Positions 1-64,000 of a stretch of 64,000 bases of DNA are shown here, piece after piece. A program made the position numbers and the translations under genes. The notes under the pieces were generated by a model. The model did not search any database and was not told the origin of the DNA. It saw nothing but the letters and a program-made list of their open reading frames with translations. Within the stretch, counting starts at the first letter, position 1. Every line of letters begins with the position of its first letter. This DNA is from Bernardetia sp. ABR2-2B. Its GTDB lineage: Bacteria > Bacteroidota > Bacteroidia > Cytophagales > Bernardetiaceae. The stretch covers positions 3,266,001 to 3,330,000 of the forward strand of contig NZ_CP147020.1 in the NCBI RefSeq assembly GCF_037126435.1, read 5' to 3'.

Positions 1-480
1 TTCAATTTGATTATTATTTTCATTTTTATAATCAAAAATAGTTTGTCCTCCTTCAAAATCATCACTCAAATAAATCATAAAGGTAATTCTACTTTCTTGT
101 ATTTTCCCTCCTTTCTCTAATTTTACTCTTCCATCAATATGTTTTTTGAAGCGTTGATTAGATTCATATTTATAGAAACGAAATCTAGGATTTAGTCCAA
201 TGACTTGATATTTCTCTTCTTCTTCTTTTACAATGTTACCAATAAATATAGGACAAAATTCTTTCAATTTTTGCCAATAGTTTTGAGCTAGTTTTTCGTC
301 TTCATAAATCAAACGTTCATTATTTCTGATGTTTTTCATCATTTTTGCACCACTTTTCAGACTTACAGTTGCCTCTTCATAAGACTTACTCTCACTAAAA
401 AAGATAAGATTCTGACATTCTTCTTTTGATAAAAAATTTTCTATTGTCCAAATTTGGGAAGTATGTTGTGTTTTTTTCAT
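1..480 (-). CDS. 2OG-Fe(II) oxygenase, prolyl-4-hydroxylase-like (C-terminus cut by window edge)
   Basis: The minus-strand frame is open from an ATG at 480 to base 1, giving 160 residues without a stop. It starts MKKTQHTSQIWTIENFLSKE and resembles the small P4Hc-type 2-oxoglutarate/Fe(II) dioxygenases. The first two iron ligands of the HxD motif are visible at H114 and D116 (FKKHIDG), followed by the typical strand RITFMIYLSDDFEGGQT. The distal His and the 2OG-binding Arg should lie beyond the window. Its ATG overlaps the stop of the upstream gene by one base (TAATG), so the two are probably translationally coupled. The substrate cannot be inferred; protein or small-molecule hydroxylation are both possible. 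Confidence 0.8.
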   Translation of the reverse strand, partial: MKKTQHTSQIWTIENFLSKEECQNLIFFSESKSYEEATVSLKSGAKMMKNIRNNERLIYEDEKLAQNYWQKLKEFCPIFIGNIVKEEEEKYQVIGLNPRFRFYKYESNQRFKKHIDGRVKLEKGGKIQESRITFMIYLSDDFEGGQTIFDYKNENNNQIE

Positions 481-911
481 TATAATTTTTCTATTTGTTT
501 GATTTCTCCTTTTCTAAACTCATTTCCACATTCTTTGCATTTATAAACTTTTTTTTGATAGAAAGGATAAGCAAAAAATAAGGTAGATATTAAAGTAGCC
601 CAGAAAGCCTTCCAGCCTTTTATAGAAATAAAATTTTTGTAATGTTCGGTAGATTCACAAACAGGACACTTTATAAATATATCTTTTGCCCTTTTTTCGC
701 TTTCCATCTCCTCCAAAAACTGCTTTACTCGCTCTGTATCACTTGCATTGACTTTTACTTTTATTCCTCCTGTGGCTACTCCATATAACATATTCATAGA
801 GTTGATATTCTCATCAAATAAATAACAATCAACTCCCTCATTTTCTAATCTTGATTTGAATAGATGAGCATCTACGCTATTTTCGAAAATTTTGACGGTA
901 AGTAGAGGCAT
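480..911 (-). CDS. DUF2007-like protein with split zinc ribbon
   Basis: 143 residues. The N-terminal ~70 residues (MPLLTVKIFENSVDAHLFKS, then EGVDCYLFDEN and GGIKVKV) match the pattern of DUF2007, a small putative signal-transducing domain. After it come CPVC and CKECG pairs, a zinc ribbon interrupted by a hydrophobic stretch (AFWATLISTLFFAYPFY) that could touch the membrane. It is a close paralogue of the gene 51 bp upstream (963-1346). Its stop overlaps the start of the 2OG oxygenase by one base. The biochemical role of the family is unknown; binding of a regulatory partner is only a guess. Confidence 0.75.
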   Translation of the reverse strand: MPLLTVKIFENSVDAHLFKSRLENEGVDCYLFDENINSMNMLYGVATGGIKVKVNASDTERVKQFLEEMESEKRAKDIFIKCPVCESTEHYKNFISIKGWKAFWATLISTLFFAYPFYQKKVYKCKECGNEFRKGEIKQIEKL

Positions 912-962
912 AAAACGACAATTAGTTATGGATAAGAAAAGAATAAATTTACGAATAAAAAT

Positions 963-1346
963 TTATACAAACTCATTTCCACATTCTTTACATTTATAGT
1001 TTTGAGTTTGACGACCAACCCCTAAAAAAGCCCAAATAATAGCCCACCAACCTTTTGTAGAGATAATATTTTTATAGTGTTCGGTAGATTCACAAACAGG
1101 ACATTTGATAAATATATCCTTTTCTTTTTGTTCTGCTTCTAGCATCTTCAAAATTTCTTTTACTCGTTCTGTATCTGCTGAATTAACTTTTGCTTTGATA
1201 CCACCAATGGCTACATCATAGGTAATATCCATTCCTGCGATATTCTCATCAAATAAATAACAATCTACACCTTCACTTTCCAATCTAAGTTTGAAAAGAT
1301 TAGCTTCAGTAAGGTTAGGAAAAACTCGGACGGTAAGTAAAGACAT
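963..1346 (-). CDS. DUF2007-like protein with split zinc ribbon, paralogue of 480-911
   Basis: 127 residues, nearly colinear with the next gene: MSLLTVRVFPNLTEANLFKL, EGVDCYLFDEN, CPVCESTEHYKN and CKECGNEF are shared. It differs mainly in the hydrophobic segment between the two Cys pairs (WWAIIWAFLG) and in lacking the charged C-terminal tail. The two copies in the same direction point to a tandem duplication. It is probably first in a three-gene operon ending with the 2OG oxygenase. No specific function can be assigned. Confidence 0.75.
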   Translation of the reverse strand: MSLLTVRVFPNLTEANLFKLRLESEGVDCYLFDENIAGMDITYDVAIGGIKAKVNSADTERVKEILKMLEAEQKEKDIFIKCPVCESTEHYKNIISTKGWWAIIWAFLGVGRQTQNYKCKECGNEFV

Positions 1347-1467
1347 AAAGTGGAGTAATATTATGAATGGATAAAAATAAGTTTACGAATAAAAATAATT
1401 AAAGTTTTAGTCAATATTTTTATAACTTTAAACATATAAGCTAAAACCGATATAAATTTCTCTCATT

Positions 1468-2166
1468 TTGGAACATAAAGACCTAATAAAAAAACTGACT
1501 AATTTTCAGAATCAACTTGCACCTAGTATTTGGATTCCGATAGATGCCGAACCTATTTATAAAGAGGCTATTCTAGGGGCGATAGATGTTCAGTATGAAG
1601 GAGAAAATGGATTTGCAGCTATTGTTATTTTTGATAGAACAGGAAAAATGCTTCATAAATTTACAAAAAAATATAAAGCTACTATTCCTTATATTCCTAG
1701 TTTTTTTGCTTTTAGAGAAGGAGATATTATTATCAAATTAGTCAATGATGCTGAAAAAGAACTTGCTATAAATATTGATATTTTACTCATCGATGGACAC
1801 GGAATCGCACACCCAAGAAAGTTTGGTTTGGCTTCCTATGTTGGTTTGGCTTTAGAAAAAATGTCTGTTGGAGTAGCTAAAGATACTTTAGTACAATATG
1901 ATGGAACTTTGTCTAAAGAAAAAGGAAGTAGTTTGCCTATTTATTTAGAAGAAGACATAATCAGTCAAAATGAAATTGTTGGTTATGCATATAGAAGCCG
2001 AGAAAACGTAAAGCCTATTTTTGTGAGTGCAGGACACAAATTATCTAGCACTCAGGCTTTAGAAATAACCCAAGAACTTACAGGAGAATACAGACAGTTA
2101 GATGTTTTGAGAGAAGCTGACCGTTTGGCTAGAGAAGCTGCTAAGGAAGATTTAGAATTGAAATAA
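1468..2166 (+). CDS. nfi: Endonuclease V (deoxyinosine 3' endonuclease)
   Basis: 232 residues, normal for endonuclease V, which nicks DNA one nucleotide 3' of deoxyinosine in repair of deaminated adenine. Conserved elements are visible: catalytic Asp40 in GAIDVQY, Glu84 in AFREG, Asp109 in DGHGIAHPRKFG, and Lys138 in VGVAKD. The start is a TTG at 1468: an in-frame TAA lies just upstream and the next in-frame ATG is about 60 codons in, after the first catalytic Asp. The C-terminal half carries an ordinary GYAYRSRENVKPIFVSAGHK segment with the family His. It is monocistronic, divergent from the DUF2007 genes and convergent with the LRR gene, with a shared terminator. Confidence 0.9.
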   Translation: MEHKDLIKKLTNFQNQLAPSIWIPIDAEPIYKEAILGAIDVQYEGENGFAAIVIFDRTGKMLHKFTKKYKATIPYIPSFFAFREGDIIIKLVNDAEKELAINIDILLIDGHGIAHPRKFGLASYVGLALEKMSVGVAKDTLVQYDGTLSKEKGSSLPIYLEEDIISQNEIVGYAYRSRENVKPIFVSAGHKLSSTQALEITQELTGEYRQLDVLREADRLAREAAKEDLELK

Positions 2167-2204
2167 AAATCCTTATCCAATATAAAAATTGAATAAGGAT
2201 TTTT
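2165..2204. terminator. Bidirectional terminator between nfi and the LRR gene
   Basis: A 12-bp perfect inverted repeat (AAAAATCCTTAT / ATAAGGATTTTT) with a further CAAT/ATTG pairing inside the loop. A-tract and T-tract flanks let it work on both strands. It sits between two convergent genes. Confidence 0.8.
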
Positions 2205-2225
2205 CTTTCTAGAAAAAATAAAATT

Positions 2226-4721
2226 CTAATAATAAATCACTTCACAGCGTGGGTGATCTTCTTTAAAACTATCTACTTTTTTACTAGATATTTTGGTGTT
2301 ATAACAACGCAAAATTTCTAGTTTTCTCATATTTTCTAAGCCTTTAAGGTTGCGTAATTTTGTAGTGTTACAAGAAAGCTCTGTCAGCTCTTTTAAAGGT
2401 TCTAAACATTTAATAGTTCTGATTTGTGTTCCTGCACAGTTGAGACGTTTGAGTTTTTTGAATGCTCCCATTGGCTCTAACGTTTCTACTGGCGTGTTTT
2501 CGAAAACTAATTGCTCCAAATCTCTGAGAGGCGTAATTGGCTCAAGGTTAGAAACTGGAGTTTCAGAGAAACGCAGAATACGAAGCGTTTGGATGTTTTT
2601 GATAGGAGAAAGATTGCTTACACTCGTACGTACAAAACTAAGCTCACGCAAACGAACAGACATTTGTAAAGGTTGTAAATCACGAATAGTATTTATTCCA
2701 TCAAGATTAATTGATTCTAAATAAATCATAGAATGCAAATTTTCTTTATTCGGTTCGCCTTCTATCTTAACATGGCTTTTCATTGCCTTCTTCCAACTTT
2801 CAGATAGTCCCGTCCACCAGTTATTGAGTGTAACTGTTTTATAAATTACCACCGTAGAAGGGTTCTTATTCAAATAAGTTGCTACTGACTCATCTTTCAA
2901 AGCAGCACCATCAGCATAAATAAATTCTAAATTCGTTAGGTTTTGTAAGGTAGAAATATCACTTACGGCTGTATTTTCAATATCTAGTTTTTTTAATCTA
3001 GCCAAACTTTGAAGTGGTGAAACGTCAGAAATTTTGGTATTATTTGCTATCAAAATTTCTAATCCAATCAAATCACGAAGAGCCGTAATATCTGTAACCT
3101 GTGTTCTGCTAATATCAATTTCCTTCAATCCTTCAAAAATACGAAGAGGTTCAACAGTCTTGATATTCTGTCCCTTTGCATTTATTTTTGTGATTCTTGA
3201 AAGTGTTGCTAGTTCTTCTTTCGTAGGATTTGATGGCGTTAGTTTACTTGCCGTTTTGAAAACTTCTTTCCAGTCAAGGGATAAATTTTTCCACCAATTT
3301 TGCAAAGCTTCTGATTCATAGACTACCAAAACATTCGTTTTTTTCTTAGTCAGTTCTTGTGCTTGTCCTAGCTTTACGCCTGTGTTATCACAATAGACAC
3401 GTTCTAGCGCAGCAACATCAATAAGAGGTTTTAGGCTAGATATTTTCGTGTTATTTGCGTACAATAAACGTAATTTTTCTAATTTAGAAAGTGGTTCTAA
3501 GCTACTTACATTTGTATTCGAAATATTTAATCGTTCCAACTCTTTCGTATTTGAAAGTGCTGAAATAGAAGTAATAGGGGTAAAAGCCGTTTCTAAAAAC
3601 TCTAAAGTAGAAACATTTTTAAGTGGGTCAAGACTAGCTACTTTTGTTTTCGAAATTCTTAATTCTTTCAAAACGCTTCCATTAATTTTTCCAAGAGCCT
3701 CCAACGAATTTACACCTGTAACAGACATATCCAAACGTTCTAAGTTAGTCAAATATTCAAGCGTTTGAATATCGCTTACCTTTGTGTTTGAAACGTTGAG
3801 TTCTCTAAGGTTAGTTGCATAAGTAAGAGCTAAAAGGTCTTGAACTGGCGTATTAGAAGCATCTAAAACTTCTAAATTTGTGATACTGCGAAGTGGAAAA
3901 AGATTTGAAACCTTTGTGTTCGAACACTTAAATGTTTTGAGTTTCATCAGACGGCTTACAGGCTGAATATCTTTTACGGTTGGGTTATTACTAATATCCA
4001 AAACTTCCATTCCTACAATCGAATGTAATTGGCTGTTAGAAATTGAATCTCCAACAGGAATTGTTACATATTCACTAAAAACAGCTAACCATTCAGCAGG
4101 TAAATCATTCCACCAACTACGCAAAACTTCTGTTTCGTTGGCTTGGCTTGTGTAAATACTGATAATCTTCATATCCTGACTTTCTGGGTCATAGCTCATC
4201 TCTATATAACGAGGAAGATTATTTTTTACTTTTTCATTCTTGAAGTTTGTTCCTTCCAAAGAACGGTTTGCTGTTGCTGTAAAAAAAATTGTTCCATCAG
4301 GAGCAACTCTATGAGCAATTGTAGAAACTTCGTATTCGAAGGTTACATTTTTATAAAAAAAGTCAATATCTTTTAGATAAGATTGGACGTTTTTGTTTAC
4401 CCACAAATCACGCTTTTCAATCAAATCGTCTTCTATCTGAACATCTTTGTCTTTAAAGATTTTCTGAAAACTTTGATTCACAATCGTTTCTTTATCACGA
4501 ACAGAAGATTCTGCCTCGCCTAATGTATTGTACATAAATTGCATAAAAGAAACTAAAGAACGAACACGCCCTTCATATTCTTTTAGCTTTTCGGGCGCAA
4601 TTTCATCGCCTTGTTGTTTTTTATCTTTATCATTTTTGCCTGTGTTTTTTTGGGCAAAAAGTATAGTAGTAGAGAATGCCAAAAGTAGGCATAATAGAAA
4701 GGAACGGAGATTAATTACCAT
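2226..4721 (-). CDS. Secreted leucine-rich-repeat protein with three WW-module/LRR blocks
   Basis: 831 residues. A signal peptide (residues 1-23, ending LFAQ) is followed by a non-LRR N-terminal region (about 45-200), then internalin-style LRRs such as NTKVSDIQTLEYLTNLERLD. The LRRs fall into three blocks, each introduced by the same short module: RSWWNDLPAEW (~201), QNWWKNLSLDW (~474) and NNWWTGLSESW (~633). Blocks one and two close with a VVxY/VVIY strand before the next WW module, and the last ends in EVIYY. Its start overlaps the upstream secreted-protein gene by 11 bp. The N-terminal region resembles the 5725-6324 product. It is probably exported to the periplasm or surface; no enzymatic motif is seen. 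Function unknown; a ligand- or protein-binding scaffold is likely. Confidence 0.8.
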   Translation of the reverse strand: MVINLRSFLLCLLLAFSTTILFAQKNTGKNDKDKKQQGDEIAPEKLKEYEGRVRSLVSFMQFMYNTLGEAESSVRDKETIVNQSFQKIFKDKDVQIEDDLIEKRDLWVNKNVQSYLKDIDFFYKNVTFEYEVSTIAHRVAPDGTIFFTATANRSLEGTNFKNEKVKNNLPRYIEMSYDPESQDMKIISIYTSQANETEVLRSWWNDLPAEWLAVFSEYVTIPVGDSISNSQLHSIVGMEVLDISNNPTVKDIQPVSRLMKLKTFKCSNTKVSNLFPLRSITNLEVLDASNTPVQDLLALTYATNLRELNVSNTKVSDIQTLEYLTNLERLDMSVTGVNSLEALGKINGSVLKELRISKTKVASLDPLKNVSTLEFLETAFTPITSISALSNTKELERLNISNTNVSSLEPLSKLEKLRLLYANNTKISSLKPLIDVAALERVYCDNTGVKLGQAQELTKKKTNVLVVYESEALQNWWKNLSLDWKEVFKTASKLTPSNPTKEELATLSRITKINAKGQNIKTVEPLRIFEGLKEIDISRTQVTDITALRDLIGLEILIANNTKISDVSPLQSLARLKKLDIENTAVSDISTLQNLTNLEFIYADGAALKDESVATYLNKNPSTVVIYKTVTLNNWWTGLSESWKKAMKSHVKIEGEPNKENLHSMIYLESINLDGINTIRDLQPLQMSVRLRELSFVRTSVSNLSPIKNIQTLRILRFSETPVSNLEPITPLRDLEQLVFENTPVETLEPMGAFKKLKRLNCAGTQIRTIKCLEPLKELTELSCNTTKLRNLKGLENMRKLEILRCYNTKISSKKVDSFKEDHPRCEVIYY

Positions 4722-5565
4722 TAGTATATATATAATTTAACAAAACATCTTTATTATCTGGAGTGAGACGAGCTAAGTTTGAAATTAACCAGCCATTGTT
4801 GTATCCTCCACGGTTGAAGCGAGAAACTTCAAGATACCAATTATCTATTTGAAAGAAATGAAATTTTACGTTTGTAACTGTTTTGAATTGAAGCGCATTA
4901 CGAGCAACTTCGTATAAAAATAAACTTACATAATCTGTTTTATGATTTGCTTCTACATAATTTTTGACTTCTTTGCGTTCTTGTGGCTCATCAAATATCT
5001 TTCTTAGGTTCATAAATTCTAGCTCATGACTAAGAGGGTGTAAAAATTTATTTGGGTCTTGAATATCTTTTCCCATAGTAGTAGCAAAAGGTTCGAAGTA
5101 AACATTACTAATTACCCATTTTGAACCTACTTTTTCTTCTTGTAGCTTCATAAAAAGCGTCAAATCTCGTTCTCTTCCTTCATAAACAAAACGAGTAGTT
5201 ACTTCTGCAAACCAGTCTCCTCCATGAAATTCTAAAAAAGTAGGATTAGCAGAATTAGTAACTTGGCTTACAAAATCATCTTTTATATTTTGAGGAACAG
5301 CTTTATTTTGCCCATCAAAAAGGATATTGATATAATCTTTTCTATCCGAATTATTTCTAAAATCTTTACTACTTGGGTCAAATTTATTTCCAAGTTTGTC
5401 TTCTTCGTGGTTGAAACGTCTGAAAAATTGATTCATTTGCTTTGTTGCAGCATACAAATCAGATTCGTCTCCTAAGTAATTTCCTATTTGAGCAGAAACA
5501 GAAAAAGGCAATAGAATTACTAATGCCAAAAGGAAAGTTGAAAAAATGTGTTTGAATACAATCAT
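4711..5565 (-). CDS. Secreted protein of unknown function in the LRR operon
   Basis: 284 residues with a clear signal peptide (MIVFKHIFSTFLLALVILLP, cleavage near SVSAQ). The body contains two segments that look like NTF2/SnoaL-type beta sheets (DWFAEVTTRFVYEGRERDLT followed by KWVISNVYFEP, and later FHFFQIDNWYLEVSRF followed by GWLISNLARL), suggesting an internal repeat. No family is recognised with certainty. The end overlaps the LRR gene start by 11 bp, which supports coupled translation. A tandem GAATTAC repeat sits directly before its ATG. Confidence 0.7.
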   Translation of the reverse strand: MIVFKHIFSTFLLALVILLPFSVSAQIGNYLGDESDLYAATKQMNQFFRRFNHEEDKLGNKFDPSSKDFRNNSDRKDYINILFDGQNKAVPQNIKDDFVSQVTNSANPTFLEFHGGDWFAEVTTRFVYEGRERDLTLFMKLQEEKVGSKWVISNVYFEPFATTMGKDIQDPNKFLHPLSHELEFMNLRKIFDEPQERKEVKNYVEANHKTDYVSLFLYEVARNALQFKTVTNVKFHFFQIDNWYLEVSRFNRGGYNNGWLISNLARLTPDNKDVLLNYIYTNGN

Positions 5566-5591
5566 GAATTACGAATTACGAATTACGAATT
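5566..5591. repeat. Tandem GAATTAC heptamer repeat
   Basis: Three perfect copies of GAATTAC plus a partial GAATT, ending at the base before the start codon of the 4711-5565 gene. The same heptamer builds the hairpin at 5668-5703. Confidence 0.75.
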
Positions 5592-5667
5592 GGAAAATCA
5601 GCATAGCTAATATTAAGAATTATAGTAATTCAATTATACATTGAGATAAAAAATCAGCTTGTATCAA

Positions 5668-5703
5668 AATTACGAATTACGATTTCATTCGTAATTCGTA
5701 ATT
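5668..5703. repeat. Perfect 15-bp inverted repeat made of GAATTAC units
   Basis: AATTACGAATTACGA and TCGTAATTCGTAATT are exact reverse complements separated by six bases (TTTCAT). It lies 21 bp after the stop of the 5725-6324 gene, in the gap before the next gene of the operon. It could be a REP/MITE-like relic or a processing or attenuation hairpin. Confidence 0.75.
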
Positions 5704-5724
5704 GATAATTTTTAATTTGAAATA

Positions 5725-6324
5725 TTAATTTCTTCTAGTTTCGCTTACACGAACATCGCCTAAAAGAACATCCCAAAAACCGATTTCACGACCTGCAATA
5801 ATGGTTTTCTTACGTTCTACATAAACAGTAATGTCCTTTTTAGTAACATCAGAATATTGAACCAAACCATCGGCAGATTTACCTTGAAAACGTTGGAAGA
5901 TAGTAATTACACCTACATAACGTCCGTCTGGTTGCTTTTCTAGGTCAGAAATATACTGGATATTAAACCAATCAATTTCTACTTGGTCGTAATTAAGAGC
6001 CATCAAACGGTCAAAATATTTACGAACACCATAATAACGAATTGCTTTAGAGTTTACGGAAGAAACGCCCATTTCTGCGCCATCAGAAAACAATTCCATC
6101 GCACGGTCAATGACACGCATTGCTTCCGAATATTGAGTTTCTTTGTTTCCGATAAGAGAAATATAACGGCTCAAATCTTTTACTTTTTCAAGTGCAAGAG
6201 AATCGATAGCACGTTTACGAGTAGGACTAAGGTCTGCATTTGTTTGAGCAAAAGCAGAAGAATCTACTGCTATAAAAGCAAAAACGAACAAAAATGAGAA
6301 AAGAATTTTATTTATATTTTTCAT
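5725..6324 (-). CDS. Secreted protein related to the N-terminal region of the LRR protein
   Basis: 199 residues with a signal peptide ending near SSAFAQ. The order of features (helical stretch, KYFDRLMALN, then IDWFNIQYISDLEKQPDGRY, then a strand-rich FQRFQG...DITVYVERKK) parallels residues 50-190 of the LRR protein (KDIDFFYKNVTFEYEVSTI, DGTIFFTAT, RYIEMSYD). I infer a shared domain of unknown function. It lies between the coiled-coil lipoprotein gene and the 4711-5565 gene on the same strand and probably belongs to one envelope operon. Confidence 0.7.
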   Translation of the reverse strand: MKNINKILFSFLFVFAFIAVDSSAFAQTNADLSPTRKRAIDSLALEKVKDLSRYISLIGNKETQYSEAMRVIDRAMELFSDGAEMGVSSVNSKAIRYYGVRKYFDRLMALNYDQVEIDWFNIQYISDLEKQPDGRYVGVITIFQRFQGKSADGLVQYSDVTKKDITVYVERKKTIIAGREIGFWDVLLGDVRVSETRRN

Positions 6325-6445
6325 TGTATTAGATATAATGAGTTGAAAAGTTTTTTTAGTTGAAAAAGTTAAATACTAATGGATAACTAACAAAGGAAAA
6401 GCAAAAAACTATGCCAATTATTAATTATCCACTTTCAATTATAGA

Positions 6446-7096
6446 TTAGTTGCTAAGTTCTAAAAGTTTGATTTTGCCATTTGCATCTGTACCAATGCTC
6501 ACTACTTTGTGATTCATCTTCTTTTGGTCTTTGATGAAGTTTAGGTATTTTTCAGCAGTTGTTGGCTCATCATAATCTTTTTCGCCTCCTTCTTCTGCAA
6601 TGATAATCAATACAGGAGCTTGTGGAGAAGTAAATAATTTGAGTGCATTTTGAATAGAAGCATTTGCTGCATTTGCATCTTTTGCATTAGCAATTTCAGA
6701 AAAGAAATCTTTGATAGTTTTGCTTTTCTTACTCGCCTCTGCCTCTGCTTCTTTCTGACGCTTCTCTTCTTCTTCTCTGATGCGCTGCTCTCTTACACTC
6801 TGCTCAGCTTGAGCGATAAGGTCTTTTACAGTTGGGTCATCAACATTCATTGCTTTGATAGCATCAATTCTCTTCTGACGCTCCTCAGCAGACATAGAAG
6901 TGTCGTTTAAAACGGCTTGTAAGTCTTTAGTTGCTTTTTCAATTTTTGCTTTTTTCTCTGCTGCAGCTTGTTCGGCTGCAATTTTCTGTTTGTTTTTACA
7001 GCTTGTAGTAGTTAGGGTAGTTCCCATTCCTAAGAGAATCATTAGATAAAAACTTAGACGGAAATACCATTTGCGAATTGATTTGTTCTTTTGCAT
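6446..7096 (-). CDS. Coiled-coil lipoprotein-like envelope protein
   Basis: 216 residues. After a hydrophobic N-terminal segment comes a lipobox-like TTTSC with Cys33. Residues ~35-125 are strongly charged and helical (AAEKKAKIEKATKDLQAVL, EEEEKRQKEAEAEASKKSK), a predicted coiled coil. The C-terminal part contains a compact region with VLIIIAEEGGEKDYDEPTTA and a final KIKLLELSN. No family is recognised. It is first in the minus-strand run 7096 to 2226. An inner-membrane or periplasmic scaffold is plausible but not shown. Confidence 0.65.
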   Translation of the reverse strand: MQKNKSIRKWYFRLSFYLMILLGMGTTLTTTSCKNKQKIAAEQAAAEKKAKIEKATKDLQAVLNDTSMSAEERQKRIDAIKAMNVDDPTVKDLIAQAEQSVREQRIREEEEKRQKEAEAEASKKSKTIKDFFSEIANAKDANAANASIQNALKLFTSPQAPVLIIIAEEGGEKDYDEPTTAEKYLNFIKDQKKMNHKVVSIGTDANGKIKLLELSN

Positions 7097-7356
7097 AACA
7101 AAAAATAGGGTTTGTTGTAGTTAAAAAATACGGATTAAATAAAAAATTGATAAGTTACAAGTTAGCTAAAAATAGTAAAGCCATTTCAATAAGTTGGAGA
7201 AAATAATTGAAATAGATTTTAAAAATAGTGTAATGAATATATTTTTACAGATAAATGATGCAGCAAATTTACTGACAGTTTAAATAAAAAATAGAAGTTT
7301 GAAAAATAAATCTGAAAGTTTTGCTGCCTATACTTGATTTTAAACACAAGCTCTTA

Positions 7357-7380
7357 AAAAATGTTTAAAAAAACATTTTT
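7357..7380 (-). terminator. Probable terminator of the 7475-8230 gene; rest of 7097-7474 empty
   Basis: AAAAATGTTT and AAACATTTTT form a 10-bp stem with a 4-nt loop, about 95 bp beyond the barrel gene's stop on the minus strand. In the remainder of the 378 bp gap I see only AT-rich DNA and no ORF. Confidence 0.45.
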
Positions 7381-7474
7381 CTTACAGTAGCTAATCACAC
7401 TAAAAAAATGAGTTGGTATTACGTTTGTCTATGAGAGTAAATTAGCCTTCATGCTGATAAATATATTTTTAGTC

Positions 7475-8230
7475 TTAAAAATTATAATTCATTCCCATCA
7501 AACCATAATTGACAAGTGTAAAATTATAAACCTCATCATTTTCTGCGCCTCCTTCCAAAATACGGTATCCAAAACGAAGGTTTATATTTTCTGTAATCCT
7601 ATAAAAGGCAGCTAATTCGAAATCAAATGCTCGTCCTTGTGGAGAAGCTAGTCCATCGCCCTCTACCATGAGACCTATTTTTTCATTTAGGTTTACGGCA
7701 GCATATAAGTTTATGAGAGGTACAAAACCAATATTTGTTTTTTTAGAAGAAAGCCCGTTTTGTTCAACTTCAATATACGCATCACGTATTTTTCCTGTCA
7801 GACCAGCACCCAAACGCACTTTATCAGTTACCACAAAATCATAACGATAGGTAAGGCGATACGAATTAAACTGATAATTGACTTTTGTATCTATCAAAGG
7901 CAAGAAATCTTTCTCAAAAAAGCGAGTATTTCTATCAAAACTTCCGTTATAAGAAATTTGTAAAGGCGCAAAAAGTCCAAAAACATTATGACGATTTTTG
8001 AAGCGATAACCAGCACGTAAACGTAAAGTCAAGGAAGTAGGGTTGTCAAATTCTCCATTTCCTCCCTCTACAACATTAAAACGTGTTCCTTCTGTTCCCG
8101 AAACTTGAATTTTGTTGTAGCCTGTGCTTAGAATATTGAACTCTGCATCAGCCATAAATTGAGCAGAAGCAGCAAAAGAAATATAAAATAGAAGGCAGAA
8201 AAAAAATGTTATTCGAACGATAAATTTCAT
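7475..8230 (-). CDS. Outer-membrane beta-barrel protein (porin-like, OMP_b-brl type)
   Basis: 251 residues from the ATG at 8230. This start gives a clean signal peptide (MKFIVRITFFFCLLFYISFA, cleavage near ASAQ). An ATG at 8365 would add 45 residues without signal character, and it lies inside a palindrome. The mature part alternates short amphipathic strands with Gly/aromatic turns (LTLRLRAGYRFKNRHNVFGL, YQFNSYRLTYRYDFVVTDKV, INLRFGYRILEGG) and ends in MGMNYNF, an aromatic C-terminus typical of barrel proteins. Substrate unknown. Confidence 0.7.
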   Translation of the reverse strand: MKFIVRITFFFCLLFYISFAASAQFMADAEFNILSTGYNKIQVSGTEGTRFNVVEGGNGEFDNPTSLTLRLRAGYRFKNRHNVFGLFAPLQISYNGSFDRNTRFFEKDFLPLIDTKVNYQFNSYRLTYRYDFVVTDKVRLGAGLTGKIRDAYIEVEQNGLSSKKTNIGFVPLINLYAAVNLNEKIGLMVEGDGLASPQGRAFDFELAAFYRITENINLRFGYRILEGGAENDEVYNFTLVNYGLMGMNYNF

Positions 8231-8363
8231 AATCAGTAAAGTTAAAAAAATAGTTTTAATTGAAAATAAAAAAATAGAACCCTTTTTCAGAGTAGGATTA
8301 TATTTGATTAACTTTTCTAAAATAATATTGTTTTTTACTCCAAGAAGTTGTTTAAGAATACTC

Positions 8364-8409
8364 ATTTTTCCTTAGAACTGGGTTTGCAAACCCAGTTCTA
8401 AGGAAAAAT
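8364..8409. repeat. 46-bp perfect palindrome
   Basis: The centre is GGTTTGCAAACC and perfect pairing runs from 8364 to 8409 (arm core TTCCTTAGAACTGGG). It lies in the 519 bp gap 8231-8749 between divergent genes and is followed after 9 bp by a second inverted repeat. It could be a cruciform or a dispersed REP/MITE-like element. Confidence 0.85.
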
Positions 8410-8418
8410 AACACAGCC

Positions 8419-8452
8419 TTTGTTGGTGTTTTAGCGTAGCGACACCAACAAA
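8419..8452. repeat. Inverted repeat next to the 46-bp palindrome
   Basis: TTTGTTGGTGT and ACACCAACAAA pair perfectly (11 bp) around a 12-nt loop that itself contains a TAGCG duplication. Together with 8364-8409 it makes one compact double-hairpin unit. From here to 8749 I see AT-rich DNA but no convincing gene. Confidence 0.8.
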
Positions 8453-8749
8453 TATATCTACAAAGCCCATTCTTAAACAACTTCCAAATTAGTATTCTCA
8501 ATTTCAAATGAATACCCTCCTGTATCTTGACTTTCATCAATAATATATCCTAAAAATATTTGTCTAAAATGTCTTAGTCTTTTAGAAAGTTAGAAAAGTT
8601 GTTGAAATCAAAAAGGTAGTATCAATAATTAATTTCCAACTTATTTTATTAAACAAACAAAATCTACATATTTAAGTTTATGTAAAAAACTATTGTAGTT
8701 TGTCATATTGTTTTCCTTCGTTTTTATAGCTTAATCCTCATTTTATCAA

Positions 8750-11170
8750 ATGCGAAACATTTTTTATCTTTTCGTACCTCGCTTTTTTTCAACATTTTCT
8801 ATCTTTTGTTTTGTTTTAGTTAGTATTTCAATAAATAGTGGCTGTACTGGTCTTAGCAAAATTACCAAAGAAAATCCTTTATACACAGGAAGTGAAATTA
8901 AGTGGGAGGAAAAAGAAGGTGATATTCCTCAAGAAAAACGAGTAAAGGCTGAATCAGAGGAAGTTATAGCTCCAGAACCCAATACCAAATTTTTGTGGAT
9001 GCGTCCTCAATTGGCTTTTTATAATACATTTTATACAGAAAAAGAAAAAGGCTTTAAGCATTGGGTAATGACTAAAATAGGAAAACCTCCTGTTTTAGTG
9101 AAAGATATAAATGAAGAGCGTGTTCGTTTGTTGGTTTTGAATAGGCTTTTATCAAACGGACATTTTCAAGCAGAAACAGAAGTAGAGATAAAGCAAAAGG
9201 GAAAAACAGCAGAGATAATTTATGGAGCTACCGTTTATCAACCTTATATATTAGATTCTATTAATTTCCCAGAAGAGCCTAATCCTTTGGGAAATGTTTT
9301 AAACAATGCTTATAAGGAAACACTCATCAAAAAAGGAGACCCTTATAATTTTGCTCTTCTAGAACAAGAAAGAAAAAGGTTAAATGATTATGCAAAAGAA
9401 AAAGGCTATTTCTATTTTAGTGATAAATTTATCATCTACAAAGTAGATTCTACTATCGGAAATCGTAAGATGAATATTTATATGCAGGTAAAAGATAAAA
9501 TGCCTGATATTGCTAGAAAGCCGTACCGAATCCGTAATGTATTTTTATATCCCAATTATCAAATGGGAATGGATACTATAAAAAGTCCTTCTAGTTTGAA
9601 ACGTATAGGAAAGTTAGAAGGAGATTCTTCTTATTATTGCTTAATGGAAAACTGCACATTTCGTCCAGAAATTCTTAGTCGTTCTATTTATTTAGAGCCA
9701 GATACACTTTACTCTGCTCAAAGACACGAGCAAACACTAAAACATCTTATGGGATTAGGAGCTTTAAAATTTGCAGATATTCGCTATAAACCTATTGATT
9801 CTTTAGGCAATGAAGGTTATTTAGATGCTTATATTCAGATGGTTCCTTCGAAAAGGAAATCATTGAGGGCAGAGCTGGATGTAGTTTCCAAATCAAATAA
9901 TTTTGCAGGTCCAGGTATTAATTTGAGTTATAGAAACAAAAATGCCTTTCGTGGTGCAGAACTTTTAGTAGTTCGTCTTGATGGACGTTTCGAAACGCAA
10001 ATAAGTGGACGAAATAGTAATCAAAATATAGAACAACCCAATCAACAAAACGGACTTTATTCGTATGAAATTGGAGCAGGTTTAGAGCTTTACGTACCTC
10101 GTTTTATTGTACCTTTCAAAATCCCTAGTCTAGCTCAAGAGTATGTTCCAAAGACAGTTTATCAAGGTGAAGTTCGGTTATTGAGTCGTGTAAATTATTT
10201 TAAACTTCTTTCAGGAACAGCACAGTTTGGTTATGACTGGCAAGAAACAGCTACAAAAAGACACCGTTTTAATCCAGTTTCTATAAATTATGTTCGTTTG
10301 ATGGACACAACAAGTCTTTTTAATGAAGCCATTGGAGATAATCCACTCTTACAGCGAAGTTTTCAAAATCAATTTATTTTGGGTGGAAATTATTCATTTA
10401 CTTATCAAAGTGCAGCCAAAGTAGATGAGAATGCTAGAAAAAATAAGAATCATATTTTCTTTAATGGAAATATTGATATAGGTGGAAATCTAATACATAG
10501 TGTTCAAAGTATTTTTGTGTCAAGAAAATCTAGTGGTTCAAATCCTTATACAATTTTTAGTGAGCCTTATGCCCAATATGCTCGTGCAGATATAGATTTT
10601 AGGTATTATCTCAATTTTAACGAAGAAACTCATCACAAAATAGCCACTCGTTTTATTGCTGGTATAGGAGCTTCTTATGGAAATGCTGATGTTTTGCCTT
10701 ATACTAAACAGTTTTTTGCAGGTGGAGCAAATAGTATTCGTGCCTTTCAAGCTCGTTCTATTGGTCCGGGTTCGTATATCTCAAAGGATAGTACAAGTGG
10801 GCTTTTTTATGACCAAACAGGAGATATGCGCTTAGAAGCAAATATTGAATATCGTTTTCCAATTTATAGTGTTTTTAAAGGTGCTGTTTTTGCAGATGCT
10901 GGTAATGTTTGGCTAGTTAGAGAAGACCCAAATCGTGAGGGAGGATTATTTAAGGCTAAAGATTTAATAGATGATATTGCTGTGGGTGTGGGGGCAGGAC
11001 TTCGTATTGATGTTACCTTTTTTGTACTTCGTTTTGATGTTGCCTTTCCTGTTAGCAAACCGTGGCTTCCAGAAAATGAACGTTGGGTAAGAAGACAGAC
11101 AGACTTTGGAGACAGAAAGTGGCGTAGAGATAATTTAGTTCTCAATATTGCTATTGGTTATCCTTTTTAG
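8750..11170 (+). CDS. tamL: Omp85-family assembly protein, TamL type
   Basis: 806 residues. A signal segment ends at INSGC (Cys32), an imperfect lipobox, in line with the lipoprotein-type TamL subfamily of Bacteroidota. Residues ~100-370 form the POTRA-containing periplasmic region. From about 375 on, the surface-antigen (Omp85) barrel is seen, with AGPGINLSYRNKNAFRGAE, the hallmark FFAGGANSIRAFQARSIGPG loop motif and VFADAGNVW near the end. The last residues (LNIAIGYPF) end in Phe, as barrel proteins do. TamL/TamB systems help place outer-membrane components. No tamB-like gene lies next to it here; the downstream neighbour is a convergent TPR gene. Confidence 0.85.
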   Translation: MRNIFYLFVPRFFSTFSIFCFVLVSISINSGCTGLSKITKENPLYTGSEIKWEEKEGDIPQEKRVKAESEEVIAPEPNTKFLWMRPQLAFYNTFYTEKEKGFKHWVMTKIGKPPVLVKDINEERVRLLVLNRLLSNGHFQAETEVEIKQKGKTAEIIYGATVYQPYILDSINFPEEPNPLGNVLNNAYKETLIKKGDPYNFALLEQERKRLNDYAKEKGYFYFSDKFIIYKVDSTIGNRKMNIYMQVKDKMPDIARKPYRIRNVFLYPNYQMGMDTIKSPSSLKRIGKLEGDSSYYCLMENCTFRPEILSRSIYLEPDTLYSAQRHEQTLKHLMGLGALKFADIRYKPIDSLGNEGYLDAYIQMVPSKRKSLRAELDVVSKSNNFAGPGINLSYRNKNAFRGAELLVVRLDGRFETQISGRNSNQNIEQPNQQNGLYSYEIGAGLELYVPRFIVPFKIPSLAQEYVPKTVYQGEVRLLSRVNYFKLLSGTAQFGYDWQETATKRHRFNPVSINYVRLMDTTSLFNEAIGDNPLLQRSFQNQFILGGNYSFTYQSAAKVDENARKNKNHIFFNGNIDIGGNLIHSVQSIFVSRKSSGSNPYTIFSEPYAQYARADIDFRYYLNFNEETHHKIATRFIAGIGASYGNADVLPYTKQFFAGGANSIRAFQARSIGPGSYISKDSTSGLFYDQTGDMRLEANIEYRFPIYSVFKGAVFADAGNVWLVREDPNREGGLFKAKDLIDDIAVGVGAGLRIDVTFFVLRFDVAFPVSKPWLPENERWVRRQTDFGDRKWRRDNLVLNIAIGYPF

Positions 11171-11287
11171 AAGCTGTTTATTTATGCTCAATAAAAAAAG
11201 CCACTTTATATAAACAAATCGTAATGATTCAATTATAAAAAATGACTTTAGATAGTAATAGTAGTAAGTGAAAGTTATCTTTAAATA

Positions 11288-12625
11288 TTATAGTTCTTCT
11301 TCGCCTTCAGTAGCTTGTTGTATTAATTTGACTTCATTAGTAGCTGCAATCTTAAAAGGTTGTGCCTTTACATTAGCAAATGCTCTAAGGGCAATATCCA
11401 ATTTATTACCATTGCGATAAACTAATCCTAATAGAAACATGCAACGAGAATGTTCGATAGGGTCTCTCATTTGAGCGAGTGCTTTTTGAAGTGCTTCTGC
11501 AGCTTCTTGATGCTTATGAAGATGAAAAAGAGTAAGTCCATTCAGATAAAGTAAGTTTTTGTTTGCTGAATTAAATGTTAAGCCATTTTGTGATGCTTTT
11601 AGTGCATTATCATAATTATCTTTAGAGAGTTCTAGTCGTGCTATCTGCTCATAAATCTGTGTACTACGTTTCAAATCTTTTTCAAACTTAGCTGCATTAT
11701 AATATAGTTCTAATGTTTTATCTACATTTGCTGTTGCTTTGCTGTCTTGTAGGTTAGCAAGTGTAAAATAAGCACTTGCGTTATTAGGGTCTATTTTTAA
11801 AGCTTGTTGTGCATAAGCCTGTGCTTCATTAAACTGACGAACCTCTACATAAGCTTCTGCTAGATAGGCATAACGAGCAGGAGAAAACTCTTCAATCTTA
11901 TTTTTGAAGTTACCATATTTTGCCTTTGACCACGTCTTGAAAGCTTCTTCAAAATTATCTAAATGATAATAGGCATATCCTTTTTGATAATAATAACGAG
12001 CATTTTCGCTAGGGTGCATAGTAGCAATTTTGGATTCAATTGTCTCAATAGATTTAATGGACTCTCTATATTGTCCTAAATTATTGGCTACTTGAGATTC
12101 TAAGTAATAAAGCTCTAGGTTTTCAGGAAATTCAGTTTTGGTTACTTTAATTTTTTCATAAGCTGTTGCCCAATTTTTTTTGGCTAAATTTTCTTTGATG
12201 ACAAAGAAGCGATAAAACTGCTTTTTCTCCTTTTCTTTTTCATAACGTGCTGCAATATCATAGAGTTGAGCTGCTTTTGCATTATCGTTTTGGTCTGCAT
12301 AAATCTTTGCAAGTAAGGCATAAGCAGGAGAGTAATTGCTATTCAAACGAATGACATAACTCAATGATTGTGCTGCTTCTTTTGGCTTTTTGAGTTGATA
12401 CTCGCATTGCGCCTTCGAATAAATATAGAGATGGTTGCGTGGTTCTCGCTGAACAGCTTTATCATACTCTTGTAGAGCCAAATCATAACGAGCTTGTTGT
12501 TTATGACGTTCGCCATTAGCAAACCAATCTAAACCTTCGTGTTGGGCATAAGTGAAATTAGTAAAAGTTGAAAAACTAAAGACGCTACCCAATAGAATTA
12601 GTGTAAAGTAAATCGTCTTATTCAT
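11288..12625 (-). CDS. Secreted tetratricopeptide-repeat protein
   Basis: 445 residues with a signal peptide (MNKTIYFTLILLGSVFSFST, cleavage near TYAQ). Almost the whole mature chain is TPR: repeated ~34-residue units such as ARYDLALQEYDKAVQREPRN, YSPAYALLAKIYADQNDNAK, FNEAQAYAQQALKIDPNNAS and HKHQEAAEALQKALAQM, about ten in all. It ends in an acidic EGEEEL. Such periplasmic TPR proteins are usually protein-interaction scaffolds in envelope or gliding machinery; its partner is unknown. It is transcribed alone, convergent with tamL. Confidence 0.8.
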   Translation of the reverse strand: MNKTIYFTLILLGSVFSFSTFTNFTYAQHEGLDWFANGERHKQQARYDLALQEYDKAVQREPRNHLYIYSKAQCEYQLKKPKEAAQSLSYVIRLNSNYSPAYALLAKIYADQNDNAKAAQLYDIAARYEKEKEKKQFYRFFVIKENLAKKNWATAYEKIKVTKTEFPENLELYYLESQVANNLGQYRESIKSIETIESKIATMHPSENARYYYQKGYAYYHLDNFEEAFKTWSKAKYGNFKNKIEEFSPARYAYLAEAYVEVRQFNEAQAYAQQALKIDPNNASAYFTLANLQDSKATANVDKTLELYYNAAKFEKDLKRSTQIYEQIARLELSKDNYDNALKASQNGLTFNSANKNLLYLNGLTLFHLHKHQEAAEALQKALAQMRDPIEHSRCMFLLGLVYRNGNKLDIALRAFANVKAQPFKIAATNEVKLIQQATEGEEEL

Positions 12626-12935
12626 AGTGTTTTGGTAGTTTATTTTGGTAGTAGTATTTTATATAGATATGTTTTTGTTAAAGTATCGTTTTATGTTCTT
12701 ACTTTGTTAAACGAGAAAACAATACCAAAAGGTTATTCTGAAAGCCAGTTTTGTACTAATAAATTCAATATTTTTCGTAATTATTTTATGCTCCAAATAG
12801 AAGCCTTTGTTTTGTTTTATAAAAACTTAAAATATTTCAATTTATATCAATTGTTAAGTTAGCTTTAAGGAAAAAAAAAGAATTTAATCGCTTGAAAAGC
12901 ACAGTTTTATGTCGAAAAAATATGCGTAAAGCAAA

Positions 12936-12975
12936 AAAGTAGTATGCACTATTTTTAGATAGCGAATACTACTTT
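12936..12975 (-). terminator. Rho-independent terminator of the HD-hydrolase gene
   Basis: On the minus strand AAAGTAGTAT pairs with ATACTACTTT, with an inner CTAT/ATAG pairing, followed by a T-tract. It lies 34 bp after the stop at 13009. The rest of the gap 12626-13008 holds only AT-rich DNA; a 76-codon frame there has no family features. Confidence 0.75.
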
Positions 12976-13008
12976 ATAGAAGTTTTTAGCTTTATTTGAT
13001 GATTTTTT

Positions 13009-13668
13009 TTATAAACTCTCTAATTCTTCTCTAATATTTTCTCTTGCTTGTTCTTCTAATTGCTCTCTAAAAAACGAAGTTTGATAAATGATAGATCGCT
13101 CTAAAAAATTCTTTAAAACCAATTTTCGTCCTCGCTTATATAAGAAGTTTGGAACATAACCAAACTCTTCCCTTACTTGGTTAGAGTAGTTTTTGTATAT
13201 AGATTTTGATTGACCTAGGATAGCTAAATCTAAGTCTAAAAGCACTTGTAAATCTCTATCTGAAGTTTTAGAATGATTTTTGGTAGCTTCAATATAATTC
13301 ATCACTTTTCGTACTCTTTCGATAGGTAAGTAAGGAGATAGTTGTTCTTGAAAAAATTTTGCACTCCTGCTTTCGTTATCTTTACGAAGTGGAACATAAA
13401 TAGCATCATGAAACCAAATGGCTAATTCAATAGAAAGTGTGTCATTAACTTCATCTGGATAATCATATAAGCCTTTAATCATTGCTTTTATGTGTTCCCA
13501 GTTATGATAATGACGAGTATTTTCTTTATATTGAGAGCCTAAAAGTGTAAATATTTCTATATTTTTATCTTCAGGAAGAGAAAAGTTAGACACCATATCT
13601 ACCCAACTTACCAATAAAAAATTAGCACCTTCAAAGTTGTTTTTTGTTACTTTTGTATTCGAATCCAT
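13009..13668 (-). CDS. Predicted HD-domain metal-dependent phosphohydrolase (COG4339-like)
   Basis: 219 residues. The metal-site pattern of this family is present: RHYHNWEHI (H53, H55, H59), AIWFHDAIY (H87, D88) and the following DNESRSA (E99). The family is a small branch of HD hydrolases whose physiological substrate is not established; nucleotides are a common guess. There is no signal peptide, so it is cytoplasmic. It is monocistronic with its own terminator, and divergent from the DUF1573 gene. Confidence 0.8.
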   Translation of the reverse strand: MDSNTKVTKNNFEGANFLLVSWVDMVSNFSLPEDKNIEIFTLLGSQYKENTRHYHNWEHIKAMIKGLYDYPDEVNDTLSIELAIWFHDAIYVPLRKDNESRSAKFFQEQLSPYLPIERVRKVMNYIEATKNHSKTSDRDLQVLLDLDLAILGQSKSIYKNYSNQVREEFGYVPNFLYKRGRKLVLKNFLERSIIYQTSFFREQLEEQARENIREELESL

Positions 13669-13733
13669 AATATTGCTTTATATGAAAATCAATTAGACTG
13701 ATTTTCATAAGATATATCTAATAAAGATAATTT

Positions 13734-13741
13734 TATGTTTG
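13734..13741 (+). promoter_or_regulatory. Candidate -7 box (TATGTTTG) for the DUF1573 gene
   Basis: Matches the Bacteroidota -7 consensus TAnnTTTG and lies 87 bp before the ATG at 13828. No TTTG was found at the proper -33 spacing, so support is partial. Confidence 0.35.
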
Positions 13742-13827
13742 CTTCTAAATATCCTTATCTTCTATCATTTTTTTAGAAACAACAATTTATACCCATTTTA
13801 TAAAGACAAGTTAATAAGTAATCAGCT

Positions 13828-14988
13828 ATGTACAAAATCCACTTTACGTTACAAGGAGTATTTTCATCTTCTCTATTTTCTAAATTTTTTCTGTTATTTT
13901 TCTTCAGTTTTGTTTTTTCATTTACTTCAATACCAAGTTTTGCTCAAAACTCTACCTTAGATTTTGAAGAATCAGAGTTTGACTTTGGAAAAGTAGAATT
14001 TCAAGATACACTTACACATCGTTTTTATTTTACAAACAACACAGAAAATGAAATTAAAATACTAGATATTTCAACAGATTGTGCTTGTAGTTTTTCAAAT
14101 GAAACCACAAAAATGGCTATACAGAAAGAGGAGCGTAGCTTTGTAGAAGTAGTTTTTTTGCCTTATAGTTATGGAAGTTTTGCCAAAGTGTTTACCATCA
14201 AAACAGATAAAGCAGGAACGCAAACACTAATGCTAAAGGGAGAATTACAACCCGTTTTGAATAAAAATAGAGATTTTAAATATACAGTAGAAAAAACACC
14301 AGAAATACGTACACGAACTAAGTATTTACATTTTGGAAATGTATTGAATAAAGTTCCTATGACTAAGAAGTTTGAGTTTTATAATTCAAGTAAAGAAGAT
14401 GTTGTTTTTACAGGAAAGATGGAAATGCCAAACCATCTACAAGTGCGCTTTGATTCTACTCATATCCTGAAAGCTGGAGAAACAAGTGCTATTTATGTTA
14501 TCTATGACCCACTTTTAAAAAATGATTTTGGTTACTTAGAAGACATAATAACTCTTTTTGGAGAACAAAATAAAAAAACTATAAAATTAGATTTTAAAGT
14601 AACAGCTAATGTAGAAGAGTATTTTCCAGCTTTAAATATCGAAATGTTAGAGGCTTACCCAGAACTCAAAGTTGAAGATGATTATATCAACTTGGGAAGT
14701 CACTATCTCAAAAACTTAAATGGCAAAGATTCTTTAGAAGCTACCTTTGTACTAAAAAATGAAAGTAATATGCCTTTAAAAGTGCATAGAATAATAGAAG
14801 GGTATGGCTGCAAACTAATTACAGAAAAATCAGAATGGAATCAGATTTCGCCACATAGCAATGCGATTGTAAAAGTAATTTTTCAAACGCCAGAAGATAG
14901 AGGGACATATGTTCGTTCGCTAACTGTAATTTGTAATGACCCTAGAAAACCTATCAGAACGATGAAAATAAAAGCTATTTTGAGATAA
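13828..14988 (+). CDS. Secreted DUF1573 (ASH-like immunoglobulin-fold) protein
   Basis: 386 residues. Signal peptide ends near PSFAQN. Residues ~45-135 match DUF1573: FGKVEFQDTLTHRFYFTNNT followed by ISTDCACSF and a GSFAKVFTIKTD strand. Two further Ig-like repeats follow (LHFGNVLNKVPMTKKFEFYN at ~170 and DYINLGSHYLKN at ~290, ending in the SLTVICNDPRKP strand). Such domains occur in secreted and periplasmic Bacteroidota proteins of unknown role, probably structural or adhesive. The gene stands alone between a divergent HD hydrolase and a convergent NUDIX gene. Confidence 0.8.
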   Translation: MYKIHFTLQGVFSSSLFSKFFLLFFFSFVFSFTSIPSFAQNSTLDFEESEFDFGKVEFQDTLTHRFYFTNNTENEIKILDISTDCACSFSNETTKMAIQKEERSFVEVVFLPYSYGSFAKVFTIKTDKAGTQTLMLKGELQPVLNKNRDFKYTVEKTPEIRTRTKYLHFGNVLNKVPMTKKFEFYNSSKEDVVFTGKMEMPNHLQVRFDSTHILKAGETSAIYVIYDPLLKNDFGYLEDIITLFGEQNKKTIKLDFKVTANVEEYFPALNIEMLEAYPELKVEDDYINLGSHYLKNLNGKDSLEATFVLKNESNMPLKVHRIIEGYGCKLITEKSEWNQISPHSNAIVKVIFQTPEDRGTYVRSLTVICNDPRKPIRTMKIKAILR

Positions 14989-15022
14989 TATAGCTTATCT
15001 CTTCAGCTTGATAAGAATCACA

Positions 15023-15589
15023 TTAAATAGTAAAATGCTTCATTTTATCAATCATTCTTTTCATAGATAGATTAATAGAATGAGTTGCTTCTGCCAAATT
15101 TAGAACTTCATTTTTAGAACACCATTTTATAGCCAAAATCTCTTCATCTTGAGGAGTTAATGTTTCATTTTCATCAGCTTCTACAATCATACGAACATCA
15201 AAATGCAAATGCTCTGCGATTTCTTTTTTTTGAGCAATAGTGTGAATATCAACATCATAAATATGAGAAGAAAGTAGCTTTAAATCTTTAAGACCACTTT
15301 CTTCTCTTACTTCTCTCAGAATAGTTTCTTCAATTGTTTTGTCAGTTTCTTCTATGTGTCCACCGATTTGTAGCCATTTACCTATTTTTTTATGATGAAT
15401 AAGAAGCACTTTCGTACGATTTTTATTGACTATCCAAGCCGAACCTGTAAGCTGTCCAGTTAGATTAGAACGCAAAGCAAAATCATTGTTTTGCTCTAAA
15501 AAATCAATCATTTGTTTTTGAAATTCTATTTCTTCTGAAAATGAAGTTTGATAATCTTGCAATAAATCTAAAATAGGTTGTTTATTCAT
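15023..15589 (-). CDS. NUDIX hydrolase
   Basis: 188 residues from the ATG at 15589 (MNKQPILDLLQDYQTSFSEE). An upstream ATG at 15667 would overlap smpB by 29 bp and is possible, but the extra 26 residues carry no domain. The NUDIX box is complete: GGHIEE, then nine residues on E, REVREESGL. The preceding strand LIHHKKIGKWLQIGGH is typical of this group. The enzyme should hydrolyse a nucleoside diphosphate linked to another moiety; the substrate is not predictable. It is directly downstream of smpB, so likely co-transcribed. Confidence 0.85.
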   Translation of the reverse strand: MNKQPILDLLQDYQTSFSEEIEFQKQMIDFLEQNNDFALRSNLTGQLTGSAWIVNKNRTKVLLIHHKKIGKWLQIGGHIEETDKTIEETILREVREESGLKDLKLLSSHIYDVDIHTIAQKKEIAEHLHFDVRMIVEADENETLTPQDEEILAIKWCSKNEVLNLAEATHSINLSMKRMIDKMKHFTI

Positions 15590-15638
15590 AGATAAAAAAG
15601 TATTTAAAATTAATTGATCTCTACTGACTGGTAATTGT

Positions 15639-16100
15639 TTAGAAGCGTTCGATTTCTCTTTTTGCATCTTTGGCTTTCAAGTCTTGGCGTTTATCATATA
15701 GCTTTTTACCTTTTGCAAGTACGACCTCTATTTTTGCAAGTCCTCTAGCATTGACATATACCTTTGTTGGAATGATTGTCAGACCTACATCTTGAGCATC
15801 GTATTGAAGTTTTTTGAGTTCTTTTCGTTTCAAAAGTAACTTTCTATCTGCTTTTTCCTCGTGATTATGGATATTTCCCTTATCATATTGTGAAATATGA
15901 AGGTTACGAAGAAATAATTCATTTCCAATAAACAAACAGAAGGCATCACTTATCGTAACTTTTCCCATTCGAATAGATTTGATTTCAGTTCCTTGTAAGA
16001 CAACTCCTGCTTGATAAATATCAATAAAATGATATTCGTGAGAAGCCTTACGATTTCTGATACTAACTGACTTTTGTATTTCTTTTTTCTTGCCTGACAT
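15639..16100 (-). CDS. smpB: SsrA-binding protein SmpB
   Basis: 153 residues, full family length. Diagnostic blocks are present: NRKASHEYHFIDIYQAGVVL, GTEIKSIRMGKVTISDAFC, and the C-terminal tail YVNARGLAKIEVVLAKGKKL followed by YDKRQDLK and the basic KDAKREIERF helix. SmpB binds tmRNA and brings it to stalled ribosomes for trans-translation. No tmRNA gene is seen in this window. It probably forms a two-gene unit with the NUDIX hydrolase. Confidence 0.95.
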   Translation of the reverse strand: MSGKKKEIQKSVSIRNRKASHEYHFIDIYQAGVVLQGTEIKSIRMGKVTISDAFCLFIGNELFLRNLHISQYDKGNIHNHEEKADRKLLLKRKELKKLQYDAQDVGLTIIPTKVYVNARGLAKIEVVLAKGKKLYDKRQDLKAKDAKREIERF

Positions 16101-16166
16101 AATTTTTTTGATTTAATTTTTAGTGAGTGTTTATTTTAAACTTATTTGAGAAGGGATAAGTTCGAA

Positions 16167-17019
16167 TTATTTTTTTAGTGAATCTGCTATTTTTTGTATT
16201 TCTTCTATTGATAGTCCTGTGATGTCAGCAATATCTTCAAAATCAAAACCCTTCAAAATAGATTTTTCAGATGTCTTGATAGATTTATTTCTTTCGCCTT
16301 GTTCCAAGCCTTGTTTAATTCCCTTTTCTAAATCTTTTTCTAGCCCTTGTTTTATTCCTTCTTCTGAAGCAATCTCTTTGGCAAACTTTAGGCTATTATT
16401 CAAATCCCTATAATACTTCAAACTATCTTCGTAGTCTCTTCTTTCTTTTTTATTAAATTGAGCAAGTTCTGCTGTTTTGAAAACTTTATCAAATATTCTT
16501 TCCTGAAGAGCCACAGGACGGTTTTGAAAGCGTTGCAAATTACGAATCACATAGAACCATTTATCTTCTAATGTTTCTAACTCGTGTTCTTCTTTATTAA
16601 AAAATGGGATTTGAATATGGACATATGTTAACTTCTAATAAAAAATTGAGAATTGAAACAGTATAAACAGCCTTCAAATCAAATTCCCAATCTGCCCCTT
16701 TTTTTGCTTGTTCTTGAATAGGGAATGTAGAGTAAAAAATAGTACGTTCTTTAAAGTATTTTTGCCTTGCCTTTTGAAGTTCGACAATAAACTTCTCTCC
16801 CTCATCATTTTCACAATAAAGGTCGTAAATTACTTTTCTATCCATAGGAGAATGTCCTAAATGTTCTGTTTTGAGATAGTTTAGATTAGCAATTTTTGCT
16901 TCTTGTGGTAACACCTCATTCAAAAAACTAATCAATAAATCCTTATTGACTTCTGAACCAAATAATTTCTTGAAACCAAAATCGGTAAATGGATTTAAGT
17001 ATTTTTCTTGTGTGGACAT
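16167..17019 (-). pseudogene. Broken Rpn/PD-(D/E)XK nuclease-transposase family gene
   Basis: Two frames carry the two ends of one protein. The first (17019 to 16597) opens with the family signature KYLNPFTDFGFKKLFGSE and continues to VYTVSILNFLLE, then runs out of frame. The second, in another frame, resumes at about 16620 with FFNKEEHELETLEDKWFYVI and NLQRFQNRPVALQERIFDK, and ends in the usual Glu-Gly repeats and helix. The stretch that normally joins these parts, about 40 residues, is missing. This indicates an internal deletion with frameshift. Intact members promote recombination or act as nucleases; this copy is probably dead. It is a trace of a dispersed gene family. Confidence 0.8.
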
Positions 17020-17088
17020 TTTTTTCTTCTTTTAGTTGAGATTATTCTATACAAAAATACAAATTATAAAAGAACTATTGATTTGGCT

Positions 17089-17229
17089 TTATTTATTGCG
17101 CCGACATCTTTCACTACAATATTTTACTTCGTCCCACACTTTTTCCCATTTTTTGCGCCACGTAAAAGGCTTTTGACAAACAATACATATTTTTTGAGGT
17201 AAATCTGATTTTTTGATGTGTTTACTCAT
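17089..17229 (-). CDS. DUF2256 small zinc-binding protein
   Basis: A 46-residue gene read on the minus strand from ATG at 17229 to TAA at 17089. It carries the full DUF2256 pattern: [20 protein letters not shown] followed by [15 protein letters not shown]. The four Cys (C15, C18, C38, C42) suggest a single zinc finger. The family is short and widely distributed, of unknown function. It overlaps no other gene, and lies between the Rpn pseudogene and the divergent dienelactone hydrolase. Confidence 0.85.
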
Positions 17230-17367
17230 TCTAATTTATTTCTATAAAAGATAATCAATTTAGATTTTTCTTCAAAACAACTTAGCTTTATTTATTGTTC
17301 GGAATAGGTATTTCAAAAACTCAATTTTTATTCTTCTTCTTTTCTCTTAATTTAACCCTATTACAAA

Positions 17368-18267
17368 ATGATGCTTTCAAAAAACTATTTTTTTTTATCA
17401 CTTATTGCTGTCTTTACAGGAATAGGTTCTTACTTTTTAGTATTTAACAACTCTGATTCAGAATTTGAAAATAAAGCGTGTTGTGCCGTTGATGAGTTTG
17501 CCAAATTTACGGCAGATAAAGAATTTGTAAATAAACATCCCAATCCGATTGCCTTTGATTTTACTCCTGCCTATGGAGAAATGTCCGAAGTAGCCGTAGA
17601 AGGTGGCGATGCTGCGAATGTTTTTATGGTAAAATCTAAAAAAGCAACAGGAAAATATTTATTTGTTTTTCACGAATGGTGGGGAATGAATGACTATGTA
17701 AAAAAAGAAGCTGAAAAATACTACAAAGATTTTGGCTGTAAAGTAAACGTAATTGCTATTGATTTGTATGATGGCAAAGTGGCAACAGAAAGAGAAGATG
17801 CTCAAAAATATATGCAAGGAATGGACAATGAACGTGCTACTGCAATCATTGAAGCTGTAACCAAACATGCGAAAGAAAAGGCTATGGAAGATGCTAGTCA
17901 GCCTTTACAAATTGCTACAATTGGTTGGTGTTTTGGTGGTGGTTGGTCATTGCAAGGTTCTATTATTGCAAATGACTATACCAAAGCAACGGTTATGTAT
18001 TATGGAATGCCTGAAAAAGATATGGAAAGAATCAAGACAATCAAATCTCCTGTTTTGGGAATCTATGCCAACAAAGACAAGTGGATTACGCCAAAAGTAA
18101 TGAAAGAATTTGAAAAATCAATGAAAGAAACTGGTAAAACGATTACTATTTTAGGATATGAAGCTGACCACGCTTTTGCAAACCCAAGTTCTCCAGCTTA
18201 CAACGAAACGACAGCTAAAGAAGCTCGTAAAAAAACAATTAAATTTTTGAAAAAGAATTGGTATTAA
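17368..18267 (+). CDS. Dienelactone hydrolase family protein, membrane-anchored or secreted
   Basis: 299 residues. A hydrophobic N-terminus (NYFFLSLIAVFTGIGSYFLV) acts as signal or anchor. The alpha/beta-hydrolase core shows FVFHEWWGMNDYVK, the nucleophile elbow GWCFGGGWS with Cys as in dienelactone hydrolases, the acid in YANKDKWI and the His in EADHAFANP. It should hydrolyse an ester or lactone outside the cytoplasm; the natural substrate is unknown. Two adjacent ATGs (17368 and 17371) could both start it. It is monocistronic, ending at a shared terminator. Confidence 0.85.
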   Translation: MMLSKNYFFLSLIAVFTGIGSYFLVFNNSDSEFENKACCAVDEFAKFTADKEFVNKHPNPIAFDFTPAYGEMSEVAVEGGDAANVFMVKSKKATGKYLFVFHEWWGMNDYVKKEAEKYYKDFGCKVNVIAIDLYDGKVATEREDAQKYMQGMDNERATAIIEAVTKHAKEKAMEDASQPLQIATIGWCFGGGWSLQGSIIANDYTKATVMYYGMPEKDMERIKTIKSPVLGIYANKDKWITPKVMKEFEKSMKETGKTITILGYEADHAFANPSSPAYNETTAKEARKKTIKFLKKNWY

Positions 18268-18356
18268 AACTCAATTACGAACTGCTAAACTAGTGAAGCT
18301 AATTTAGTAATTTATTCAATTTCTAGTCTATTTGTGAATCAATCTTATCAAAATCA

Positions 18357-18393
18357 AAAAAGCCTATTCACTAAAAAAATGAATAGGCTTTTT
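18357..18393. terminator. Bidirectional terminator
   Basis: AAAAAGCCTATTCA and TGAATAGGCTTTTT are a perfect 14-bp inverted repeat with a 9-nt loop, between the convergent dienelactone hydrolase and the sigma-factor partner gene. Confidence 0.85.
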
Positions 18394-18417
18394 ATATATT
18401 TTTATCTAATAAGAGGG

Positions 18418-19887
18418 TTATTTACCACTATTAAAAATCGTAAAGCGAGTTCCTACTTGCCAACCATACGCTTGTGAAGAAAAAGTTACTCCATTTTCAT
18501 TAATCAATGAAGAAAGAGAAGATTTGTATGTTCCTCCCCCCCAAATCATAAGGCGATTGGTAATGTGGTAATTGATTCCTACTTGTGTCCAAACTTGCGT
18601 ATTTGTGTTTCTATGAGTTCCCATTGCATACGTAAAGTCAGGATCAGCACTTGTGTAAGAAGAATTACTCAAAAACTCTATGGCTGTTCCGAGTTGTGCA
18701 AAACCACTAAATTTTTTAGCTCTGCTTTCTCCAAACTGATAACCAATAGCTATCGGAACTTGTATCCATTCATAATTTACTTCCACTTGATTATTGGGAA
18801 ATTCTCTCAAGTTCAATGTATCAGTCAAATCTACATCAAGACGAACATAATTTGTAGAACCAAAAGAATAAGTAGCCTTTCCCATTCCTAAGCCAGTATT
18901 CAAGCTCCAACGTTTGTTTTTACCAAATGCTAAAGCGACATCAAAACCTGTTTGTTGATATGTTCCACTAATAGCTGTTTGTGTAAGTGTGTCAGCAAGG
19001 TTTGAGCTATAAGCTTCAATAACCGTAAGACCAGAATGAAGAGAATCAGTTCTGAAGCTTGGTCTATAAACTCCTTGTGTATGATTGATACCAAAAGTAA
19101 GAGCTATTCCAGATGATTTTTTTGAATCTTCTGTTGGGTTTTTGCTGTTCTGGTTATTCGCAATAGCTTCGCCTGTGCTGTCTATCTTTATAAAAACGTC
19201 TTCTTGTTCAAAATAAGGATTTCCAACAGGTACATATTTTGACCAGTCAATTTCTTTGACATCAACTAAGGCTAAATCTGTGTTTGTTTCTGTAATTGTT
19301 TTATCAGAATTACTATCAGTCTGTAAATCTGTATTTTTATCTTTTTGGGTTTTGTCTTTTTTAGGCTTATTATTTACAACAACAGAAATTGCTACATCAG
19401 AATTATTATCTGTATTCGTTGTAGAGTTATTATCTATTGAATTTGAGTCAGTAATATTTTTATCAGAATTAATTGAAGTAGAAGAATTTGAATTGAGATT
19501 CTCTGTATCAGAAGTAGCTACTGAATTATCTTTTTGAATTGGATTTGATTCTGTATTGTTTTCTCTATTATTTATGCCATTTTGAATAGTTTCAATTTTA
19601 TTTTTATCTGAATTTGCAATATCGTTGTTTGAAGGAGTATTTGTGTTGTCATAAACCAACGTAAACCAAAACATAACCACCAGAAGAAGAGCTGCCACTA
19701 GTCCAGAAGTCCAGTAGAATAAAGGACGTTTGTACCAAGGCTTTGCATCTAAAGCTGCATCTATTTGTTCCCATAAGTGGGCAGGTGGCGCAAATTGAGC
19801 ATTTTCGAATTTATTCTTAAACTGCTCTTCAAACTTTCCATCCAACTGCTTTCGGTTGTTAGCTCCGAAGTTGTTCATAACTTTCAT
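18418..19887 (-). CDS. Membrane protein with anti-sigma-like N-terminus and beta-barrel C-terminus
   Basis: 489 residues. A cytoplasmic helical N-terminus (FEEQFKNKFENAQFAPPAHL, then WEQIDAALDAKPWYKRP) precedes one membrane segment (~57-79, YWTSGLVAALLLVVMFWFTL). Then comes a long Asn/Ser/Asp/Thr-rich linker (~80-205) and a C-terminal part from ~265 that looks like an OMP_b-brl barrel (GFDVALAFGKNKRWSLNTGL to YGWQVGTRFTIF). It overlaps the ECF sigma factor by 29 bp, so it is probably that factor's regulatory partner. Inner-membrane helix and barrel in one chain is odd; the C-terminal part may instead be a periplasmic beta domain. Confidence 0.7.
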   Translation of the reverse strand: MKVMNNFGANNRKQLDGKFEEQFKNKFENAQFAPPAHLWEQIDAALDAKPWYKRPLFYWTSGLVAALLLVVMFWFTLVYDNTNTPSNNDIANSDKNKIETIQNGINNRENNTESNPIQKDNSVATSDTENLNSNSSTSINSDKNITDSNSIDNNSTTNTDNNSDVAISVVVNNKPKKDKTQKDKNTDLQTDSNSDKTITETNTDLALVDVKEIDWSKYVPVGNPYFEQEDVFIKIDSTGEAIANNQNSKNPTEDSKKSSGIALTFGINHTQGVYRPSFRTDSLHSGLTVIEAYSSNLADTLTQTAISGTYQQTGFDVALAFGKNKRWSLNTGLGMGKATYSFGSTNYVRLDVDLTDTLNLREFPNNQVEVNYEWIQVPIAIGYQFGESRAKKFSGFAQLGTAIEFLSNSSYTSADPDFTYAMGTHRNTNTQVWTQVGINYHITNRLMIWGGGTYKSSLSSLINENGVTFSSQAYGWQVGTRFTIFNSGK

Positions 19888-20551
19888 CTTCTTTCAAGAG
19901 CATTTCTTGTAGTTGTGCTCTTGCTCGTGCATACTGTGATTTCGATGTTCCTACGCTGATTTCTAATAGCTCGGCAATTTCTTTGTGTTTGTATCCTTCA
20001 ATGGCATACAAATTAAAGATTTGCTGAAAACCATCAGGCAGTCTACGAATAACTTGTAAAAGTTCCTCTAAGTCAAATTGGTCTAAAACTATATTTTCTT
20101 CTGAATTATAGTTTATATCCGTTACTTCTTCTTTGAAGGCTTTATCATATTTGTTTCTTCCTGACTTGAGTGCTTGATTGATAACAATCCTGCGAATCCA
20201 AAACTCTATCGGACAATCCTGCTCAAAACTTTCAACATGTTTAAAAACATTAATAAAAGATTCTTGCAAAATATCATCTGCTTCTAAAGTAGTCTTTGCA
20301 TAACGCATTGCGATAGCATACATCTTTGGTGCAAATTGTTCGTACAAAGTACGTTGCGCCTGACGTTTGCCTTTGATGCAATCATTGATGAGTTGAGTTT
20401 CTTCAGAAGAAGGAATGTAAGCAACACGAGTTTCTTGGTTCGCATTATCTGTATCTATTTCTTCTTCTTGATTGGTTTGGTACTCAACTTTTTCAATGGA
20501 TTGACTTCCGTTATGTTCATAAATTTTTGACATAAAAGGAAATTCACTCAT
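19859..20551 (-). CDS. ECF-type RNA polymerase sigma factor
   Basis: 230 residues. Sigma-70 region 2 is at about 67-135 (LYEQFAPKMYAIAMRYAKTT, EADDILQESFINVFKHVESF, EFWIRRIVINQALKS). Region 4 is at about 168-215 (LPDGFQQIFNLYAIEGYKHK followed by EIAELLEISVGTSKSQYARA). A poorly conserved N-terminal extension of ~50 residues precedes region 2. The next gene overlaps it and encodes a one-pass membrane protein, the common arrangement of sigma factor with anti-sigma factor. Targets are unknown. Confidence 0.9.
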   Translation of the reverse strand: MSEFPFMSKIYEHNGSQSIEKVEYQTNQEEEIDTDNANQETRVAYIPSSEETQLINDCIKGKRQAQRTLYEQFAPKMYAIAMRYAKTTLEADDILQESFINVFKHVESFEQDCPIEFWIRRIVINQALKSGRNKYDKAFKEEVTDINYNSEENIVLDQFDLEELLQVIRRLPDGFQQIFNLYAIEGYKHKEIAELLEISVGTSKSQYARARAQLQEMLLKEDESYEQLRS

Positions 20552-21014
20552 ATATTAGACCCACAATAGGTATAAAATGGTTGCACGAGATTTTAAAAAA
20601 CTCAAAATAAATTAGCTTACTTATGATTACTGAAATATCTTTTTACAAAAAAACTATTAATGAGAATCAATAGATTATTAACTCAAATTATTGATAATGA
20701 ACAAGATAAGGTTTTTTGTGGATTTTTTCTGTAAAAAATTTAATTATAGTTAGAAAATGAATCATACCTTGTACGAAGGTAGAAATAAAAGTGCAGCACA
20801 AAATCACAAAAAAATAAAATTAAAGAATAATTAATCTAAAAATAATTTAGTTTTTGGTATGATTTGAAAAGAACAAATATAGTGTTCAATCATTTACGTA
20901 GTAGTAGATAACAAAAATACAAAAAAGATTCAAGATACTGCACATTGTTAGAGAAAAAATAATATTACTTGTCTATGAGAAATATCGTTTCAAAAAAATA
21001 ATAAGACAGTTTAT
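20552..21014. other. Intergenic 463 bp without visible gene
   Basis: Very AT-rich. It must hold the sigma-factor promoter; the only -7-like box on the minus strand (TATATTTG read from 20881 to 20874) is over 300 bp from the start and lacks a -33 element, so I do not call it. No ORF, repeat or structured RNA was recognised. Confidence 0.5.
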
Positions 21015-21818
21015 CTACTCTATTACTTCAAAAGAAATAGAAGTAATCTCTACACCATTTTTATCAGAGGAGTGCATTCTAAAATCGTACTTTCCTGCTT
21101 TTTTGGGAGCTTTAAATTTCAAAACTCCACTTTCTTTATTGGTAAAATAATCATAAGAAATATCATATTTATCGTTTCTAGCTTCGTCTCCATGAGGAAT
21201 TTCGGAGGGAATAATTCCAATCCAAGGATACTGATTTAGTTTTTTATTGACTTTAAAACTGAGCATAATTCTCTCGTTTGGAGCAAATGAAGTTTTCTCT
21301 AAACTCAACTCTCCATCAAGGTCAATAAAAGTGTTCTTTTCTACTACTTCAAAAGAAACATAGGTAATTTCTATACCATTTTTGTCAGAGGAGTGCATTC
21401 TAAAATCATACTTTCCTATTTCTTTGGGAGCTTCAAATTCTAAAACTCCATTTTCTTGATTGTCAAAATATTTATAAGAAATATCGTGTTGGTCATTTGT
21501 AGCTTCGTCTCCATGAGGTATTTTAGAAGGAACGATTCCAATCCAAGGGTGCCTATTTAGTCTTTGATTTATTACAAAAGTCAGTTTAATTTTTTCTTTA
21601 GACTCAAAAATATGCTCCTTTAGATAAAGCGTTCCCTTCAGGGAAGGAGTTTTAGAGGTTTTTTTTGTACTTGTTGCTCTCTGTGGTTCGACTTGCCCTC
21701 TATTAACTCTATACTGAGTTTGTTTTTCTTGCCTTGTTTCCTCTTCTTTTTTTTCTGTACAGGAATTAAAAACTCCTATTAACAGTAATATAGATGGAAT
21801 AACGAATAAGTATTTCAC
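21015..21818 (-). CDS. Lipoprotein with two tandem PWIGI/YDFRMH modules
   Basis: 267 residues. Lipobox-like FNSC at Cys20, then a charged linker, then two ~100-residue modules (about 60-160 and 168-267). Each has KI.LTF or RIMLSF, a PWIGI(V/I)PS strand, HGDEA.ND, YFDNQE or YFTNKE, APK, and GKYDFRMHSSDKNG(I/V)EIT. The adjacent gene encodes one copy of the same module. The WIGI strand resembles the WIGIY beta-sandwich found next to some metallophosphatases, so I infer an Ig-like fold. Function unknown; surface display is likely. Confidence 0.75.
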   Translation of the reverse strand: MKYLFVIPSILLLIGVFNSCTEKKEEETRQEKQTQYRVNRGQVEPQRATSTKKTSKTPSLKGTLYLKEHIFESKEKIKLTFVINQRLNRHPWIGIVPSKIPHGDEATNDQHDISYKYFDNQENGVLEFEAPKEIGKYDFRMHSSDKNGIEITYVSFEVVEKNTFIDLDGELSLEKTSFAPNERIMLSFKVNKKLNQYPWIGIIPSEIPHGDEARNDKYDISYDYFTNKESGVLKFKAPKKAGKYDFRMHSSDKNGVEITSISFEVIE

Positions 21819-21858
21819 GGCTTGAGCATTTAGTTTTATAAAAAATTGGATGGCATAT

Positions 21859-21866
21859 CAAATTTA
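21859..21866 (-). promoter_or_regulatory. Candidate -7 box (TAAATTTG) for the two-module lipoprotein
   Basis: On the minus strand TAAATTTG fits TAnnTTTG and ends 41 bp before the ATG at 21818. A TTTT sits 19 bp upstream in place of TTTG. The region is also the T-tract side of the preceding terminator. Confidence 0.4.
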
Positions 21867-21884
21867 TTTTTTACTCAGTTCTCA

Positions 21885-21932
21885 TAAAAAAATCCTCAAA
21901 AAACACTTGATTAAGCAGGTATTTTTTGAGGA
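21885..21932 (-). terminator. Terminator of the one-module lipoprotein gene
   Basis: TCCTCAAAAAA and TTTTTTGAGGA form a perfect 11-bp stem, followed on the minus strand by seven T. It lies 17 bp after the stop at 21949 and separates the two paralogous lipoprotein genes. Confidence 0.85.
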
Positions 21933-21948
21933 AATTAAAAAGAACAGT

Positions 21949-22368
21949 TTACTCTGTAACTTCAAACGAAAGAGAAACAATTTCTACTCCTTTGCTGTCA
22001 GTAGAATGCATTCTGAAATCGTATTTCCCAGCTTTATTAGGAGCTGTAAAATTCAATGTTCCGTTTTCTTGATTATCAAAGTATTTGTAAGCAACATCGT
22101 GCTGATCATTTTTATCTTCATCTCCGTGTGCTATTTCAGAAGGAATAATTCCAACCCAAGGTTTGTTATCCAATTTCTTATCTACATTGAAAGTAACATT
22201 AACGGCTTCTCCTACTTTGAAAGACGTTTTTTCTAGGGTAAGTTCACCTGTAATTCCTTCTGCTGTGCCTTTAGCAGAGTTGCTATTAGACTCTGCACCC
22301 CCACAAGAAGCAAAGCTAAAAATCAAAAAAAGACAAACTAATACTGATTTTAATGAAATGGTATTCAT
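21949..22368 (-). CDS. Lipoprotein with one PWIGI/YDFRMH module
   Basis: 139 residues. Lipoprotein signal with LIFSFASCGG (Cys22), a Ser/Asn linker, then a single module: GELTLEKTSFKVGEAVNVTF, PWVGIIPSEIAHGDEDKNDQ, KAGKYDFRMHSTDSKGVEIV. It is the minimal form of the neighbouring two-module protein, so one of the two arose by module duplication. It has its own terminator. Ig-like fold and surface location are inferred; no function is known. Confidence 0.75.
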   Translation of the reverse strand: MNTISLKSVLVCLFLIFSFASCGGAESNSNSAKGTAEGITGELTLEKTSFKVGEAVNVTFNVDKKLDNKPWVGIIPSEIAHGDEDKNDQHDVAYKYFDNQENGTLNFTAPNKAGKYDFRMHSTDSKGVEIVSLSFEVTE

Positions 22369-22565
22369 AACTTAAATAGTTAAATGATAAAATAAATTTG
22401 GCAATGTTTTAAATAAAAAGTTTAAAACTTCTTAAAAATAAGAAAATTTTCACTAAAACCAATTTTGCTAATTTTTATCAATCTATCTAAAATAATTAGA
22501 ACATAGTGCATAAATATGTGTAATTTGTGCTACCAAACAAATGAAATAATTTTTACAAAAAATAT

Positions 22566-25500
22566 ATGTCTTTATCTTCTTCTTTCCTTCAAAAAGTAGC
22601 TACCGAATTATATCAAGAATGGAAAACTGAAATTTCTGATTTACATATTGTCCTTCCTACAAGAAGAGCTTGTCTGTATTTCAAAACATTTTTGTCTGAA
22701 ATAGCAGAAGAAACCATTTTTTCGCCAAAAGTAGTTTCTTTAGAAGATTTTATTGTGAGTTCTTCTGGATTGGAAATTGAAGATACAAGTGCGCTTGTCT
22801 TTGAGCTTTATGATTCGTACCAAAATTTTGACAAGGCTGTGGCTGGTTCTCTTGAGCGTTTTGCACCGATGGCAATTACGATGCTTTCAGATTTTAATTT
22901 GATTGATAGAAATTTAATTAAATCACACGAGCTTTTTGAGTATTTGGATGAGGTAAAGACAATGGAGCGTTGGGGCGAAATGTACGGAGAAGAGGGACAA
23001 GAAGAAGCTATAAGTTCGCTAAGTAGAATTACAGAATACTATCTTTTTTGGCAGAATGTAGAAAAAACCTACAATCATTTTAGAGAAAAACTAGAGAGTT
23101 CTGGACGTGCATATAGTGGTTTGGCATTTCGTAATGTCTATGAAAATTTGGAGCAAGTAGTGGAAGAACAGAGAATAAAATGTGCTGTTTTTATTGGTTT
23201 TAATCAGCTTTATAAAGCAGAAGAATTGATAATTAGAAAACTTTTAAAGCTAAATAAAGCCAAAGTTTTTTGGGATATGGACAAGTTTTATATTGATGCT
23301 AAATGGCACGAAGCAGGAAACTATTTTAGAAAATTTAGACAAAACGGATTTATAAAAGGAAGGCGAGAAGAAATTAGCTTTGTAGAAAATCTTATCCAAA
23401 CAGAGAAGAAGGAAATTGAAGTAATTAGTGTAGTAAATACAATTACACAAGCCAAAACAGCAGGACATCTTTTAAACGAAATGATTGAAAGACTGATTTC
23501 TAAAAATGAGTTTTTTAAGTTTTCACAAGCACGAAATCATACAGCCGTTTTATTACCAGATGAAACGATGCTTTTGCCGATGCTTTACTCACTTCCAAAA
23601 AGTAGTGAAGGCGTAAATATTCAGAAGCTAGTCAATATTACGATGGGAGTTTCGCTTAGAAATACGCCACTTTTTTCGCTTATCAAAAATCTTTTTCAGG
23701 CGCAAGAAAATATGTTGCGAGATGAAGACCAGCCTTTGAGTGTTTATCACAAAGACCTTCAAAGAATATTGCAGCATCCCTATATTCGTCCGATTGATGA
23801 AGACGAAAATCCACCTTTGCAGCGAATGCACGAGGAGAATTTAATTTATTTTTCTGTAAAAGAGTTAGCTGATTATAAGAAAAACGGTTGGCTCTATGGG
23901 CAGCTCTTCGAAGATTGGGGCGTAAGTACGAAAAAAGATAACGAAAATAATTCGGGAAATATTCATAAAGCCTTGCGTTCTTTTTTCAAAATTATTGAAG
24001 CTCTAGCGCACCGATTTACACAAGAAGAATTTTCATTGGAAAGTGAATATTTGTTTGAGTTTTATAAGCTCTTGAAGCAGATTGAGAGAATGATAATTAA
24101 TTATTCGCCAAATGAAGAAACTCATATTGGAAATTCTATTTTTGGAGAAATTGATGAAGAATTAGATAGAAAAACAAATAAAGAAAAATTTAAAAATCAA
24201 AGCAAAGGCAAATTACGTATTCCATTAAAGATAGAATCTTTTGAAAGATTGCTTTTAGAGTTGATGCGTGATAGAAAAATTCCATTTACTGGAGAACCGA
24301 TTGCACCTATTCAGATTATGGGAATGTTGGAAAGTAGAGCCTTAGATTTTGAAAATGTAATTATTATTTCGGCAAATGAAGGGATTTTTCCTCGTGGAAA
24401 AGTTCTGACTTCTAGCATTCCGTTTGATATTCGTTTGCAGTTTGGACTTCCTACACATACCGAAGACGATGCTGCCTATTCTTATAATTTTTATAGACTT
24501 TTGCAACGCAGCAAAAAAATAACACTCATTTATGCTTCTGATATGGAAGGAATGCGTGGAGGAGAGCCGAGCCGTTATGTCAATCAAATAAAAAGCGAAC
24601 TTGCGCCTTTAGAGAATATCAGTTTTTATGAATCTCGTTTGGAATTGCCTTTACCAACCTTCGAAAATAGTGCTAGAGAAGTAGAAAAAACACCTGCCAT
24701 CATTCAAAGGTTAGAAAAATATCTGACAGAGGAAGGACTTTCGCCAAGTTATATCAGTCGTTATTTGGAAGAGCCGATGCGCTTTTATGAGCAGAAAGTT
24801 TTGAAACTAAATGAACCTCCAATGATGGAAGAAGATTTATTTCAGCACACCTACGGACAGGTTATGCACGAGGCGTTGGAAGAACTTTTTGAGCCGTTGG
24901 TAGGAAAAGAAGTAACCGAAGAGTGGCTAGACAAAACAAGAAATGACAAAGAAAACTTAAAGCTCTTAGTAGAAAAACTAATCACACAACTGGCTGGTGG
25001 CGTGATACACGATACAGGAAAGAATTTTCTATTAAAAGAAGTTACACAGTCTTTGATACCAGAGTTTATGCGATTGCAGAAAGAAGAAGCTCCTATTCGT
25101 CTGATTGCGCTAGAGCAAAAACTAACACACAAAATTTCGTTTGATATTGCCATAGATGGAAAAATTCGTAAAATCCCTTTAAAACTTATCGGAACGGCTG
25201 ATAGAATTGATATAATTACAACAAAAGAAGGAATCAAAAAGCTACAAGTCATCGATTATAAAACTGGAAAAATGGATGCAGCAGCATTAAAAGCCGATAC
25301 TTTCGAACAGCTTTTGAGTGATGAGAAAGCTAAAATTATTCAACTTGTTTTGTATAAATATTTGTTCATTAAAACCTATCAAGCAGGACAAATAAAGCAT
25401 TTGCCGACAGATTTTAGCCTAGAAGAATACGAAATTGCTTCTGGTTTTTGGTTTTTTAGGAAGCTAAGTTCCAATTTTACGCCTTATGCGCTAAAAGCCG

Positions 25501-25643
25501 AAAAAGATTTGACTCTAGATGGTTTTCTTTCAGAAGTAGAAACCTTTTTACAGAAGGTAGTAGAGCAAATGCTTGATGCAAGTATTCCGTTTTCTGATGT
25601 GATTGATGTGGATATTTGGGAGGAGGAAGGCGAAGATGCCTAA
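22566..25643 (+). CDS. AddB/RexB-like PD-(D/E)XK nuclease with inactive helicase core
   Basis: 1025 residues. The N-terminus opens with IVLPTRRACLYFKTFLSE, corresponding to the degenerate Walker region of AddB-type proteins. A helicase-like central part includes IQIMGMLESRALDFENVIII, SANEGIFPRG and a YSYNFYRLLQRSKKITLIYA segment. The C-terminal RecB-type nuclease shows GQVMHEALEELFEPL, GTADRID and QVIDYKTGK with the catalytic D and K. Members process DNA ends for RecA-dependent repair. The expected AddA-type helicase partner is not adjacent. A palindromic element of the GTCGTTGAG family lies 4 bp after its stop. Confidence 0.85.
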   Translation: MSLSSSFLQKVATELYQEWKTEISDLHIVLPTRRACLYFKTFLSEIAEETIFSPKVVSLEDFIVSSSGLEIEDTSALVFELYDSYQNFDKAVAGSLERFAPMAITMLSDFNLIDRNLIKSHELFEYLDEVKTMERWGEMYGEEGQEEAISSLSRITEYYLFWQNVEKTYNHFREKLESSGRAYSGLAFRNVYENLEQVVEEQRIKCAVFIGFNQLYKAEELIIRKLLKLNKAKVFWDMDKFYIDAKWHEAGNYFRKFRQNGFIKGRREEISFVENLIQTEKKEIEVISVVNTITQAKTAGHLLNEMIERLISKNEFFKFSQARNHTAVLLPDETMLLPMLYSLPKSSEGVNIQKLVNITMGVSLRNTPLFSLIKNLFQAQENMLRDEDQPLSVYHKDLQRILQHPYIRPIDEDENPPLQRMHEENLIYFSVKELADYKKNGWLYGQLFEDWGVSTKKDNENNSGNIHKALRSFFKIIEALAHRFTQEEFSLESEYLFEFYKLLKQIERMIINYSPNEETHIGNSIFGEIDEELDRKTNKEKFKNQSKGKLRIPLKIESFERLLLELMRDRKIPFTGEPIAPIQIMGMLESRALDFENVIIISANEGIFPRGKVLTSSIPFDIRLQFGLPTHTEDDAAYSYNFYRLLQRSKKITLIYASDMEGMRGGEPSRYVNQIKSELAPLENISFYESRLELPLPTFENSAREVEKTPAIIQRLEKYLTEEGLSPSYISRYLEEPMRFYEQKVLKLNEPPMMEEDLFQHTYGQVMHEALEELFEPLVGKEVTEEWLDKTRNDKENLKLLVEKLITQLAGGVIHDTGKNFLLKEVTQSLIPEFMRLQKEEAPIRLIALEQKLTHKISFDIAIDGKIRKIPLKLIGTADRIDIITTKEGIKKLQVIDYKTGKMDAAALKADTFEQLLSDEKAKIIQLVLYKYLFIKTYQAGQIKHLPTDFSLEEYEIASGFWFFRKLSSNFTPYALKAEKDLTLDGFLSEVETFLQKVVEQMLDASIPFSDVIDVDIWEEEGEDA

Positions 25644-25647
25644 ATAT

Positions 25648-25721
25648 AACCGTCGTTGAGGCGTTGCCGTCAACGAGGATTAAATTATTTACTCAACGAC
25701 GACGAAGTCTCGTTGACGGTT
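25648..25721. repeat. REP-like palindromic element, GTCGTTGAG family, copy A
   Basis: 74 bp bounded by AACCGTC and GACGGTT. It contains GTCGTTGAG, GTCAACGAG, CTCAACGAC and CTCGTTGAC in order, able to form two 7-bp hairpins (TCGTTGA/TCAACGA and TCAACGA/TCGTTGA) or one long cruciform. It lies between the convergent AddB-like and HNH genes. Related copies are at 29885-29956 and 58351-58387. Confidence 0.85.
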
Positions 25722-25724
25722 GAA

Positions 25725-26678
25725 TCAATCCAACAAACCCAATTCCTGAGCAATATCATGGGTAAGTTTGGAGAGTGGGCGAAGGTGGAAATTTTCTTCT
25801 TCCATAATTCCGTTGGAAAGATGGCGAATTACGTCTTCTTTATTTCTAAAAAAAGTCCCTTCATATTTTTTAAAAAGCTCATCGATATACGAATCTGGAT
25901 AAGTGATTTGTTTTTGGATAAGCTCTAATACTTGGTCTTTGTGTTGGTCATAAAGTTCTTTTATATGAAAAACTTTGTAGTTCTCTTTTAGAACTTCTCT
26001 AGCTCTTTCATAATCAATACAAAATCCATCTTTATCGTAATAGAATTTTGAATTTTCGATTTTCAGACCAAAACTAAACTCTTCTATTTTAGAATATGGA
26101 TTTACTGAAACTAATTTTGTTCCTTTAAAAGTCTGATTACAAGTTTTGCAGCTTGGAATGAGATTATAAAACGATACAGCTAAAAAAGGATATTTCTTTT
26201 TTGGATAGAAATGGTCTAATTCATCAATTCGTATTTTTACTTTCTCTTCTTTTGTTACCTCTATTTCCTCCTTTACTTTTCTTTCTGTTTCAACAAGTTT
26301 GATATAATTTCTGTTACAGTACGGACAAACTGAAATATTTAAACTTTCTACAATGTCTTTTGAACTATATTTTGTTTCTTCATCATTTTCTTTTTTTCTA
26401 ACAAAACCATTTGTCAAGTAGCCATAATAAGTTAGAAAGCCCTGAAAATCTTCTTTGTCTTTACATTGATGAGCATTCCAAATCTCTACTAAATCATCTA
26501 TTTCACTAGGAGAAGCAAGGACAATTTGCTCAAAAGTAATGCCCTCAAAATATTTTTTTATTGCATCATCAAAATATTTTAAATCAAATTTTTTCGTTCC
26601 TTTTTCAGCATAATTTTTTATCGCTTCCCAATGCCTTTGCGCCAGTTTTTCTAAATCTCGGTGTTGTATTGGAATCAT
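25725..26678 (-). CDS. HNH endonuclease, probable effector of a Septu-like defence pair
   Basis: 317 residues. An HNH/zinc module lies at about 117-195: CPYCNRNYIKL, then ELDHFYPKKKYPFLAVSFYN and LIPSCKTCNQTFKG. The two CxxC pairs bind zinc; His of LDHF and Asn of SFYN are catalytic candidates. A helical N-terminal region (~115 residues) and a C-terminal helical region flank it. The gene upstream on the same strand encodes a large AAA ATPase of the OLD/SMC-like type; ATPase plus HNH is the arrangement of Septu (PtuA+PtuB). Assignment to Septu is by architecture only, and this protein is longer than many PtuB proteins. Confidence 0.75.
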   Translation of the reverse strand: MIPIQHRDLEKLAQRHWEAIKNYAEKGTKKFDLKYFDDAIKKYFEGITFEQIVLASPSEIDDLVEIWNAHQCKDKEDFQGFLTYYGYLTNGFVRKKENDEETKYSSKDIVESLNISVCPYCNRNYIKLVETERKVKEEIEVTKEEKVKIRIDELDHFYPKKKYPFLAVSFYNLIPSCKTCNQTFKGTKLVSVNPYSKIEEFSFGLKIENSKFYYDKDGFCIDYERAREVLKENYKVFHIKELYDQHKDQVLELIQKQITYPDSYIDELFKKYEGTFFRNKEDVIRHLSNGIMEEENFHLRPLSKLTHDIAQELGLLD

Positions 26679-26786
26679 TTTATTGGTAGTTTATCGGTCA
26701 GTCAATAAAAACTTTGTCAGTAGTTTTTGGTAATCCAAAATAACTCTGACAATAGTTTAGCGCAAGAGTGTTTATTTTTCCAACTA

Positions 26787-26814
26787 TTGACAGCCTTCTG
26801 AAAAGGACTGTCAA
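26787..26814. promoter_or_regulatory. Inverted repeat in the gap between the AAA and HNH genes
   Basis: TTGACAGCCTT and AAGGACTGTCAA pair over 11 bp with one bulged A and a 5-nt loop. It lies in the 166 bp gap between the ATPase stop (26845) and the HNH start (26678). It could separate expression of the two proteins, be a processing site, or be an operator. Confidence 0.5.
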
Positions 26815-26844
26815 AGTCAGAAAAATGCTTTTATCAAAATACCT

Positions 26845-28713
26845 TTATAGGTCAGTACCGTTATTGTTTTTTTTATCTTGCTCTTCTTTTAACTTTTTCC
26901 ACTTTTTTAATTCTTTTAATTCCTCTCTCATTTCTTTAATTTCGCTAGTATGTTCATCTACTTTTCGAAGGCGTTTACTATCCAAGAGTTTTTGTAGCAT
27001 ATTTTTTACAATCGGCTCTCCAATCATTGAAATAATCATTTCGCATTTATCTAATTCTTTCTGTTTAGGTTCGCTTTCATTCAAAATATCAATGGCTTCA
27101 TCAATCTTACTTTGAGCAAACTCCCCCACCAAACCACCTTTCATAAAAAACGAATCTGTCAGAAGTGTATGAATATTTGCTCCAAACGTTTCTTTCATAC
27201 TCTCTAGTTTGGACACTTTACACAAACCTGTATTGTCTTCTTTTTCTAAAAAAATAACATTCTCTTTCGGCAAGTCAGAAACCAAGAAAGGAGAGTGAGA
27301 AGTTAGAATAAGTTGGATTTTTTTCTCTAGGAATATCTTTGGCAAAGTCTCAAGCAAGATTTTTAAATACTGCTTTTGCCATTGGGGATGTAAACCTAGT
27401 TCGCCTTCGTCTATGAGAAGAGTGAAAGAGCCAATACTAGATTGTATATTAGACCAAATACGTTCTATATGTTCATTAACTTGATGAAGTAATGAAAAAG
27501 TTTTCATTAACGCTTTTTCTCCATAGCTTAAATAAATAACACTGCCATTGGTAGCAAAATTTAAACTATAAAACTTAATAGGAATCTTTTTATCTATATC
27601 AATAAATTTAAAAAATAAATTACTTGATGTTTTTATACTAAAGCGATTATCTTGAAGTTTACTTTGTTGTAGAATATTTAGTAATTTTTTGCTTGGCTCA
27701 ATAATAAGCAGAATTTGGAAGTCATATTTGATAATTGCATCCTGAGAGTCATACAATAATTTTATATCATTTATCAATTTCTCATAGTTTCCTTTAGAGT
27801 TACGAATGGTATAAAAAAGTTTATCCAAAAAAATATTACCTCTATTTTTTGCCTTTTGCATACTTAGAATTTCATGTATATATCTAGACTCTATACTCTT
27901 CATAATTTTAAGGTATAGAGAACGATAAAAATTTTCTGATATGTTTTCTTGAAGAGAGTTCGACTGTACTTCTTTTACAATTAGTTCTTTTATGATATCA
28001 GATTGAAAGCTTTTTTCGAAATATATTGAAATTGCTAATTCATCACCAGTAAAGCCAAAGTATTTTCCAAATTCTAGGAAATAGAGAAATTGTAAATAAT
28101 TTTCATCGTCAATGTAATTACTTAATGATACCTTGCCATTTTCATCAAATGATTTTAAATTATAAAATAGATTATTGATCGAAATATCAATGTAATTTGC
28201 TCTTTTAGTATGCACATCTACTCCGTGTTTGATGAAGTTTTCTAGTGAATATGAGTAATTTACTATACTAAAATTGTTTATATCTATCAAATCAATATCG
28301 TTGGATACTTCTATATTGGTTGGTGCTTTGTACAACTTACCCTTACCTTCCATTAAAATGACACATTTTAATTCTACTACATCTTCTATGTATATAGTCC
28401 CAAGTTTTCTTATAAACTCCAATACCGAACTCTTCCCAGCTCCATTCTCTCCAACAATAGCCGTAACATTGCTTATTCCATAGTCTGTATTTTTTGTTGT
28501 TTCATCTTTGAAAAAATCCTTATAAAACTTTTCCTTAGTTGTTTTCTCTGTCGGTTTCATTTTATCTATCAAAGTTCCACCAGTAACGATTTTCTTTTCT
28601 TTATCGTTTTCATCAAAAGTAGGCTCAAAATGAAAATCATACAAGGGACTAAAATTAAATCCTTGTTGTTTGATATTTTTATAGTCTTCAATCCAAAGGT
28701 AGAGGAGTTGCAT
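26845..28713 (-). CDS. AAA family ATPase (PtuA-like), probable Septu-type defence component
   Basis: 622 residues from the ATG at 28713 (MQLLYLWIEDYKNIKQQGFN), the usual opening of this ATPase group; an ATG at 28818 would add 35 residues without domain. Walker A is AIVGENGAGKSS. The ABC-type signature is YLSYGEK, Walker B is FTLLIDEGELGLHPQ, and the switch His is in LILTSHSPFLVSDL. A large helical insertion separates Walker A and the signature, as in SMC/OLD-like proteins. The C-terminus is a charged coiled coil (EIKEMREELKELKKWKKLKE). With the downstream HNH gene it forms a likely antiphage toxin-type pair in which the ATPase senses and regulates the nuclease. Confidence 0.8.
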   Translation of the reverse strand: MQLLYLWIEDYKNIKQQGFNFSPLYDFHFEPTFDENDKEKKIVTGGTLIDKMKPTEKTTKEKFYKDFFKDETTKNTDYGISNVTAIVGENGAGKSSVLEFIRKLGTIYIEDVVELKCVILMEGKGKLYKAPTNIEVSNDIDLIDINNFSIVNYSYSLENFIKHGVDVHTKRANYIDISINNLFYNLKSFDENGKVSLSNYIDDENYLQFLYFLEFGKYFGFTGDELAISIYFEKSFQSDIIKELIVKEVQSNSLQENISENFYRSLYLKIMKSIESRYIHEILSMQKAKNRGNIFLDKLFYTIRNSKGNYEKLINDIKLLYDSQDAIIKYDFQILLIIEPSKKLLNILQQSKLQDNRFSIKTSSNLFFKFIDIDKKIPIKFYSLNFATNGSVIYLSYGEKALMKTFSLLHQVNEHIERIWSNIQSSIGSFTLLIDEGELGLHPQWQKQYLKILLETLPKIFLEKKIQLILTSHSPFLVSDLPKENVIFLEKEDNTGLCKVSKLESMKETFGANIHTLLTDSFFMKGGLVGEFAQSKIDEAIDILNESEPKQKELDKCEMIISMIGEPIVKNMLQKLLDSKRLRKVDEHTSEIKEMREELKELKKWKKLKEEQDKKNNNGTDL

Positions 28714-28856
28714 AATGGCGTTTTGAGGAGAAAGTAGTGTTTTAAAATAGAAAACAAGATACAATTTATCTTTCCAAAAGCCTAAATCTTTTGATAGACC
28801 TTTATCAATTAATCTCAAGTAGTGTATAACTTAATTTTAGTTATTTCTAGCCTGTA

Positions 28857-28890
28857 TTTGTCCTATTTCCTTCTGTCTTACTTACCTTTG
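28857..28890 (+). promoter_or_regulatory. Candidate promoter of the EamA transporter gene
   Basis: TTTG at 28857-28860 and TACCTTTG at 28883-28890 fit the Bacteroidota -33/-7 elements, with a 22-nt spacer, slightly long. Transcription would begin about 33 bp before the TTG start at 28930. Confidence 0.5.
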
Positions 28891-28929
28891 TGAAAAGTTT
28901 TTATAGTAAAAATCACAAAATTACATTCT

Positions 28930-29877
28930 TTGCAAAACTCTACTCCCTCTTCTGTTTCTACCTCAAAACTTGATAATTTACTTGCCAAAATCGGAATTAC
29001 AAAAGGCATCTTGTATATGCTTTTTGCTGTTCTGTTATTTGCTACAATGAATTTGATAGTAAAAATGCTTCCTCATATTCCTGCGATGGAAATTATACTT
29101 TTTCGTTCTGCTGTTTCCTTTGTGATTTGTGTGGTTGGACTGAAAATGCAGAAAGTAAAGGGACTGGGAACAAACAAAAAAGTTCTTTTTCTGCGTGGTC
29201 TTTTTGGAGGAACAGCTCTATTTCTGTTCTTTACTACGATTCAGAATATTCCTTTGGCTTCTGCAATTACACTACATTATTTAGCTCCAATCTTTACTGC
29301 GATAATTGCTTGGCTTATTTTGGGAGAGCGTTTGGTGCTTCTTCAATGGCTGTTTTTCTTGATTTCTTTTGTAGGAGTAACGATGGTAAAAGGCTTTGAT
29401 GAGCGTGTTGATACTGTTTATTTTATTATGGGAATCGTATCAGCTTTTCTTTCTGGTTGTGCCTACAATTGCATCAGAAAACTCAAAACTTCGGAGCATC
29501 CTCTTATGGTAATTCTTTATTTTCCACTTGTTACGCTGCCAATTGCTACTCTTTATTGTGTTTTTTATGAATGGAAAATGCCTGTTGGTTTGGATTGGCT
29601 CTACCTTTTATTGATAGGCGTTTTGACACAAATTGCACAATTATACATGACGAAAGCCTATCAGATTGAAGAAGCTGCACGAGTGGCAAGTGTGAGCTAT
29701 ACGGGAATTATTTATGCACTCGGTTTTGGATTTTTATTTTTTCACGAAGTCTTTAATATTTATGTTTCTATCGGAATTGGTCTGATGCTTTTGGGCGTAA
29801 TTTTGAATGTTACTTTTAAAAATACAAAGAAAGAAGAAATAAAGTTAGATGATGAAATTTTGGATAGGTTAAAATAA
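28930..29877 (+). CDS. EamA/DMT family inner-membrane transporter
   Basis: 315 residues with two EamA repeats and about ten membrane helices: KGILYMLFAVLLFATMNLIV, then MEIILFRSAVSFVICVVGL, and in the second half WLYLLLIGVLTQIAQLYMTK and YALGFGFLFFHEVFNIYVSI. The HYLAPIFTAIIAWLILGERL signature is typical. It should export a small metabolite; which one is unknown. The start is TTG at 28930; the first in-frame ATG (residue 32) would cut into helix one. It is divergent from the AAA gene. A GTCGTTGAG-family palindrome follows 7 bp after the stop. Confidence 0.85.
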   Translation: MQNSTPSSVSTSKLDNLLAKIGITKGILYMLFAVLLFATMNLIVKMLPHIPAMEIILFRSAVSFVICVVGLKMQKVKGLGTNKKVLFLRGLFGGTALFLFFTTIQNIPLASAITLHYLAPIFTAIIAWLILGERLVLLQWLFFLISFVGVTMVKGFDERVDTVYFIMGIVSAFLSGCAYNCIRKLKTSEHPLMVILYFPLVTLPIATLYCVFYEWKMPVGLDWLYLLLIGVLTQIAQLYMTKAYQIEEAARVASVSYTGIIYALGFGFLFFHEVFNIYVSIGIGLMLLGVILNVTFKNTKKEEIKLDDEILDRLK

Positions 29878-29884
29878 TTCTTTT

Positions 29885-29956
29885 AGCCGTCGTTGAGACT
29901 ATGTCGTCAACGAGGTTTTTTAAATCCTCAACGACGGCAAAGCCTCATTGACGGTT
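29885..29956. repeat. REP-like palindromic element, GTCGTTGAG family, copy B
   Basis: 72 bp bounded by AGCCGTC and GACGGTT, with GTCGTTGAG, GTCAACGAG, CTCAACGAC and CTCATTGAC in the same order as copy A. A central TTTTTT tract could make the left hairpin act as terminator. It lies between convergent EamA and AAA genes. Confidence 0.85.
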
Positions 29957-29979
29957 AGACAGCATAGACAATAATTATT

Positions 29980-32622
29980 TTACATTTTAAATCCCATTCT
30001 ACGCTTTCCTGTCAAATCTTCATAAGCAAAATTGACTTTTTCAAGGTCTTGTTTCTCTAAAGTCTGTAATACTTTTTCAGTTCTTTCTTCTATTGAGAGC
30101 GATGCCATACGCAAATGTTGTTGTCTAACAGCTTCCCCAGCAATAGTTCGAATCGTTCGTGCATTTCCAAAATATTTGTCTCTTTGAGCATGTAAAACAG
30201 CAACTTGATTTTTGAGATATTCTTTTGTCTCTTCTGTCAAAGTCAATTTTTCTTTCTCAAAATACCCTTCTGCAACTTCTAAAAGTTCTTCTACGGTCAA
30301 ATCCTTAAAAATGATGGTTCTATCAAAACGAGATTTCAGACCAGGGTTCATCTCTACAAACTGTTCCATATTTTGAGTGTAACCTGCTGCAATCACAATA
30401 AACTCGCCTCTTTTATCCTCCATTTGTTTCAAAATAGTTTCTAACGCTTCTTTTCCGAAGTCGTTTTGTGTTTTTGAGTCGGAAGTCAGCGCATAAGCTT
30501 CATCAATAAATAAAATTCCACCAATAGCACTATTGATTTTTTCTTGTGTTTTGATGGCTGTTTGTCCTACAAAACCAGCTACCAAACTTTGTCTATCACA
30601 TTCTACCAAATGCCCACGTTCTAAAATTCCCAAGGCTCTATAAATGGTTGAAAGAATACGAGCTACAGTAGTTTTTCCAGTTCCAGGGTTTCCTTTGAAA
30701 AGCATATGTAACGAAAACTGATTTAAAACATCACGACCTGTTTGTTGATAAAAACGAACAAGGGCAATCAATTCATCAATGCGTTTTTTGACTTCTGAAA
30801 GTCCGACAAGAGCGTGAAGTTCTGTCATCGAACGCTGCAACTCTTCTTCATCTATTGAAAGCAAAAGAGGAGTAACTGTTTTTCCTGCCGTAAGGTGCGC
30901 TACATCAGCCACATTAACTGTTGAAAGGTCTTTGTTTGATAAATCTTTAGGGTTTTCGCTTTTCATAATACGAACGCCCAAATTCATTTTGGCTTCTCTA
31001 ATTGTAGTCTTGACAAAACGAGCATTTCCAAAAGTAGTATCTCTTTTTCTGTATTCTTCTGTAATTTTTTTATTGAGAATATGAAAGGCTTCTGGCGTAA
31101 ATTGCAAATCGCTTTCTTTTTCTGTAAGCTGTGCAATTTCTAAAAGCTCGTTTGGTGTATAATCTGGAAACTCAAATTGAACAGGAAAACGAGATTTTAA
31201 CCCAGGATTGGACTCTAAAAGTAGTTCCATAGGTTGTGTATAACCTGCCAAAACGATAGCAATATCGCCCTTTCCATCTGAAATTTCTTTTACCAAAATC
31301 TCAATTACTTCTTGTCCATAATCTTTACTGTCCTCACCCGAACGAACGAGCGAGTAGGCTTCATCAATAAACAAAACACCTCCCCTAGCTTTATCGATTA
31401 CTTCTTTTACCTTTGGTGCAGTTTGTCCGATGTATTGTCCGATGAGTTCTGCTCTTCCTACTTCGTGCAGTTCGCCTGTTGAAAGTAATCCTAGATGATG
31501 ATAAATTTTGCCCATCATTTGAGCTATGGTAGTTTTGCCAGTTCCAGGGTTTCCTTTAAAAACTAAATGCAGATTGAGATTTTTATCTTCTTTTAGCCCT
31601 TTTTCTTGTCTGATTTGAGTAAACTGAAGATAAGAAGTGTAATCATGGATACGTTTTTTGAGGTCTTGAAGTCCAACTAAATTATTCAATCTTTCTACTA
31701 CTTGCTCATAGGTTTCTGTTTCCTCTTCTTCATTTTCCTTAGCTGGATTTGAATAAGCTCTTCCTGTCAAGAATGATGAAGGAGGATAAATGACTGTGCT
31801 TCCTGTTATAAATTTTTTCCCTACTTCAAACGGAACGATTGCAATGAGCCTATCCATAAAAATAACCTCAACAGTATAATGTCCCTGAACCCAAGAACCT
31901 TTTGCATCAGAGCCATAACCAGAAATTATTTCTATGAAATCTTCGTCTTGTTCTATTTTTTTTATTTCAATAGTTTGTCCTTTGAGTTGGCGAGTTTCAT
32001 TGTAAATATTAAAAGTCAGTTCACAATAAAAATCATCTTCTTGTAGGTTTTCAAAATTAAATTCTACCCAAATATACCTTGATTCTGCAGCTGAAAACTG
32101 TTTATGATACACTCTATCTTCCTCTTCTACTCCATCCTGTGTTGCTTCGTAGAGTTTTATAGTTTGCATCTCAAAGTAAGGATTGTTTTGAGAAGTTACA
32201 GGACCTCCACTTTCTATATAAAAAGGTTTTGTTCCAAAAATTTCACCATCGATATACGCTTCCCAAATATAATCTCCTCGTGTCCAAAAAGTACCTACTT
32301 CATCATTTCCCCAGCCTTCTCTAATATTTACGATATTGTGTTGTGGAGAAATAACTTGATTTACATTTATCTCACAGACGATTTCTCGTTCTTTTCGGCT
32401 GCTCAAACGGTAACATTTCAATAAAAATTCGGCTTCCCATTCTTCTACATCAAACAATTTATTATAAAAAGAAAGTTCTACATACAAATAGCTCGTTTCG
32501 ATACTTTCAAAAACGGTTCTGTATTTTCGCATTCCATTAGCGAGCCATTCAGGGGAAGAATAAATTTTTAGGTCTTTGAGTTTATATAGTTTTTCTTCAC
32601 TTTTTTTGTTGCGAAACATCAT
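29980..32622 (-). CDS. Tandem CbxX/CfxQ-type AAA ATPase with two N-terminal beta modules
   Basis: 880 residues. Two complete AAA modules of the CbxX/CfxQ (SpoVK-like) class: Walker A FKGNPGTGKTT at 355-365 and again at 642-652; Walker B GVLFIDEAYSL at ~416 and GILFIDEAYAL at ~702; GLKSRF sensor-region motifs in each. Ahead of them are two related ~120-residue regions (about 16-138 and 149-269), each a predicted beta sandwich ending in a YGSD or WGND, GSW or GTFW, G.Y.(W/V)E motif. I know of no named family for them. Such ATPases remodel proteins; the N-terminal modules may pick the target. It is probably cytoplasmic, and monocistronic. Confidence 0.8.
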   Translation of the reverse strand: MMFRNKKSEEKLYKLKDLKIYSSPEWLANGMRKYRTVFESIETSYLYVELSFYNKLFDVEEWEAEFLLKCYRLSSRKEREIVCEINVNQVISPQHNIVNIREGWGNDEVGTFWTRGDYIWEAYIDGEIFGTKPFYIESGGPVTSQNNPYFEMQTIKLYEATQDGVEEEDRVYHKQFSAAESRYIWVEFNFENLQEDDFYCELTFNIYNETRQLKGQTIEIKKIEQDEDFIEIISGYGSDAKGSWVQGHYTVEVIFMDRLIAIVPFEVGKKFITGSTVIYPPSSFLTGRAYSNPAKENEEEETETYEQVVERLNNLVGLQDLKKRIHDYTSYLQFTQIRQEKGLKEDKNLNLHLVFKGNPGTGKTTIAQMMGKIYHHLGLLSTGELHEVGRAELIGQYIGQTAPKVKEVIDKARGGVLFIDEAYSLVRSGEDSKDYGQEVIEILVKEISDGKGDIAIVLAGYTQPMELLLESNPGLKSRFPVQFEFPDYTPNELLEIAQLTEKESDLQFTPEAFHILNKKITEEYRKRDTTFGNARFVKTTIREAKMNLGVRIMKSENPKDLSNKDLSTVNVADVAHLTAGKTVTPLLLSIDEEELQRSMTELHALVGLSEVKKRIDELIALVRFYQQTGRDVLNQFSLHMLFKGNPGTGKTTVARILSTIYRALGILERGHLVECDRQSLVAGFVGQTAIKTQEKINSAIGGILFIDEAYALTSDSKTQNDFGKEALETILKQMEDKRGEFIVIAAGYTQNMEQFVEMNPGLKSRFDRTIIFKDLTVEELLEVAEGYFEKEKLTLTEETKEYLKNQVAVLHAQRDKYFGNARTIRTIAGEAVRQQHLRMASLSIEERTEKVLQTLEKQDLEKVNFAYEDLTGKRRMGFKM

Positions 32623-32914
32623 TGGAGAATGTAATAAAAATGTAGGACACTCTTTTGGAGTGTAAAAGTTAGGTTTGTGAAATTAAGGTCTATCAAAACG
32701 AATTTTTTTGAGAAATAGTTTTCGTTTCATAATAGAATAACGTTTGAACAATTAAAATACGAAAAATATAATTAAGGACAATTTTTTATGAGTAAATAAA
32801 ATTTGTTCTCTTATCAAAAAACAAGAGACAGTGTATTTAAAGCATAAAAGATTTAGAATAAATAGCTAAAATTCTTATATTTAAAGGTAACTATTAAAAC
32901 TTACTACAAAAGAT

Positions 32915-33766
32915 ATGGAACAAATTACTCCTTTACTCATTACAGGTCTTTTGGCAATCTTGGGAACAGTCATTGGAAATATTATCAATGGCTATTGGTC
33001 AACACAACTTGCCAAGAAAAATGCACAATCAGCTCTCATTCAAAAAGCAATGGAATCTCCAGACCCAAAGGTCAGAGCCAAATCATTAGAGTTTTTGATA
33101 AAAGTAAATTTGATAGAAGACAAAAAAATTACAGCAGGTGTAAATGAAATACTTAATTCTAAAGAATTAGACCTTTTACCTCAATTCAATGCTCCAAATA
33201 TTGTCCAGACTGATAAAGTAGGTGTAACTGAAATGAAAAGTGCAAAAAGTCAGTTGGTAGATAAAGAAAAAGGCGAAGGAAATCCTATTGAGCAAGATAA
33301 TTTTTTAGCTCTGACTGGTTTTGTGGTTCGAAGTGGAGATATAATTGATGGTTTTACGCCTATTTTTAGTGAAATAGGAACAAAGGATAAATTTTTTAAG
33401 TCTAAAAGAATGGGCAAACATTTTGGAGGAGATGGTGGAAGTCCAATCGAAATTTATAAAGAAGGTTATCTGATTACAGGAATAGAACTTATTCGTGGAT
33501 ATTATTTTGGGCGTGAAGAGGTTATTCATCTACAAGTAACTTGGCACAAACTCACTCCAAAAGGTATTGATTATAATGATAAAATTGTTTCAGAGAAGTT
33601 AGGAAGTGGTAATTTTGCTGAGTTTAATGAACAAACGCCATCTAGTATTTTTCAAGCAAAGGCAAATCATTTTATTACTGATTTTGCAGCTCAACAATCT
33701 TATCATTCTGATGGCAGTACATTTTTGCACGACATGATAATCAAAGAAGAAGTTTTACCAGTCTAG
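32915..33766 (+). CDS. Membrane-anchored protein with jacalin-like C-terminal domain
   Basis: 283 residues. An N-terminal helix (ITPLLITGLLAILGTVIGNI) anchors it, followed by a short helical stretch. The C-terminal half (~128-283) has the order of a jacalin-like lectin: GFVVRSGDIIDGFTPIF, then HFGGDGGSPIEIYKEGYLIT and GIELIRGYYFGREEVIHLQV. The resemblance is to motif spacing, not proven homology. No signal peptide cleavage site is seen. It has no co-directional partner. A lectin-like or protein-binding role is a guess. Confidence 0.6.
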   Translation: MEQITPLLITGLLAILGTVIGNIINGYWSTQLAKKNAQSALIQKAMESPDPKVRAKSLEFLIKVNLIEDKKITAGVNEILNSKELDLLPQFNAPNIVQTDKVGVTEMKSAKSQLVDKEKGEGNPIEQDNFLALTGFVVRSGDIIDGFTPIFSEIGTKDKFFKSKRMGKHFGGDGGSPIEIYKEGYLITGIELIRGYYFGREEVIHLQVTWHKLTPKGIDYNDKIVSEKLGSGNFAEFNEQTPSSIFQAKANHFITDFAAQQSYHSDGSTFLHDMIIKEEVLPV

Positions 33767-33793
33767 ATATTATTTTTGTAAAATTTCCTCATA

Positions 33794-33840
33794 AAAAAAT
33801 CCTTTCTTATTCTCTTTTAGAGTTGAAAAAAGGATTTTTT
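33794..33840. terminator. Terminator between convergent genes
   Basis: AAAAAATCCTTT and AAAGGATTTTTT pair perfectly over 12 bp around a 23-nt loop. It serves the plus-strand gene ending at 33766, and possibly the T9SS cargo gene on the other strand. Confidence 0.75.
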
Positions 33841-33858
33841 GTTTAATTTTTTTTTGTT

Positions 33859-35133
33859 TTATTCAACGATTAATCTTCTATACTCTGTTCCTTCTGGAGT
33901 AGAAAAATCAATCATATATAATCCTTTCGGTAAGTTTACTGGAATTTCTATATCAGAACCATGTTTTGCATCCTGTGAAAGCTCAAATACTATTTTACCT
34001 TGGGTTGTTTTTATCTGTATTTTTTTTATTTTATTTGGGTAGCGAATATATAATTTCTGCCCTTGCGAAACTGGATTAGGAAACACTTTAAAAAATAAAT
34101 CTGCACCTACGGTAATCGTAACGACAGGACTATAAGCAATTTCATCCGACGGGGAGATTTCTTTCAAACGATAATAATATACTCCTTCTTCTACTAAACT
34201 TTCATCAATAAAGTTATAAGTAGTAAGTATATTTTTTCCTCCTTTTGCTTTTATAGTAGTTACTTCTTCAAATATTTTTCCTGCATAACTACGCTCTAAA
34301 ACAAATCTATCATGATTTATTTCACTTACAGTTATCCACTCAATAATAGATTTAGCATTAGAGGTAGCTGTTGATTTTTCTACTTTTGCTGTGAAACTCA
34401 AATACGTAACAGGTAATATATTCAAACATTCATTTCTACTTCCTCCATTATTTCCATTGCCATCTGCATTACTATCTGCCTCATCTACTGCATTATTTGG
34501 GTTTCCTCCACATAGGCATCCATTATTAGGTCTTACTATACAATACTCTGGCTCAATATTACTAGGTTGTCCTCCTCCTCCAGTATCTAAACAACCTTCT
34601 ACAATTATAGACCCTGTACCAGTCGTTTGTGTATTTCCATTACCTAAAAGCCAATCTCCTCTTATATCTAAAAAACCTTCTACCAAAATATCTCCTCTGT
34701 TTGAAGTATCAAATTGACAACGGACTATAATCTCTCCTGTTGAAGCTAAAATACTACTAGGACTTTGAGCCTTCTGTAGAGTCAGAGTATATACATCTAG
34801 TACCCCTTCTACATTTATTCCATTGTATCCATTACCAGAACCCTGTCCTATCTGTAAAGTATGATTTCCTCCATCATCTACCAATGAAGCTCCTGGGTTT
34901 ATTGTAAGCGAAAATGAGGTATTATCATCATCATATAAGAGCGTTACATCTTGATCCAAAAGTATATCATGGGCAATAATAACAATATCATTATTAGTAT
35001 CAGGCACTCGCCCACAACTCCAGTTAGAAGCATCAGACCATACTCCATCGCCTAATGATGTACAAACAAGAGCTTGAGCTGAAAAAATAGATGAAAAAAA
35101 TAAGAGTAATGTAAAGTATATGGAAGTTTTCAT
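33859..35133 (-). CDS. Secreted T9SS cargo protein with C-terminal sorting domain
   Basis: 424 residues. Signal peptide ends near FSAQA. The N-terminal part has GVWSDASNWSCGRVPDTNND and IVIIAHDILLDQDVT, a motif common in Bacteroidota surface proteins with beta-helix-like repeats. A Gly/Asn-rich low-complexity patch (~200-235) precedes an Ig-like segment. The last ~75 residues are a type A C-terminal domain: FKVFPNPVSQGQKLYIRYPN to GLYMIDFSTPEGTEYRRLIV. This tail directs export and surface attachment by the type IX secretion system. Substrate or binding partner unknown. Confidence 0.85.
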   Translation of the reverse strand: MKTSIYFTLLLFFSSIFSAQALVCTSLGDGVWSDASNWSCGRVPDTNNDIVIIAHDILLDQDVTLLYDDDNTSFSLTINPGASLVDDGGNHTLQIGQGSGNGYNGINVEGVLDVYTLTLQKAQSPSSILASTGEIIVRCQFDTSNRGDILVEGFLDIRGDWLLGNGNTQTTGTGSIIVEGCLDTGGGGQPSNIEPEYCIVRPNNGCLCGGNPNNAVDEADSNADGNGNNGGSRNECLNILPVTYLSFTAKVEKSTATSNAKSIIEWITVSEINHDRFVLERSYAGKIFEEVTTIKAKGGKNILTTYNFIDESLVEEGVYYYRLKEISPSDEIAYSPVVTITVGADLFFKVFPNPVSQGQKLYIRYPNKIKKIQIKTTQGKIVFELSQDAKHGSDIEIPVNLPKGLYMIDFSTPEGTEYRRLIVE

Positions 35134-35672
35134 GAGTTCTGAGAGATTAATAATTTATTTAAATAGGTGGCTTACTGCAATATAACGTTTTTTTGTGTGC
35201 TATATTTGCATTCAGCACAATAATTATTTTTTTTATAAAGACCACACAATGTCTTATGAAAGTTGCTCAAAAAAACACAAAAAAATATTTATATAGTTCA
35301 AATAGCTGTTTTTGGAGTGATATACGTGGTTTCATCGAAAAAAGTTTTAAGTTTTTTGGAACTTTTCTATTTTTTTTGCTTCTTTGCATTACTAATCTTT
35401 AGTTGGACAGAACAAATATGTTGTGATTATCAATTATTTATCATTTCAATTAAAAAAAACATTCAATTTATTATCAACTCTGTTATTTAGATAAAAAAAG
35501 AAAAGTATTCGTAAAAGATGAATACATAAAAATACATAAACTAATATAAAAACAGATTAATAAACGCTCTTTAAATAACTTTTAAACTCAACTTTGAAAA
35601 AGGTTTTGAACCCAAACAAAGTTTATTAATAGTTATTTTGTCTGATAAAGGTTAGCAACAAACACTAATTAT
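35134..35672. other. 539 bp intergenic region with a -7-like box and small ORFs
   Basis: TATATTTG at 35201-35208 fits the -7 consensus on the plus strand, without a well-spaced TTTG. About 50 bp later begins a possible 48-codon frame (ATG at 35256, end 35402), overlapping a longer hydrophobic frame with a TTG start at 35263. Neither has recognisable family features, so I do not call a gene. The remainder up to the M23 start is AT-rich. Confidence 0.3.
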
Positions 35673-36680
35673 ATGGCAAAAGTAAAATACTATTATGACA
35701 CCGAAACGTGTCGTTACGAAAAAGTAAAAGCGTCTAAAGCAGATATTGCATTTAATATTCTTGGACTCTTAGTAGTTTCAGCAGTATTAGCAGTCGGTTT
35801 TGCGACATTTTACACTCAAATGTTCCCTTCAAAGGAAGTGGTACAACTCAAAGAAGAAAAACAAGAACTTTTAACTAAATATACAGTTCTTAATAAAGAA
35901 ATTAGTCAGGCAACTGATATGTTATCTCATCTTCAACAACGAGACAATAAACTTTATCGTTCGATGTTTGAAGTAGAACCTATTCCTATGGAAATGAGAA
36001 AAGGAGGAACAGGTGGTTCAGAAAAATATAAACATTTATTAGATGATAATCTTGTAAATGAAACGCTTATCGTAAATACACACGAAAAATTGGATAATTT
36101 GAAAAAACAAATGTATATCCAAACAAAATCGTATGATGAGCTTATGAAATTGGCACAAAATAAGAATGATATGATGGCTTCTATTCCAGCTATTCAGCCT
36201 CTTTCAGGAAAAGACCTTACACGTTTTGCTTCTGGATTTGGAATGCGTACGCACCCTATCTATAAGGTACGTAAAATGCACGCAGGTTGTGACCTTACAG
36301 CTAAAACAGGAACTGCCGTTCATGCAACAGGTGATGGAGTTGTTATTAAAGCAGATTGGTCTAGTGGATATGGAAGATTAGTAGAAGTAGATCACGGATA
36401 CGGATATATTACAAGATATGCTCACCTTTCAGCATTTGATTGCAAGAAGGGGCAAAAAATCAAACGTGGACAATTAGTAGGAAAGGTAGGAAGCACAGGG
36501 CTTTCAGTTGCTCCTCACTTACACTACGAAGTTCGTTATAATGGAAAACCAGTAAATCCAATTAATTACTTCTTTAATGACTTGTCTCCAACAGAATATC
36601 AACAATTGGTAGAACTTTCCTCTCACGACGGACAATCACTTGGTGGTGGTTCGGAAGAAGAACATAATCATATCAAATAA
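35673..36680 (+). CDS. M23 family metallopeptidase, membrane-anchored
   Basis: 335 residues. A single helix (~24-46) follows a short cytoplasmic end that opens MAKVKYYYDTETCRYEKVK. A coiled coil spans ~50-170. The LytM domain (~185-315) contains FGMRTHPIYKVRKMHAGCDL with H and D ligands and the final HLHYEVRYNGKPVNP with the HxH motif. It should hydrolyse peptidoglycan cross-links or act in cell-envelope remodelling during growth or division. The C-terminal tail is Ser/Gly/Glu-rich. It has a strong terminator directly after the gene. Confidence 0.9.
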   Translation: MAKVKYYYDTETCRYEKVKASKADIAFNILGLLVVSAVLAVGFATFYTQMFPSKEVVQLKEEKQELLTKYTVLNKEISQATDMLSHLQQRDNKLYRSMFEVEPIPMEMRKGGTGGSEKYKHLLDDNLVNETLIVNTHEKLDNLKKQMYIQTKSYDELMKLAQNKNDMMASIPAIQPLSGKDLTRFASGFGMRTHPIYKVRKMHAGCDLTAKTGTAVHATGDGVVIKADWSSGYGRLVEVDHGYGYITRYAHLSAFDCKKGQKIKRGQLVGKVGSTGLSVAPHLHYEVRYNGKPVNPINYFFNDLSPTEYQQLVELSSHDGQSLGGGSEEEHNHIK

Positions 36681-36711
36681 TTACAATTAGTTTTAGATTT
36701 TCATAGAAATC

Positions 36712-36748
36712 AAAAAAGCACTATAATTTTTTATAGTGCTTTTTTTTG
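36712..36748 (+). terminator. Terminator of the M23 peptidase gene
   Basis: AAAAAAGCACTATAA and TTATAGTGCTTTTTT form a perfect 15-bp stem with a 4-nt loop and a T-tract. Confidence 0.9.
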
Positions 36749-36862
36749 CAATTGATTTATTATAAAAGAATAGATGAGTTAAATAAAATAGTTCAAAACC
36801 AAAAAATATCCTAAAAAAATAGCTCTGTAACAAAAGTAACTGTACCCAAACAACTTATACCT

Positions 36863-36870
36863 TAATTTTG
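36863..36870 (+). promoter_or_regulatory. Candidate -7 box (TAATTTTG) of the sulfur operon
   Basis: Fits TAnnTTTG and lies 109 bp before the ATG at 36980. No TTTG is found at -33, so the call is tentative. Confidence 0.35.
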
Positions 36871-36979
36871 TAGTATATTAGAATGAAAGATAGACATAGA
36901 ATGAACTATTTCAACTACTTTTCATACTAATCATTTTTTTAAATCACTCAAAATTTAGTACGACTAATTCAATACAATT

Positions 36980-38401
36980 ATGAACATAGAACAAATTTAT
37001 ACAGGCTGTTTAGCACAAGGTGCTTATTATATTACTTCAAATGGCGAAGCTGCTATCATTGACCCACTTCGTGAAGTAGAACCTTATCTTGAGCGTCTGA
37101 AAAAAGATAATGTAAAACTAAAGTATGTCTTCGAAACGCATTTTCATGCAGATTTTGTTTCTGGGCATTTAGATTTATCTAAAAAAACAAATGCACCTAT
37201 CGTTTATGGTGCAACAGCAAATCCAGAGTTTGAAGCAATTATTGCAGAAGACCAACAAGAATTTAAAGTAGGAAATATCACTATTAAAGCTCTTCATACT
37301 CCAGGGCATACTATGGAAAGCACAACTTATTTGCTCTTAGATGAAAATGGAAAAGAACATGCTATCTTCTCTGGTGATACACTTTTTATTGGAGATGTGG
37401 GTCGTCCAGACTTGGCTCAAAAAGCAGCAGACATGACACAAGAGCAACTCGCAGCAACCCTTTTTCATTCTTTGAGAAATAAAATAATGACCTTGCCAAA
37501 TGAAACTATCGTTTATCCAGCACACGGTGCAGGTAGTGCTTGTGGTAAAAATATGAGTAAAGAAACTGTTTCTACCATTGGAGAGCAGAAAAAACTCAAT
37601 TATGCTCTTCGTGCAGACATGACAGAAAAAGAATTTGTAGAAGAAGTAACGGACGGACTTTTACCTGCACCTGCTTATTTTGGAATGAATGTGGCTATGA
37701 ACAAAAAAGGTTACTCTAGTATTGACGAGGTAATGAAAAAAGGTAAGCAGCCGTTAGAAGTAGATGCTTTTGAGGTAGCTGCCGAAGAAAGTGGTGCGCT
37801 CATTTTAGATACTCGCAATCCAAAAGAGTTTCACAAAGGTTTCGTTCCTCAATCTATCAATATTGGGATTGATGGAGGTTTTGCGCCGTGGGTAGGAGCT
37901 ATGATTCGTGACGTAAATCAGCCTATTTTATTGATAGCAGATGAAGGAAGAGAAGAAGAAACAATCATTAGGCTTAGTAGAGTAGGTTTTGATAATGTTT
38001 TGGGTTATCTCAACGGAAGTTTTGAGGCGTGGAAAGCAGCAGGAAAAGAAGTAGATACTGTGGATAGAATTTCGCCTGAAGAGTTTGCTCAAAAATTTGA
38101 TAAAGAAAAAAGCAAGGTCGTTGATGTCAGAAAAGAGGGAGAGTACGCAGCCCAACATGTAGAGGAAGCCTATTTAAGACCACTTAGTAATATTAATGAT
38201 TGGGTAAAAGATATAAACCCAGATGAACATTTCTTTATGCACTGTGCAGGTGGCTATCGTTCGATGATTGCAGCTAGTATTTTACAAGCAAGAGGTTACC
38301 GTAACTTTACAGAAGTAGAAGGTGGTTTTGGACAGATTCAGAAGCAAGAAAGTGTACCAACTTCAAATTTTGTTTGTCAGAGTAAGACACTTTCTAATTA
38401 A
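36980..38401 (+). CDS. MBL-fold persulfide dioxygenase fused to two rhodanese domains
   Basis: 473 residues. The metallo-beta-lactamase part (~1-235) has ETHFHADFVSGH, HTPGHTMEST, FSGDTLFIGDVGRPDLAQ and YPAHGAGSACG, as in ETHE1/BLH-type persulfide dioxygenases. The first rhodanese-like domain (~265-350) has no Cys in its loop (LLIADEGREEE) and should be inactive; the second (~365-460) carries the active-site loop HCAGGYRSM. It oxidises glutathione persulfide or an equivalent to sulfite, and the active rhodanese handles sulfane sulfur. Two YeeE/YedE permease genes follow in the same direction, consistent with a sulfur-detoxification operon. Confidence 0.9.
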   Translation: MNIEQIYTGCLAQGAYYITSNGEAAIIDPLREVEPYLERLKKDNVKLKYVFETHFHADFVSGHLDLSKKTNAPIVYGATANPEFEAIIAEDQQEFKVGNITIKALHTPGHTMESTTYLLLDENGKEHAIFSGDTLFIGDVGRPDLAQKAADMTQEQLAATLFHSLRNKIMTLPNETIVYPAHGAGSACGKNMSKETVSTIGEQKKLNYALRADMTEKEFVEEVTDGLLPAPAYFGMNVAMNKKGYSSIDEVMKKGKQPLEVDAFEVAAEESGALILDTRNPKEFHKGFVPQSINIGIDGGFAPWVGAMIRDVNQPILLIADEGREEETIIRLSRVGFDNVLGYLNGSFEAWKAAGKEVDTVDRISPEEFAQKFDKEKSKVVDVRKEGEYAAQHVEEAYLRPLSNINDWVKDINPDEHFFMHCAGGYRSMIAASILQARGYRNFTEVEGGFGQIQKQESVPTSNFVCQSKTLSN

Positions 38402-38414
38402 ATAATTTTCAGAC

Positions 38415-38448
38415 AGATCCTAAGGGTTTTCAAAAGTCCTTAGGGTCT
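38415..38448. repeat. CTAAGGGTCT-family hairpin between operon genes
   Basis: AGATCCTAAGG pairs with CCTTAGGGTCT over 11 bp with one G-U. It sits in the 60 bp gap before the YeeE gene. It shares the core with the terminator at 45544-45576, so both may be a dispersed palindrome. Possible attenuator or partial terminator. Confidence 0.6.
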
Positions 38449-38461
38449 AAACTCAAAAAAA

Positions 38462-39025
38462 ATGATAGATTTTATAACTCAACCATGGTCTTGGTATGTG
38501 GCAGGTATTTTTGTAGGTCTAACTGTTCCTACACTTTTGATTATTGGCAATAAATCGTTTGGAATCAGTTCTTCTCTGCGCCACGTTTGTGCGATGTGTG
38601 TACCAGCCAAAATTCCGTTTTTTCAGTATGAATGGAAAAAAGAAACCTGGAATTTATTTTTTGTAGTCGGTATATTATTAGGTGGTGTGATTGCAGCCAA
38701 TTTTTTATCTAATCCAAATGATGTTCAGATTGCAGCTAGTTTGAAAACAGATTTGACAGCGAAAGGAATTACAAATTATTCAAACCTTGTTCCTTTAGAT
38801 ATTATGAATTGGGAGAGCCTTTTTACACTAAAAGGATTTTTACTAATGGTTGTAGGAGGATTTTTGGTGGGTTTTGGAACTCGCTATGCTGGTGGCTGTA
38901 CTAGTGGACACGCCATTATGGGAATGTCGACACTTCAAATTCCGTCTTTAATAGCGACTTGTTGTTTTATGATAGGAGGATTCATTATGGCAAATCTTAT
39001 TTTACCTTTAATTTTAGCTTTATAA
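38462..39025 (+). CDS. YeeE/YedE family sulfur transporter subunit, first half
   Basis: 187 residues, multi-pass inner membrane. Conserved Cys motifs are RHVCAMCVPAKIPFF and GGCTSGHAIMGMSTLQIPSL. The YeeE/YedE family moves thiosulfate or other sulfur species across the membrane, with Cys handling the substrate. It lies 60 bp after the persulfide dioxygenase gene and 70 bp before the other half-transporter, so the three are probably one transcription unit. Direction and exact substrate are unknown. Confidence 0.85.
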   Translation: MIDFITQPWSWYVAGIFVGLTVPTLLIIGNKSFGISSSLRHVCAMCVPAKIPFFQYEWKKETWNLFFVVGILLGGVIAANFLSNPNDVQIAASLKTDLTAKGITNYSNLVPLDIMNWESLFTLKGFLLMVVGGFLVGFGTRYAGGCTSGHAIMGMSTLQIPSLIATCCFMIGGFIMANLILPLILAL

Positions 39026-39095
39026 ACAATGTGTTTATTTATATCTCTCTATCATCTTTATAAAAAATATTTCTCATTCAATAAAAACGATACAA

Positions 39096-39605
39096 ATGAA
39101 AAGTCAAGCAGTTCCATTTCAAACAAAAACTGAAGATGCTACTCGTCGAAAAGATGCTATTTGCGTCAATGAAAGTAAAAAAACAGAAAAGTGGTATCAT
39201 AACTTTAAATATTTATTTGTTGGTATTGCCTTCGGAATTGTCTTTGTGAAAGCTGAAATAATCAGTTGGTTCAGAATACAAGAAATGTTTCGTTTAGAAT
39301 CTTTTCACATGTACGGAGTTATCGGAACGGCTATTTTGGTAGGAATGATTTCTGTTTTTATTATCAAAAAATTTAATATCAAAACCTTATCAGGAGAGAA
39401 AATTGTTTTTAAAGATAAGGTATTTAATAAAGGTCAAATCTATGGAGGTCTTATCTTTGGTTTGGGTTGGGCAATGACAGGTGCATGTCCAGGTCCTTTG
39501 TATGCTCAAATCGGAACAGGAGCAACAGTTGTTTTGGTTACACTTCTAAGTGCTATTGTCGGAACTTGGACGTATGGACTTTTGAGAGAGCGTTTGCCTC
39601 ACTAA
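39096..39605 (+). CDS. YeeE/YedE family sulfur transporter subunit, second half (DUF6691-like)
   Basis: 169 residues. After a soluble N-terminus (~40 residues) come four to five membrane helices, with the motif GWAMTGACPGPLYAQIGTGA. This and the previous protein look like the two halves of a split YeeE-like transporter, a common layout next to persulfide dioxygenases in Bacteroidota. The unit ends at a strong terminator 46 bp after the stop. Confidence 0.85.
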   Translation: MKSQAVPFQTKTEDATRRKDAICVNESKKTEKWYHNFKYLFVGIAFGIVFVKAEIISWFRIQEMFRLESFHMYGVIGTAILVGMISVFIIKKFNIKTLSGEKIVFKDKVFNKGQIYGGLIFGLGWAMTGACPGPLYAQIGTGATVVLVTLLSAIVGTWTYGLLRERLPH

Positions 39606-39651
39606 TAAAGTAGCAGATAACTTCTAAGTTGTCAGCCCGAAAGAAAAAACT

Positions 39652-39686
39652 AAAACCATTTTTCTATAAGAAGAATGGTTTTTTTA
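39652..39686 (+). terminator. Terminator of the sulfur operon
   Basis: A 14-bp stem (AAAACCATTTTTCT / AGAAGAATGGTTTT, one G-U) with a 3-nt loop, followed by T residues. Confidence 0.8.
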
Positions 39687-39791
39687 TGTTATAATTCCTA
39701 AATCTCATCTTGAAAAATAAACATTCAAATCTATTCGATCGTTTAGCCTATATTCAATTCAAACTTCTTACTCCATTTAATTCTTATATAA

Positions 39792-40361
39792 ATGAAAACT
39801 ATTTTTTCTAACTTATTTCTTTTAAGCTCACTAATGCTATTTTTAGCAAGTTGCTCTAACACACCTAAAACCTCAAATGCATCAGATATGACTACCACAA
39901 ACCCAACTTCAGCCGAAACAGTCTATGAATTTAAAGTAAAAGATATCGACGGAAAAGAGGTCGATTTATCAAAATACAAAGGCAAAAAATTAATGATTGT
40001 CAATGTAGCTTCGAAATGTGGTTTTACTCCTCAGTACGAAGATTTACAAAACGTAAAAGAAAAATACAGCGATAAAGTAACGGTTTTAGGTTTTCCTGCT
40101 AATAACTTTGGTGGACAAGAACCAGGGTCAGATAAAGAAATTAAAGAATTTTGTTCTTCTAAATTTGGTGCAGACTTCGATATGTTCTCCAAAATTTCAG
40201 TTACAGGAGATGACCGTGAACCATTATATACGTGGTTAGTAGAAAAAGCAGGTGAAGAACCTTCTTGGAATTTTTGTAAATATGTAGTGAGTGAAGACGG
40301 AAAAACAGTTCAGTTTTATAATTCAAGAATGAATCCGATGGAAATTGCAGAAAAATTGTAG
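39792..40361 (+). CDS. Glutathione peroxidase family lipoprotein
   Basis: 189 residues. Lipobox LASC with Cys21, then the GPx domain: NVASKCGFTPQY with the peroxidatic Cys76 (Cys, not selenocysteine), GFPANNFGGQEPGSDKE, and the WNF segment (SWNFCKYVV) carrying the active-site Trp and Asn. It should reduce hydroperoxides in the periplasm, using thioredoxin-type donors rather than glutathione in many bacteria. It is monocistronic with its own terminator. The Cys after WNF differs from the usual residue there and could be a resolving Cys. Confidence 0.85.
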   Translation: MKTIFSNLFLLSSLMLFLASCSNTPKTSNASDMTTTNPTSAETVYEFKVKDIDGKEVDLSKYKGKKLMIVNVASKCGFTPQYEDLQNVKEKYSDKVTVLGFPANNFGGQEPGSDKEIKEFCSSKFGADFDMFSKISVTGDDREPLYTWLVEKAGEEPSWNFCKYVVSEDGKTVQFYNSRMNPMEIAEKL

Positions 40362-40403
40362 TAGCCCACAGTTTCCAACTGTCATAAATACAGAAATTTG
40401 TAG

Positions 40404-40430
40404 GGAAAAGGTTTGCCTTTTCCTTTTTTT
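40404..40430 (+). terminator. Terminator of the glutathione peroxidase gene
   Basis: GGAAAAGG and CCTTTTCC pair perfectly around TTTG, followed by seven T. Confidence 0.85.
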
Positions 40431-40435
40431 ATGCC

Positions 40436-43400
40436 TTATTCTATTTGTAATCCAAATATCAGAATATCATCAATCTGTTTTTCTTTGCCTTTCCAATTTT
40501 CAAACTGATTTTCTAAAAATTTTTCTTGCTGAATCATAGGTTTTGTACTTGCTTCTAGAAGCAAACTTCTTAGTCCTTTGAGCATTAACTTTCTTCCTTT
40601 TTTTCCTCCAAATTGGTCTTGAAAACCATCAGAGCACAAATAAAGTGTTGTAGCAATAAAGTCTTGGTTTTCATCATAAAAAGAAATTTTCTGAGTCACA
40701 AACTCTAGCTTTTTATGTTTTTGCTTTCCTCCTATACTCCGTTTATTTGGTTTCAATATTTGTAGTTCTTCTTTATTATTTTCTTGAATGAAGTATAAAG
40801 GATTCATAGCACCTGCATATTCTACATGTGAAAAGGAATCGCCTTGTCTGTGTAGAGTAATCACAACAGCATCCATTCCATCTACATTTTTAGAATCTTC
40901 TTGTTTCAAGGCTTCGAAAATACCATTGTGAAGCTCCTCTAAAATTTGAGCAGGACTTGTAATCTTATTTACCTTGACAATAGTATTTAATAATTGATTT
41001 CCTATCATTGACATAAATGCACCTGGAACTCCGTGTCCTGTACAGTCGGCAGCAACAATTATTATTTTATTATCTACTTCTTCAAAGAAATAAAAGTCAC
41101 CACTTACTACATCACGAGGTTTGTAAAAAACGAAAAAATCATTTTTGCCATGCTTTTTTAAACGACTTTCTATTCTGTCATGAAAAGGCAATATTGCCTC
41201 TTGGATTCGTTTTGCATATGTAATACTAGAGTTTATATTTCTACTTCGTTCTTGTAGTTCATTTTTTTGCTCGTTTACCATCTCTACAGTAATATTGAGT
41301 TCTTCATTAACTTGTCTCAAACTCTCAGACTGAATTATAATTTCTTCTTTTTGGCTTTCTAAAGCTGTATTTTTTTGTACAACTTCTGCAGTACGCTCTT
41401 TTACTATTGATTCTAGCCTTTTCTTGGAACGCTTCAAGCGCAACGTATAAACCCTGACAATTCCATAAACAAGCAAAATGGCTAAAGCTGTATAAATGAA
41501 ATAGGCTAGGGCTGTTTGGTAAAAAGGAGGTTGGATAGAAAATGAGAAAGTATCTATTTCACTAATTTGGTTAAGGAAATTTTTAGCTTGTACTTCAAAA
41601 GTATAATTTCCTTGATTCAAATTGGTATATTCCTTTTGTGTTTGATTTGTCCACCCTGACCATTTATTTTCATAGCCTTTTAATCTAAAACGATATAGCG
41701 TTTCTTTTTCAAGATAATAGTTGGGGGCTGCATAGCTGAAAACAAATGAATTATTCTCGTACTCAAAATTATTTTCACTTAAAAACTCATTTGCGTTTCC
41801 TTCTCCATAAAAAATAATACTATCAGAATTTGATAATTTTACTTCTCTGATATAAGTAGAAAATTCAGATTTTTTACCAAAGTTTAGTTGAGGTTGATAG
41901 ACTGAAAGTCCTTCGCTTGTTGATATCCAATAAATTGTTTTTTGATTGATTTTGTCTTCTAAAATGTGTTCTATATTGCCATCAATAGCCAAAAGTATAG
42001 TAGAGTCAGCTTTGTTTTTATCTCCATTTTGATAAATAATTTTATTCATCAAATCCCAATGATTGTTTTTAGAATCTATGAAAAGAGATTGGGATAAAAT
42101 AAAACTGCTCTTTGAGTAAGGCTCAAAAACCTGTTGTTCATAATTGAAAGTATATTCCTTTTGTGCAGAGCTAAAAATAATCTCTCCATTTTTTTCTGTC
42201 ATTCTACAACTCTCAACCTTGTCTAGTCCTTTTATTTGTAGAGTTACTTTTGCTTGCTCAATGTTTTTCTTTGAGAAATTTTTTATATCAATCTGATAAA
42301 ACCCTTTAGCTGGATTAGTTGTCCAAACAAAGCCGTTTTTATCTTCTATTATCTCTCTAGTAATAATTTCTTCCATTGCCTTTACTTCTGCCAAACGGAT
42401 AAATCTATCTTGACTTTTTTCATAACGCAGCATTTCAAAACCTTGATATTTTCCATTATAAAAAATAGAACTGTCCTTTTTTGAACGACTTATTGCCATT
42501 GTTGCCCAATCTCCACCTACATTTTGAATTACTTTTTTATCAGAAATATAGAAAAAACCACGATTTCCACCAGCTACTACGAATTTAGAATCTGTAACAG
42601 GTACAATTTCCCAACACTGCGTATGAGGAAAGTTTGTAACTATTTCAAAGCGATTATTTTTCTTATAAAACAAGCCATTATTAGCAGCAATATAAATTGT
42701 ACTATCTCCGTTTTTATACGTTTGATTGACACGAGTGGCAATATTATGATTAAAATCAAAAAACGTAAAAGGAAGCTCCAAAGAAATCTTTGCTAATCCT
42801 TTATAAGTAGCTGCCCAAAGCGCATTTTGATTATCTACATGAAAATTAGAAATATCATTTGAAATTAGACCTACTTTTTTATTGATATGCTGAACTACTT
42901 TCCCGTTTGTATCGATTATTAATGCTCCATCATCAAAAGAACCCAAAACATAATAGTAGTTTTTATTTTGGTCTTGAAAATAAGTAGCTGTATATAAATA
43001 ATTTTTGGCTATCCAATCATTAGCAGGTGTTTGAAATTGGCTTACACTATCCTTTGCTTCATCGTATAAAAATGCTCCTGTTTCTGCACCAAAAAAGAGC
43101 AGTTTGTCTTTCTTATAAGGAAAGAAACCTTTGATATTATCATCTGTAAAGTAGCTCGTATCTAATTTTTGCTTCCAATTTCCGTTTATTTTCTCAAATA
43201 ATCCTTTATCAGATTTCTGTAAAAAAAGACGATCTTCAAATTGAAATAAACTTAGTTTGTTTTCATTCTCCTGTTTTTCTATGACAAAACTACTATCAGC
43301 GAGGTTGAATTTGTAATAAATATCTTCGCTAGAAAAATAAACCTCCTTTTCAAAATAATAGACTTGTGTGATAAACGTCAAATCTTGATATTCCTTTGGT

Positions 43401-43774
43401 AAGAGATGAGAAAGAGAATGATACACTAATTTTCCATTTTCATTTGGACTCATATAACCCAAATCCGAATCATCAGCAATATATAAATTTCCACTTTTAT
43501 CAATAACTATATCTCTAGTTACTCCATTGATAGAAGTTTTGAGTTTTTTCCAACGTACACCATCATATTGTAATAGATTATCTCGTGTAGCTGCATATAT
43601 TTTTCCTTGTTTATCCTGTACGACTGTCCATATTACATTTCCACTTTTATATGCTTTTCTATCATAGTTTTGAATAAAAGGCGTTCCATTTATATCAAAT
43701 TGAGCAATAGAAAGTAAAGGGGCAAAACAAAATAACAAGAATAGTAAAGTAATAAGTTGTAGATTATTTTTCAT
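40436..43774 (-). CDS. Propeller-Y_Y_Y sensor with SpoIIE-type phosphatase domain
   Basis: 1112 residues. Signal peptide, then a long beta-propeller region (about 40-650) with ligand-binding-like repeats such as GKIYAATRDNLLQYDGVRWK and ALWAATYKGLAKIS. A Y_Y_Y domain (~675-745, FRLKGYENKWSGWTNQTQKE) precedes one membrane helix (~753-780) and a coiled coil. The C-terminal SpoIIE/PP2C domain (~865-1112) has DVVSGDFYFF, AADCTGHGVPGAFMSMIG, DGMDAVVITL, CSDGFQDQFGG and DDILIF, so metal-binding Asp residues are in place. It is a hybrid of the two-component propeller receptors with a phosphatase output. The target antagonist protein is not adjacent. Confidence 0.9.
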   Translation of the reverse strand: MKNNLQLITLLFLLFCFAPLLSIAQFDINGTPFIQNYDRKAYKSGNVIWTVVQDKQGKIYAATRDNLLQYDGVRWKKLKTSINGVTRDIVIDKSGNLYIADDSDLGYMSPNENGKLVYHSLSHLLPKEYQDLTFITQVYYFEKEVYFSSEDIYYKFNLADSSFVIEKQENENKLSLFQFEDRLFLQKSDKGLFEKINGNWKQKLDTSYFTDDNIKGFFPYKKDKLLFFGAETGAFLYDEAKDSVSQFQTPANDWIAKNYLYTATYFQDQNKNYYYVLGSFDDGALIIDTNGKVVQHINKKVGLISNDISNFHVDNQNALWAATYKGLAKISLELPFTFFDFNHNIATRVNQTYKNGDSTIYIAANNGLFYKKNNRFEIVTNFPHTQCWEIVPVTDSKFVVAGGNRGFFYISDKKVIQNVGGDWATMAISRSKKDSSIFYNGKYQGFEMLRYEKSQDRFIRLAEVKAMEEIITREIIEDKNGFVWTTNPAKGFYQIDIKNFSKKNIEQAKVTLQIKGLDKVESCRMTEKNGEIIFSSAQKEYTFNYEQQVFEPYSKSSFILSQSLFIDSKNNHWDLMNKIIYQNGDKNKADSTILLAIDGNIEHILEDKINQKTIYWISTSEGLSVYQPQLNFGKKSEFSTYIREVKLSNSDSIIFYGEGNANEFLSENNFEYENNSFVFSYAAPNYYLEKETLYRFRLKGYENKWSGWTNQTQKEYTNLNQGNYTFEVQAKNFLNQISEIDTFSFSIQPPFYQTALAYFIYTALAILLVYGIVRVYTLRLKRSKKRLESIVKERTAEVVQKNTALESQKEEIIIQSESLRQVNEELNITVEMVNEQKNELQERSRNINSSITYAKRIQEAILPFHDRIESRLKKHGKNDFFVFYKPRDVVSGDFYFFEEVDNKIIIVAADCTGHGVPGAFMSMIGNQLLNTIVKVNKITSPAQILEELHNGIFEALKQEDSKNVDGMDAVVITLHRQGDSFSHVEYAGAMNPLYFIQENNKEELQILKPNKRSIGGKQKHKKLEFVTQKISFYDENQDFIATTLYLCSDGFQDQFGGKKGRKLMLKGLRSLLLEASTKPMIQQEKFLENQFENWKGKEKQIDDILIFGLQIE

Positions 43775-43902
43775 AAGGATAGTTCGACTAGTAGAAGTAT
43801 TTTCAAGATACTAATTTTTTTTAAAAAAGAGTTCCGAAAAGATAACATTGTAAAACTTTAACTCAACATTTTATTAACAAAATAAGTTACTCAGACTGGA
43901 GT

Positions 43903-43910
43903 TAGCTTTG
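43903..43910 (+). promoter_or_regulatory. Candidate -7 box (TAGCTTTG) of the thioredoxin-NHL gene
   Basis: Matches TAnnTTTG 48 bp before the ATG at 43959; no TTTG at the expected -33 spacing. Confidence 0.4.
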
Positions 43911-43958
43911 TTTATCAAGAAAACTCTTAGCATCAAAGTTCAATTAAATAATAACTAA

Positions 43959-45536
43959 ATGAAATATATATTCCTCGCTCTTTTGCTTTGCTTTTCTCTA
44001 GTTTCCTGTAATGAAAAATCAAGTTCAGCAAGTGAAATAAATAAAGATAAATCAGAACAAAAAGTAATCAAACTCAATCCAAAATATATGGTTGTTCCCC
44101 CAACTACTGCCCCCGAAATTGATACAGAATTTGGCTGGGTAAATACTGAAAAATCATATAAATTAGCTGATTTTAAAGGAAAGATAGTTTTATTAGATTT
44201 TTGGACGTTTGGTTGTATTAATTGCCAACATATTATCCCAGACTTAGAAAAACTAGAGAAAGAATTCGAAAATGAACTTGTCGTTATTGGTGTTCATTCG
44301 GCAAAGTTTAGCGCAGAACAATCAACACAAAGAATCCGTCAAGCAGCTTTGAAATTTGGTGTTCATCATCCTGTTGTCAATGATTCTGACATGAAAGTTT
44401 GGAAAAATTATGCTGTTCGTGCTTGGCCTACCGTTACGCTAATTTCTCCAGACCAAAAAGTGGTTTGGCAACGTGCAGGAGAATCTTTTTATGAAGATGC
44501 TCGTAATCAAATACTAGCTTTAAAAGAAAAGCACAAAGCAGAATTGAATACACAAAAGTTTGAGTTTCAACTTGTAGAAGTAGAGAAAAAAGAACTTATG
44601 TTTCCTTCCAAAATCATTAAAGCAAAAGCAGAAAAACAAAACGATAATAATAATCCTACTTTTTGGATTGCTGATAGTGGAAATAATAGAATTCTGAAAA
44701 TAAATTTGGAAGGCAAAGTGTTAGAAACTATCGGAACAGGCAAAAAAGGAAATACAGAAGGGAGTTTTGAGGAAACAAGTTTTTACGAACCTCACGGACT
44801 TGCACTTTCTGAAAACGGAGAAAAACTATACATTGCTGATACAAAAAATAATGTAATCAAAGAAGCAGATTTAGTAGGTAAAACTGTCAAGACAATTGCA
44901 GGAACAGGCGAAACAAGCTATTATTTTGGAGATAAAAAATGGGGAGAAAACGTAAATCCAAATTCGCCTTGGGATTTATTAATTGATAAAAAATATCCAA
45001 ACATTATGTATATCGCTAATGCAGGAAATCATCAAATCTTAAAAATGAATCTACAAACATATAAAACTGAACGTTTTGCAGGAAGTGGAAGAGAACAGCT
45101 CACAGATGGCGATGACTTCAAAAAAGTAGCTTTTAATCAGCCAAGTGGACTTACACAGTTTGAGAATTTCTTGTATGTAGCAGATTCAGAAGCAAGTGCA
45201 ATTCGTCAGATAGATTTACAGAAAAAAGAAGTCAGAACGCTAGTCGGTTCAGGATTATTTGATTTTGGAGATACCGATGGAACAGCAAAAAAAGCAGTTT
45301 TACAGCACCCAGTGGGGATTCTTTACAATAAGAATGAAGTTTATATTGCTGATACCTACAATGGAAAAATAAAAGTATTAGATTTAGAAAAAAATAGAGT
45401 AAAGACTTTAATTAGTGGACTTTCAGAGCCAAATGATATTCTTTTAATTGGGAATTATTTATATATTTCTGATACAAATAATCATCAAATTTTGAGAGTA
45501 AATATAAAGACTTTTGAAAAAGAAGTAATTTTGTAA
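43959..45536 (+). CDS. Thioredoxin-like domain plus NHL-repeat lipoprotein (NHLRC2-like)
   Basis: 525 residues. Lipobox LVSC (Cys17). A thioredoxin-like domain (~50-185) has FWTFGCINCQHIIPDLEKLE with the CxxC at Cys86/Cys89 and a cis-Pro region RAWPTVTL. From ~225 to the end, NHL beta-propeller repeats recur, e.g. TFWIADSGNNRILKINLEGK, LYIADTKNNVIKEADLVGK and MYIANAGNHQILKMNLQTYK. This matches the NHLRC2 architecture. The redox domain probably acts on thiols in the periplasm, with the propeller as a binding platform. The gene is alone between divergent and convergent neighbours. Confidence 0.85.
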   Translation: MKYIFLALLLCFSLVSCNEKSSSASEINKDKSEQKVIKLNPKYMVVPPTTAPEIDTEFGWVNTEKSYKLADFKGKIVLLDFWTFGCINCQHIIPDLEKLEKEFENELVVIGVHSAKFSAEQSTQRIRQAALKFGVHHPVVNDSDMKVWKNYAVRAWPTVTLISPDQKVVWQRAGESFYEDARNQILALKEKHKAELNTQKFEFQLVEVEKKELMFPSKIIKAKAEKQNDNNNPTFWIADSGNNRILKINLEGKVLETIGTGKKGNTEGSFEETSFYEPHGLALSENGEKLYIADTKNNVIKEADLVGKTVKTIAGTGETSYYFGDKKWGENVNPNSPWDLLIDKKYPNIMYIANAGNHQILKMNLQTYKTERFAGSGREQLTDGDDFKKVAFNQPSGLTQFENFLYVADSEASAIRQIDLQKKEVRTLVGSGLFDFGDTDGTAKKAVLQHPVGILYNKNEVYIADTYNGKIKVLDLEKNRVKTLISGLSEPNDILLIGNYLYISDTNNHQILRVNIKTFEKEVIL

Positions 45537-45543
45537 AACATAA

Positions 45544-45576
45544 AAACTCTAAGGGTCTCCAAGACCCTTAGAGTTT
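45544..45576. terminator. Bidirectional terminator, CTAAGGGTC family
   Basis: AAACTCTAAGGGTC and GACCCTTAGAGTTT form a perfect 14-bp stem with a 5-nt loop between convergent genes. Core shared with 38415-38448. Confidence 0.8.
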
Positions 45577-45584
45577 AAAATTTT

Positions 45585-46229
45585 CTACATCTTCTGCAAT
45601 TCATCATTCTCAATAATTTCAAGTTCATTTTTTCCATCATTAGCAGCTATTATCATTGCTTTTGCTACTTGTGAAACTTCAATTCCATCGTATTTTGCTG
45701 GAATAATCGGACTGAAAAGTTTTACAAAAGTTTTTGAAATATCCTCTCCCAAGCGTTCTTCTTTTCTATCTCCCAACAAAAGCGAAGGACGAACAATCGT
45801 TATTTTTTCAAAATCTAATTGAGAAATAGCATCTTCAATTTTCCCTTTTACTTCATTATAATAAAAAAAGGAATCTTTATCTGCTCCCATCGAAGAAACT
45901 AAAGTAAAAGACTGGGCTTTATTTTGTGCCATTATGCGTCCAAATTCCCAAATATAGGTGTAATCAACTTTATAAAAAGCTTCTTTACTTCCTGCTTGTT
46001 TCATAGTTGTTCCCAAAGCGCAAAAGGCATCATCGCCTTGAATTTCTTTTTGGTAAATAGATAAGTGTTCAAAATCTACAACTACATACTCTACCTTTGG
46101 TAAGTCTGATGCTTTTGCTTTGCGAGTAAGAGCCAAAATTTTATCATAACGATTATCTTCTGATAGGTGTTTGATAAGTTGTTGTCCGATAAGTCCTGTA
46201 CTTCCTGCAATGACGGCTGTTTTTCCCAT
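45585..46229 (-). CDS. NAD(P)-binding Rossmann protein (TIP30/NmrA-like)
   Basis: 214 residues. N-terminal GSTGLIGQQLIKHLSE is the glycine-rich dinucleotide loop. Other family features: ALTRKAKASDLPKVEYVVVD, ALGTTMKQAGSKEAFYKVD and TLVSSMGADKDSFFYYNEVK with the Tyr/Lys relay region. It resembles the atypical SDR group that includes HTATIP2/TIP30 and bacterial oxidoreductases of unknown substrate. There is no signal peptide, so it is cytoplasmic. Its role is likely redox or signalling. Confidence 0.8.
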   Translation of the reverse strand: MGKTAVIAGSTGLIGQQLIKHLSEDNRYDKILALTRKAKASDLPKVEYVVVDFEHLSIYQKEIQGDDAFCALGTTMKQAGSKEAFYKVDYTYIWEFGRIMAQNKAQSFTLVSSMGADKDSFFYYNEVKGKIEDAISQLDFEKITIVRPSLLLGDRKEERLGEDISKTFVKLFSPIIPAKYDGIEVSQVAKAMIIAANDGKNELEIIENDELQKM

Positions 46230-46310
46230 GATGTTTTTAAGTTTAAATTCTTTGATTCTATTCTAAATAAAACAAATTATGATATGAATGTTTTTGAGAA
46301 AAAGAATATA

Positions 46311-48218
46311 TCAATTAATTTTAGTTGTATAGACTTCTTTATTTCCTGCATTATCAATAACTGTCAAGACAAATTCTCCTTTGAGGTTTTCCATTTTATT
46401 AGACATTTCAGAAGAAAGCATTGCTCTTTTTTTATCATAATTCATCAAAAGCCATTTTCCATCAATAGTAGCACGAAACGAAGCTATACCAGAGCGATTA
46501 TCTGAAATCTTGCAACGAATACTTTTTGAATTTCTACTTATAACTCTAATATTAGGTTTGTCATTGTCTTCTACCAAACGAAAAGTACCCAAATTACGTG
46601 TCTTAAATTCAAAAATATCTCCCTTCCACTTACCACCAGCAAATCCTAAACTTCGTCCATAGACTGCATACGCATTAACTTTCGACTTATTTTTTATAGC
46701 AGAAGGGTTTTTAGGTTTTAGCTTTATGGTAACTGATTTTTGAAGTGCCAAATCTGAATGACCAATAACAAAATCTTCACTTTTGAGTGTATTGTCTTTA
46801 CTCTGAAAAGCTAAATAAGTAGTGTCATATAAAGCTCCGTTGGGAAAATAAATATCAAAATCATCGTGATAAAATGCAAATGAAGTTTTGGAAGGAACTT
46901 GTGCTTTTATATTGGGATAGATAGTTGTTCCATTAGGCAAAATCAAAGAATCGGGTAATCCTGTTCTTAAATCCCAAAAGAATGTACCTATATTTCCTGC
47001 TTCAAATTGAGGTTTTATTTTATAAGCTAGATAATCCACACAGATTTCTGTTTCTTCCTTATCATTAGAAGTAATTGCATTAAAAACCATATAGTTTTTA
47101 TCAATTTTATAGTCATTGAGTTTGACAGGATAGTTTTTTACTATTTTTTGATTTTTATTACCCACAATTTGAAACTCTGTATTAGATTCATTTCCATAGG
47201 CATCTGTCATTCTGATTCTGACTTGATACGTTTTTCCATCTTCTATGAATAATTTGCCTTTGTTTTTATCAGAAGAGGCATAGAAGTGCAATCCATTTCC
47301 ACCATCAGGAACATAACACCTCCTATATCTTTTTCTTGTTTTGATATAATATTCATAATTCATGTAATTATTCATATGCCTTTGATTAGCAAAAGAAATT
47401 TTATCAAAATGCGCTTTAAATGTCTGTTTTTCATTTACAAACACTTCTATTTCATCCATTCCATAACTAAAATAAACATTATCAGCTTTGTCTTTTGCAT
47501 CAATTTCTAATCCTATCAAGCCATAAGCTGTCATTTTTGGGATTCTAAGTCCATATTTATTTTTTCCTTTTGAGTAAGCTCCTACATTTTCTCTGTTATG
47601 TTCTCCTTTTATAAGTGCATTTTTTTCTAATGGAACAAACGCCACTCTATCCATAATAGGTGCAATATGGTCTTTTATTTCATCAAATCCATAATCTAAA
47701 GGATTCAAGGCTCGTTCTGCTTTATCACGAATTTCGAAATGTACATGAGGTCCTCCTGATGAGCCACTATTTCCAGAGAGAGCTACAATTTCTCCTTTTT
47801 TGACAGGAAACTGCGAAGGGGAAAGGTACAAATCAACATGAAAACTTTCTCTCTGATATTGAATTTTTCTGACGTAAGCTGCAATTTTTTCATTAAACTC
47901 ACTCAAATGTCCATATAATGTTGTTGTTCCGTTTTTATGTTTGATATAAATAGCATTTCCATACCCAGTAGCTTTTACTTTGACACGAGCAACATAACCA
48001 TCGGCTGCTGCATGAACTGGCAAACCAATTTGGTTATTAGTACGAACATCAATACCCATATGAAAGTGATTAGAGCGCAATTCTGCCATTCCCCCAGAAA
48101 GTGAATTGGTTTGATTAGGATTTATAGGATACATATACTCTCCTCGTTTTTGGGCAAAACTAAATGGAGAAAGTAAAAAGAAAATAGAAAAAACGAGCAA
48201 AAAATGGATAGCTTTCAA
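46311..48218 (-). CDS. Secreted M23 family metallopeptidase
   Basis: 635 residues. Signal peptide ends near FSFAQK. The LytM domain (~25-180) has GGMAELRSNHFHMGIDVRT with the H...D ligands and GNSGSSGGPHVHFEIRDKAE with the HxH ligand. A long C-terminal part (~190-635) of Ig-like beta domains follows. This long form is common in Bacteroidota and acts on peptidoglycan or on secreted proteins. It probably has no operon partner; the neighbour gene 45585-46229 starts 82 bp downstream. Confidence 0.85.
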   Translation of the reverse strand: MKAIHFLLVFSIFFLLSPFSFAQKRGEYMYPINPNQTNSLSGGMAELRSNHFHMGIDVRTNNQIGLPVHAAADGYVARVKVKATGYGNAIYIKHKNGTTTLYGHLSEFNEKIAAYVRKIQYQRESFHVDLYLSPSQFPVKKGEIVALSGNSGSSGGPHVHFEIRDKAERALNPLDYGFDEIKDHIAPIMDRVAFVPLEKNALIKGEHNRENVGAYSKGKNKYGLRIPKMTAYGLIGLEIDAKDKADNVYFSYGMDEIEVFVNEKQTFKAHFDKISFANQRHMNNYMNYEYYIKTRKRYRRCYVPDGGNGLHFYASSDKNKGKLFIEDGKTYQVRIRMTDAYGNESNTEFQIVGNKNQKIVKNYPVKLNDYKIDKNYMVFNAITSNDKEETEICVDYLAYKIKPQFEAGNIGTFFWDLRTGLPDSLILPNGTTIYPNIKAQVPSKTSFAFYHDDFDIYFPNGALYDTTYLAFQSKDNTLKSEDFVIGHSDLALQKSVTIKLKPKNPSAIKNKSKVNAYAVYGRSLGFAGGKWKGDIFEFKTRNLGTFRLVEDNDKPNIRVISRNSKSIRCKISDNRSGIASFRATIDGKWLLMNYDKKRAMLSSEMSNKMENLKGEFVLTVIDNAGNKEVYTTKIN

Positions 48219-48352
48219 ATTGAAATAAAGAATTTGGAGATGAAAAATTAGAGTAAAATCAGAAATAGTTGTGTTAGGAGAAATATTTCACAAAGTAACT
48301 AACAATAGTATTGTATATCAATAAAAATAACTTTAAATCATTGATTTGTGTT

Positions 48353-48401
48353 CAAAAAAAAACGAACCTCTACACTATTTCTGTAAAGGGTCGTTTTTTT
48401 T
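48353..48401 (-). terminator. Terminator of the 48422-50698 gene
   Basis: AAAAAAACGA/TCGTTTTTTT plus inner CCT/AGG and TACA/TGTA pairings make a long stem with a 7-nt loop, 20 bp after the stop on the minus strand, ended by a T-tract. Confidence 0.8.
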
Positions 48402-48421
48402 GTTTGTTCAAGTTTCTTTTT

Positions 48422-50698
48422 TTAAGAAATACGTACTCCGATTACTGCAATATCATCACGCTGAGCTTCTTCGCCTTTATGCTCATCAAATTTTTGCTTG
48501 ATAATCGTGCCTTGTTCTTTCATTGAGAGGGGTGCAATATCATGTATTAACTTTTTGAGATTATGAGAACCAAATTTCAAATCTTTGTCATTATTTTGGT
48601 CTGCATACCCATCGCTACATAAATAGAAACTATCTCCTTCTTCCAAAATAAGCTCATTTACTTCAAAAGCTTTTCTTTCTTTCTTCGAATATCCTCCTAT
48701 ACTTTGGCGTGTTCCTCTTATTTCTAAAAGTTCTTGTGTAGCTTTTTTGTAATGATACAAAGGGCGTTTTGCTCCAGAGAAAAGAATTTTACATCCTCCA
48801 TTTGGCAGATATTCTAGCACACACAAACCGACATCCATTCCATCATCGTTAGTGCTATTTTCCTGTTTCAAAGCTTTTTGAATAGTAAGATGAAGTTCTT
48901 CTAAAATCTCATCAGGTGCTTCTAGTTCATTTCTATCCACCAAAGCATCAAGAGCAGCAGAACCAATCATCGACATAAATGCCCCTGGTACACCATGTCC
49001 TGTACAGTCGGCTACGGCTAGATAAACTTTTCCCTTTAAATCTGTTAGCCAATAAAAATCTCCACTTACAATATCTTTCGGACGATAAAAAGTAAAGTAT
49101 TCCTTCAAGTGACTATCCATTCTTTCTTCAAAAGGCAGAATGGCATCTTGAATCGTTTGTGCATAACGCAAACTATCTGTAATGCTTCTGTTAGACTCTG
49201 CAATGATTTGATTCTGGGTTTTTACAGTTTCTACGGTAGAATAAAGCTCTTCATTTGTAGAGTTGAGTTCTTCGTTAGTAGCTTTTATTTCCTCATTTAT
49301 GGATTCTATCTCTGCCGAACGTTGCTCAATAGTATTATTTTGCTGCTGCACTGTTTCTAGCATAGCATTGAGTTCTTCATTTGTAGAGTTGAGTTCTTCG
49401 TTTGAAATACTTAGCTCTTCTGTTGCTTCTTTTACTTTTATTTCTAATACTTTATTCTGTTCTGTTACTAGTTTATCATGTGCCTTTGTTTTTTCTAAGG
49501 CTTCTTTTTGTGCTTCTTCTTTTTGTTTTTTATAGACGTTTATTCTATCTGCAAGTGCAAAAGATAATAATACTACTTCTATGGCAGAGCCAATTATAGT
49601 TGCATTTTGTGTAAGAGGAGTAGATGCAATCACTCCCAAGACTTGTAACATAAATATTATAATTCCTATAAGAAATACAAACCAAGCTAAAGCAAAGAAA
49701 CGTGCTATTTTTACACCTTTAAAATAGCTATAAAATGCAACAAACAATATATAGAAAGAAAGTAAAAGAGACAATATTTGAGATAATGGAGCTGCAATTA
49801 CATACAATCCTACAACATTTAAAACAATTGCTATTCCAAATATACCTATTAATACATGAGCTGTAATATGAGTTTTTCTAAAATTTTTCTTTGTGTTAAG
49901 AAAACTTGTAGCAAATAGCAGCATGAATATAGACCCTAGAGAAACCAAAGTAGGAATATAGTAATTGACAATAGGATAGTTTGACCAAATAAATTCAAAT
50001 GAGTAACCCTTAAAATTAGCATAAATAATAAGAGCGAGACTAATGTATAAAATATAATATAAGTATGTCTTGTCTCTTGTAGATAGGAATATAAAAAAGT
50101 TATACAAAATCATTACTATCAAGAAGCCAAAATATATACCATACAATACGTCATATAAATGGTTTGTTTCAGTAATTTTTTGATGAGTTGCTATTTTCAT
50201 AGGTAGCTCAATAGGATATTCACTATTAATCTTGAAATAAAATGTTTTAATTTGATTTTTACTTTCAAAAGAAATAGGAATTACAAAGTTATTGAGTTGT
50301 AAGGGACGAGAAGAAAAAATCTGTTTTGCACCTAATTGTAATTTATCATAATTGGTATCATGAGTAAGATAGAAAAAAGCTAAGCTGTCTAACAAAGGGT
50401 TCGCAATTTCAAATAATAACTCATTATCAGTAGAATTTTTTATAGTAAATCTTCCCCAGATAGTAGAAGTAGTATTTGCAAAGTTGGGAATATCTTGTTC
50501 TACTGCTTTGAACAGCGTATCTGATTGAGCAAGAATTTGCTCTAATGTATAAGATTGTTCTTTATCCTCAAAAAATGTAACTTTCCTTCCATCTAATTCT
50601 ATCACTTCTATCTCATCAGAAAAAGTAACTATATTCTGTGAATAAATAGAATAAGAAATAAAGTAAATTAATGCTGCTATTATGTGTCTTAGTTTCAT
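48422..50698 (-). CDS. 7TMR-DISM receptor with SpoIIE-type phosphatase output
   Basis: 758 residues. Signal peptide, then an extracytoplasmic 7TMR-DISMED2-like sensor (~25-175) ending before seven membrane helices (~180-385, from LYGIYFGFLIVMILYNFFIF). A long coiled coil (~388-505) contains near-repeats of EELNSTNEEL. The SpoIIE phosphatase (~515-758) shows KDIVSGDFYWL, VADCTGHGVPGAFMSMIG, DGMDVGLCVL, CSDGYADQNNDK and DDIAVIGVRI. 7TMR-DISM sensors usually detect small or carbohydrate-like ligands. The gene is 16 bp downstream of the FAD oxidoreductase gene and is probably co-transcribed with it and with the acyltransferase-like gene. Confidence 0.9.
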   Translation of the reverse strand: MKLRHIIAALIYFISYSIYSQNIVTFSDEIEVIELDGRKVTFFEDKEQSYTLEQILAQSDTLFKAVEQDIPNFANTTSTIWGRFTIKNSTDNELLFEIANPLLDSLAFFYLTHDTNYDKLQLGAKQIFSSRPLQLNNFVIPISFESKNQIKTFYFKINSEYPIELPMKIATHQKITETNHLYDVLYGIYFGFLIVMILYNFFIFLSTRDKTYLYYILYISLALIIYANFKGYSFEFIWSNYPIVNYYIPTLVSLGSIFMLLFATSFLNTKKNFRKTHITAHVLIGIFGIAIVLNVVGLYVIAAPLSQILSLLLSFYILFVAFYSYFKGVKIARFFALAWFVFLIGIIIFMLQVLGVIASTPLTQNATIIGSAIEVVLLSFALADRINVYKKQKEEAQKEALEKTKAHDKLVTEQNKVLEIKVKEATEELSISNEELNSTNEELNAMLETVQQQNNTIEQRSAEIESINEEIKATNEELNSTNEELYSTVETVKTQNQIIAESNRSITDSLRYAQTIQDAILPFEERMDSHLKEYFTFYRPKDIVSGDFYWLTDLKGKVYLAVADCTGHGVPGAFMSMIGSAALDALVDRNELEAPDEILEELHLTIQKALKQENSTNDDGMDVGLCVLEYLPNGGCKILFSGAKRPLYHYKKATQELLEIRGTRQSIGGYSKKERKAFEVNELILEEGDSFYLCSDGYADQNNDKDLKFGSHNLKKLIHDIAPLSMKEQGTIIKQKFDEHKGEEAQRDDIAVIGVRIS

Positions 50699-50714
50699 AT
50701 AAAAAAAACTGAAA

Positions 50715-52304
50715 TTATATAATATATCTTTTTTTGGATAAAATATTATTTGGGTCTATGCTGTTTTTTAGTTGTCGAAGAAAAGTAAGATTCTCTGAGT
50801 TCAACTTACTCATTAAATCCATAGATTGTATTCCTAATCTATAGGGAGCATAGCCCTGTGAAATAAATGCTTCCATAATTTCATCATGGCATTGCATGGC
50901 TCTTTCTTCTTCTTTTTCTTTTCCTTCTCTGTCATAACAGATTGCACCTGTTATGTCTATTGCTCTTTCTGAAACAAACAAAAATCCAATATTTGGTTCT
51001 AAATTGTATTTTTTGCTAATTTTTTCTACAATATTTATAGCTTTCTGGACATCTTGTTTTGTCTGAGGGATAATAGGACAGTACCATAACACACCACACA
51101 AATCTTTATGAACATTTGTTTTTTGTAAAGCCTCTTGAGGTTTCCTCCAATAACACATATTCAATGGTGCATCAGAAACGTATCCTTTAAGTACAGAAGT
51201 AGTATAAAAAAAATTTACTTTTGCTTTTTCTTCTTCTGTTTGAGCTAAACCTAAACTTTTATCATCGTAAAATACTAAATTTTTTGTTAGACTTCCAATA
51301 TATTTTTTAATTATTTCTCTATCAGCTTCAGCATGTTCCTTACTTATTGAATAAACCCCTCCAAAACCTATCCATTTATTTTCAACACCAAAGGATTCTC
51401 TAAACTCTTTTCTTTTATGTTCTGACCATTCTAAATCAGTTGGCTTTTGCTTATTAAAGGCTATTAATCTTGTATCATTAAATATTCTTAAAGAAGCTTG
51501 TAATCCTTTTAAGCGTAAATCTCTCCAAAGCTCTGATACAATTCCACAAACGTCATCAGAATCTATTTCAAAATAAAAAGTTTGAAAAAAATCAAGTTTA
51601 GGCTTGAGCCAAAAAGTAAGTTTTGTAATGATTCCTAAATTAGACTGAGTAAACAAACCATCAAGACTTGCTCCTATCCCTCCTTTTGCTAAAGGAGCTA
51701 TTTTATTATTCTCTTGGTAAGCATTATATCCTGTCTTGATAATTTTTCCAGTTGGCAACATTACTTCAAAGCCACAAACATGACTAAACCTGTCAGCATA
51801 CATTCCCATACCATGTCCTCTTTCTGCTGCATTTCCGACAACAGTTGCTTGTGGTGATGAACCAATACTATCCATCATAAGGCTACTATAATTTTCTTCC
51901 AAATGATTGAACACTTGTTCGAAAGTAACTCCAGCTTCAATAGTTATATAAGCCATTTTTTCACTAAAATCAACAATTCTATTCATCCTTGATAAATCTA
52001 TCAATGCACTATTTTCTTTTGGAGGTAGTGATGAACCTAGTCCAATATTGTATCCTCCACTTACTACATGAACTGGTATTTTAAATTTGTTCGCATACTT
52101 AAGACATTTTGATAGCTGTGAGATAGAAGTAGGGAATAACATTACCTTTACTTTAGTTTTAAAGTCAAAAGTAGCTGTTCTTAATGGAGTACTAGCACTT
52201 TTTCTTCTGACATTTTTTTTTCCTAATTTTTCTTCACACTTTTTTATAAATTTTAGCATTTTGGATATTTTTTGATTAAAACAAAAACCTTTCACAAAAT
52301 ACAT
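50715..52304 (-). CDS. FAD-binding oxidoreductase of the VAO/PCMH family
   Basis: 529 residues. The N-terminal FAD-binding PCMH domain (~50-230) shows FPTSISQLSKCLKYANKFKI, HVVSGGYNIGLGSSLPP, YITIEAGVTFEQVF and GNAAERGHGMGMYADRFSHV. The C-terminal substrate domain (~260-520) resembles the 4-cresol dehydrogenase/vanillyl-alcohol oxidase type. I see no obvious His or Cys for covalent FAD in my reading. It sits between a GNAT-like acyltransferase gene (38 bp upstream) and a 7TMR-SpoIIE gene (16 bp downstream). The substrate is unknown; an oxidised small molecule, possibly a signal, is inferred only from context. Confidence 0.85.
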   Translation of the reverse strand: MYFVKGFCFNQKISKMLKFIKKCEEKLGKKNVRRKSASTPLRTATFDFKTKVKVMLFPTSISQLSKCLKYANKFKIPVHVVSGGYNIGLGSSLPPKENSALIDLSRMNRIVDFSEKMAYITIEAGVTFEQVFNHLEENYSSLMMDSIGSSPQATVVGNAAERGHGMGMYADRFSHVCGFEVMLPTGKIIKTGYNAYQENNKIAPLAKGGIGASLDGLFTQSNLGIITKLTFWLKPKLDFFQTFYFEIDSDDVCGIVSELWRDLRLKGLQASLRIFNDTRLIAFNKQKPTDLEWSEHKRKEFRESFGVENKWIGFGGVYSISKEHAEADREIIKKYIGSLTKNLVFYDDKSLGLAQTEEEKAKVNFFYTTSVLKGYVSDAPLNMCYWRKPQEALQKTNVHKDLCGVLWYCPIIPQTKQDVQKAINIVEKISKKYNLEPNIGFLFVSERAIDITGAICYDREGKEKEEERAMQCHDEIMEAFISQGYAPYRLGIQSMDLMSKLNSENLTFLRQLKNSIDPNNILSKKRYII

Positions 52305-52342
52305 TATGAAAGGCTAAATTTAAAAGATAAACTATAAAAAAA

Positions 52343-53107
52343 TCACATAATTCTCAAATCATACTCAAAGTTGGTTATTCTTCCTCTAAACTCTTCATTT
52401 TTTATTTTTTCGCAAGGATGAGTACGCAACCAACACATCAATGCTTTTTCTTCTTCTTTAGCACTCATCAAACTATCTACATAAACTTCAATTAAAGTAG
52501 TTTGGTAGCGTTCGTCTGGATACGCAATTTGTCCGTTATTCAAAACATTTGATACAGGTGTAAATCCCATTTCAGTAGCCATCTTCAATGTGTACTGATT
52601 AACGAACCCTAATATAACCTGTATTCTTAACTTTGGAGCTATTGCAATAGCACAACGAGTTAAAATTCTAGCTAGATTTCTTTCACTAAACTTTTTACTT
52701 ACCCACAAACCACAAGATTCAGCTAACATATGATCGTACATGTGAACTCGGGCTATAATACTTTGGTCAGTGTGAGAAAAAGCTCCCTCCAATGGTATAT
52801 GATGTCTGTTATCAACTACATCTAAACGCATTCCTGCGCCTATCTCTCCAGTATCAACATCCTCTATAATTATCATATAAGAATACTGGTTTTTCCACCA
52901 TTCATTCTTTATAGAAGATACACCACCTACTTCAAATTCTTCTAATACTTTTTTCTGTCCTTCATAAAATTTTTGAGCTATCTCTGGATAATCTGCGACA
53001 TGTAACACACGAATACGCAAATTCATCTTTTGAGGAATGATAGAAGTTGGCATTTTAATTTCGTTTTCTGTAATTGTTTTTGGGAAAGCTAGAGTAGCAG
53101 TTGCCAT
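52343..53107 (-). CDS. GNAT-fold protein resembling N-acyl amino acid synthase (FeeM-like)
   Basis: 254 residues. From ~29 on, the chain has the layout of LasI/FeeM-type acyltransferases: LRIRVLHVADYPEIAQKFYE, YMIIIEDVDTGEIGAGMRLD, then ESCGLWVSKKFSERNLARIL and a QYTLKMATEMGFTP element. This group makes N-acyl products or related metabolites. The assignment is by layout, and an ordinary acetyltransferase is possible. It is the first gene of the run 53107 to 48422 and has a candidate promoter 78 bp before its start. Confidence 0.6.
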   Translation of the reverse strand: MATATLAFPKTITENEIKMPTSIIPQKMNLRIRVLHVADYPEIAQKFYEGQKKVLEEFEVGGVSSIKNEWWKNQYSYMIIIEDVDTGEIGAGMRLDVVDNRHHIPLEGAFSHTDQSIIARVHMYDHMLAESCGLWVSKKFSERNLARILTRCAIAIAPKLRIQVILGFVNQYTLKMATEMGFTPVSNVLNNGQIAYPDERYQTTLIEVYVDSLMSAKEEEKALMCWLRTHPCEKIKNEEFRGRITNFEYDLRIM

Positions 53108-53184
53108 AATAATAAAAATTTGAGGGGGAAAAAAATGTAATAGCTTTTGCTTAGGGCTAAAGCCATTATTATCTTATGATGCTA

Positions 53185-53215
53185 CAAAGTTAAGTAATCT
53201 TAAGTCGTTGTAAAA
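53185..53215 (-). promoter_or_regulatory. Candidate promoter of the acyltransferase-oxidoreductase-receptor operon
   Basis: On the minus strand TAACTTTG (53192-53185) fits TAnnTTTG, with TTTT 19 bp upstream in place of TTTG. The gap 53108-53554 otherwise holds only AT-rich DNA. Confidence 0.45.
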
Positions 53216-53510
53216 CAGCTAGTTATGAAAGTAGGCGTTTTCTTAAAAAAATCATATTTTGAGTGTATGACTTTTTAAAGTATTATTGTGCTTTACATTG
53301 TTAAAAGGCATATTTTTTTGCTTAAAAATACAATTCTGATGTTTTTTGTACTCTAAATTAAGGTTTTTTTAAAAGGTTACACTATATTTGGGAAATGTAG
53401 GGAATTACAGAAGGTTATATTTTTTTATAAAAAGCACTAAAATATAGTTCTATTATAACGGCATGGTTAAGACTATTTTGAGGAAGTTGTAAAACTCAAT
53501 ATTTTATACT

Positions 53511-53518
53511 TATTTTTG
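53511..53518 (+). promoter_or_regulatory. Candidate -7 box (TATTTTTG) of the GNAT gene
   Basis: Fits TAnnTTTG, with GTTG 20 bp upstream as a weak -33. Transcription would begin near 53525, which favours the ATG at 53555 over the TTG at 53516 or the ATG at 53525. Confidence 0.45.
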
Positions 53519-53554
53519 CATAAAATGCAGTATGAAGTAGTATTATCTAAAAAC

Positions 53555-54052
53555 ATGAAAATCGTAGAAACAGAAAGGTTAATTATAGAAGAGGCAATTT
53601 TGAGTGATGCTTCTTTTTTCTTTGAGCTACTAAACAGCCCAAATTGGCTAGAATTTATAGGTGATAGAAATATCAACTCATTAGAAGATGCTACAAAGTA
53701 TGTGCAAGAGTCTTTGATAGATAATTATGAAAAAAATAGCTATGGATTTTATAAAATGAGCTTAAGGGAAACTAATCAATCTATTGGAGCAGTTGGTTTT
53801 TTAAAACGTGATTATTTAGACTTTCCAGACATTGGATATGCTATTTTACCAAACTATGAAGGAAAGGGATATGTAAGTGAAGCTACACAGGCTGTTTTTG
53901 AATATGGGAAAAATAATCTAAACCTAAAAAAAATTGTAGCAATAACAACAGAAGAAAATTTGGCATCACAAAGGGTTTTATCAAAAATAGGATTGAAATT
54001 TATAGAAAAAGTAAATGTAGATGGAGAAGAATTACTCTATTTTTCAATATAA
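53555..54052 (+). CDS. GNAT family N-acetyltransferase (RimJ/RimL-like)
   Basis: 165 residues from the ATG at 53555 (MKIVETERLIIEEAILSDAS), where similar proteins start; upstream starts would add 10-13 residues and lie at or before the predicted transcription start. The acetyl-CoA site is GYAILPNYEGKGYVSEATQA, followed by a family-typical IVAITTEENLASQRVLSKIG. It should acetylate an amine on a small molecule, protein or tRNA; the acceptor is unknown. It is a single gene, divergent from the acyltransferase operon. Confidence 0.85.
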   Translation: MKIVETERLIIEEAILSDASFFFELLNSPNWLEFIGDRNINSLEDATKYVQESLIDNYEKNSYGFYKMSLRETNQSIGAVGFLKRDYLDFPDIGYAILPNYEGKGYVSEATQAVFEYGKNNLNLKKIVAITTEENLASQRVLSKIGLKFIEKVNVDGEELLYFSI

Positions 54053-54824
54053 ATTATTAATTTAGTGGTGTCATACAGAGGTGTGATAGAAGGTTATTTG
54101 TATTACTTTGTTAATAATTATAAAGTCTAATTTTATATGAAAGTAATATTTTTTCCAAAATGAAAATAGAACTCTTTCAAAATGGAAATAAATATTTTTT
54201 TTAAGAAAAGAGCTAAAAAATAAAAAGTTGATTTTTAGGCTAAATAAAGAGCTTTTTATTTTTTTTACTAAAAAAACGATACAAATGTTATTTTTGGTAA
54301 ACAGATTGACCCATATTTAGTAACATTCTAATAGAAGATTGGAATAAAAGATTTTAGCTTCATAAAGTTTTTGATTAGTAATTTATTTCAGAATAGATTT
54401 ACTAAAAATTTTAACATCAACTTTACTTTTTAGAAGCATCAGAAAAAGGAAATAGTGGTCTGACAACAGAGTGTTTGCGATAAAGAAATTTATCAACTTT
54501 TAGCAACAGTTTATTTTTTTAGTTGTTCAACTAGGTTTTCTAATAGTTAAGTAGTAAAGTAAGTAAGTGGACAGAAAAAACTCCTTTCAATCGGAAGGAG
54601 TTTTTTTATTTAGTTACATTCACTAGGAAGAATTAAAAATAGCAATTGTTGTATCTTATTGATTTTGTTAAAAGTAAAATGTCTAGTAGTATAACCAACT
54701 TTGCATCATACAAGACAAAACAAAGAAGTAGAGAGCAATCTCAATCTAGCTTTTGAAAACATAGAAAATCCAAAGAAATACCTTGTAGTTGTGAATGGAC
54801 AGGTTTCTAGATTGATATAGAATA
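54053..54824. other. 772 bp region without recognised gene
   Basis: No frame longer than about 40 codons has family features. One short frame just before 54820 ends in NPKKYLVVVNGQVSRLI, which might be the remnant of a gene. A strong terminator at 54575-54607 implies a transcript ending there, so a small RNA is possible. Confidence 0.4.
54575..54607 (+). terminator. Orphan rho-independent terminator
   Basis: AAAAAACTCCTT and AAGGAGTTTTTT form a perfect 12-bp stem with an 8-nt loop and a T-tract. The nearest upstream gene ends over 500 bp before, and no other is visible. Confidence 0.8.
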
Positions 54825-55850
54825 TTATTTTCTAAAAAGGTTTTTGAAGCTATACCATAAGTTTCTTGGAGTGTACCATCTATAGTTGTATGCACATGCA
54901 CCACCAGCAACTACAACTTCACTCAGACTCTCATCTTCTTTTAGCTTTACATCAACATTTTTTTGATTTATTTCTAAAGTTATTTCTTGTGTATCATAGC
55001 CGACAAATCTAAAAACTAATGTTGCTTTTTGTGGAGCTACTAAAGTATAATTTCCGTCAATATCGGTTTGAGTTCCTTGAGTCGTTCCTTTTATCCATAT
55101 AGTTGTACCAGGTAGCGCACCATCTACTGATGAAACATTGCCTGTTACTGTTATTACGTCTTCTACAATTTGTATTCCTCCAGCTTGTCCAGATAGAGCG
55201 TTGATAAGCTCTTCATTGCTAGTTATATGTTTTTCTGAAAAATCTACTTTTAAAAAATGATTGGTAAGAGAAGTTTTGACCTTAATTTCTTTATCTGCCA
55301 AACCTTTATACTTTACTATCAAAATTATATTATCTTTATTTTGAGCAATTTCAGAAGGAATAGTAATTGAAAAGAAGCCATTTTCTAAGGAAACTGTTTT
55401 ATAATCTGTTCCTTTAATAGAAATCGTAGCATTTACTAGATTCTTTTCTCCATTGATTATTTTTCCTTTAATAATATTCTTTCTTATTGTATCCGAATTA
55501 TTTTTACTTTGTTCTATTTCTTCCTCTGAAAAATAAGTTCCTCCTTGCGCTTTTGCCTCATTAGAAGCTACAAAGAAAGTAAAAACAGCTACTGCCAGTT
55601 CTTTCAGAAAGAATTTTCTAATAGGAGTTGGTGCAGCAGGTTGTTTTAACTTTCTATCAACTTGACTCTTTTTGAAATAACCACACGTATTTTTTGATTT
55701 GGACTCTTTAAAATAGCCTACTATTTCTTTATCACTCATTTGTGAAAAATCAATTACCAGCTTTTGGCAAGAGCCACAAAAACGTCCTTGCTCTTGAGGT
55801 TTCATTTTACTCCAATCTTCATGACAAGGCTCTGGTATTTGTACTTTCAT
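54825..55850 (-). CDS. Membrane protein with CxEDWxxM leader and two CarboxypepD_reg domains
   Basis: 341 residues from the ATG at 55850 (MKVQIPEPCHEDWSKMKPQE). The upstream ATG at 55937 would overlap pssA and adds nothing. The leader PCHEDWSKMKPQEQGRFCGSC, a motif of Bacteroidota proteins, has Cys at 9, 28 and 31. After a membrane segment (~84-101, FFLKELAVAVFTFFVASNEA) come two carboxypeptidase-regulatory-like beta domains (~120-200 and ~230-300, the second NVSSVDGALPGTTIWIKGTT) found also in TonB-dependent receptors. The C-terminus has EVVVAGGACAYNYRWYTPRN. Function unknown; signal transfer across the inner membrane is possible. Confidence 0.75.
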   Translation of the reverse strand: MKVQIPEPCHEDWSKMKPQEQGRFCGSCQKLVIDFSQMSDKEIVGYFKESKSKNTCGYFKKSQVDRKLKQPAAPTPIRKFFLKELAVAVFTFFVASNEAKAQGGTYFSEEEIEQSKNNSDTIRKNIIKGKIINGEKNLVNATISIKGTDYKTVSLENGFFSITIPSEIAQNKDNIILIVKYKGLADKEIKVKTSLTNHFLKVDFSEKHITSNEELINALSGQAGGIQIVEDVITVTGNVSSVDGALPGTTIWIKGTTQGTQTDIDGNYTLVAPQKATLVFRFVGYDTQEITLEINQKNVDVKLKEDESLSEVVVAGGACAYNYRWYTPRNLWYSFKNLFRK

Positions 55851-55923
55851 CGTTTTTAATTTAAAATGATTAACATTTTTTATAGAACGAAGAAATAATA
55901 AAAAATGCTGCAATGAAATACAA

Positions 55924-56691
55924 TTATTCCTTCTCAATCAAATTGTCTTCATCCGAAACTTTCACACTAATTATATTATTAACTACGGAAAGCAAAACGT
56001 AAAGTAAAATAACTAAAGGAACACCCAAAAACTGCAAGAAAACCAGCAAAAGAACACTTGAAAGAAGGAAAATATAACGAATTTCGTTTCCTTTAAAAGC
56101 AAAAGATTTGAACTTTAAGGCAAAAAGTGGAAGTTCTGCCACCAAAAGCAAACTCATTACAATAGCCAAAACAGAAAGTAAAATAGGATGTAGAATAATA
56201 ACTGAATACGTTGGGTTATTGAGTAGAATTAAAGGAATCGAAGCAATCAAAATAGCATTTGCAGGAGTCGGAACGCCAATAAAAGAATCTGACTGACGAG
56301 TATCTACATTGAATTTTGCCAAACGCAAAGCCGAAAAAACGGCAATCAGAAGTGCAACATAAGGTAGATAAGAATCCATTGCTGTCGGAATTTGTCCATC
56401 CACCAAGCCTTGTGTTACTTTTTCCAAACTTGCCGAAATCATTAGATGATACAAGATGAAAGCTGGTAAGACACCAAAAGTTACGCAGTCAGCCAAAGAG
56501 TCTAGTTCTTTTCCAATAGGTGAGCTTACTTTCAACATTCTTGCTACAAAACCATCTAAAAAATCAAAAATAGCTGCAATTCCTATACAATAAGCAGCAA
56601 TATCAAGGGAGTTTTTGAAGCTAAAAATAATACCGATACAACCAAAAAATAAGTTGCAACACGTCAAAAAATTAGGAATATGCTTTTTCAT
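55924..56691 (-). CDS. pssA: CDP-diacylglycerol--serine O-phosphatidyltransferase
   Basis: 255 residues from the ATG at 56691 (MKKHIPNFLTCCNLFFGCIG), which matches family N-termini; the ATG at 56742 would add 17 non-hydrophobic residues inside a repeat. The CDP-alcohol phosphatidyltransferase signature is complete: DFLDGFVARML, then SPIGKELDSLADCVTFG with the paired Asp residues. There are about eight membrane helices. It makes phosphatidylserine, precursor of phosphatidylethanolamine. The gene is single, with the carboxypeptidase-regulatory-like gene starting 73 bp downstream. Confidence 0.9.
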   Translation of the reverse strand: MKKHIPNFLTCCNLFFGCIGIIFSFKNSLDIAAYCIGIAAIFDFLDGFVARMLKVSSPIGKELDSLADCVTFGVLPAFILYHLMISASLEKVTQGLVDGQIPTAMDSYLPYVALLIAVFSALRLAKFNVDTRQSDSFIGVPTPANAILIASIPLILLNNPTYSVIILHPILLSVLAIVMSLLLVAELPLFALKFKSFAFKGNEIRYIFLLSSVLLLVFLQFLGVPLVILLYVLLSVVNNIISVKVSDEDNLIEKE

Positions 56692-56724
56692 TCGGATAGT
56701 TTTTTGTTTAGGGTGGTATGTGGA

Positions 56725-56746
56725 TTGCTCGTGGAGACACAAGCAA
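56725..56746. repeat. GTTGCTCGTG-family hairpin, copy 1
   Basis: TTGCTCGTG pairs with CACAAGCAA (one mismatch, 4-nt loop). It lies just before the pssA start. Confidence 0.65.
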
Positions 56747-56843
56747 CGGAAAAGAAATTTCTGTCTATCTGTATTTTTAATTCTCTAAAAAATATTTTAT
56801 AAACAAAAATAAAAAATTACTTTTGGTTATAATAAAATCTACC

Positions 56844-56867
56844 GTTGCTCGTGTTCCCACAAGCGAC
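56844..56867. repeat. GTTGCTCGTG-family hairpin, copy 2
   Basis: GTTGCTCGTG pairs with CACAAGCGAC (two mismatches, 4-nt loop), 98 bp from copy 1 and just before the propeller-OmpA gene start at 56884. The copies flank the divergent promoter region. Confidence 0.65.
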
Positions 56868-56883
56868 ATTATCAAAAAATAAA

Positions 56884-58344
56884 ATGATAAAAAAAATAAA
56901 TATACAACTTCTGTTTTTGATTGGTTTCTTTATTTTAGAATCTAATTTACATTATAATTCTGTTTATTCACAAGTATTTTTGCCTGTTGATTTGACAGAA
57001 GACCAATCTGATGATAAATTACCTGTTCATTCTATTTTCGTAGGCGAAGATAATCATAAATGGATAGGAACAGAAAATGGAGTATATCAAATTGAAGAAG
57101 TAACCGAAGGGGCTCTTGTAAATGCAAATGAGTTTTTGCCAAAAACATCTATTCTACACATCAAAAGAGGATTAAATAACAAAATTTGGTTTGTAACCTA
57201 TGCCAATGAAGTAACTATTTTAGACACCAAAACAAATCAGCAAGAAAAGCAAAGTTTTGATTTTTTAGACGGAAAGATAGTCAGCAATCTAATTTTTTCT
57301 AATAAAGGAGAAACGACTTGGATAGCCAGTAGAGGAAATGGATTATGGAAAAAGTCATTAAAAAAAGGTTCAAAGGCTATAAAAATAGAAGTCAAGAAAA
57401 ACAATGAAAATATAAGTGATATTGTTTTTTTTGGAGGAAAGCTTTGGGTTACTTCTGAAACAGGACTTTATTATACAAAAAATATTTCTTTGACAGAAAA
57501 AAAACACAAATTCAAATCTGTATCTGATTTTTCGAAGGGAAGTAAAATGCTAGTTTATAAAAATCAGTTGTGGGTGTTGGGATATGATAAGAAAGACAAA
57601 GGAACACTAAAAACCACAAAAGACGGCAAAAAATGGACAACCTATGCGCTTTCAGAATCTTTTGAATATCAAGTTCCTAAGATAATGAGTTTTGATAACA
57701 GGGGTAATTTGTGGGTAGCTGCTGATAGAGTTGCAAAGTTTGACTTTTTGAGTAAAAAATGGACAGGATTTGGAGAAAAACAAGGTTTTCAAAGTAAATC
57801 TGCACTTTCTTTAGCTATTGATAAAAATGATAATATTTGGGTAGGAACAGAAGGAAGAGGACTTTTTGTGAGAGTAGCTTATCCTGAAAAATTGATAGCA
57901 AAAGAGGATGGTTTAGAACAAGAAATCGAAACTATTACTGATTTAGAAGAACTAAAAGAAGAGAAAAATCTATCAGAACTCTTAAAGACAGAAGAAACAG
58001 AAGCTATTAAAGGAAAAAAACTACGATTAAAAGTTCAGTTCAAAACTGCAAAAGCTGATATTTTACCAGAGTTTGAGAATGAACTAAATGAGCTTGTTAC
58101 TTTTATGAATAAAAATACAGAAATAAGAATTTTAATAGAAGGGCATACTGCGCCTATTGGAAATGCTCAAAAAAACCAAGAATTATCCGAAAAAAGAGCT
58201 GTTGAGGTAAGAAATTATTTGATTAAAAAAGGTATAAGTCAGAACAGAATCCGAACGGTAGGCTATGGAGGTACTCGTCCAATTTCTACAAACCGAGAAC
58301 AAATGAAGGAAAATAGAAGAGTAGAAGTTATCTTTGTAGATTAA
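56884..58344 (+). CDS. Beta-propeller protein with C-terminal OmpA domain
   Basis: 486 residues from the ATG at 56884 (an earlier in-frame ATG at 56845 lies inside a hairpin and is unlikely). Signal peptide, then propeller repeats of two-component-regulator type (IFVGEDNHKWIGTENGVYQI, NDNIWVGTEGRGLFVRV). The C-terminal OmpA domain (~385-486) shows VQFKTAKADILPEFENELNE, ILIEGHTAPIGNAQKNQELS, RAVEVRNYLIKKGI and TVGYGGTRPI. It should bind peptidoglycan and sit in the periplasm or outer membrane, probably as a structural sensor or anchor. Confidence 0.85.
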   Translation: MIKKINIQLLFLIGFFILESNLHYNSVYSQVFLPVDLTEDQSDDKLPVHSIFVGEDNHKWIGTENGVYQIEEVTEGALVNANEFLPKTSILHIKRGLNNKIWFVTYANEVTILDTKTNQQEKQSFDFLDGKIVSNLIFSNKGETTWIASRGNGLWKKSLKKGSKAIKIEVKKNNENISDIVFFGGKLWVTSETGLYYTKNISLTEKKHKFKSVSDFSKGSKMLVYKNQLWVLGYDKKDKGTLKTTKDGKKWTTYALSESFEYQVPKIMSFDNRGNLWVAADRVAKFDFLSKKWTGFGEKQGFQSKSALSLAIDKNDNIWVGTEGRGLFVRVAYPEKLIAKEDGLEQEIETITDLEELKEEKNLSELLKTEETEAIKGKKLRLKVQFKTAKADILPEFENELNELVTFMNKNTEIRILIEGHTAPIGNAQKNQELSEKRAVEVRNYLIKKGISQNRIRTVGYGGTRPISTNREQMKENRRVEVIFVD

Positions 58345-58350
58345 TTATAT

Positions 58351-58387
58351 AACCGTCAACGAGGCATAAAACCGTCGTTGAGGTTTT
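58351..58387. repeat. REP-like element, GTCGTTGAG family, half copy C
   Basis: TCAACGA and TCGTTGA form a 7-bp hairpin with a T-tract right after, so it may also terminate transcription. It starts 6 bp past the stop at 58344 and has the two motifs in reverse order to copies A and B. Confidence 0.75.
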
Positions 58388-58411
58388 TTATTGTTTTAAA
58401 AACACATAAAA

Positions 58412-58759
58412 ATGCCTTTCCAACTCCCAAAAAACGAAATTTTACAAGGAAAATGGACTTTCCATTATCTTTCTCCTGCCAAAAATAAGTACAACGGGAT
58501 TCTTTATCTAACAAAGAATAATCTTTATTTTGAAGGAAATTTTCAAATAGAAAACTTGAGTGTAAGTGCTATTGAAGGTGGGTTTGTGATTCCTTTAAAA
58601 GATATAAATGCAGTAGCTCCTTTGAAAGTAATGTTTCTTTTCAATCAATTACATATTCAGATGAAGGATAAAGAAGTTCATATTTTTGATAGAGGAGTTT
58701 TGCCTGTTGGTGGTGTGATAAAGAAGATTGAGGAAAATAAAATGCAACAAAAAACATAA
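58412..58759 (+). CDS. Small hypothetical protein, possibly GRAM/PH-like fold
   Basis: 115 residues without signal peptide or membrane helix. The strand pattern (WTFHYLSPAKNKYNGILYLT, NNLYFEGNF, GFVIPLKDINAVAPLKVMFL, NQLHIQMKDKEVHIFDRG) resembles GRAM or bacterial PH-like beta barrels, which bind lipids or peptides. This is weak evidence. It lies between the propeller-OmpA gene and the DUF2279 gene, all on the plus strand. Confidence 0.55.
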   Translation: MPFQLPKNEILQGKWTFHYLSPAKNKYNGILYLTKNNLYFEGNFQIENLSVSAIEGGFVIPLKDINAVAPLKVMFLFNQLHIQMKDKEVHIFDRGVLPVGGVIKKIEENKMQQKT

Positions 58760-58803
58760 TCTTTTACGTCAAAAAAGAAATGCAAAAATAAACTAAAAAA
58801 TCT

Positions 58804-59757
58804 ATGAAATTTTTACTTATTGCTTTTCTGTTATGCTTTATTTCTATTAATTTATTTGCTCAAGATTCTACTAAAAATAATAATAATGGAGATTCAATCT
58901 CCTTTATTTCTGATAATTCAGAATTAAGCAAAAAGACAAAGAACAAAAGATTGTCCGTAGTCATTTTATCAAAAAGTGCTTTTTATATAGCAGGAAATTC
59001 GTATCTGCAATTTGTTTGGTACAAAGACCACAAACCAGTTCCTTTTCACTTTTATAATGACAATAAAGGTTGGTTACAACTTGATAAGGTAGGGCATTTT
59101 TACGCAGCTTATCATGAAAGTAAAGTAGGTTATAATTCTTTAAAATGGGCTGATGTTTCCGACAAAAAAGCCTTTTGGTATGGTGGGTTTTTGGGTTTGA
59201 TTTTACAAACTCCTATCGAAATTTTTGATGGCTTGTATGAAGGTTATGGTTTTTCGGTAGGCGATATGATTGCAAATGCTTCTGGTTCTGGGCTTTTTAT
59301 GACGCAACAGCATTTTTTTAAGGAGCAGATTATTTTGCCCAAATTTTCATACTCTCCTTCCCCTTATGCCAAATATCGTCCTTGGGTATTGGGAGAAAGC
59401 CACACAAATCGTTTTTTTCAAGATTACAACGGTCATACCTATTGGTTTTCTACAAATTTAAAACGGATTTTCAAAAATAAAAATATTCCTTCTTGGCTAA
59501 ATATTGCCTTTGGATATAGTGGAAATGGAATGCTTGCCGAATTTGAAAATCCAGAATTTTCTAGAGGAATAGAAATGCCAAAACTAGAAAGACACAGACA
59601 ATTTTTGCTTTCACTAGATGTAGATATGACAAAAATAAAAACGAAAAGTAAATTTTTGAAAGGACTTTTAGGAACAATTAATTTGCTCAAAATTCCTGCT
59701 CCTGCTTTAGAATACAATAAAGAAAAAGGATTTGTAGTGCATGGGATTTATTTTTAG
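58804..59757 (+). CDS. DUF2279 (YfiM-like) envelope protein
   Basis: 317 residues. Signal peptide ends near NLFAQD. The DUF2279 core (~75-160) has KGWLQLDKVGHFYAAYHESK, GGFLGLILQTPIEIFDGLYE and GYGFSVGDMIANASGSGLFM. The C-terminal part is longer than in YfiM and contains FSYSPSPYAKYRPWVLGESH and a beta-rich end. The function of the family is unknown; membrane association is likely through the conserved helices. It is 44 bp after the small protein gene. Confidence 0.8.
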   Translation: MKFLLIAFLLCFISINLFAQDSTKNNNNGDSISFISDNSELSKKTKNKRLSVVILSKSAFYIAGNSYLQFVWYKDHKPVPFHFYNDNKGWLQLDKVGHFYAAYHESKVGYNSLKWADVSDKKAFWYGGFLGLILQTPIEIFDGLYEGYGFSVGDMIANASGSGLFMTQQHFFKEQIILPKFSYSPSPYAKYRPWVLGESHTNRFFQDYNGHTYWFSTNLKRIFKNKNIPSWLNIAFGYSGNGMLAEFENPEFSRGIEMPKLERHRQFLLSLDVDMTKIKTKSKFLKGLLGTINLLKIPAPALEYNKEKGFVVHGIYF

Positions 59758-59771
59758 GGAATATATTGTAA

Positions 59772-59802
59772 TTTGAACTAAAAATATAATAAAGTATGTT
59801 TG
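59772..59802 (+). promoter_or_regulatory. Well-matched promoter (TTTG-N19-TATGTTTG)
   Basis: TTTG at 59772-59775 and TATGTTTG at 59795-59802 separated by exactly 19 bp: a full match to the Bacteroidota -33/-7 promoter. The start would be near 59809, 42 bp before the HEPN-like gene. Confidence 0.65.
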
Positions 59803-59850
59803 AATAGCAAAGAATAATTAAAAAATATTTACTAAACGAGATGTAAAATT

Positions 59851-60744
59851 ATGAAAGACAATATTAGATATTCCTGCTGGTTAATTGACAACATAAAGTT
59901 TTCTGGGAAAGAATTTACAAAAACTATTAATTTTAATGGAGAAAAGATTGAACTGCTAATAACCAAGTATGAAAACTTAAAGGATATAGAAGAACCATTT
60001 CATGATTGGATTCATAATAAAATAGTTAATCATAGTATGAGAAATTTATCAAATAATCCTCTCCCCATAAATTCAATATTTGTTTTAACTAAAAATGGAT
60101 ATACAAACCATAATTCACAAGACTTCTCTTACTTATTTAGGTTGTGTTTAAAACTTGTCTATTATCAACCAACTTTGATTTCAAAGGTTTCCGAGTTTAT
60201 TCCTGATGCAGCCATAATAATGCCCACTTGGGAAAATGTTAGAAACATGCGTACTATTTCAAAAAATGAAATCACTTCAGATACTTTCAATAAAGTTTTG
60301 AGTTATTTTGATACTTTGAGCAAACTAGATAGAAACTGTTATAGTGTTTTTGAAGAAATTTATAAAAAAACAGAAATAAATGAGGTTTTGATTGAATTAT
60401 TAGCTCTATACTCTTTTATTGAAGGTTTTTGGCATAATCAGAGAGGAAAGTCTAATATTGACAAAAGTATAAGAGCAATGTTGCAAGATTATATACCACA
60501 GAAAGAGGAAAAATTTAAAAGAGAGGTAATAATAAGAAAAATAAAATCTCAAAATGAATTATTTAATCAATCTAGCATCGATAAAATGCGAAATATATTA
60601 GCTCATGGAATGTATAAATCTCAAGAAGATAGTTGGAGTAATAAGCAATGGAAAGCTATTTTCGAACAAAGAAATCTAATAATTGAATTAGTGATTGACT
60701 CTTTGGTAAATAGATTGAAATGTGAAAATCAACTTTCTAGTTAA
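59851..60744 (+). CDS. HEPN-like protein of unknown function
   Basis: 297 residues, no signal peptide. The C-terminal third is helical and contains MRNILAHGMY, matching the Rx4-6H HEPN active motif. The N-terminal half is beta-containing (SCWLIDNIKFSGKEFTKTIN). This resembles ApeA-like HEPN proteins, which are RNases in several toxin and defence systems. Sequence identity to a known system cannot be tested here. The gene is preceded by a strong promoter and has no partner gene in the same direction before pncB 148 bp later. Confidence 0.6.
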   Translation: MKDNIRYSCWLIDNIKFSGKEFTKTINFNGEKIELLITKYENLKDIEEPFHDWIHNKIVNHSMRNLSNNPLPINSIFVLTKNGYTNHNSQDFSYLFRLCLKLVYYQPTLISKVSEFIPDAAIIMPTWENVRNMRTISKNEITSDTFNKVLSYFDTLSKLDRNCYSVFEEIYKKTEINEVLIELLALYSFIEGFWHNQRGKSNIDKSIRAMLQDYIPQKEEKFKREVIIRKIKSQNELFNQSSIDKMRNILAHGMYKSQEDSWSNKQWKAIFEQRNLIIELVIDSLVNRLKCENQLSS

Positions 60745-60892
60745 AGTAGAATGCAAATATGTAAGTTTTTCTGTTGATTGTAATTAACACAAAAACTTTC
60801 AGTAAGTGTTTTTCGTACACTAAGATAATTTTATTATATTGCTTCTTTTAAAGTAGCAGACAGTTTCCAAACTACCTATTAAACCCTTTTTT

Positions 60893-62371
60893 ATGAAAAT
60901 CACTAGAAATTTATACAGTAGCAACCTCACTCTACTAACTGATTTGTACCAACTTACAATGGCATATGGCTATTGGAAAGCTGGAATGACGGAAAGAGAA
61001 GCCGTTTTTAATTTATTTTTCCGTCGCAATCCATTCAAGGGAGGTTATGCTATTGCGTGTGGACTTAGCTATGTTATTGATTTTTTGGAAAACTTCAATA
61101 TTTCTGATGAAGATGTAGCCTATCTTTCTACCTTAAAAGGAAATGACGACAAAGCACTTTTTGACCCAAAATTTTTAGAATACCTTCAAAATCTTGAATT
61201 TACGTGTGATGTAGATGCAGTAGAAGAAGGTTCGGTAGTTTTTCCACAAGAGCCACTTATTCGCATTAAAGGTTCACTTATTCAATGTCAAATTTTGGAA
61301 ACGCTGCTTTTAAATATGGTAAATTTTCAATCTCTTATCGCTACTAAATCTTCACGTATTTGTTTGGCAGCTAGAGGAGAGGATGTTTTGGAGTTTGGTC
61401 TTCGAAGAGCGCAAGGAATTGATGGTGGTTTGGCTGCTAGTCGTGCTGCATATATTGGAGGTTGTGTTGCTACTTCGAATGTTTTGGCAGGAAAACTTTT
61501 TGATATTCCTGTAAAGGGAACACACGCTCATAGTTGGGTAATGTCCTTCGAATCTGAAATTGATGCTTTCGAAACCTATGCCGAAGCTCTTCCAAATAAT
61601 TGCATTTTTTTAGTGGATACGTATGATACAATTGAAGGTGTAAAACACGCTATTAAATCGGGAAATAAACTAAAAGAAAAAGGCTATAAATTTGCAGGAA
61701 TACGCCTAGATTCTGGAGACCTTTCTTATTTGAGTATCAAAGCTAGAGAATTGTTAGATGAGGCAGGTTTTACAGAAACGTCTATTGTAGCAAGTAATGA
61801 TTTAGACGAACATATTATTGATAGTTTGAAGCAGCAAGATGCCAAAATTAATGTTTGGGGAGTAGGTACAAAAATGGTAACTGCCTATGACCAACCAGCA
61901 TTGGGAGGAGTTTATAAATTATCTGCACTTAGAAATAAAGAAAATACAGCTTGGGATTATAAAGTGAAGTTATCCGAACAAGCCATCAAGATTTCTACTC
62001 CTGGAATTCAGCAAGTTCGTCGTTTTTATGCAAATGGGGAATGTATTGGAGATGCTATTTTTGATGAAGAAAATAAGCCGACAAATGATAATTGGACGAT
62101 TATTGACCCAATGGATATGACTCGTCGTAAGAAAATGACAAGCGTAGAAGGAGAATACAAAGACCTTTTAAAGCCTATTTTTAAAGATGGAAAATGTGTT
62201 TATGAGAAGCCAGACCTTCAAACCATTCAAGCAAAAGTAAAAGATGAATTAAAGACATTACATAGAAGTATCAAACGTTTTACAAATCCACACTCTTATC
62301 CTGTTGGCTTAGAAAAAGGATTATACGACTTGAAAACTGACCTTATCTTGAAGTTGAGAGAAGTAGAATGA
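60893..62371 (+). CDS. pncB: Nicotinate phosphoribosyltransferase
   Basis: 492 residues, full length. Typical elements are YSSNLTLLTDLYQLTMAYGY, VFNLFFRRNPFKGGYAIACG, FGLRRAQGIDGGLAASRAAY and GTHAHSWVMSFESE with the His that is phosphorylated in the reaction, then FAGIRLDSGDLSYLS. It makes nicotinate mononucleotide from nicotinate and PRPP with ATP use (Preiss-Handler salvage of NAD). It is cytoplasmic and monocistronic. Confidence 0.95.
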   Translation: MKITRNLYSSNLTLLTDLYQLTMAYGYWKAGMTEREAVFNLFFRRNPFKGGYAIACGLSYVIDFLENFNISDEDVAYLSTLKGNDDKALFDPKFLEYLQNLEFTCDVDAVEEGSVVFPQEPLIRIKGSLIQCQILETLLLNMVNFQSLIATKSSRICLAARGEDVLEFGLRRAQGIDGGLAASRAAYIGGCVATSNVLAGKLFDIPVKGTHAHSWVMSFESEIDAFETYAEALPNNCIFLVDTYDTIEGVKHAIKSGNKLKEKGYKFAGIRLDSGDLSYLSIKARELLDEAGFTETSIVASNDLDEHIIDSLKQQDAKINVWGVGTKMVTAYDQPALGGVYKLSALRNKENTAWDYKVKLSEQAIKISTPGIQQVRRFYANGECIGDAIFDEENKPTNDNWTIIDPMDMTRRKKMTSVEGEYKDLLKPIFKDGKCVYEKPDLQTIQAKVKDELKTLHRSIKRFTNPHSYPVGLEKGLYDLKTDLILKLREVE

Positions 62372-62384
62372 ATGCAATGAGGAG

Positions 62385-62505
62385 TAGTAGGAATTGGGAC
62401 ATGAGAGTTAGGAATTAGGAAATGAGTTAATGCGAATTAAATTATTTTTTCACTTTTAATTCTCGTTCACTTTCCAATTCCCATGTCCTAGTTCCCAATT
62501 ACTAA
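62385..62505. repeat. Imperfect inverted repeat with AATTGGGA units
   Basis: Left units such as GGAATTGGGACATGAG and right units such as CCAATTCCCATGTCC and TTCCCAATTACTAA are inverted and partly repeated. It fills the gap between the convergent pncB and the small membrane protein genes and may hold the terminators. Confidence 0.5.
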
Positions 62506-62508
62506 TTA

Positions 62509-62973
62509 TTATTTAAAAAAGTAATTCTTCAATTCTCTTGCTGAATCTATATCAAATTGGGTAGTAATATAGGAAAGTATTGCTGCCCATAAGATAGCAC
62601 TCCAAAACATGTGAAAAAAGATGCGTTTCTTGTCTTCTCCAAATGAGACAGCAATAAGAGTTCCTGCAATGGGAGAAAAAAGTATAGGTGTCAGAAATGC
62701 AACTCCAATAATTCCGTATTTACGCCATATTTTTACTATCCTACGACTATTTTTTGAAAATATTTTTCGTTTTTTGCGAAAATTACTATAAAACCATTTT
62801 CGTATTGCTATTCCAAAGAAAGTAAAAATAACTACGCTTGTCATCATTCCCAAAACAGTAATGAGTACAGTTTCCAAGTACGAAAAACCACGCACAGCAC
62901 CACCCACACAGCCAAAAATAAATTTGAACATGCTCATCGCAAAAACCACCAAATAATCTATAAAGCGTTGCAT
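62509..62973 (-). CDS. Small multi-pass membrane protein
   Basis: 154 residues from the ATG at 62973 (MQRFIDYLVVFAMSMFKFIF); an ATG 11 codons upstream is possible. It has three to four helices (FKFIFGCVGGAVRGF, LITVLGMMTSVVIFTFFGIA, YGIIGVAFLTPILFSPIAGT, MFWSAILWAAILSYI) and a basic central loop. It resembles the small multidrug-export-like or DedA-adjacent proteins, and I give no firm family. Transport or membrane-maintenance role only by guess. Confidence 0.65.
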   Translation of the reverse strand: MQRFIDYLVVFAMSMFKFIFGCVGGAVRGFSYLETVLITVLGMMTSVVIFTFFGIAIRKWFYSNFRKKRKIFSKNSRRIVKIWRKYGIIGVAFLTPILFSPIAGTLIAVSFGEDKKRIFFHMFWSAILWAAILSYITTQFDIDSARELKNYFFK

Positions 62974-63218
62974 AATGAATAGTACAGAATTAAAAATCAA
63001 AACCAAAAATTCTAGTAGGCTTTTCCTCTAAGTTCTACAAAAAAAATGATTTCTTCGGCTATTATTAGGTAAAGGATTGATATTTTACGCTCTATATCCC
63101 TTTTTTGAAATAATGGACAAAATGAGTTTGTAATAATTGATTAAATTGCGCTACTGATTTTTCAGAATAATTTAATCAAAACTCATTTCTAAACTTTATT
63201 AATTCTAAATTTATATTT

Positions 63219-64000
63219 ATGTTTAAAACTACTACACACAAAATTGCACTTTCAGTTTTGTTTATTATCTTTTCTTCTTCTGTTCTTCAAGCCCAACAAA
63301 AGGCTCAACAGCAAGATAGTTTGCTGACCAGTTATCTAAAATATATAGATGAAGCAGACATGAAAAAACACCTTTCTGTTTTGGCTTCTGATGAATACGA
63401 AGGAAGAGAAACAGGCGAAAAAGGACAAAAAATGGCTGCCGAATACATAGCAAATCGCTTTAAAGAACTTGGACTTACTGCACCAGTAAATGGTTCTTAC
63501 TTTCAAAAATTCGAACTCAATAAGACCTCATTAGCAGAGTTTAGAATCGAAACACTGACAGGTGAAATCGAATTATCACAAAATGAAATCATTGTAGTAA
63601 ATCCTCTTCAAGGAGATAGAAACGATGAAGAACACGATATTATCTTTGCAGGTTATGGATTAGAAGAAGAAGGTGGTAATGGATATTCTTCTTATAAATC
63701 TATTGATGTGAAAAATAAGATTGCTGTAATTATGATAGGAACGCCAAAAGGTAAAGAGAGCCTAATTCCTAATAAAGAAGCTAGAAAATCTGTTTATTTA
63801 CAAATGGGTTTTAAGAGCAAACTAGCAAAAGAAAAAGGTGCAAAAGGAATTATTTTTGTTTCTAAAAAGTCAGATTTTAAAGATTTTGACTATAACTACG
63901 GACACTATTTCAAAGATCCAAAATGGAGTGTTCCTTCTTCAGAAAGTAAAGAAAAAGAGGATAAGTCAGAGTTTTTAATGGCACTTTCTACAACTGATAA
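63219..64000 (+). CDS. Secreted M28 family peptidase (C-terminus cut by window edge)
   Basis: The open frame runs from ATG 63219 past the end of the window (260 codons seen). Signal peptide ends near LQAQQ. The N-terminal block LASDEYEGRETGEKGQKMAA and the following YIANRFKELGL match M28 Zn-aminopeptidases of Bacteroidota. Next comes a PA-like insert (IFAGYGLEEEGG, KNKIAVIMIGTPKGK, AKEKGAKGIIFVSKK). The zinc ligands should lie beyond the window. It should trim N-terminal residues from peptides in the periplasm or outside the cell. Confidence 0.85.
   Translation, partial: MFKTTTHKIALSVLFIIFSSSVLQAQQKAQQQDSLLTSYLKYIDEADMKKHLSVLASDEYEGRETGEKGQKMAAEYIANRFKELGLTAPVNGSYFQKFELNKTSLAEFRIETLTGEIELSQNEIIVVNPLQGDRNDEEHDIIFAGYGLEEEGGNGYSSYKSIDVKNKIAVIMIGTPKGKESLIPNKEARKSVYLQMGFKSKLAKEKGAKGIIFVSKKSDFKDFDYNYGHYFKDPKWSVPSSESKEKEDKSEFLMALSTTD

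Follow-up and report, generated by a model that had tools for sequence, protein, structure and literature searches.

Three genes of Bernardetia sp. ABR2-2B, lying side by side on the minus strand of the 64,000-nucleotide stretch of DNA analysed here (the window), are best explained as a module that makes a signal and senses it itself, a reading that we hold with somewhat better than even confidence. They represent a variant of a module widespread in Bacteroidota, with a VAO-type oxidoreductase in place of a ThiF cyclase and a SpoIIE phosphatase in place of a histidine kinase. ORF calling finds the three at positions 48422-53107. The first (52343..53107, minus strand) encodes a 254-residue acyltransferase of the AHL-synthase/FeeM/TrzA type, predicted from its structural model, Foldseek comparison and profile alignment to be a signal or lipid synthase. 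The second (50715..52304, minus strand; 529 residues as called) encodes a VAO/PCMH-type FAD-dependent oxidoreductase, a predicted tailoring enzyme assigned by a FAD_binding_4 match and profile comparison, and the third (48422..50698, minus strand; 758 residues) encodes a 7TMR-DISM receptor with a SpoIIE PP2C-type phosphatase as its output, assigned by Pfam. The first-pass annotation had described a same-strand trio separated by 38 and 16 bp; the coordinates, the direction and the 16-bp gap between the FAD and receptor genes stand, but the 38-bp gap between the acyltransferase and FAD genes, as called, probably does not. Homologues of the FAD protein start at the position that matches residue 16 (MLKFI), 15 codons past the called start. 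The true start is therefore probably at 52259, for a protein of 514 residues, and the first gap would measure ~83 bp.

This first gap holds a terminator-like hairpin of 12 pairs followed by T residues (52286..52315, minus strand), a possible attenuator. A hairpin lies at the same place in all five related genomes, each more stable than 200 out of 200 shuffled sequences (z of -4.2 to -5.6). RNAalifold misaligned the stems of the five gap hairpins and reported no covariation, the individual folds being significant. With a conserved terminator-like hairpin between genes 1 and 2, the trio may form a single transcript or more than one; one possibility is that partial termination at this site would yield more synthase than FAD enzyme and receptor. 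Another terminator-like hairpin is predicted just 3' of the receptor gene (48367..48389, minus strand) and probably marks the end of the unit. Matches to the Bacteroidota promoter pattern are about as frequent in the window as chance predicts, and none lies at the three-gene unit.

Pfam analysis of the 254-residue acyltransferase reports no family, and searches of PDB sequences with the single sequence and with its profile returned nothing useful; only structure comparison worked. The AlphaFold2 model, built with 57 relatives, has a pLDDT of 89.9, and its top Foldseek matches in the PDB are MesI, FeeM, RpaI, BjaI, LasI, EsaI and TofI (E-values of 2.8e-9 for MesI, 4.2e-8 for RpaI, 1.7e-7 for BjaI and 2.3e-7 for LasI), FeeM (2g0b) matching with an E-value of 3.9e-8 and a TM-score by target length of 0.72-0.82. 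The GNAT/LasI-FeeM-like layout read from the letters by the first-pass annotation is thus borne out by structure prediction, and the comparison with LasI and FeeM that it advised identifies AHL synthases and FeeM, not a plain acetyltransferase, as the closest solved folds. The likeness to solved AHL synthases is undetectable at the sequence level and is seen only with structure: Autoind_synth matches neither the window protein nor any of the 57 relatives, the Pfam FeeM model misses the window protein and weakly hits a single relative out of 57 (E-value of 0.006), and the generic Acetyltransf_1 model weakly matches seven of the 57 family members. Many general GNAT structures come next after the AHL synthases and FeeM, at similar E-values (~1e-6), and the fold alone is therefore insufficient to fix the substrate. 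By hhalign, the family profile aligns end to end (E-value of 2.6e-5, 182 columns) with a Rhodococcus protein that is itself uncharacterised and is called TrzA-like by its position next to an Rv1355c-family/TrzS gene. Plasmid records returned no acyltransferase relative at an E-value of 0.01, and the acyltransferase profile found no match in the hypothetical proteins that adjoin two other ThiF genes on plasmids.

Regarding the FAD protein, the PCMH-type FAD domain noted at first pass is confirmed both by Pfam (FAD_binding_4, E-value of 1.6e-28) and by profile alignment, over nearly the full length, with the p-cresol methylhydroxylase (PCMH) chain 1dii (E-value of 1.8e-70). By homology, the enzyme is a divergent relative of p-cresol methylhydroxylase and VAO. 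We take Tyr95, Tyr473 and Arg474 of PCMH to be the residues that bind the 4-hydroxyphenyl group, and Tyr384 to be the covalent link to FAD. Tyr488-Arg489 of the FAD protein align with Tyr473-Arg474, Leu89 stands in place of Tyr95, and the position of Tyr384 is occupied by Cys384 in the window protein and in its family relatives. The substrate is possibly a para-hydroxyphenyl compound; since Tyr95 and Tyr384 are both replaced, it may not be a phenol.

The receptor has a DISMED2-7TM-SpoIIE architecture. Pfam assigns a 7TMR-DISMED2 extracytoplasmic sensor domain (residues 38-170; 50189..50587, minus strand), a 7TMR-DISM_7TM membrane domain (residues 184-385; 49544..50149, minus strand) and a complete SpoIIE phosphatase domain (residues 556-757; 48428..49033, minus strand), with intact metal-site aspartate motifs (GDFYW at 546, ADCTGHG at 563, SDGYADQ at 695 and QRDDIAV at 746), in agreement with the sensor and complete SpoIIE phosphatase that the earlier reading had described. 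Because the genome encodes 75 SpoIIE proteins and 23 7TMR-DISM proteins, the receptor is not remarkable by itself. Its score against the SiaA equivalog model is 204 bits, for a cut-off of 700. The three-gene cluster contains no SiaC-family or STAS gene; seven SiaC-family genes and four STAS proteins are encoded in the genome, and the receptor output could act on one of these.

Relatives were sought by six-frame genome searches, after a degenerate-pattern search of the genome contigs had found one locus. Each of the five related genomes with the acyltransferase keeps the trio, so that the three-gene order, which the first-pass annotation had proposed to look for elsewhere, is indeed clustered in every such genome. 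Order and direction are conserved in three of them (G001, G005 and G007) and also, across a contig break, in G006. The trio of G007 is intact amid different flanking genes (L049), which identifies the trio as the unit. An orthologue of the FAD protein occurs in exactly the five family genomes with the acyltransferase; the six that lack the acyltransferase have no such orthologue. The syntenic site of G004 retains only a broken remnant of the receptor, devoid of its N-terminus, and neither the acyltransferase nor the FAD gene, which is consistent with the whole module having been lost together. Same-family receptor relatives are also found without the enzymes (L204 and L206). The linkage of the three genes is far above chance, and their full combination of VAO and SpoIIE is seen only in the window family.

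Relatives of the acyltransferase are present in 55 of the 295 genomes of the class, the window's own genome counted. Reading 53 loci in full gave 52 informative distant ones, of which 51 have a 7TMR-DISM receptor gene downstream on the same strand. The two genes are separated by 50 bp or less, or overlap, in 42 of the 51 loci, often by 4 bp; in the remaining nine, a tailoring gene stands between them. One distant locus, L066, carries the acyltransferase and ThiF genes and no receptor. The order of acyltransferase and receptor is kept across ~20 family-level groups, and the same pairing recurs in the three loci (3/3) held out and recovered by a later profile search of the phylum. DISMED2 and 7TM domains are present in 53 out of 53 aligned receptors, the output domain being a histidine kinase in all 48 full-length distant receptors and SpoIIE in all five receptors of the window family. 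Response regulators are common in the flanks of the distant loci; exporters and DNA-binding regulators are not regular members of the unit. The first-pass proposal, in which two enzymes make a diffusible molecule that the receptor detects, is therefore sustained in part: the acyltransferase pairs with a 7TMR-DISM receptor throughout the phylum, as expected of a maker and its sensor, but outside the window family a histidine kinase stands in place of SpoIIE, and tailoring enzymes of other types in place of the VAO enzyme.

The tailoring gene is the exchangeable part. ThiF is present at 46 of the 52 informative distant loci (28 ThiF-flavin oxidase fusions, and 18 loci in which ThiF stands alone or is truncated by the end of the contig), and the fusion at L060 scores 736 bits against NF005901 (Rv1355c-family, TrzS type; cut-off of 476). 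In the loci devoid of ThiF, the third gene encodes a SAM methyltransferase (four loci) or an ICMT-like methyltransferase (one locus, and one more among those held out), or is lacking (one locus). In the window family, this third gene is the VAO-type enzyme; the window has no ThiF cyclase or flavin oxidase beside the acyltransferase, and its genome returns no TrzS match. On the acyltransferase tree, the tailoring types require at least 12 changes, with methyltransferases in two separate places. From the known reactions, an N-acyl amino acid would have its carboxylate masked either way, by ThiF cyclisation or by methylation. Varied decoration with a constant receptor class is the pattern expected of a diversifying signal.

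The tree of the sensor region does not support the idea that the window receptor and the kinase receptors linked to the acyltransferase are direct orthologues differing by a swap of the output domain. In this tree, built on the sensor plus 7TM part and having moderate support and long branches, the receptor of the window family clusters with paralogues from the same genome (support of 95/84), apart from the kinase receptors found at distant loci; a single clade of window-family and kinase receptors is weakly rejected by the AU test (p of 0.036). This suggests that the window-family receptor was recruited within its own lineage, separately from the kinase receptors. If so, the pairing of acyltransferase and 7TMR-DISM receptor is convergent and arose more than once, and such repeated pairing would make for a stronger functional link.

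From the gene content, the folds and homologies, the conserved linkage and the swapping of tailoring and output parts, we infer the following course for a self-sensing module. The acyltransferase would acylate an amino acid that is probably aromatic, and the VAO-type flavoenzyme would oxidise the resulting N-acyl amino acid, at the step where relatives of the module would use ThiF, alone or with a flavin oxidase, for cyclisation or desaturation, or would add a methyl group. The oxidised compound would diffuse out of the cell and would be detected at the DISMED2/7TM part of the adjoining receptor, the SpoIIE domain of which would in turn dephosphorylate a SiaC- or STAS-type partner encoded elsewhere in the genome. 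That the tailoring gene changes while the receptor stays fits a receptor that reads a product of varying decoration. Points against the model are the conserved hairpin between gene 1 and the other two, the receptor relatives lacking the enzymes (L204 and L206), the receptorless locus L066, the replaced PCMH residues of the FAD enzyme, an acyltransferase likeness to AHL synthases that shows at the structure level alone, and the carbohydrate binding first predicted for DISMED2. Extended to the phylum, a hitherto undescribed form of chemical communication in Bacteroidota may employ N-acyl amino acid derivatives (oxazolones, methyl esters or VAO-oxidised forms, according to the tailoring enzyme present) made by synthases of the TrzA/FeeM type and read by dedicated 7TMR-DISM receptors with kinase output or, in the window lineage, SpoIIE output, a proposal for which we consider belief and doubt to be evenly balanced.

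The alternative that deserves most weight, possible though rather unlikely in our judgement, is a receptor that would sense something else, for example a glycan, an ion or stress at the envelope, and would control the synthesis of an acyl lipid or natural product (a protective lipid, an antibiotic or a surfactant) that is an output and not a signal. DISMED2 was originally predicted to bind carbohydrates, as cited in PMC6107284, cues other than acyl compounds elicit a response from some 7TMR-DISM proteins (PMC6107284), and most of the 23 such proteins of this genome presumably do not sense the product of the acyltransferase. Moreover, N-acyl tyrosines such as stieleriacines change biofilm composition (PMC12479983, PMC7293339), and mycobacterial oxazolones have been linked to stress, in a role left unresolved (PMC12856293). 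However, biosynthesis regulated by a cue is not expected to keep one receptor class over ~20 families amid changing tailoring enzymes, nor to exchange the receptor output in the window family with the receptor class retained, and the lack of a regular exporter or DNA-binding regulator in the unit also argues against it.

It is improbable that the 254-residue protein is an ordinary GNAT acetylating a metabolite, a peptide or a protein, in a cluster that serves local metabolism. The many general GNAT structures among the matches of its model and the weak Acetyltransf_1 hits speak for such an enzyme, but the AHL synthases and FeeM rank above them, with the TM-score of FeeM reaching 0.82, and the usual partner in the relatives is an oxazolone synthase of the TrzS type. 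Still less credible, to the point of being very improbable, is that the genes adjoin one another through chance or a common ancestry of the region, devoid of joint function. The great number of SpoIIE and 7TMR proteins in this genome speaks for it, but the order kept over so many family-level groups, the frequent 4-bp overlaps, the agreement of the held-out loci, the distribution of the VAO orthologue, found exactly where the acyltransferase is, and the joint loss in G004 all oppose this reading, which is already contradicted by conservation for the acyltransferase-receptor pair. A module that makes and senses its own signal thus remains the best explanation.

Such a module is by kind a synthase-receptor pair, and several known systems share parts of it. 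In CqsA/CqsS and LqsA/LqsS, a synthase that is a PLP enzyme is encoded beside a multi-pass membrane histidine kinase, an arrangement similar to that of the distant Bacteroidota loci; however, synthase and receptor are unrelated to those of the module, and the window output is a SpoIIE phosphatase. The LuxI/LasI/BjaI-LuxR systems share the acyltransferase fold and the position of the synthase gene next to that of the presumed receptor, but the window protein does not match Autoind_synth, its receptor is a membrane 7TMR-DISM protein and not a cytoplasmic LuxR, and a tailoring enzyme is added. SiaA of Pseudomonas, the SpoIIE phosphatase of which acts on SiaC, is likewise a membrane sensor with SpoIIE output, and SiaC-family genes occur in the window genome, as noted above; its sensor region is different, and no SiaC gene accompanies the window receptor. 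FeeM- and stieleriacine-type clusters have the acyltransferase fold and an oxidative tailoring of the N-acyl amino acid, but this oxidation is of the nitroreductase FDO type there and of the VAO type in the window, the protein of which misses the Pfam FeeM model; no receptor was found for these clusters in the open-licence literature searched.

The nearest likeness is to TrzAS, TyzACB and OxzAB of Mycobacterium, Rhodococcus and Pseudoalteromonas, in which, as in the distant Bacteroidota members, an acyltransferase of the FeeM/BjaI fold adjoins a ThiF cyclase and a flavin oxidase. In M. tuberculosis and its relatives, the products of TrzA and TrzS are N-acyl tryptazolones (PMC12856293); those of TyzACB are N-acyl tyrazolones (PMC10404671). 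The window differs by its VAO-type enzyme in place of ThiF and flavin oxidase, and the Bacteroidota by their constant 7TMR-DISM neighbour, whereas no receptor for these systems is named in the open-licence literature searched. Full-text searches of open-licence PMC articles, which returned the oxazolone and stieleriacine papers, found no report of a linked 7TMR-DISM receptor and no description of the three-gene combination, in line with the first-pass remark that it was not known as a described system. In December 2025, what N-acyl oxazolones do in physiology was described as a major unresolved question; signalling had been proposed, but no receptor was named (PMC12856293). In the Bacteroidota member Tenacibaculum maritimum, AHL production has been reported, but no AHL-synthase homologue was found in the genome (PMC5561996). 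The constant receptor neighbour in Bacteroidota makes both the role of the oxazolones and the source of the Tenacibaculum AHLs directly testable. If the proposed module is real, its receptor would be the first for the orphan oxazolone class; confirmation would also make its signal, and the 7TMR-DISM proteins as receptors, new classes in bacterial communication.

The acyltransferase is present as one copy in each of the other genomes of the family that carry the gene, whereas the relative G006 possesses three acyltransferase domains in tandem (L050:16592-18441, plus strand), encoded by a single open frame that reaches the end of contig C155. The remaining module genes of this genome are located on a separate contig, C110 (L051). 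At the syntenic site of another relative, G004, the acyltransferase and FAD genes are absent and the receptor is a remnant in decay (L205:7849-9413); an intact, more distant receptor copy (60%) stands solitary away from this site (L204).

Among relatives of the window FAD protein that are carried on plasmids, the nearest (L123:5986-7596, plus strand; 32.5% identity) belongs to the Rickettsiales bacterium Candidatus Megaera polyxenophila, where it is flanked by transposase genes. On the Rhodococcus qingshengii plasmid pLP1, a gene annotated as hypothetical is TrzA-like by profile (L121:2785-3543, minus strand) and adjoins both an Rv1355c-family gene and a GGDEF gene; neighbours with a predicted role in cyclic di-GMP turnover likewise accompany the M. 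tuberculosis trz locus (PMC12856293).

Regarding the phosphatase output, the window comprises a second SpoIIE domain (40445-41074, minus strand, in a frame of 1124 residues), and a SpoIIE gene adjoining a SiaC-family gene lies shortly past the window end (genome positions 3333483-3335149). Over the whole Bernardetia sp. ABR2-2B chromosome, phosphatases far outnumber identifiable targets, with 75 SpoIIE-domain stretches against four STAS and seven SiaC-family matches.
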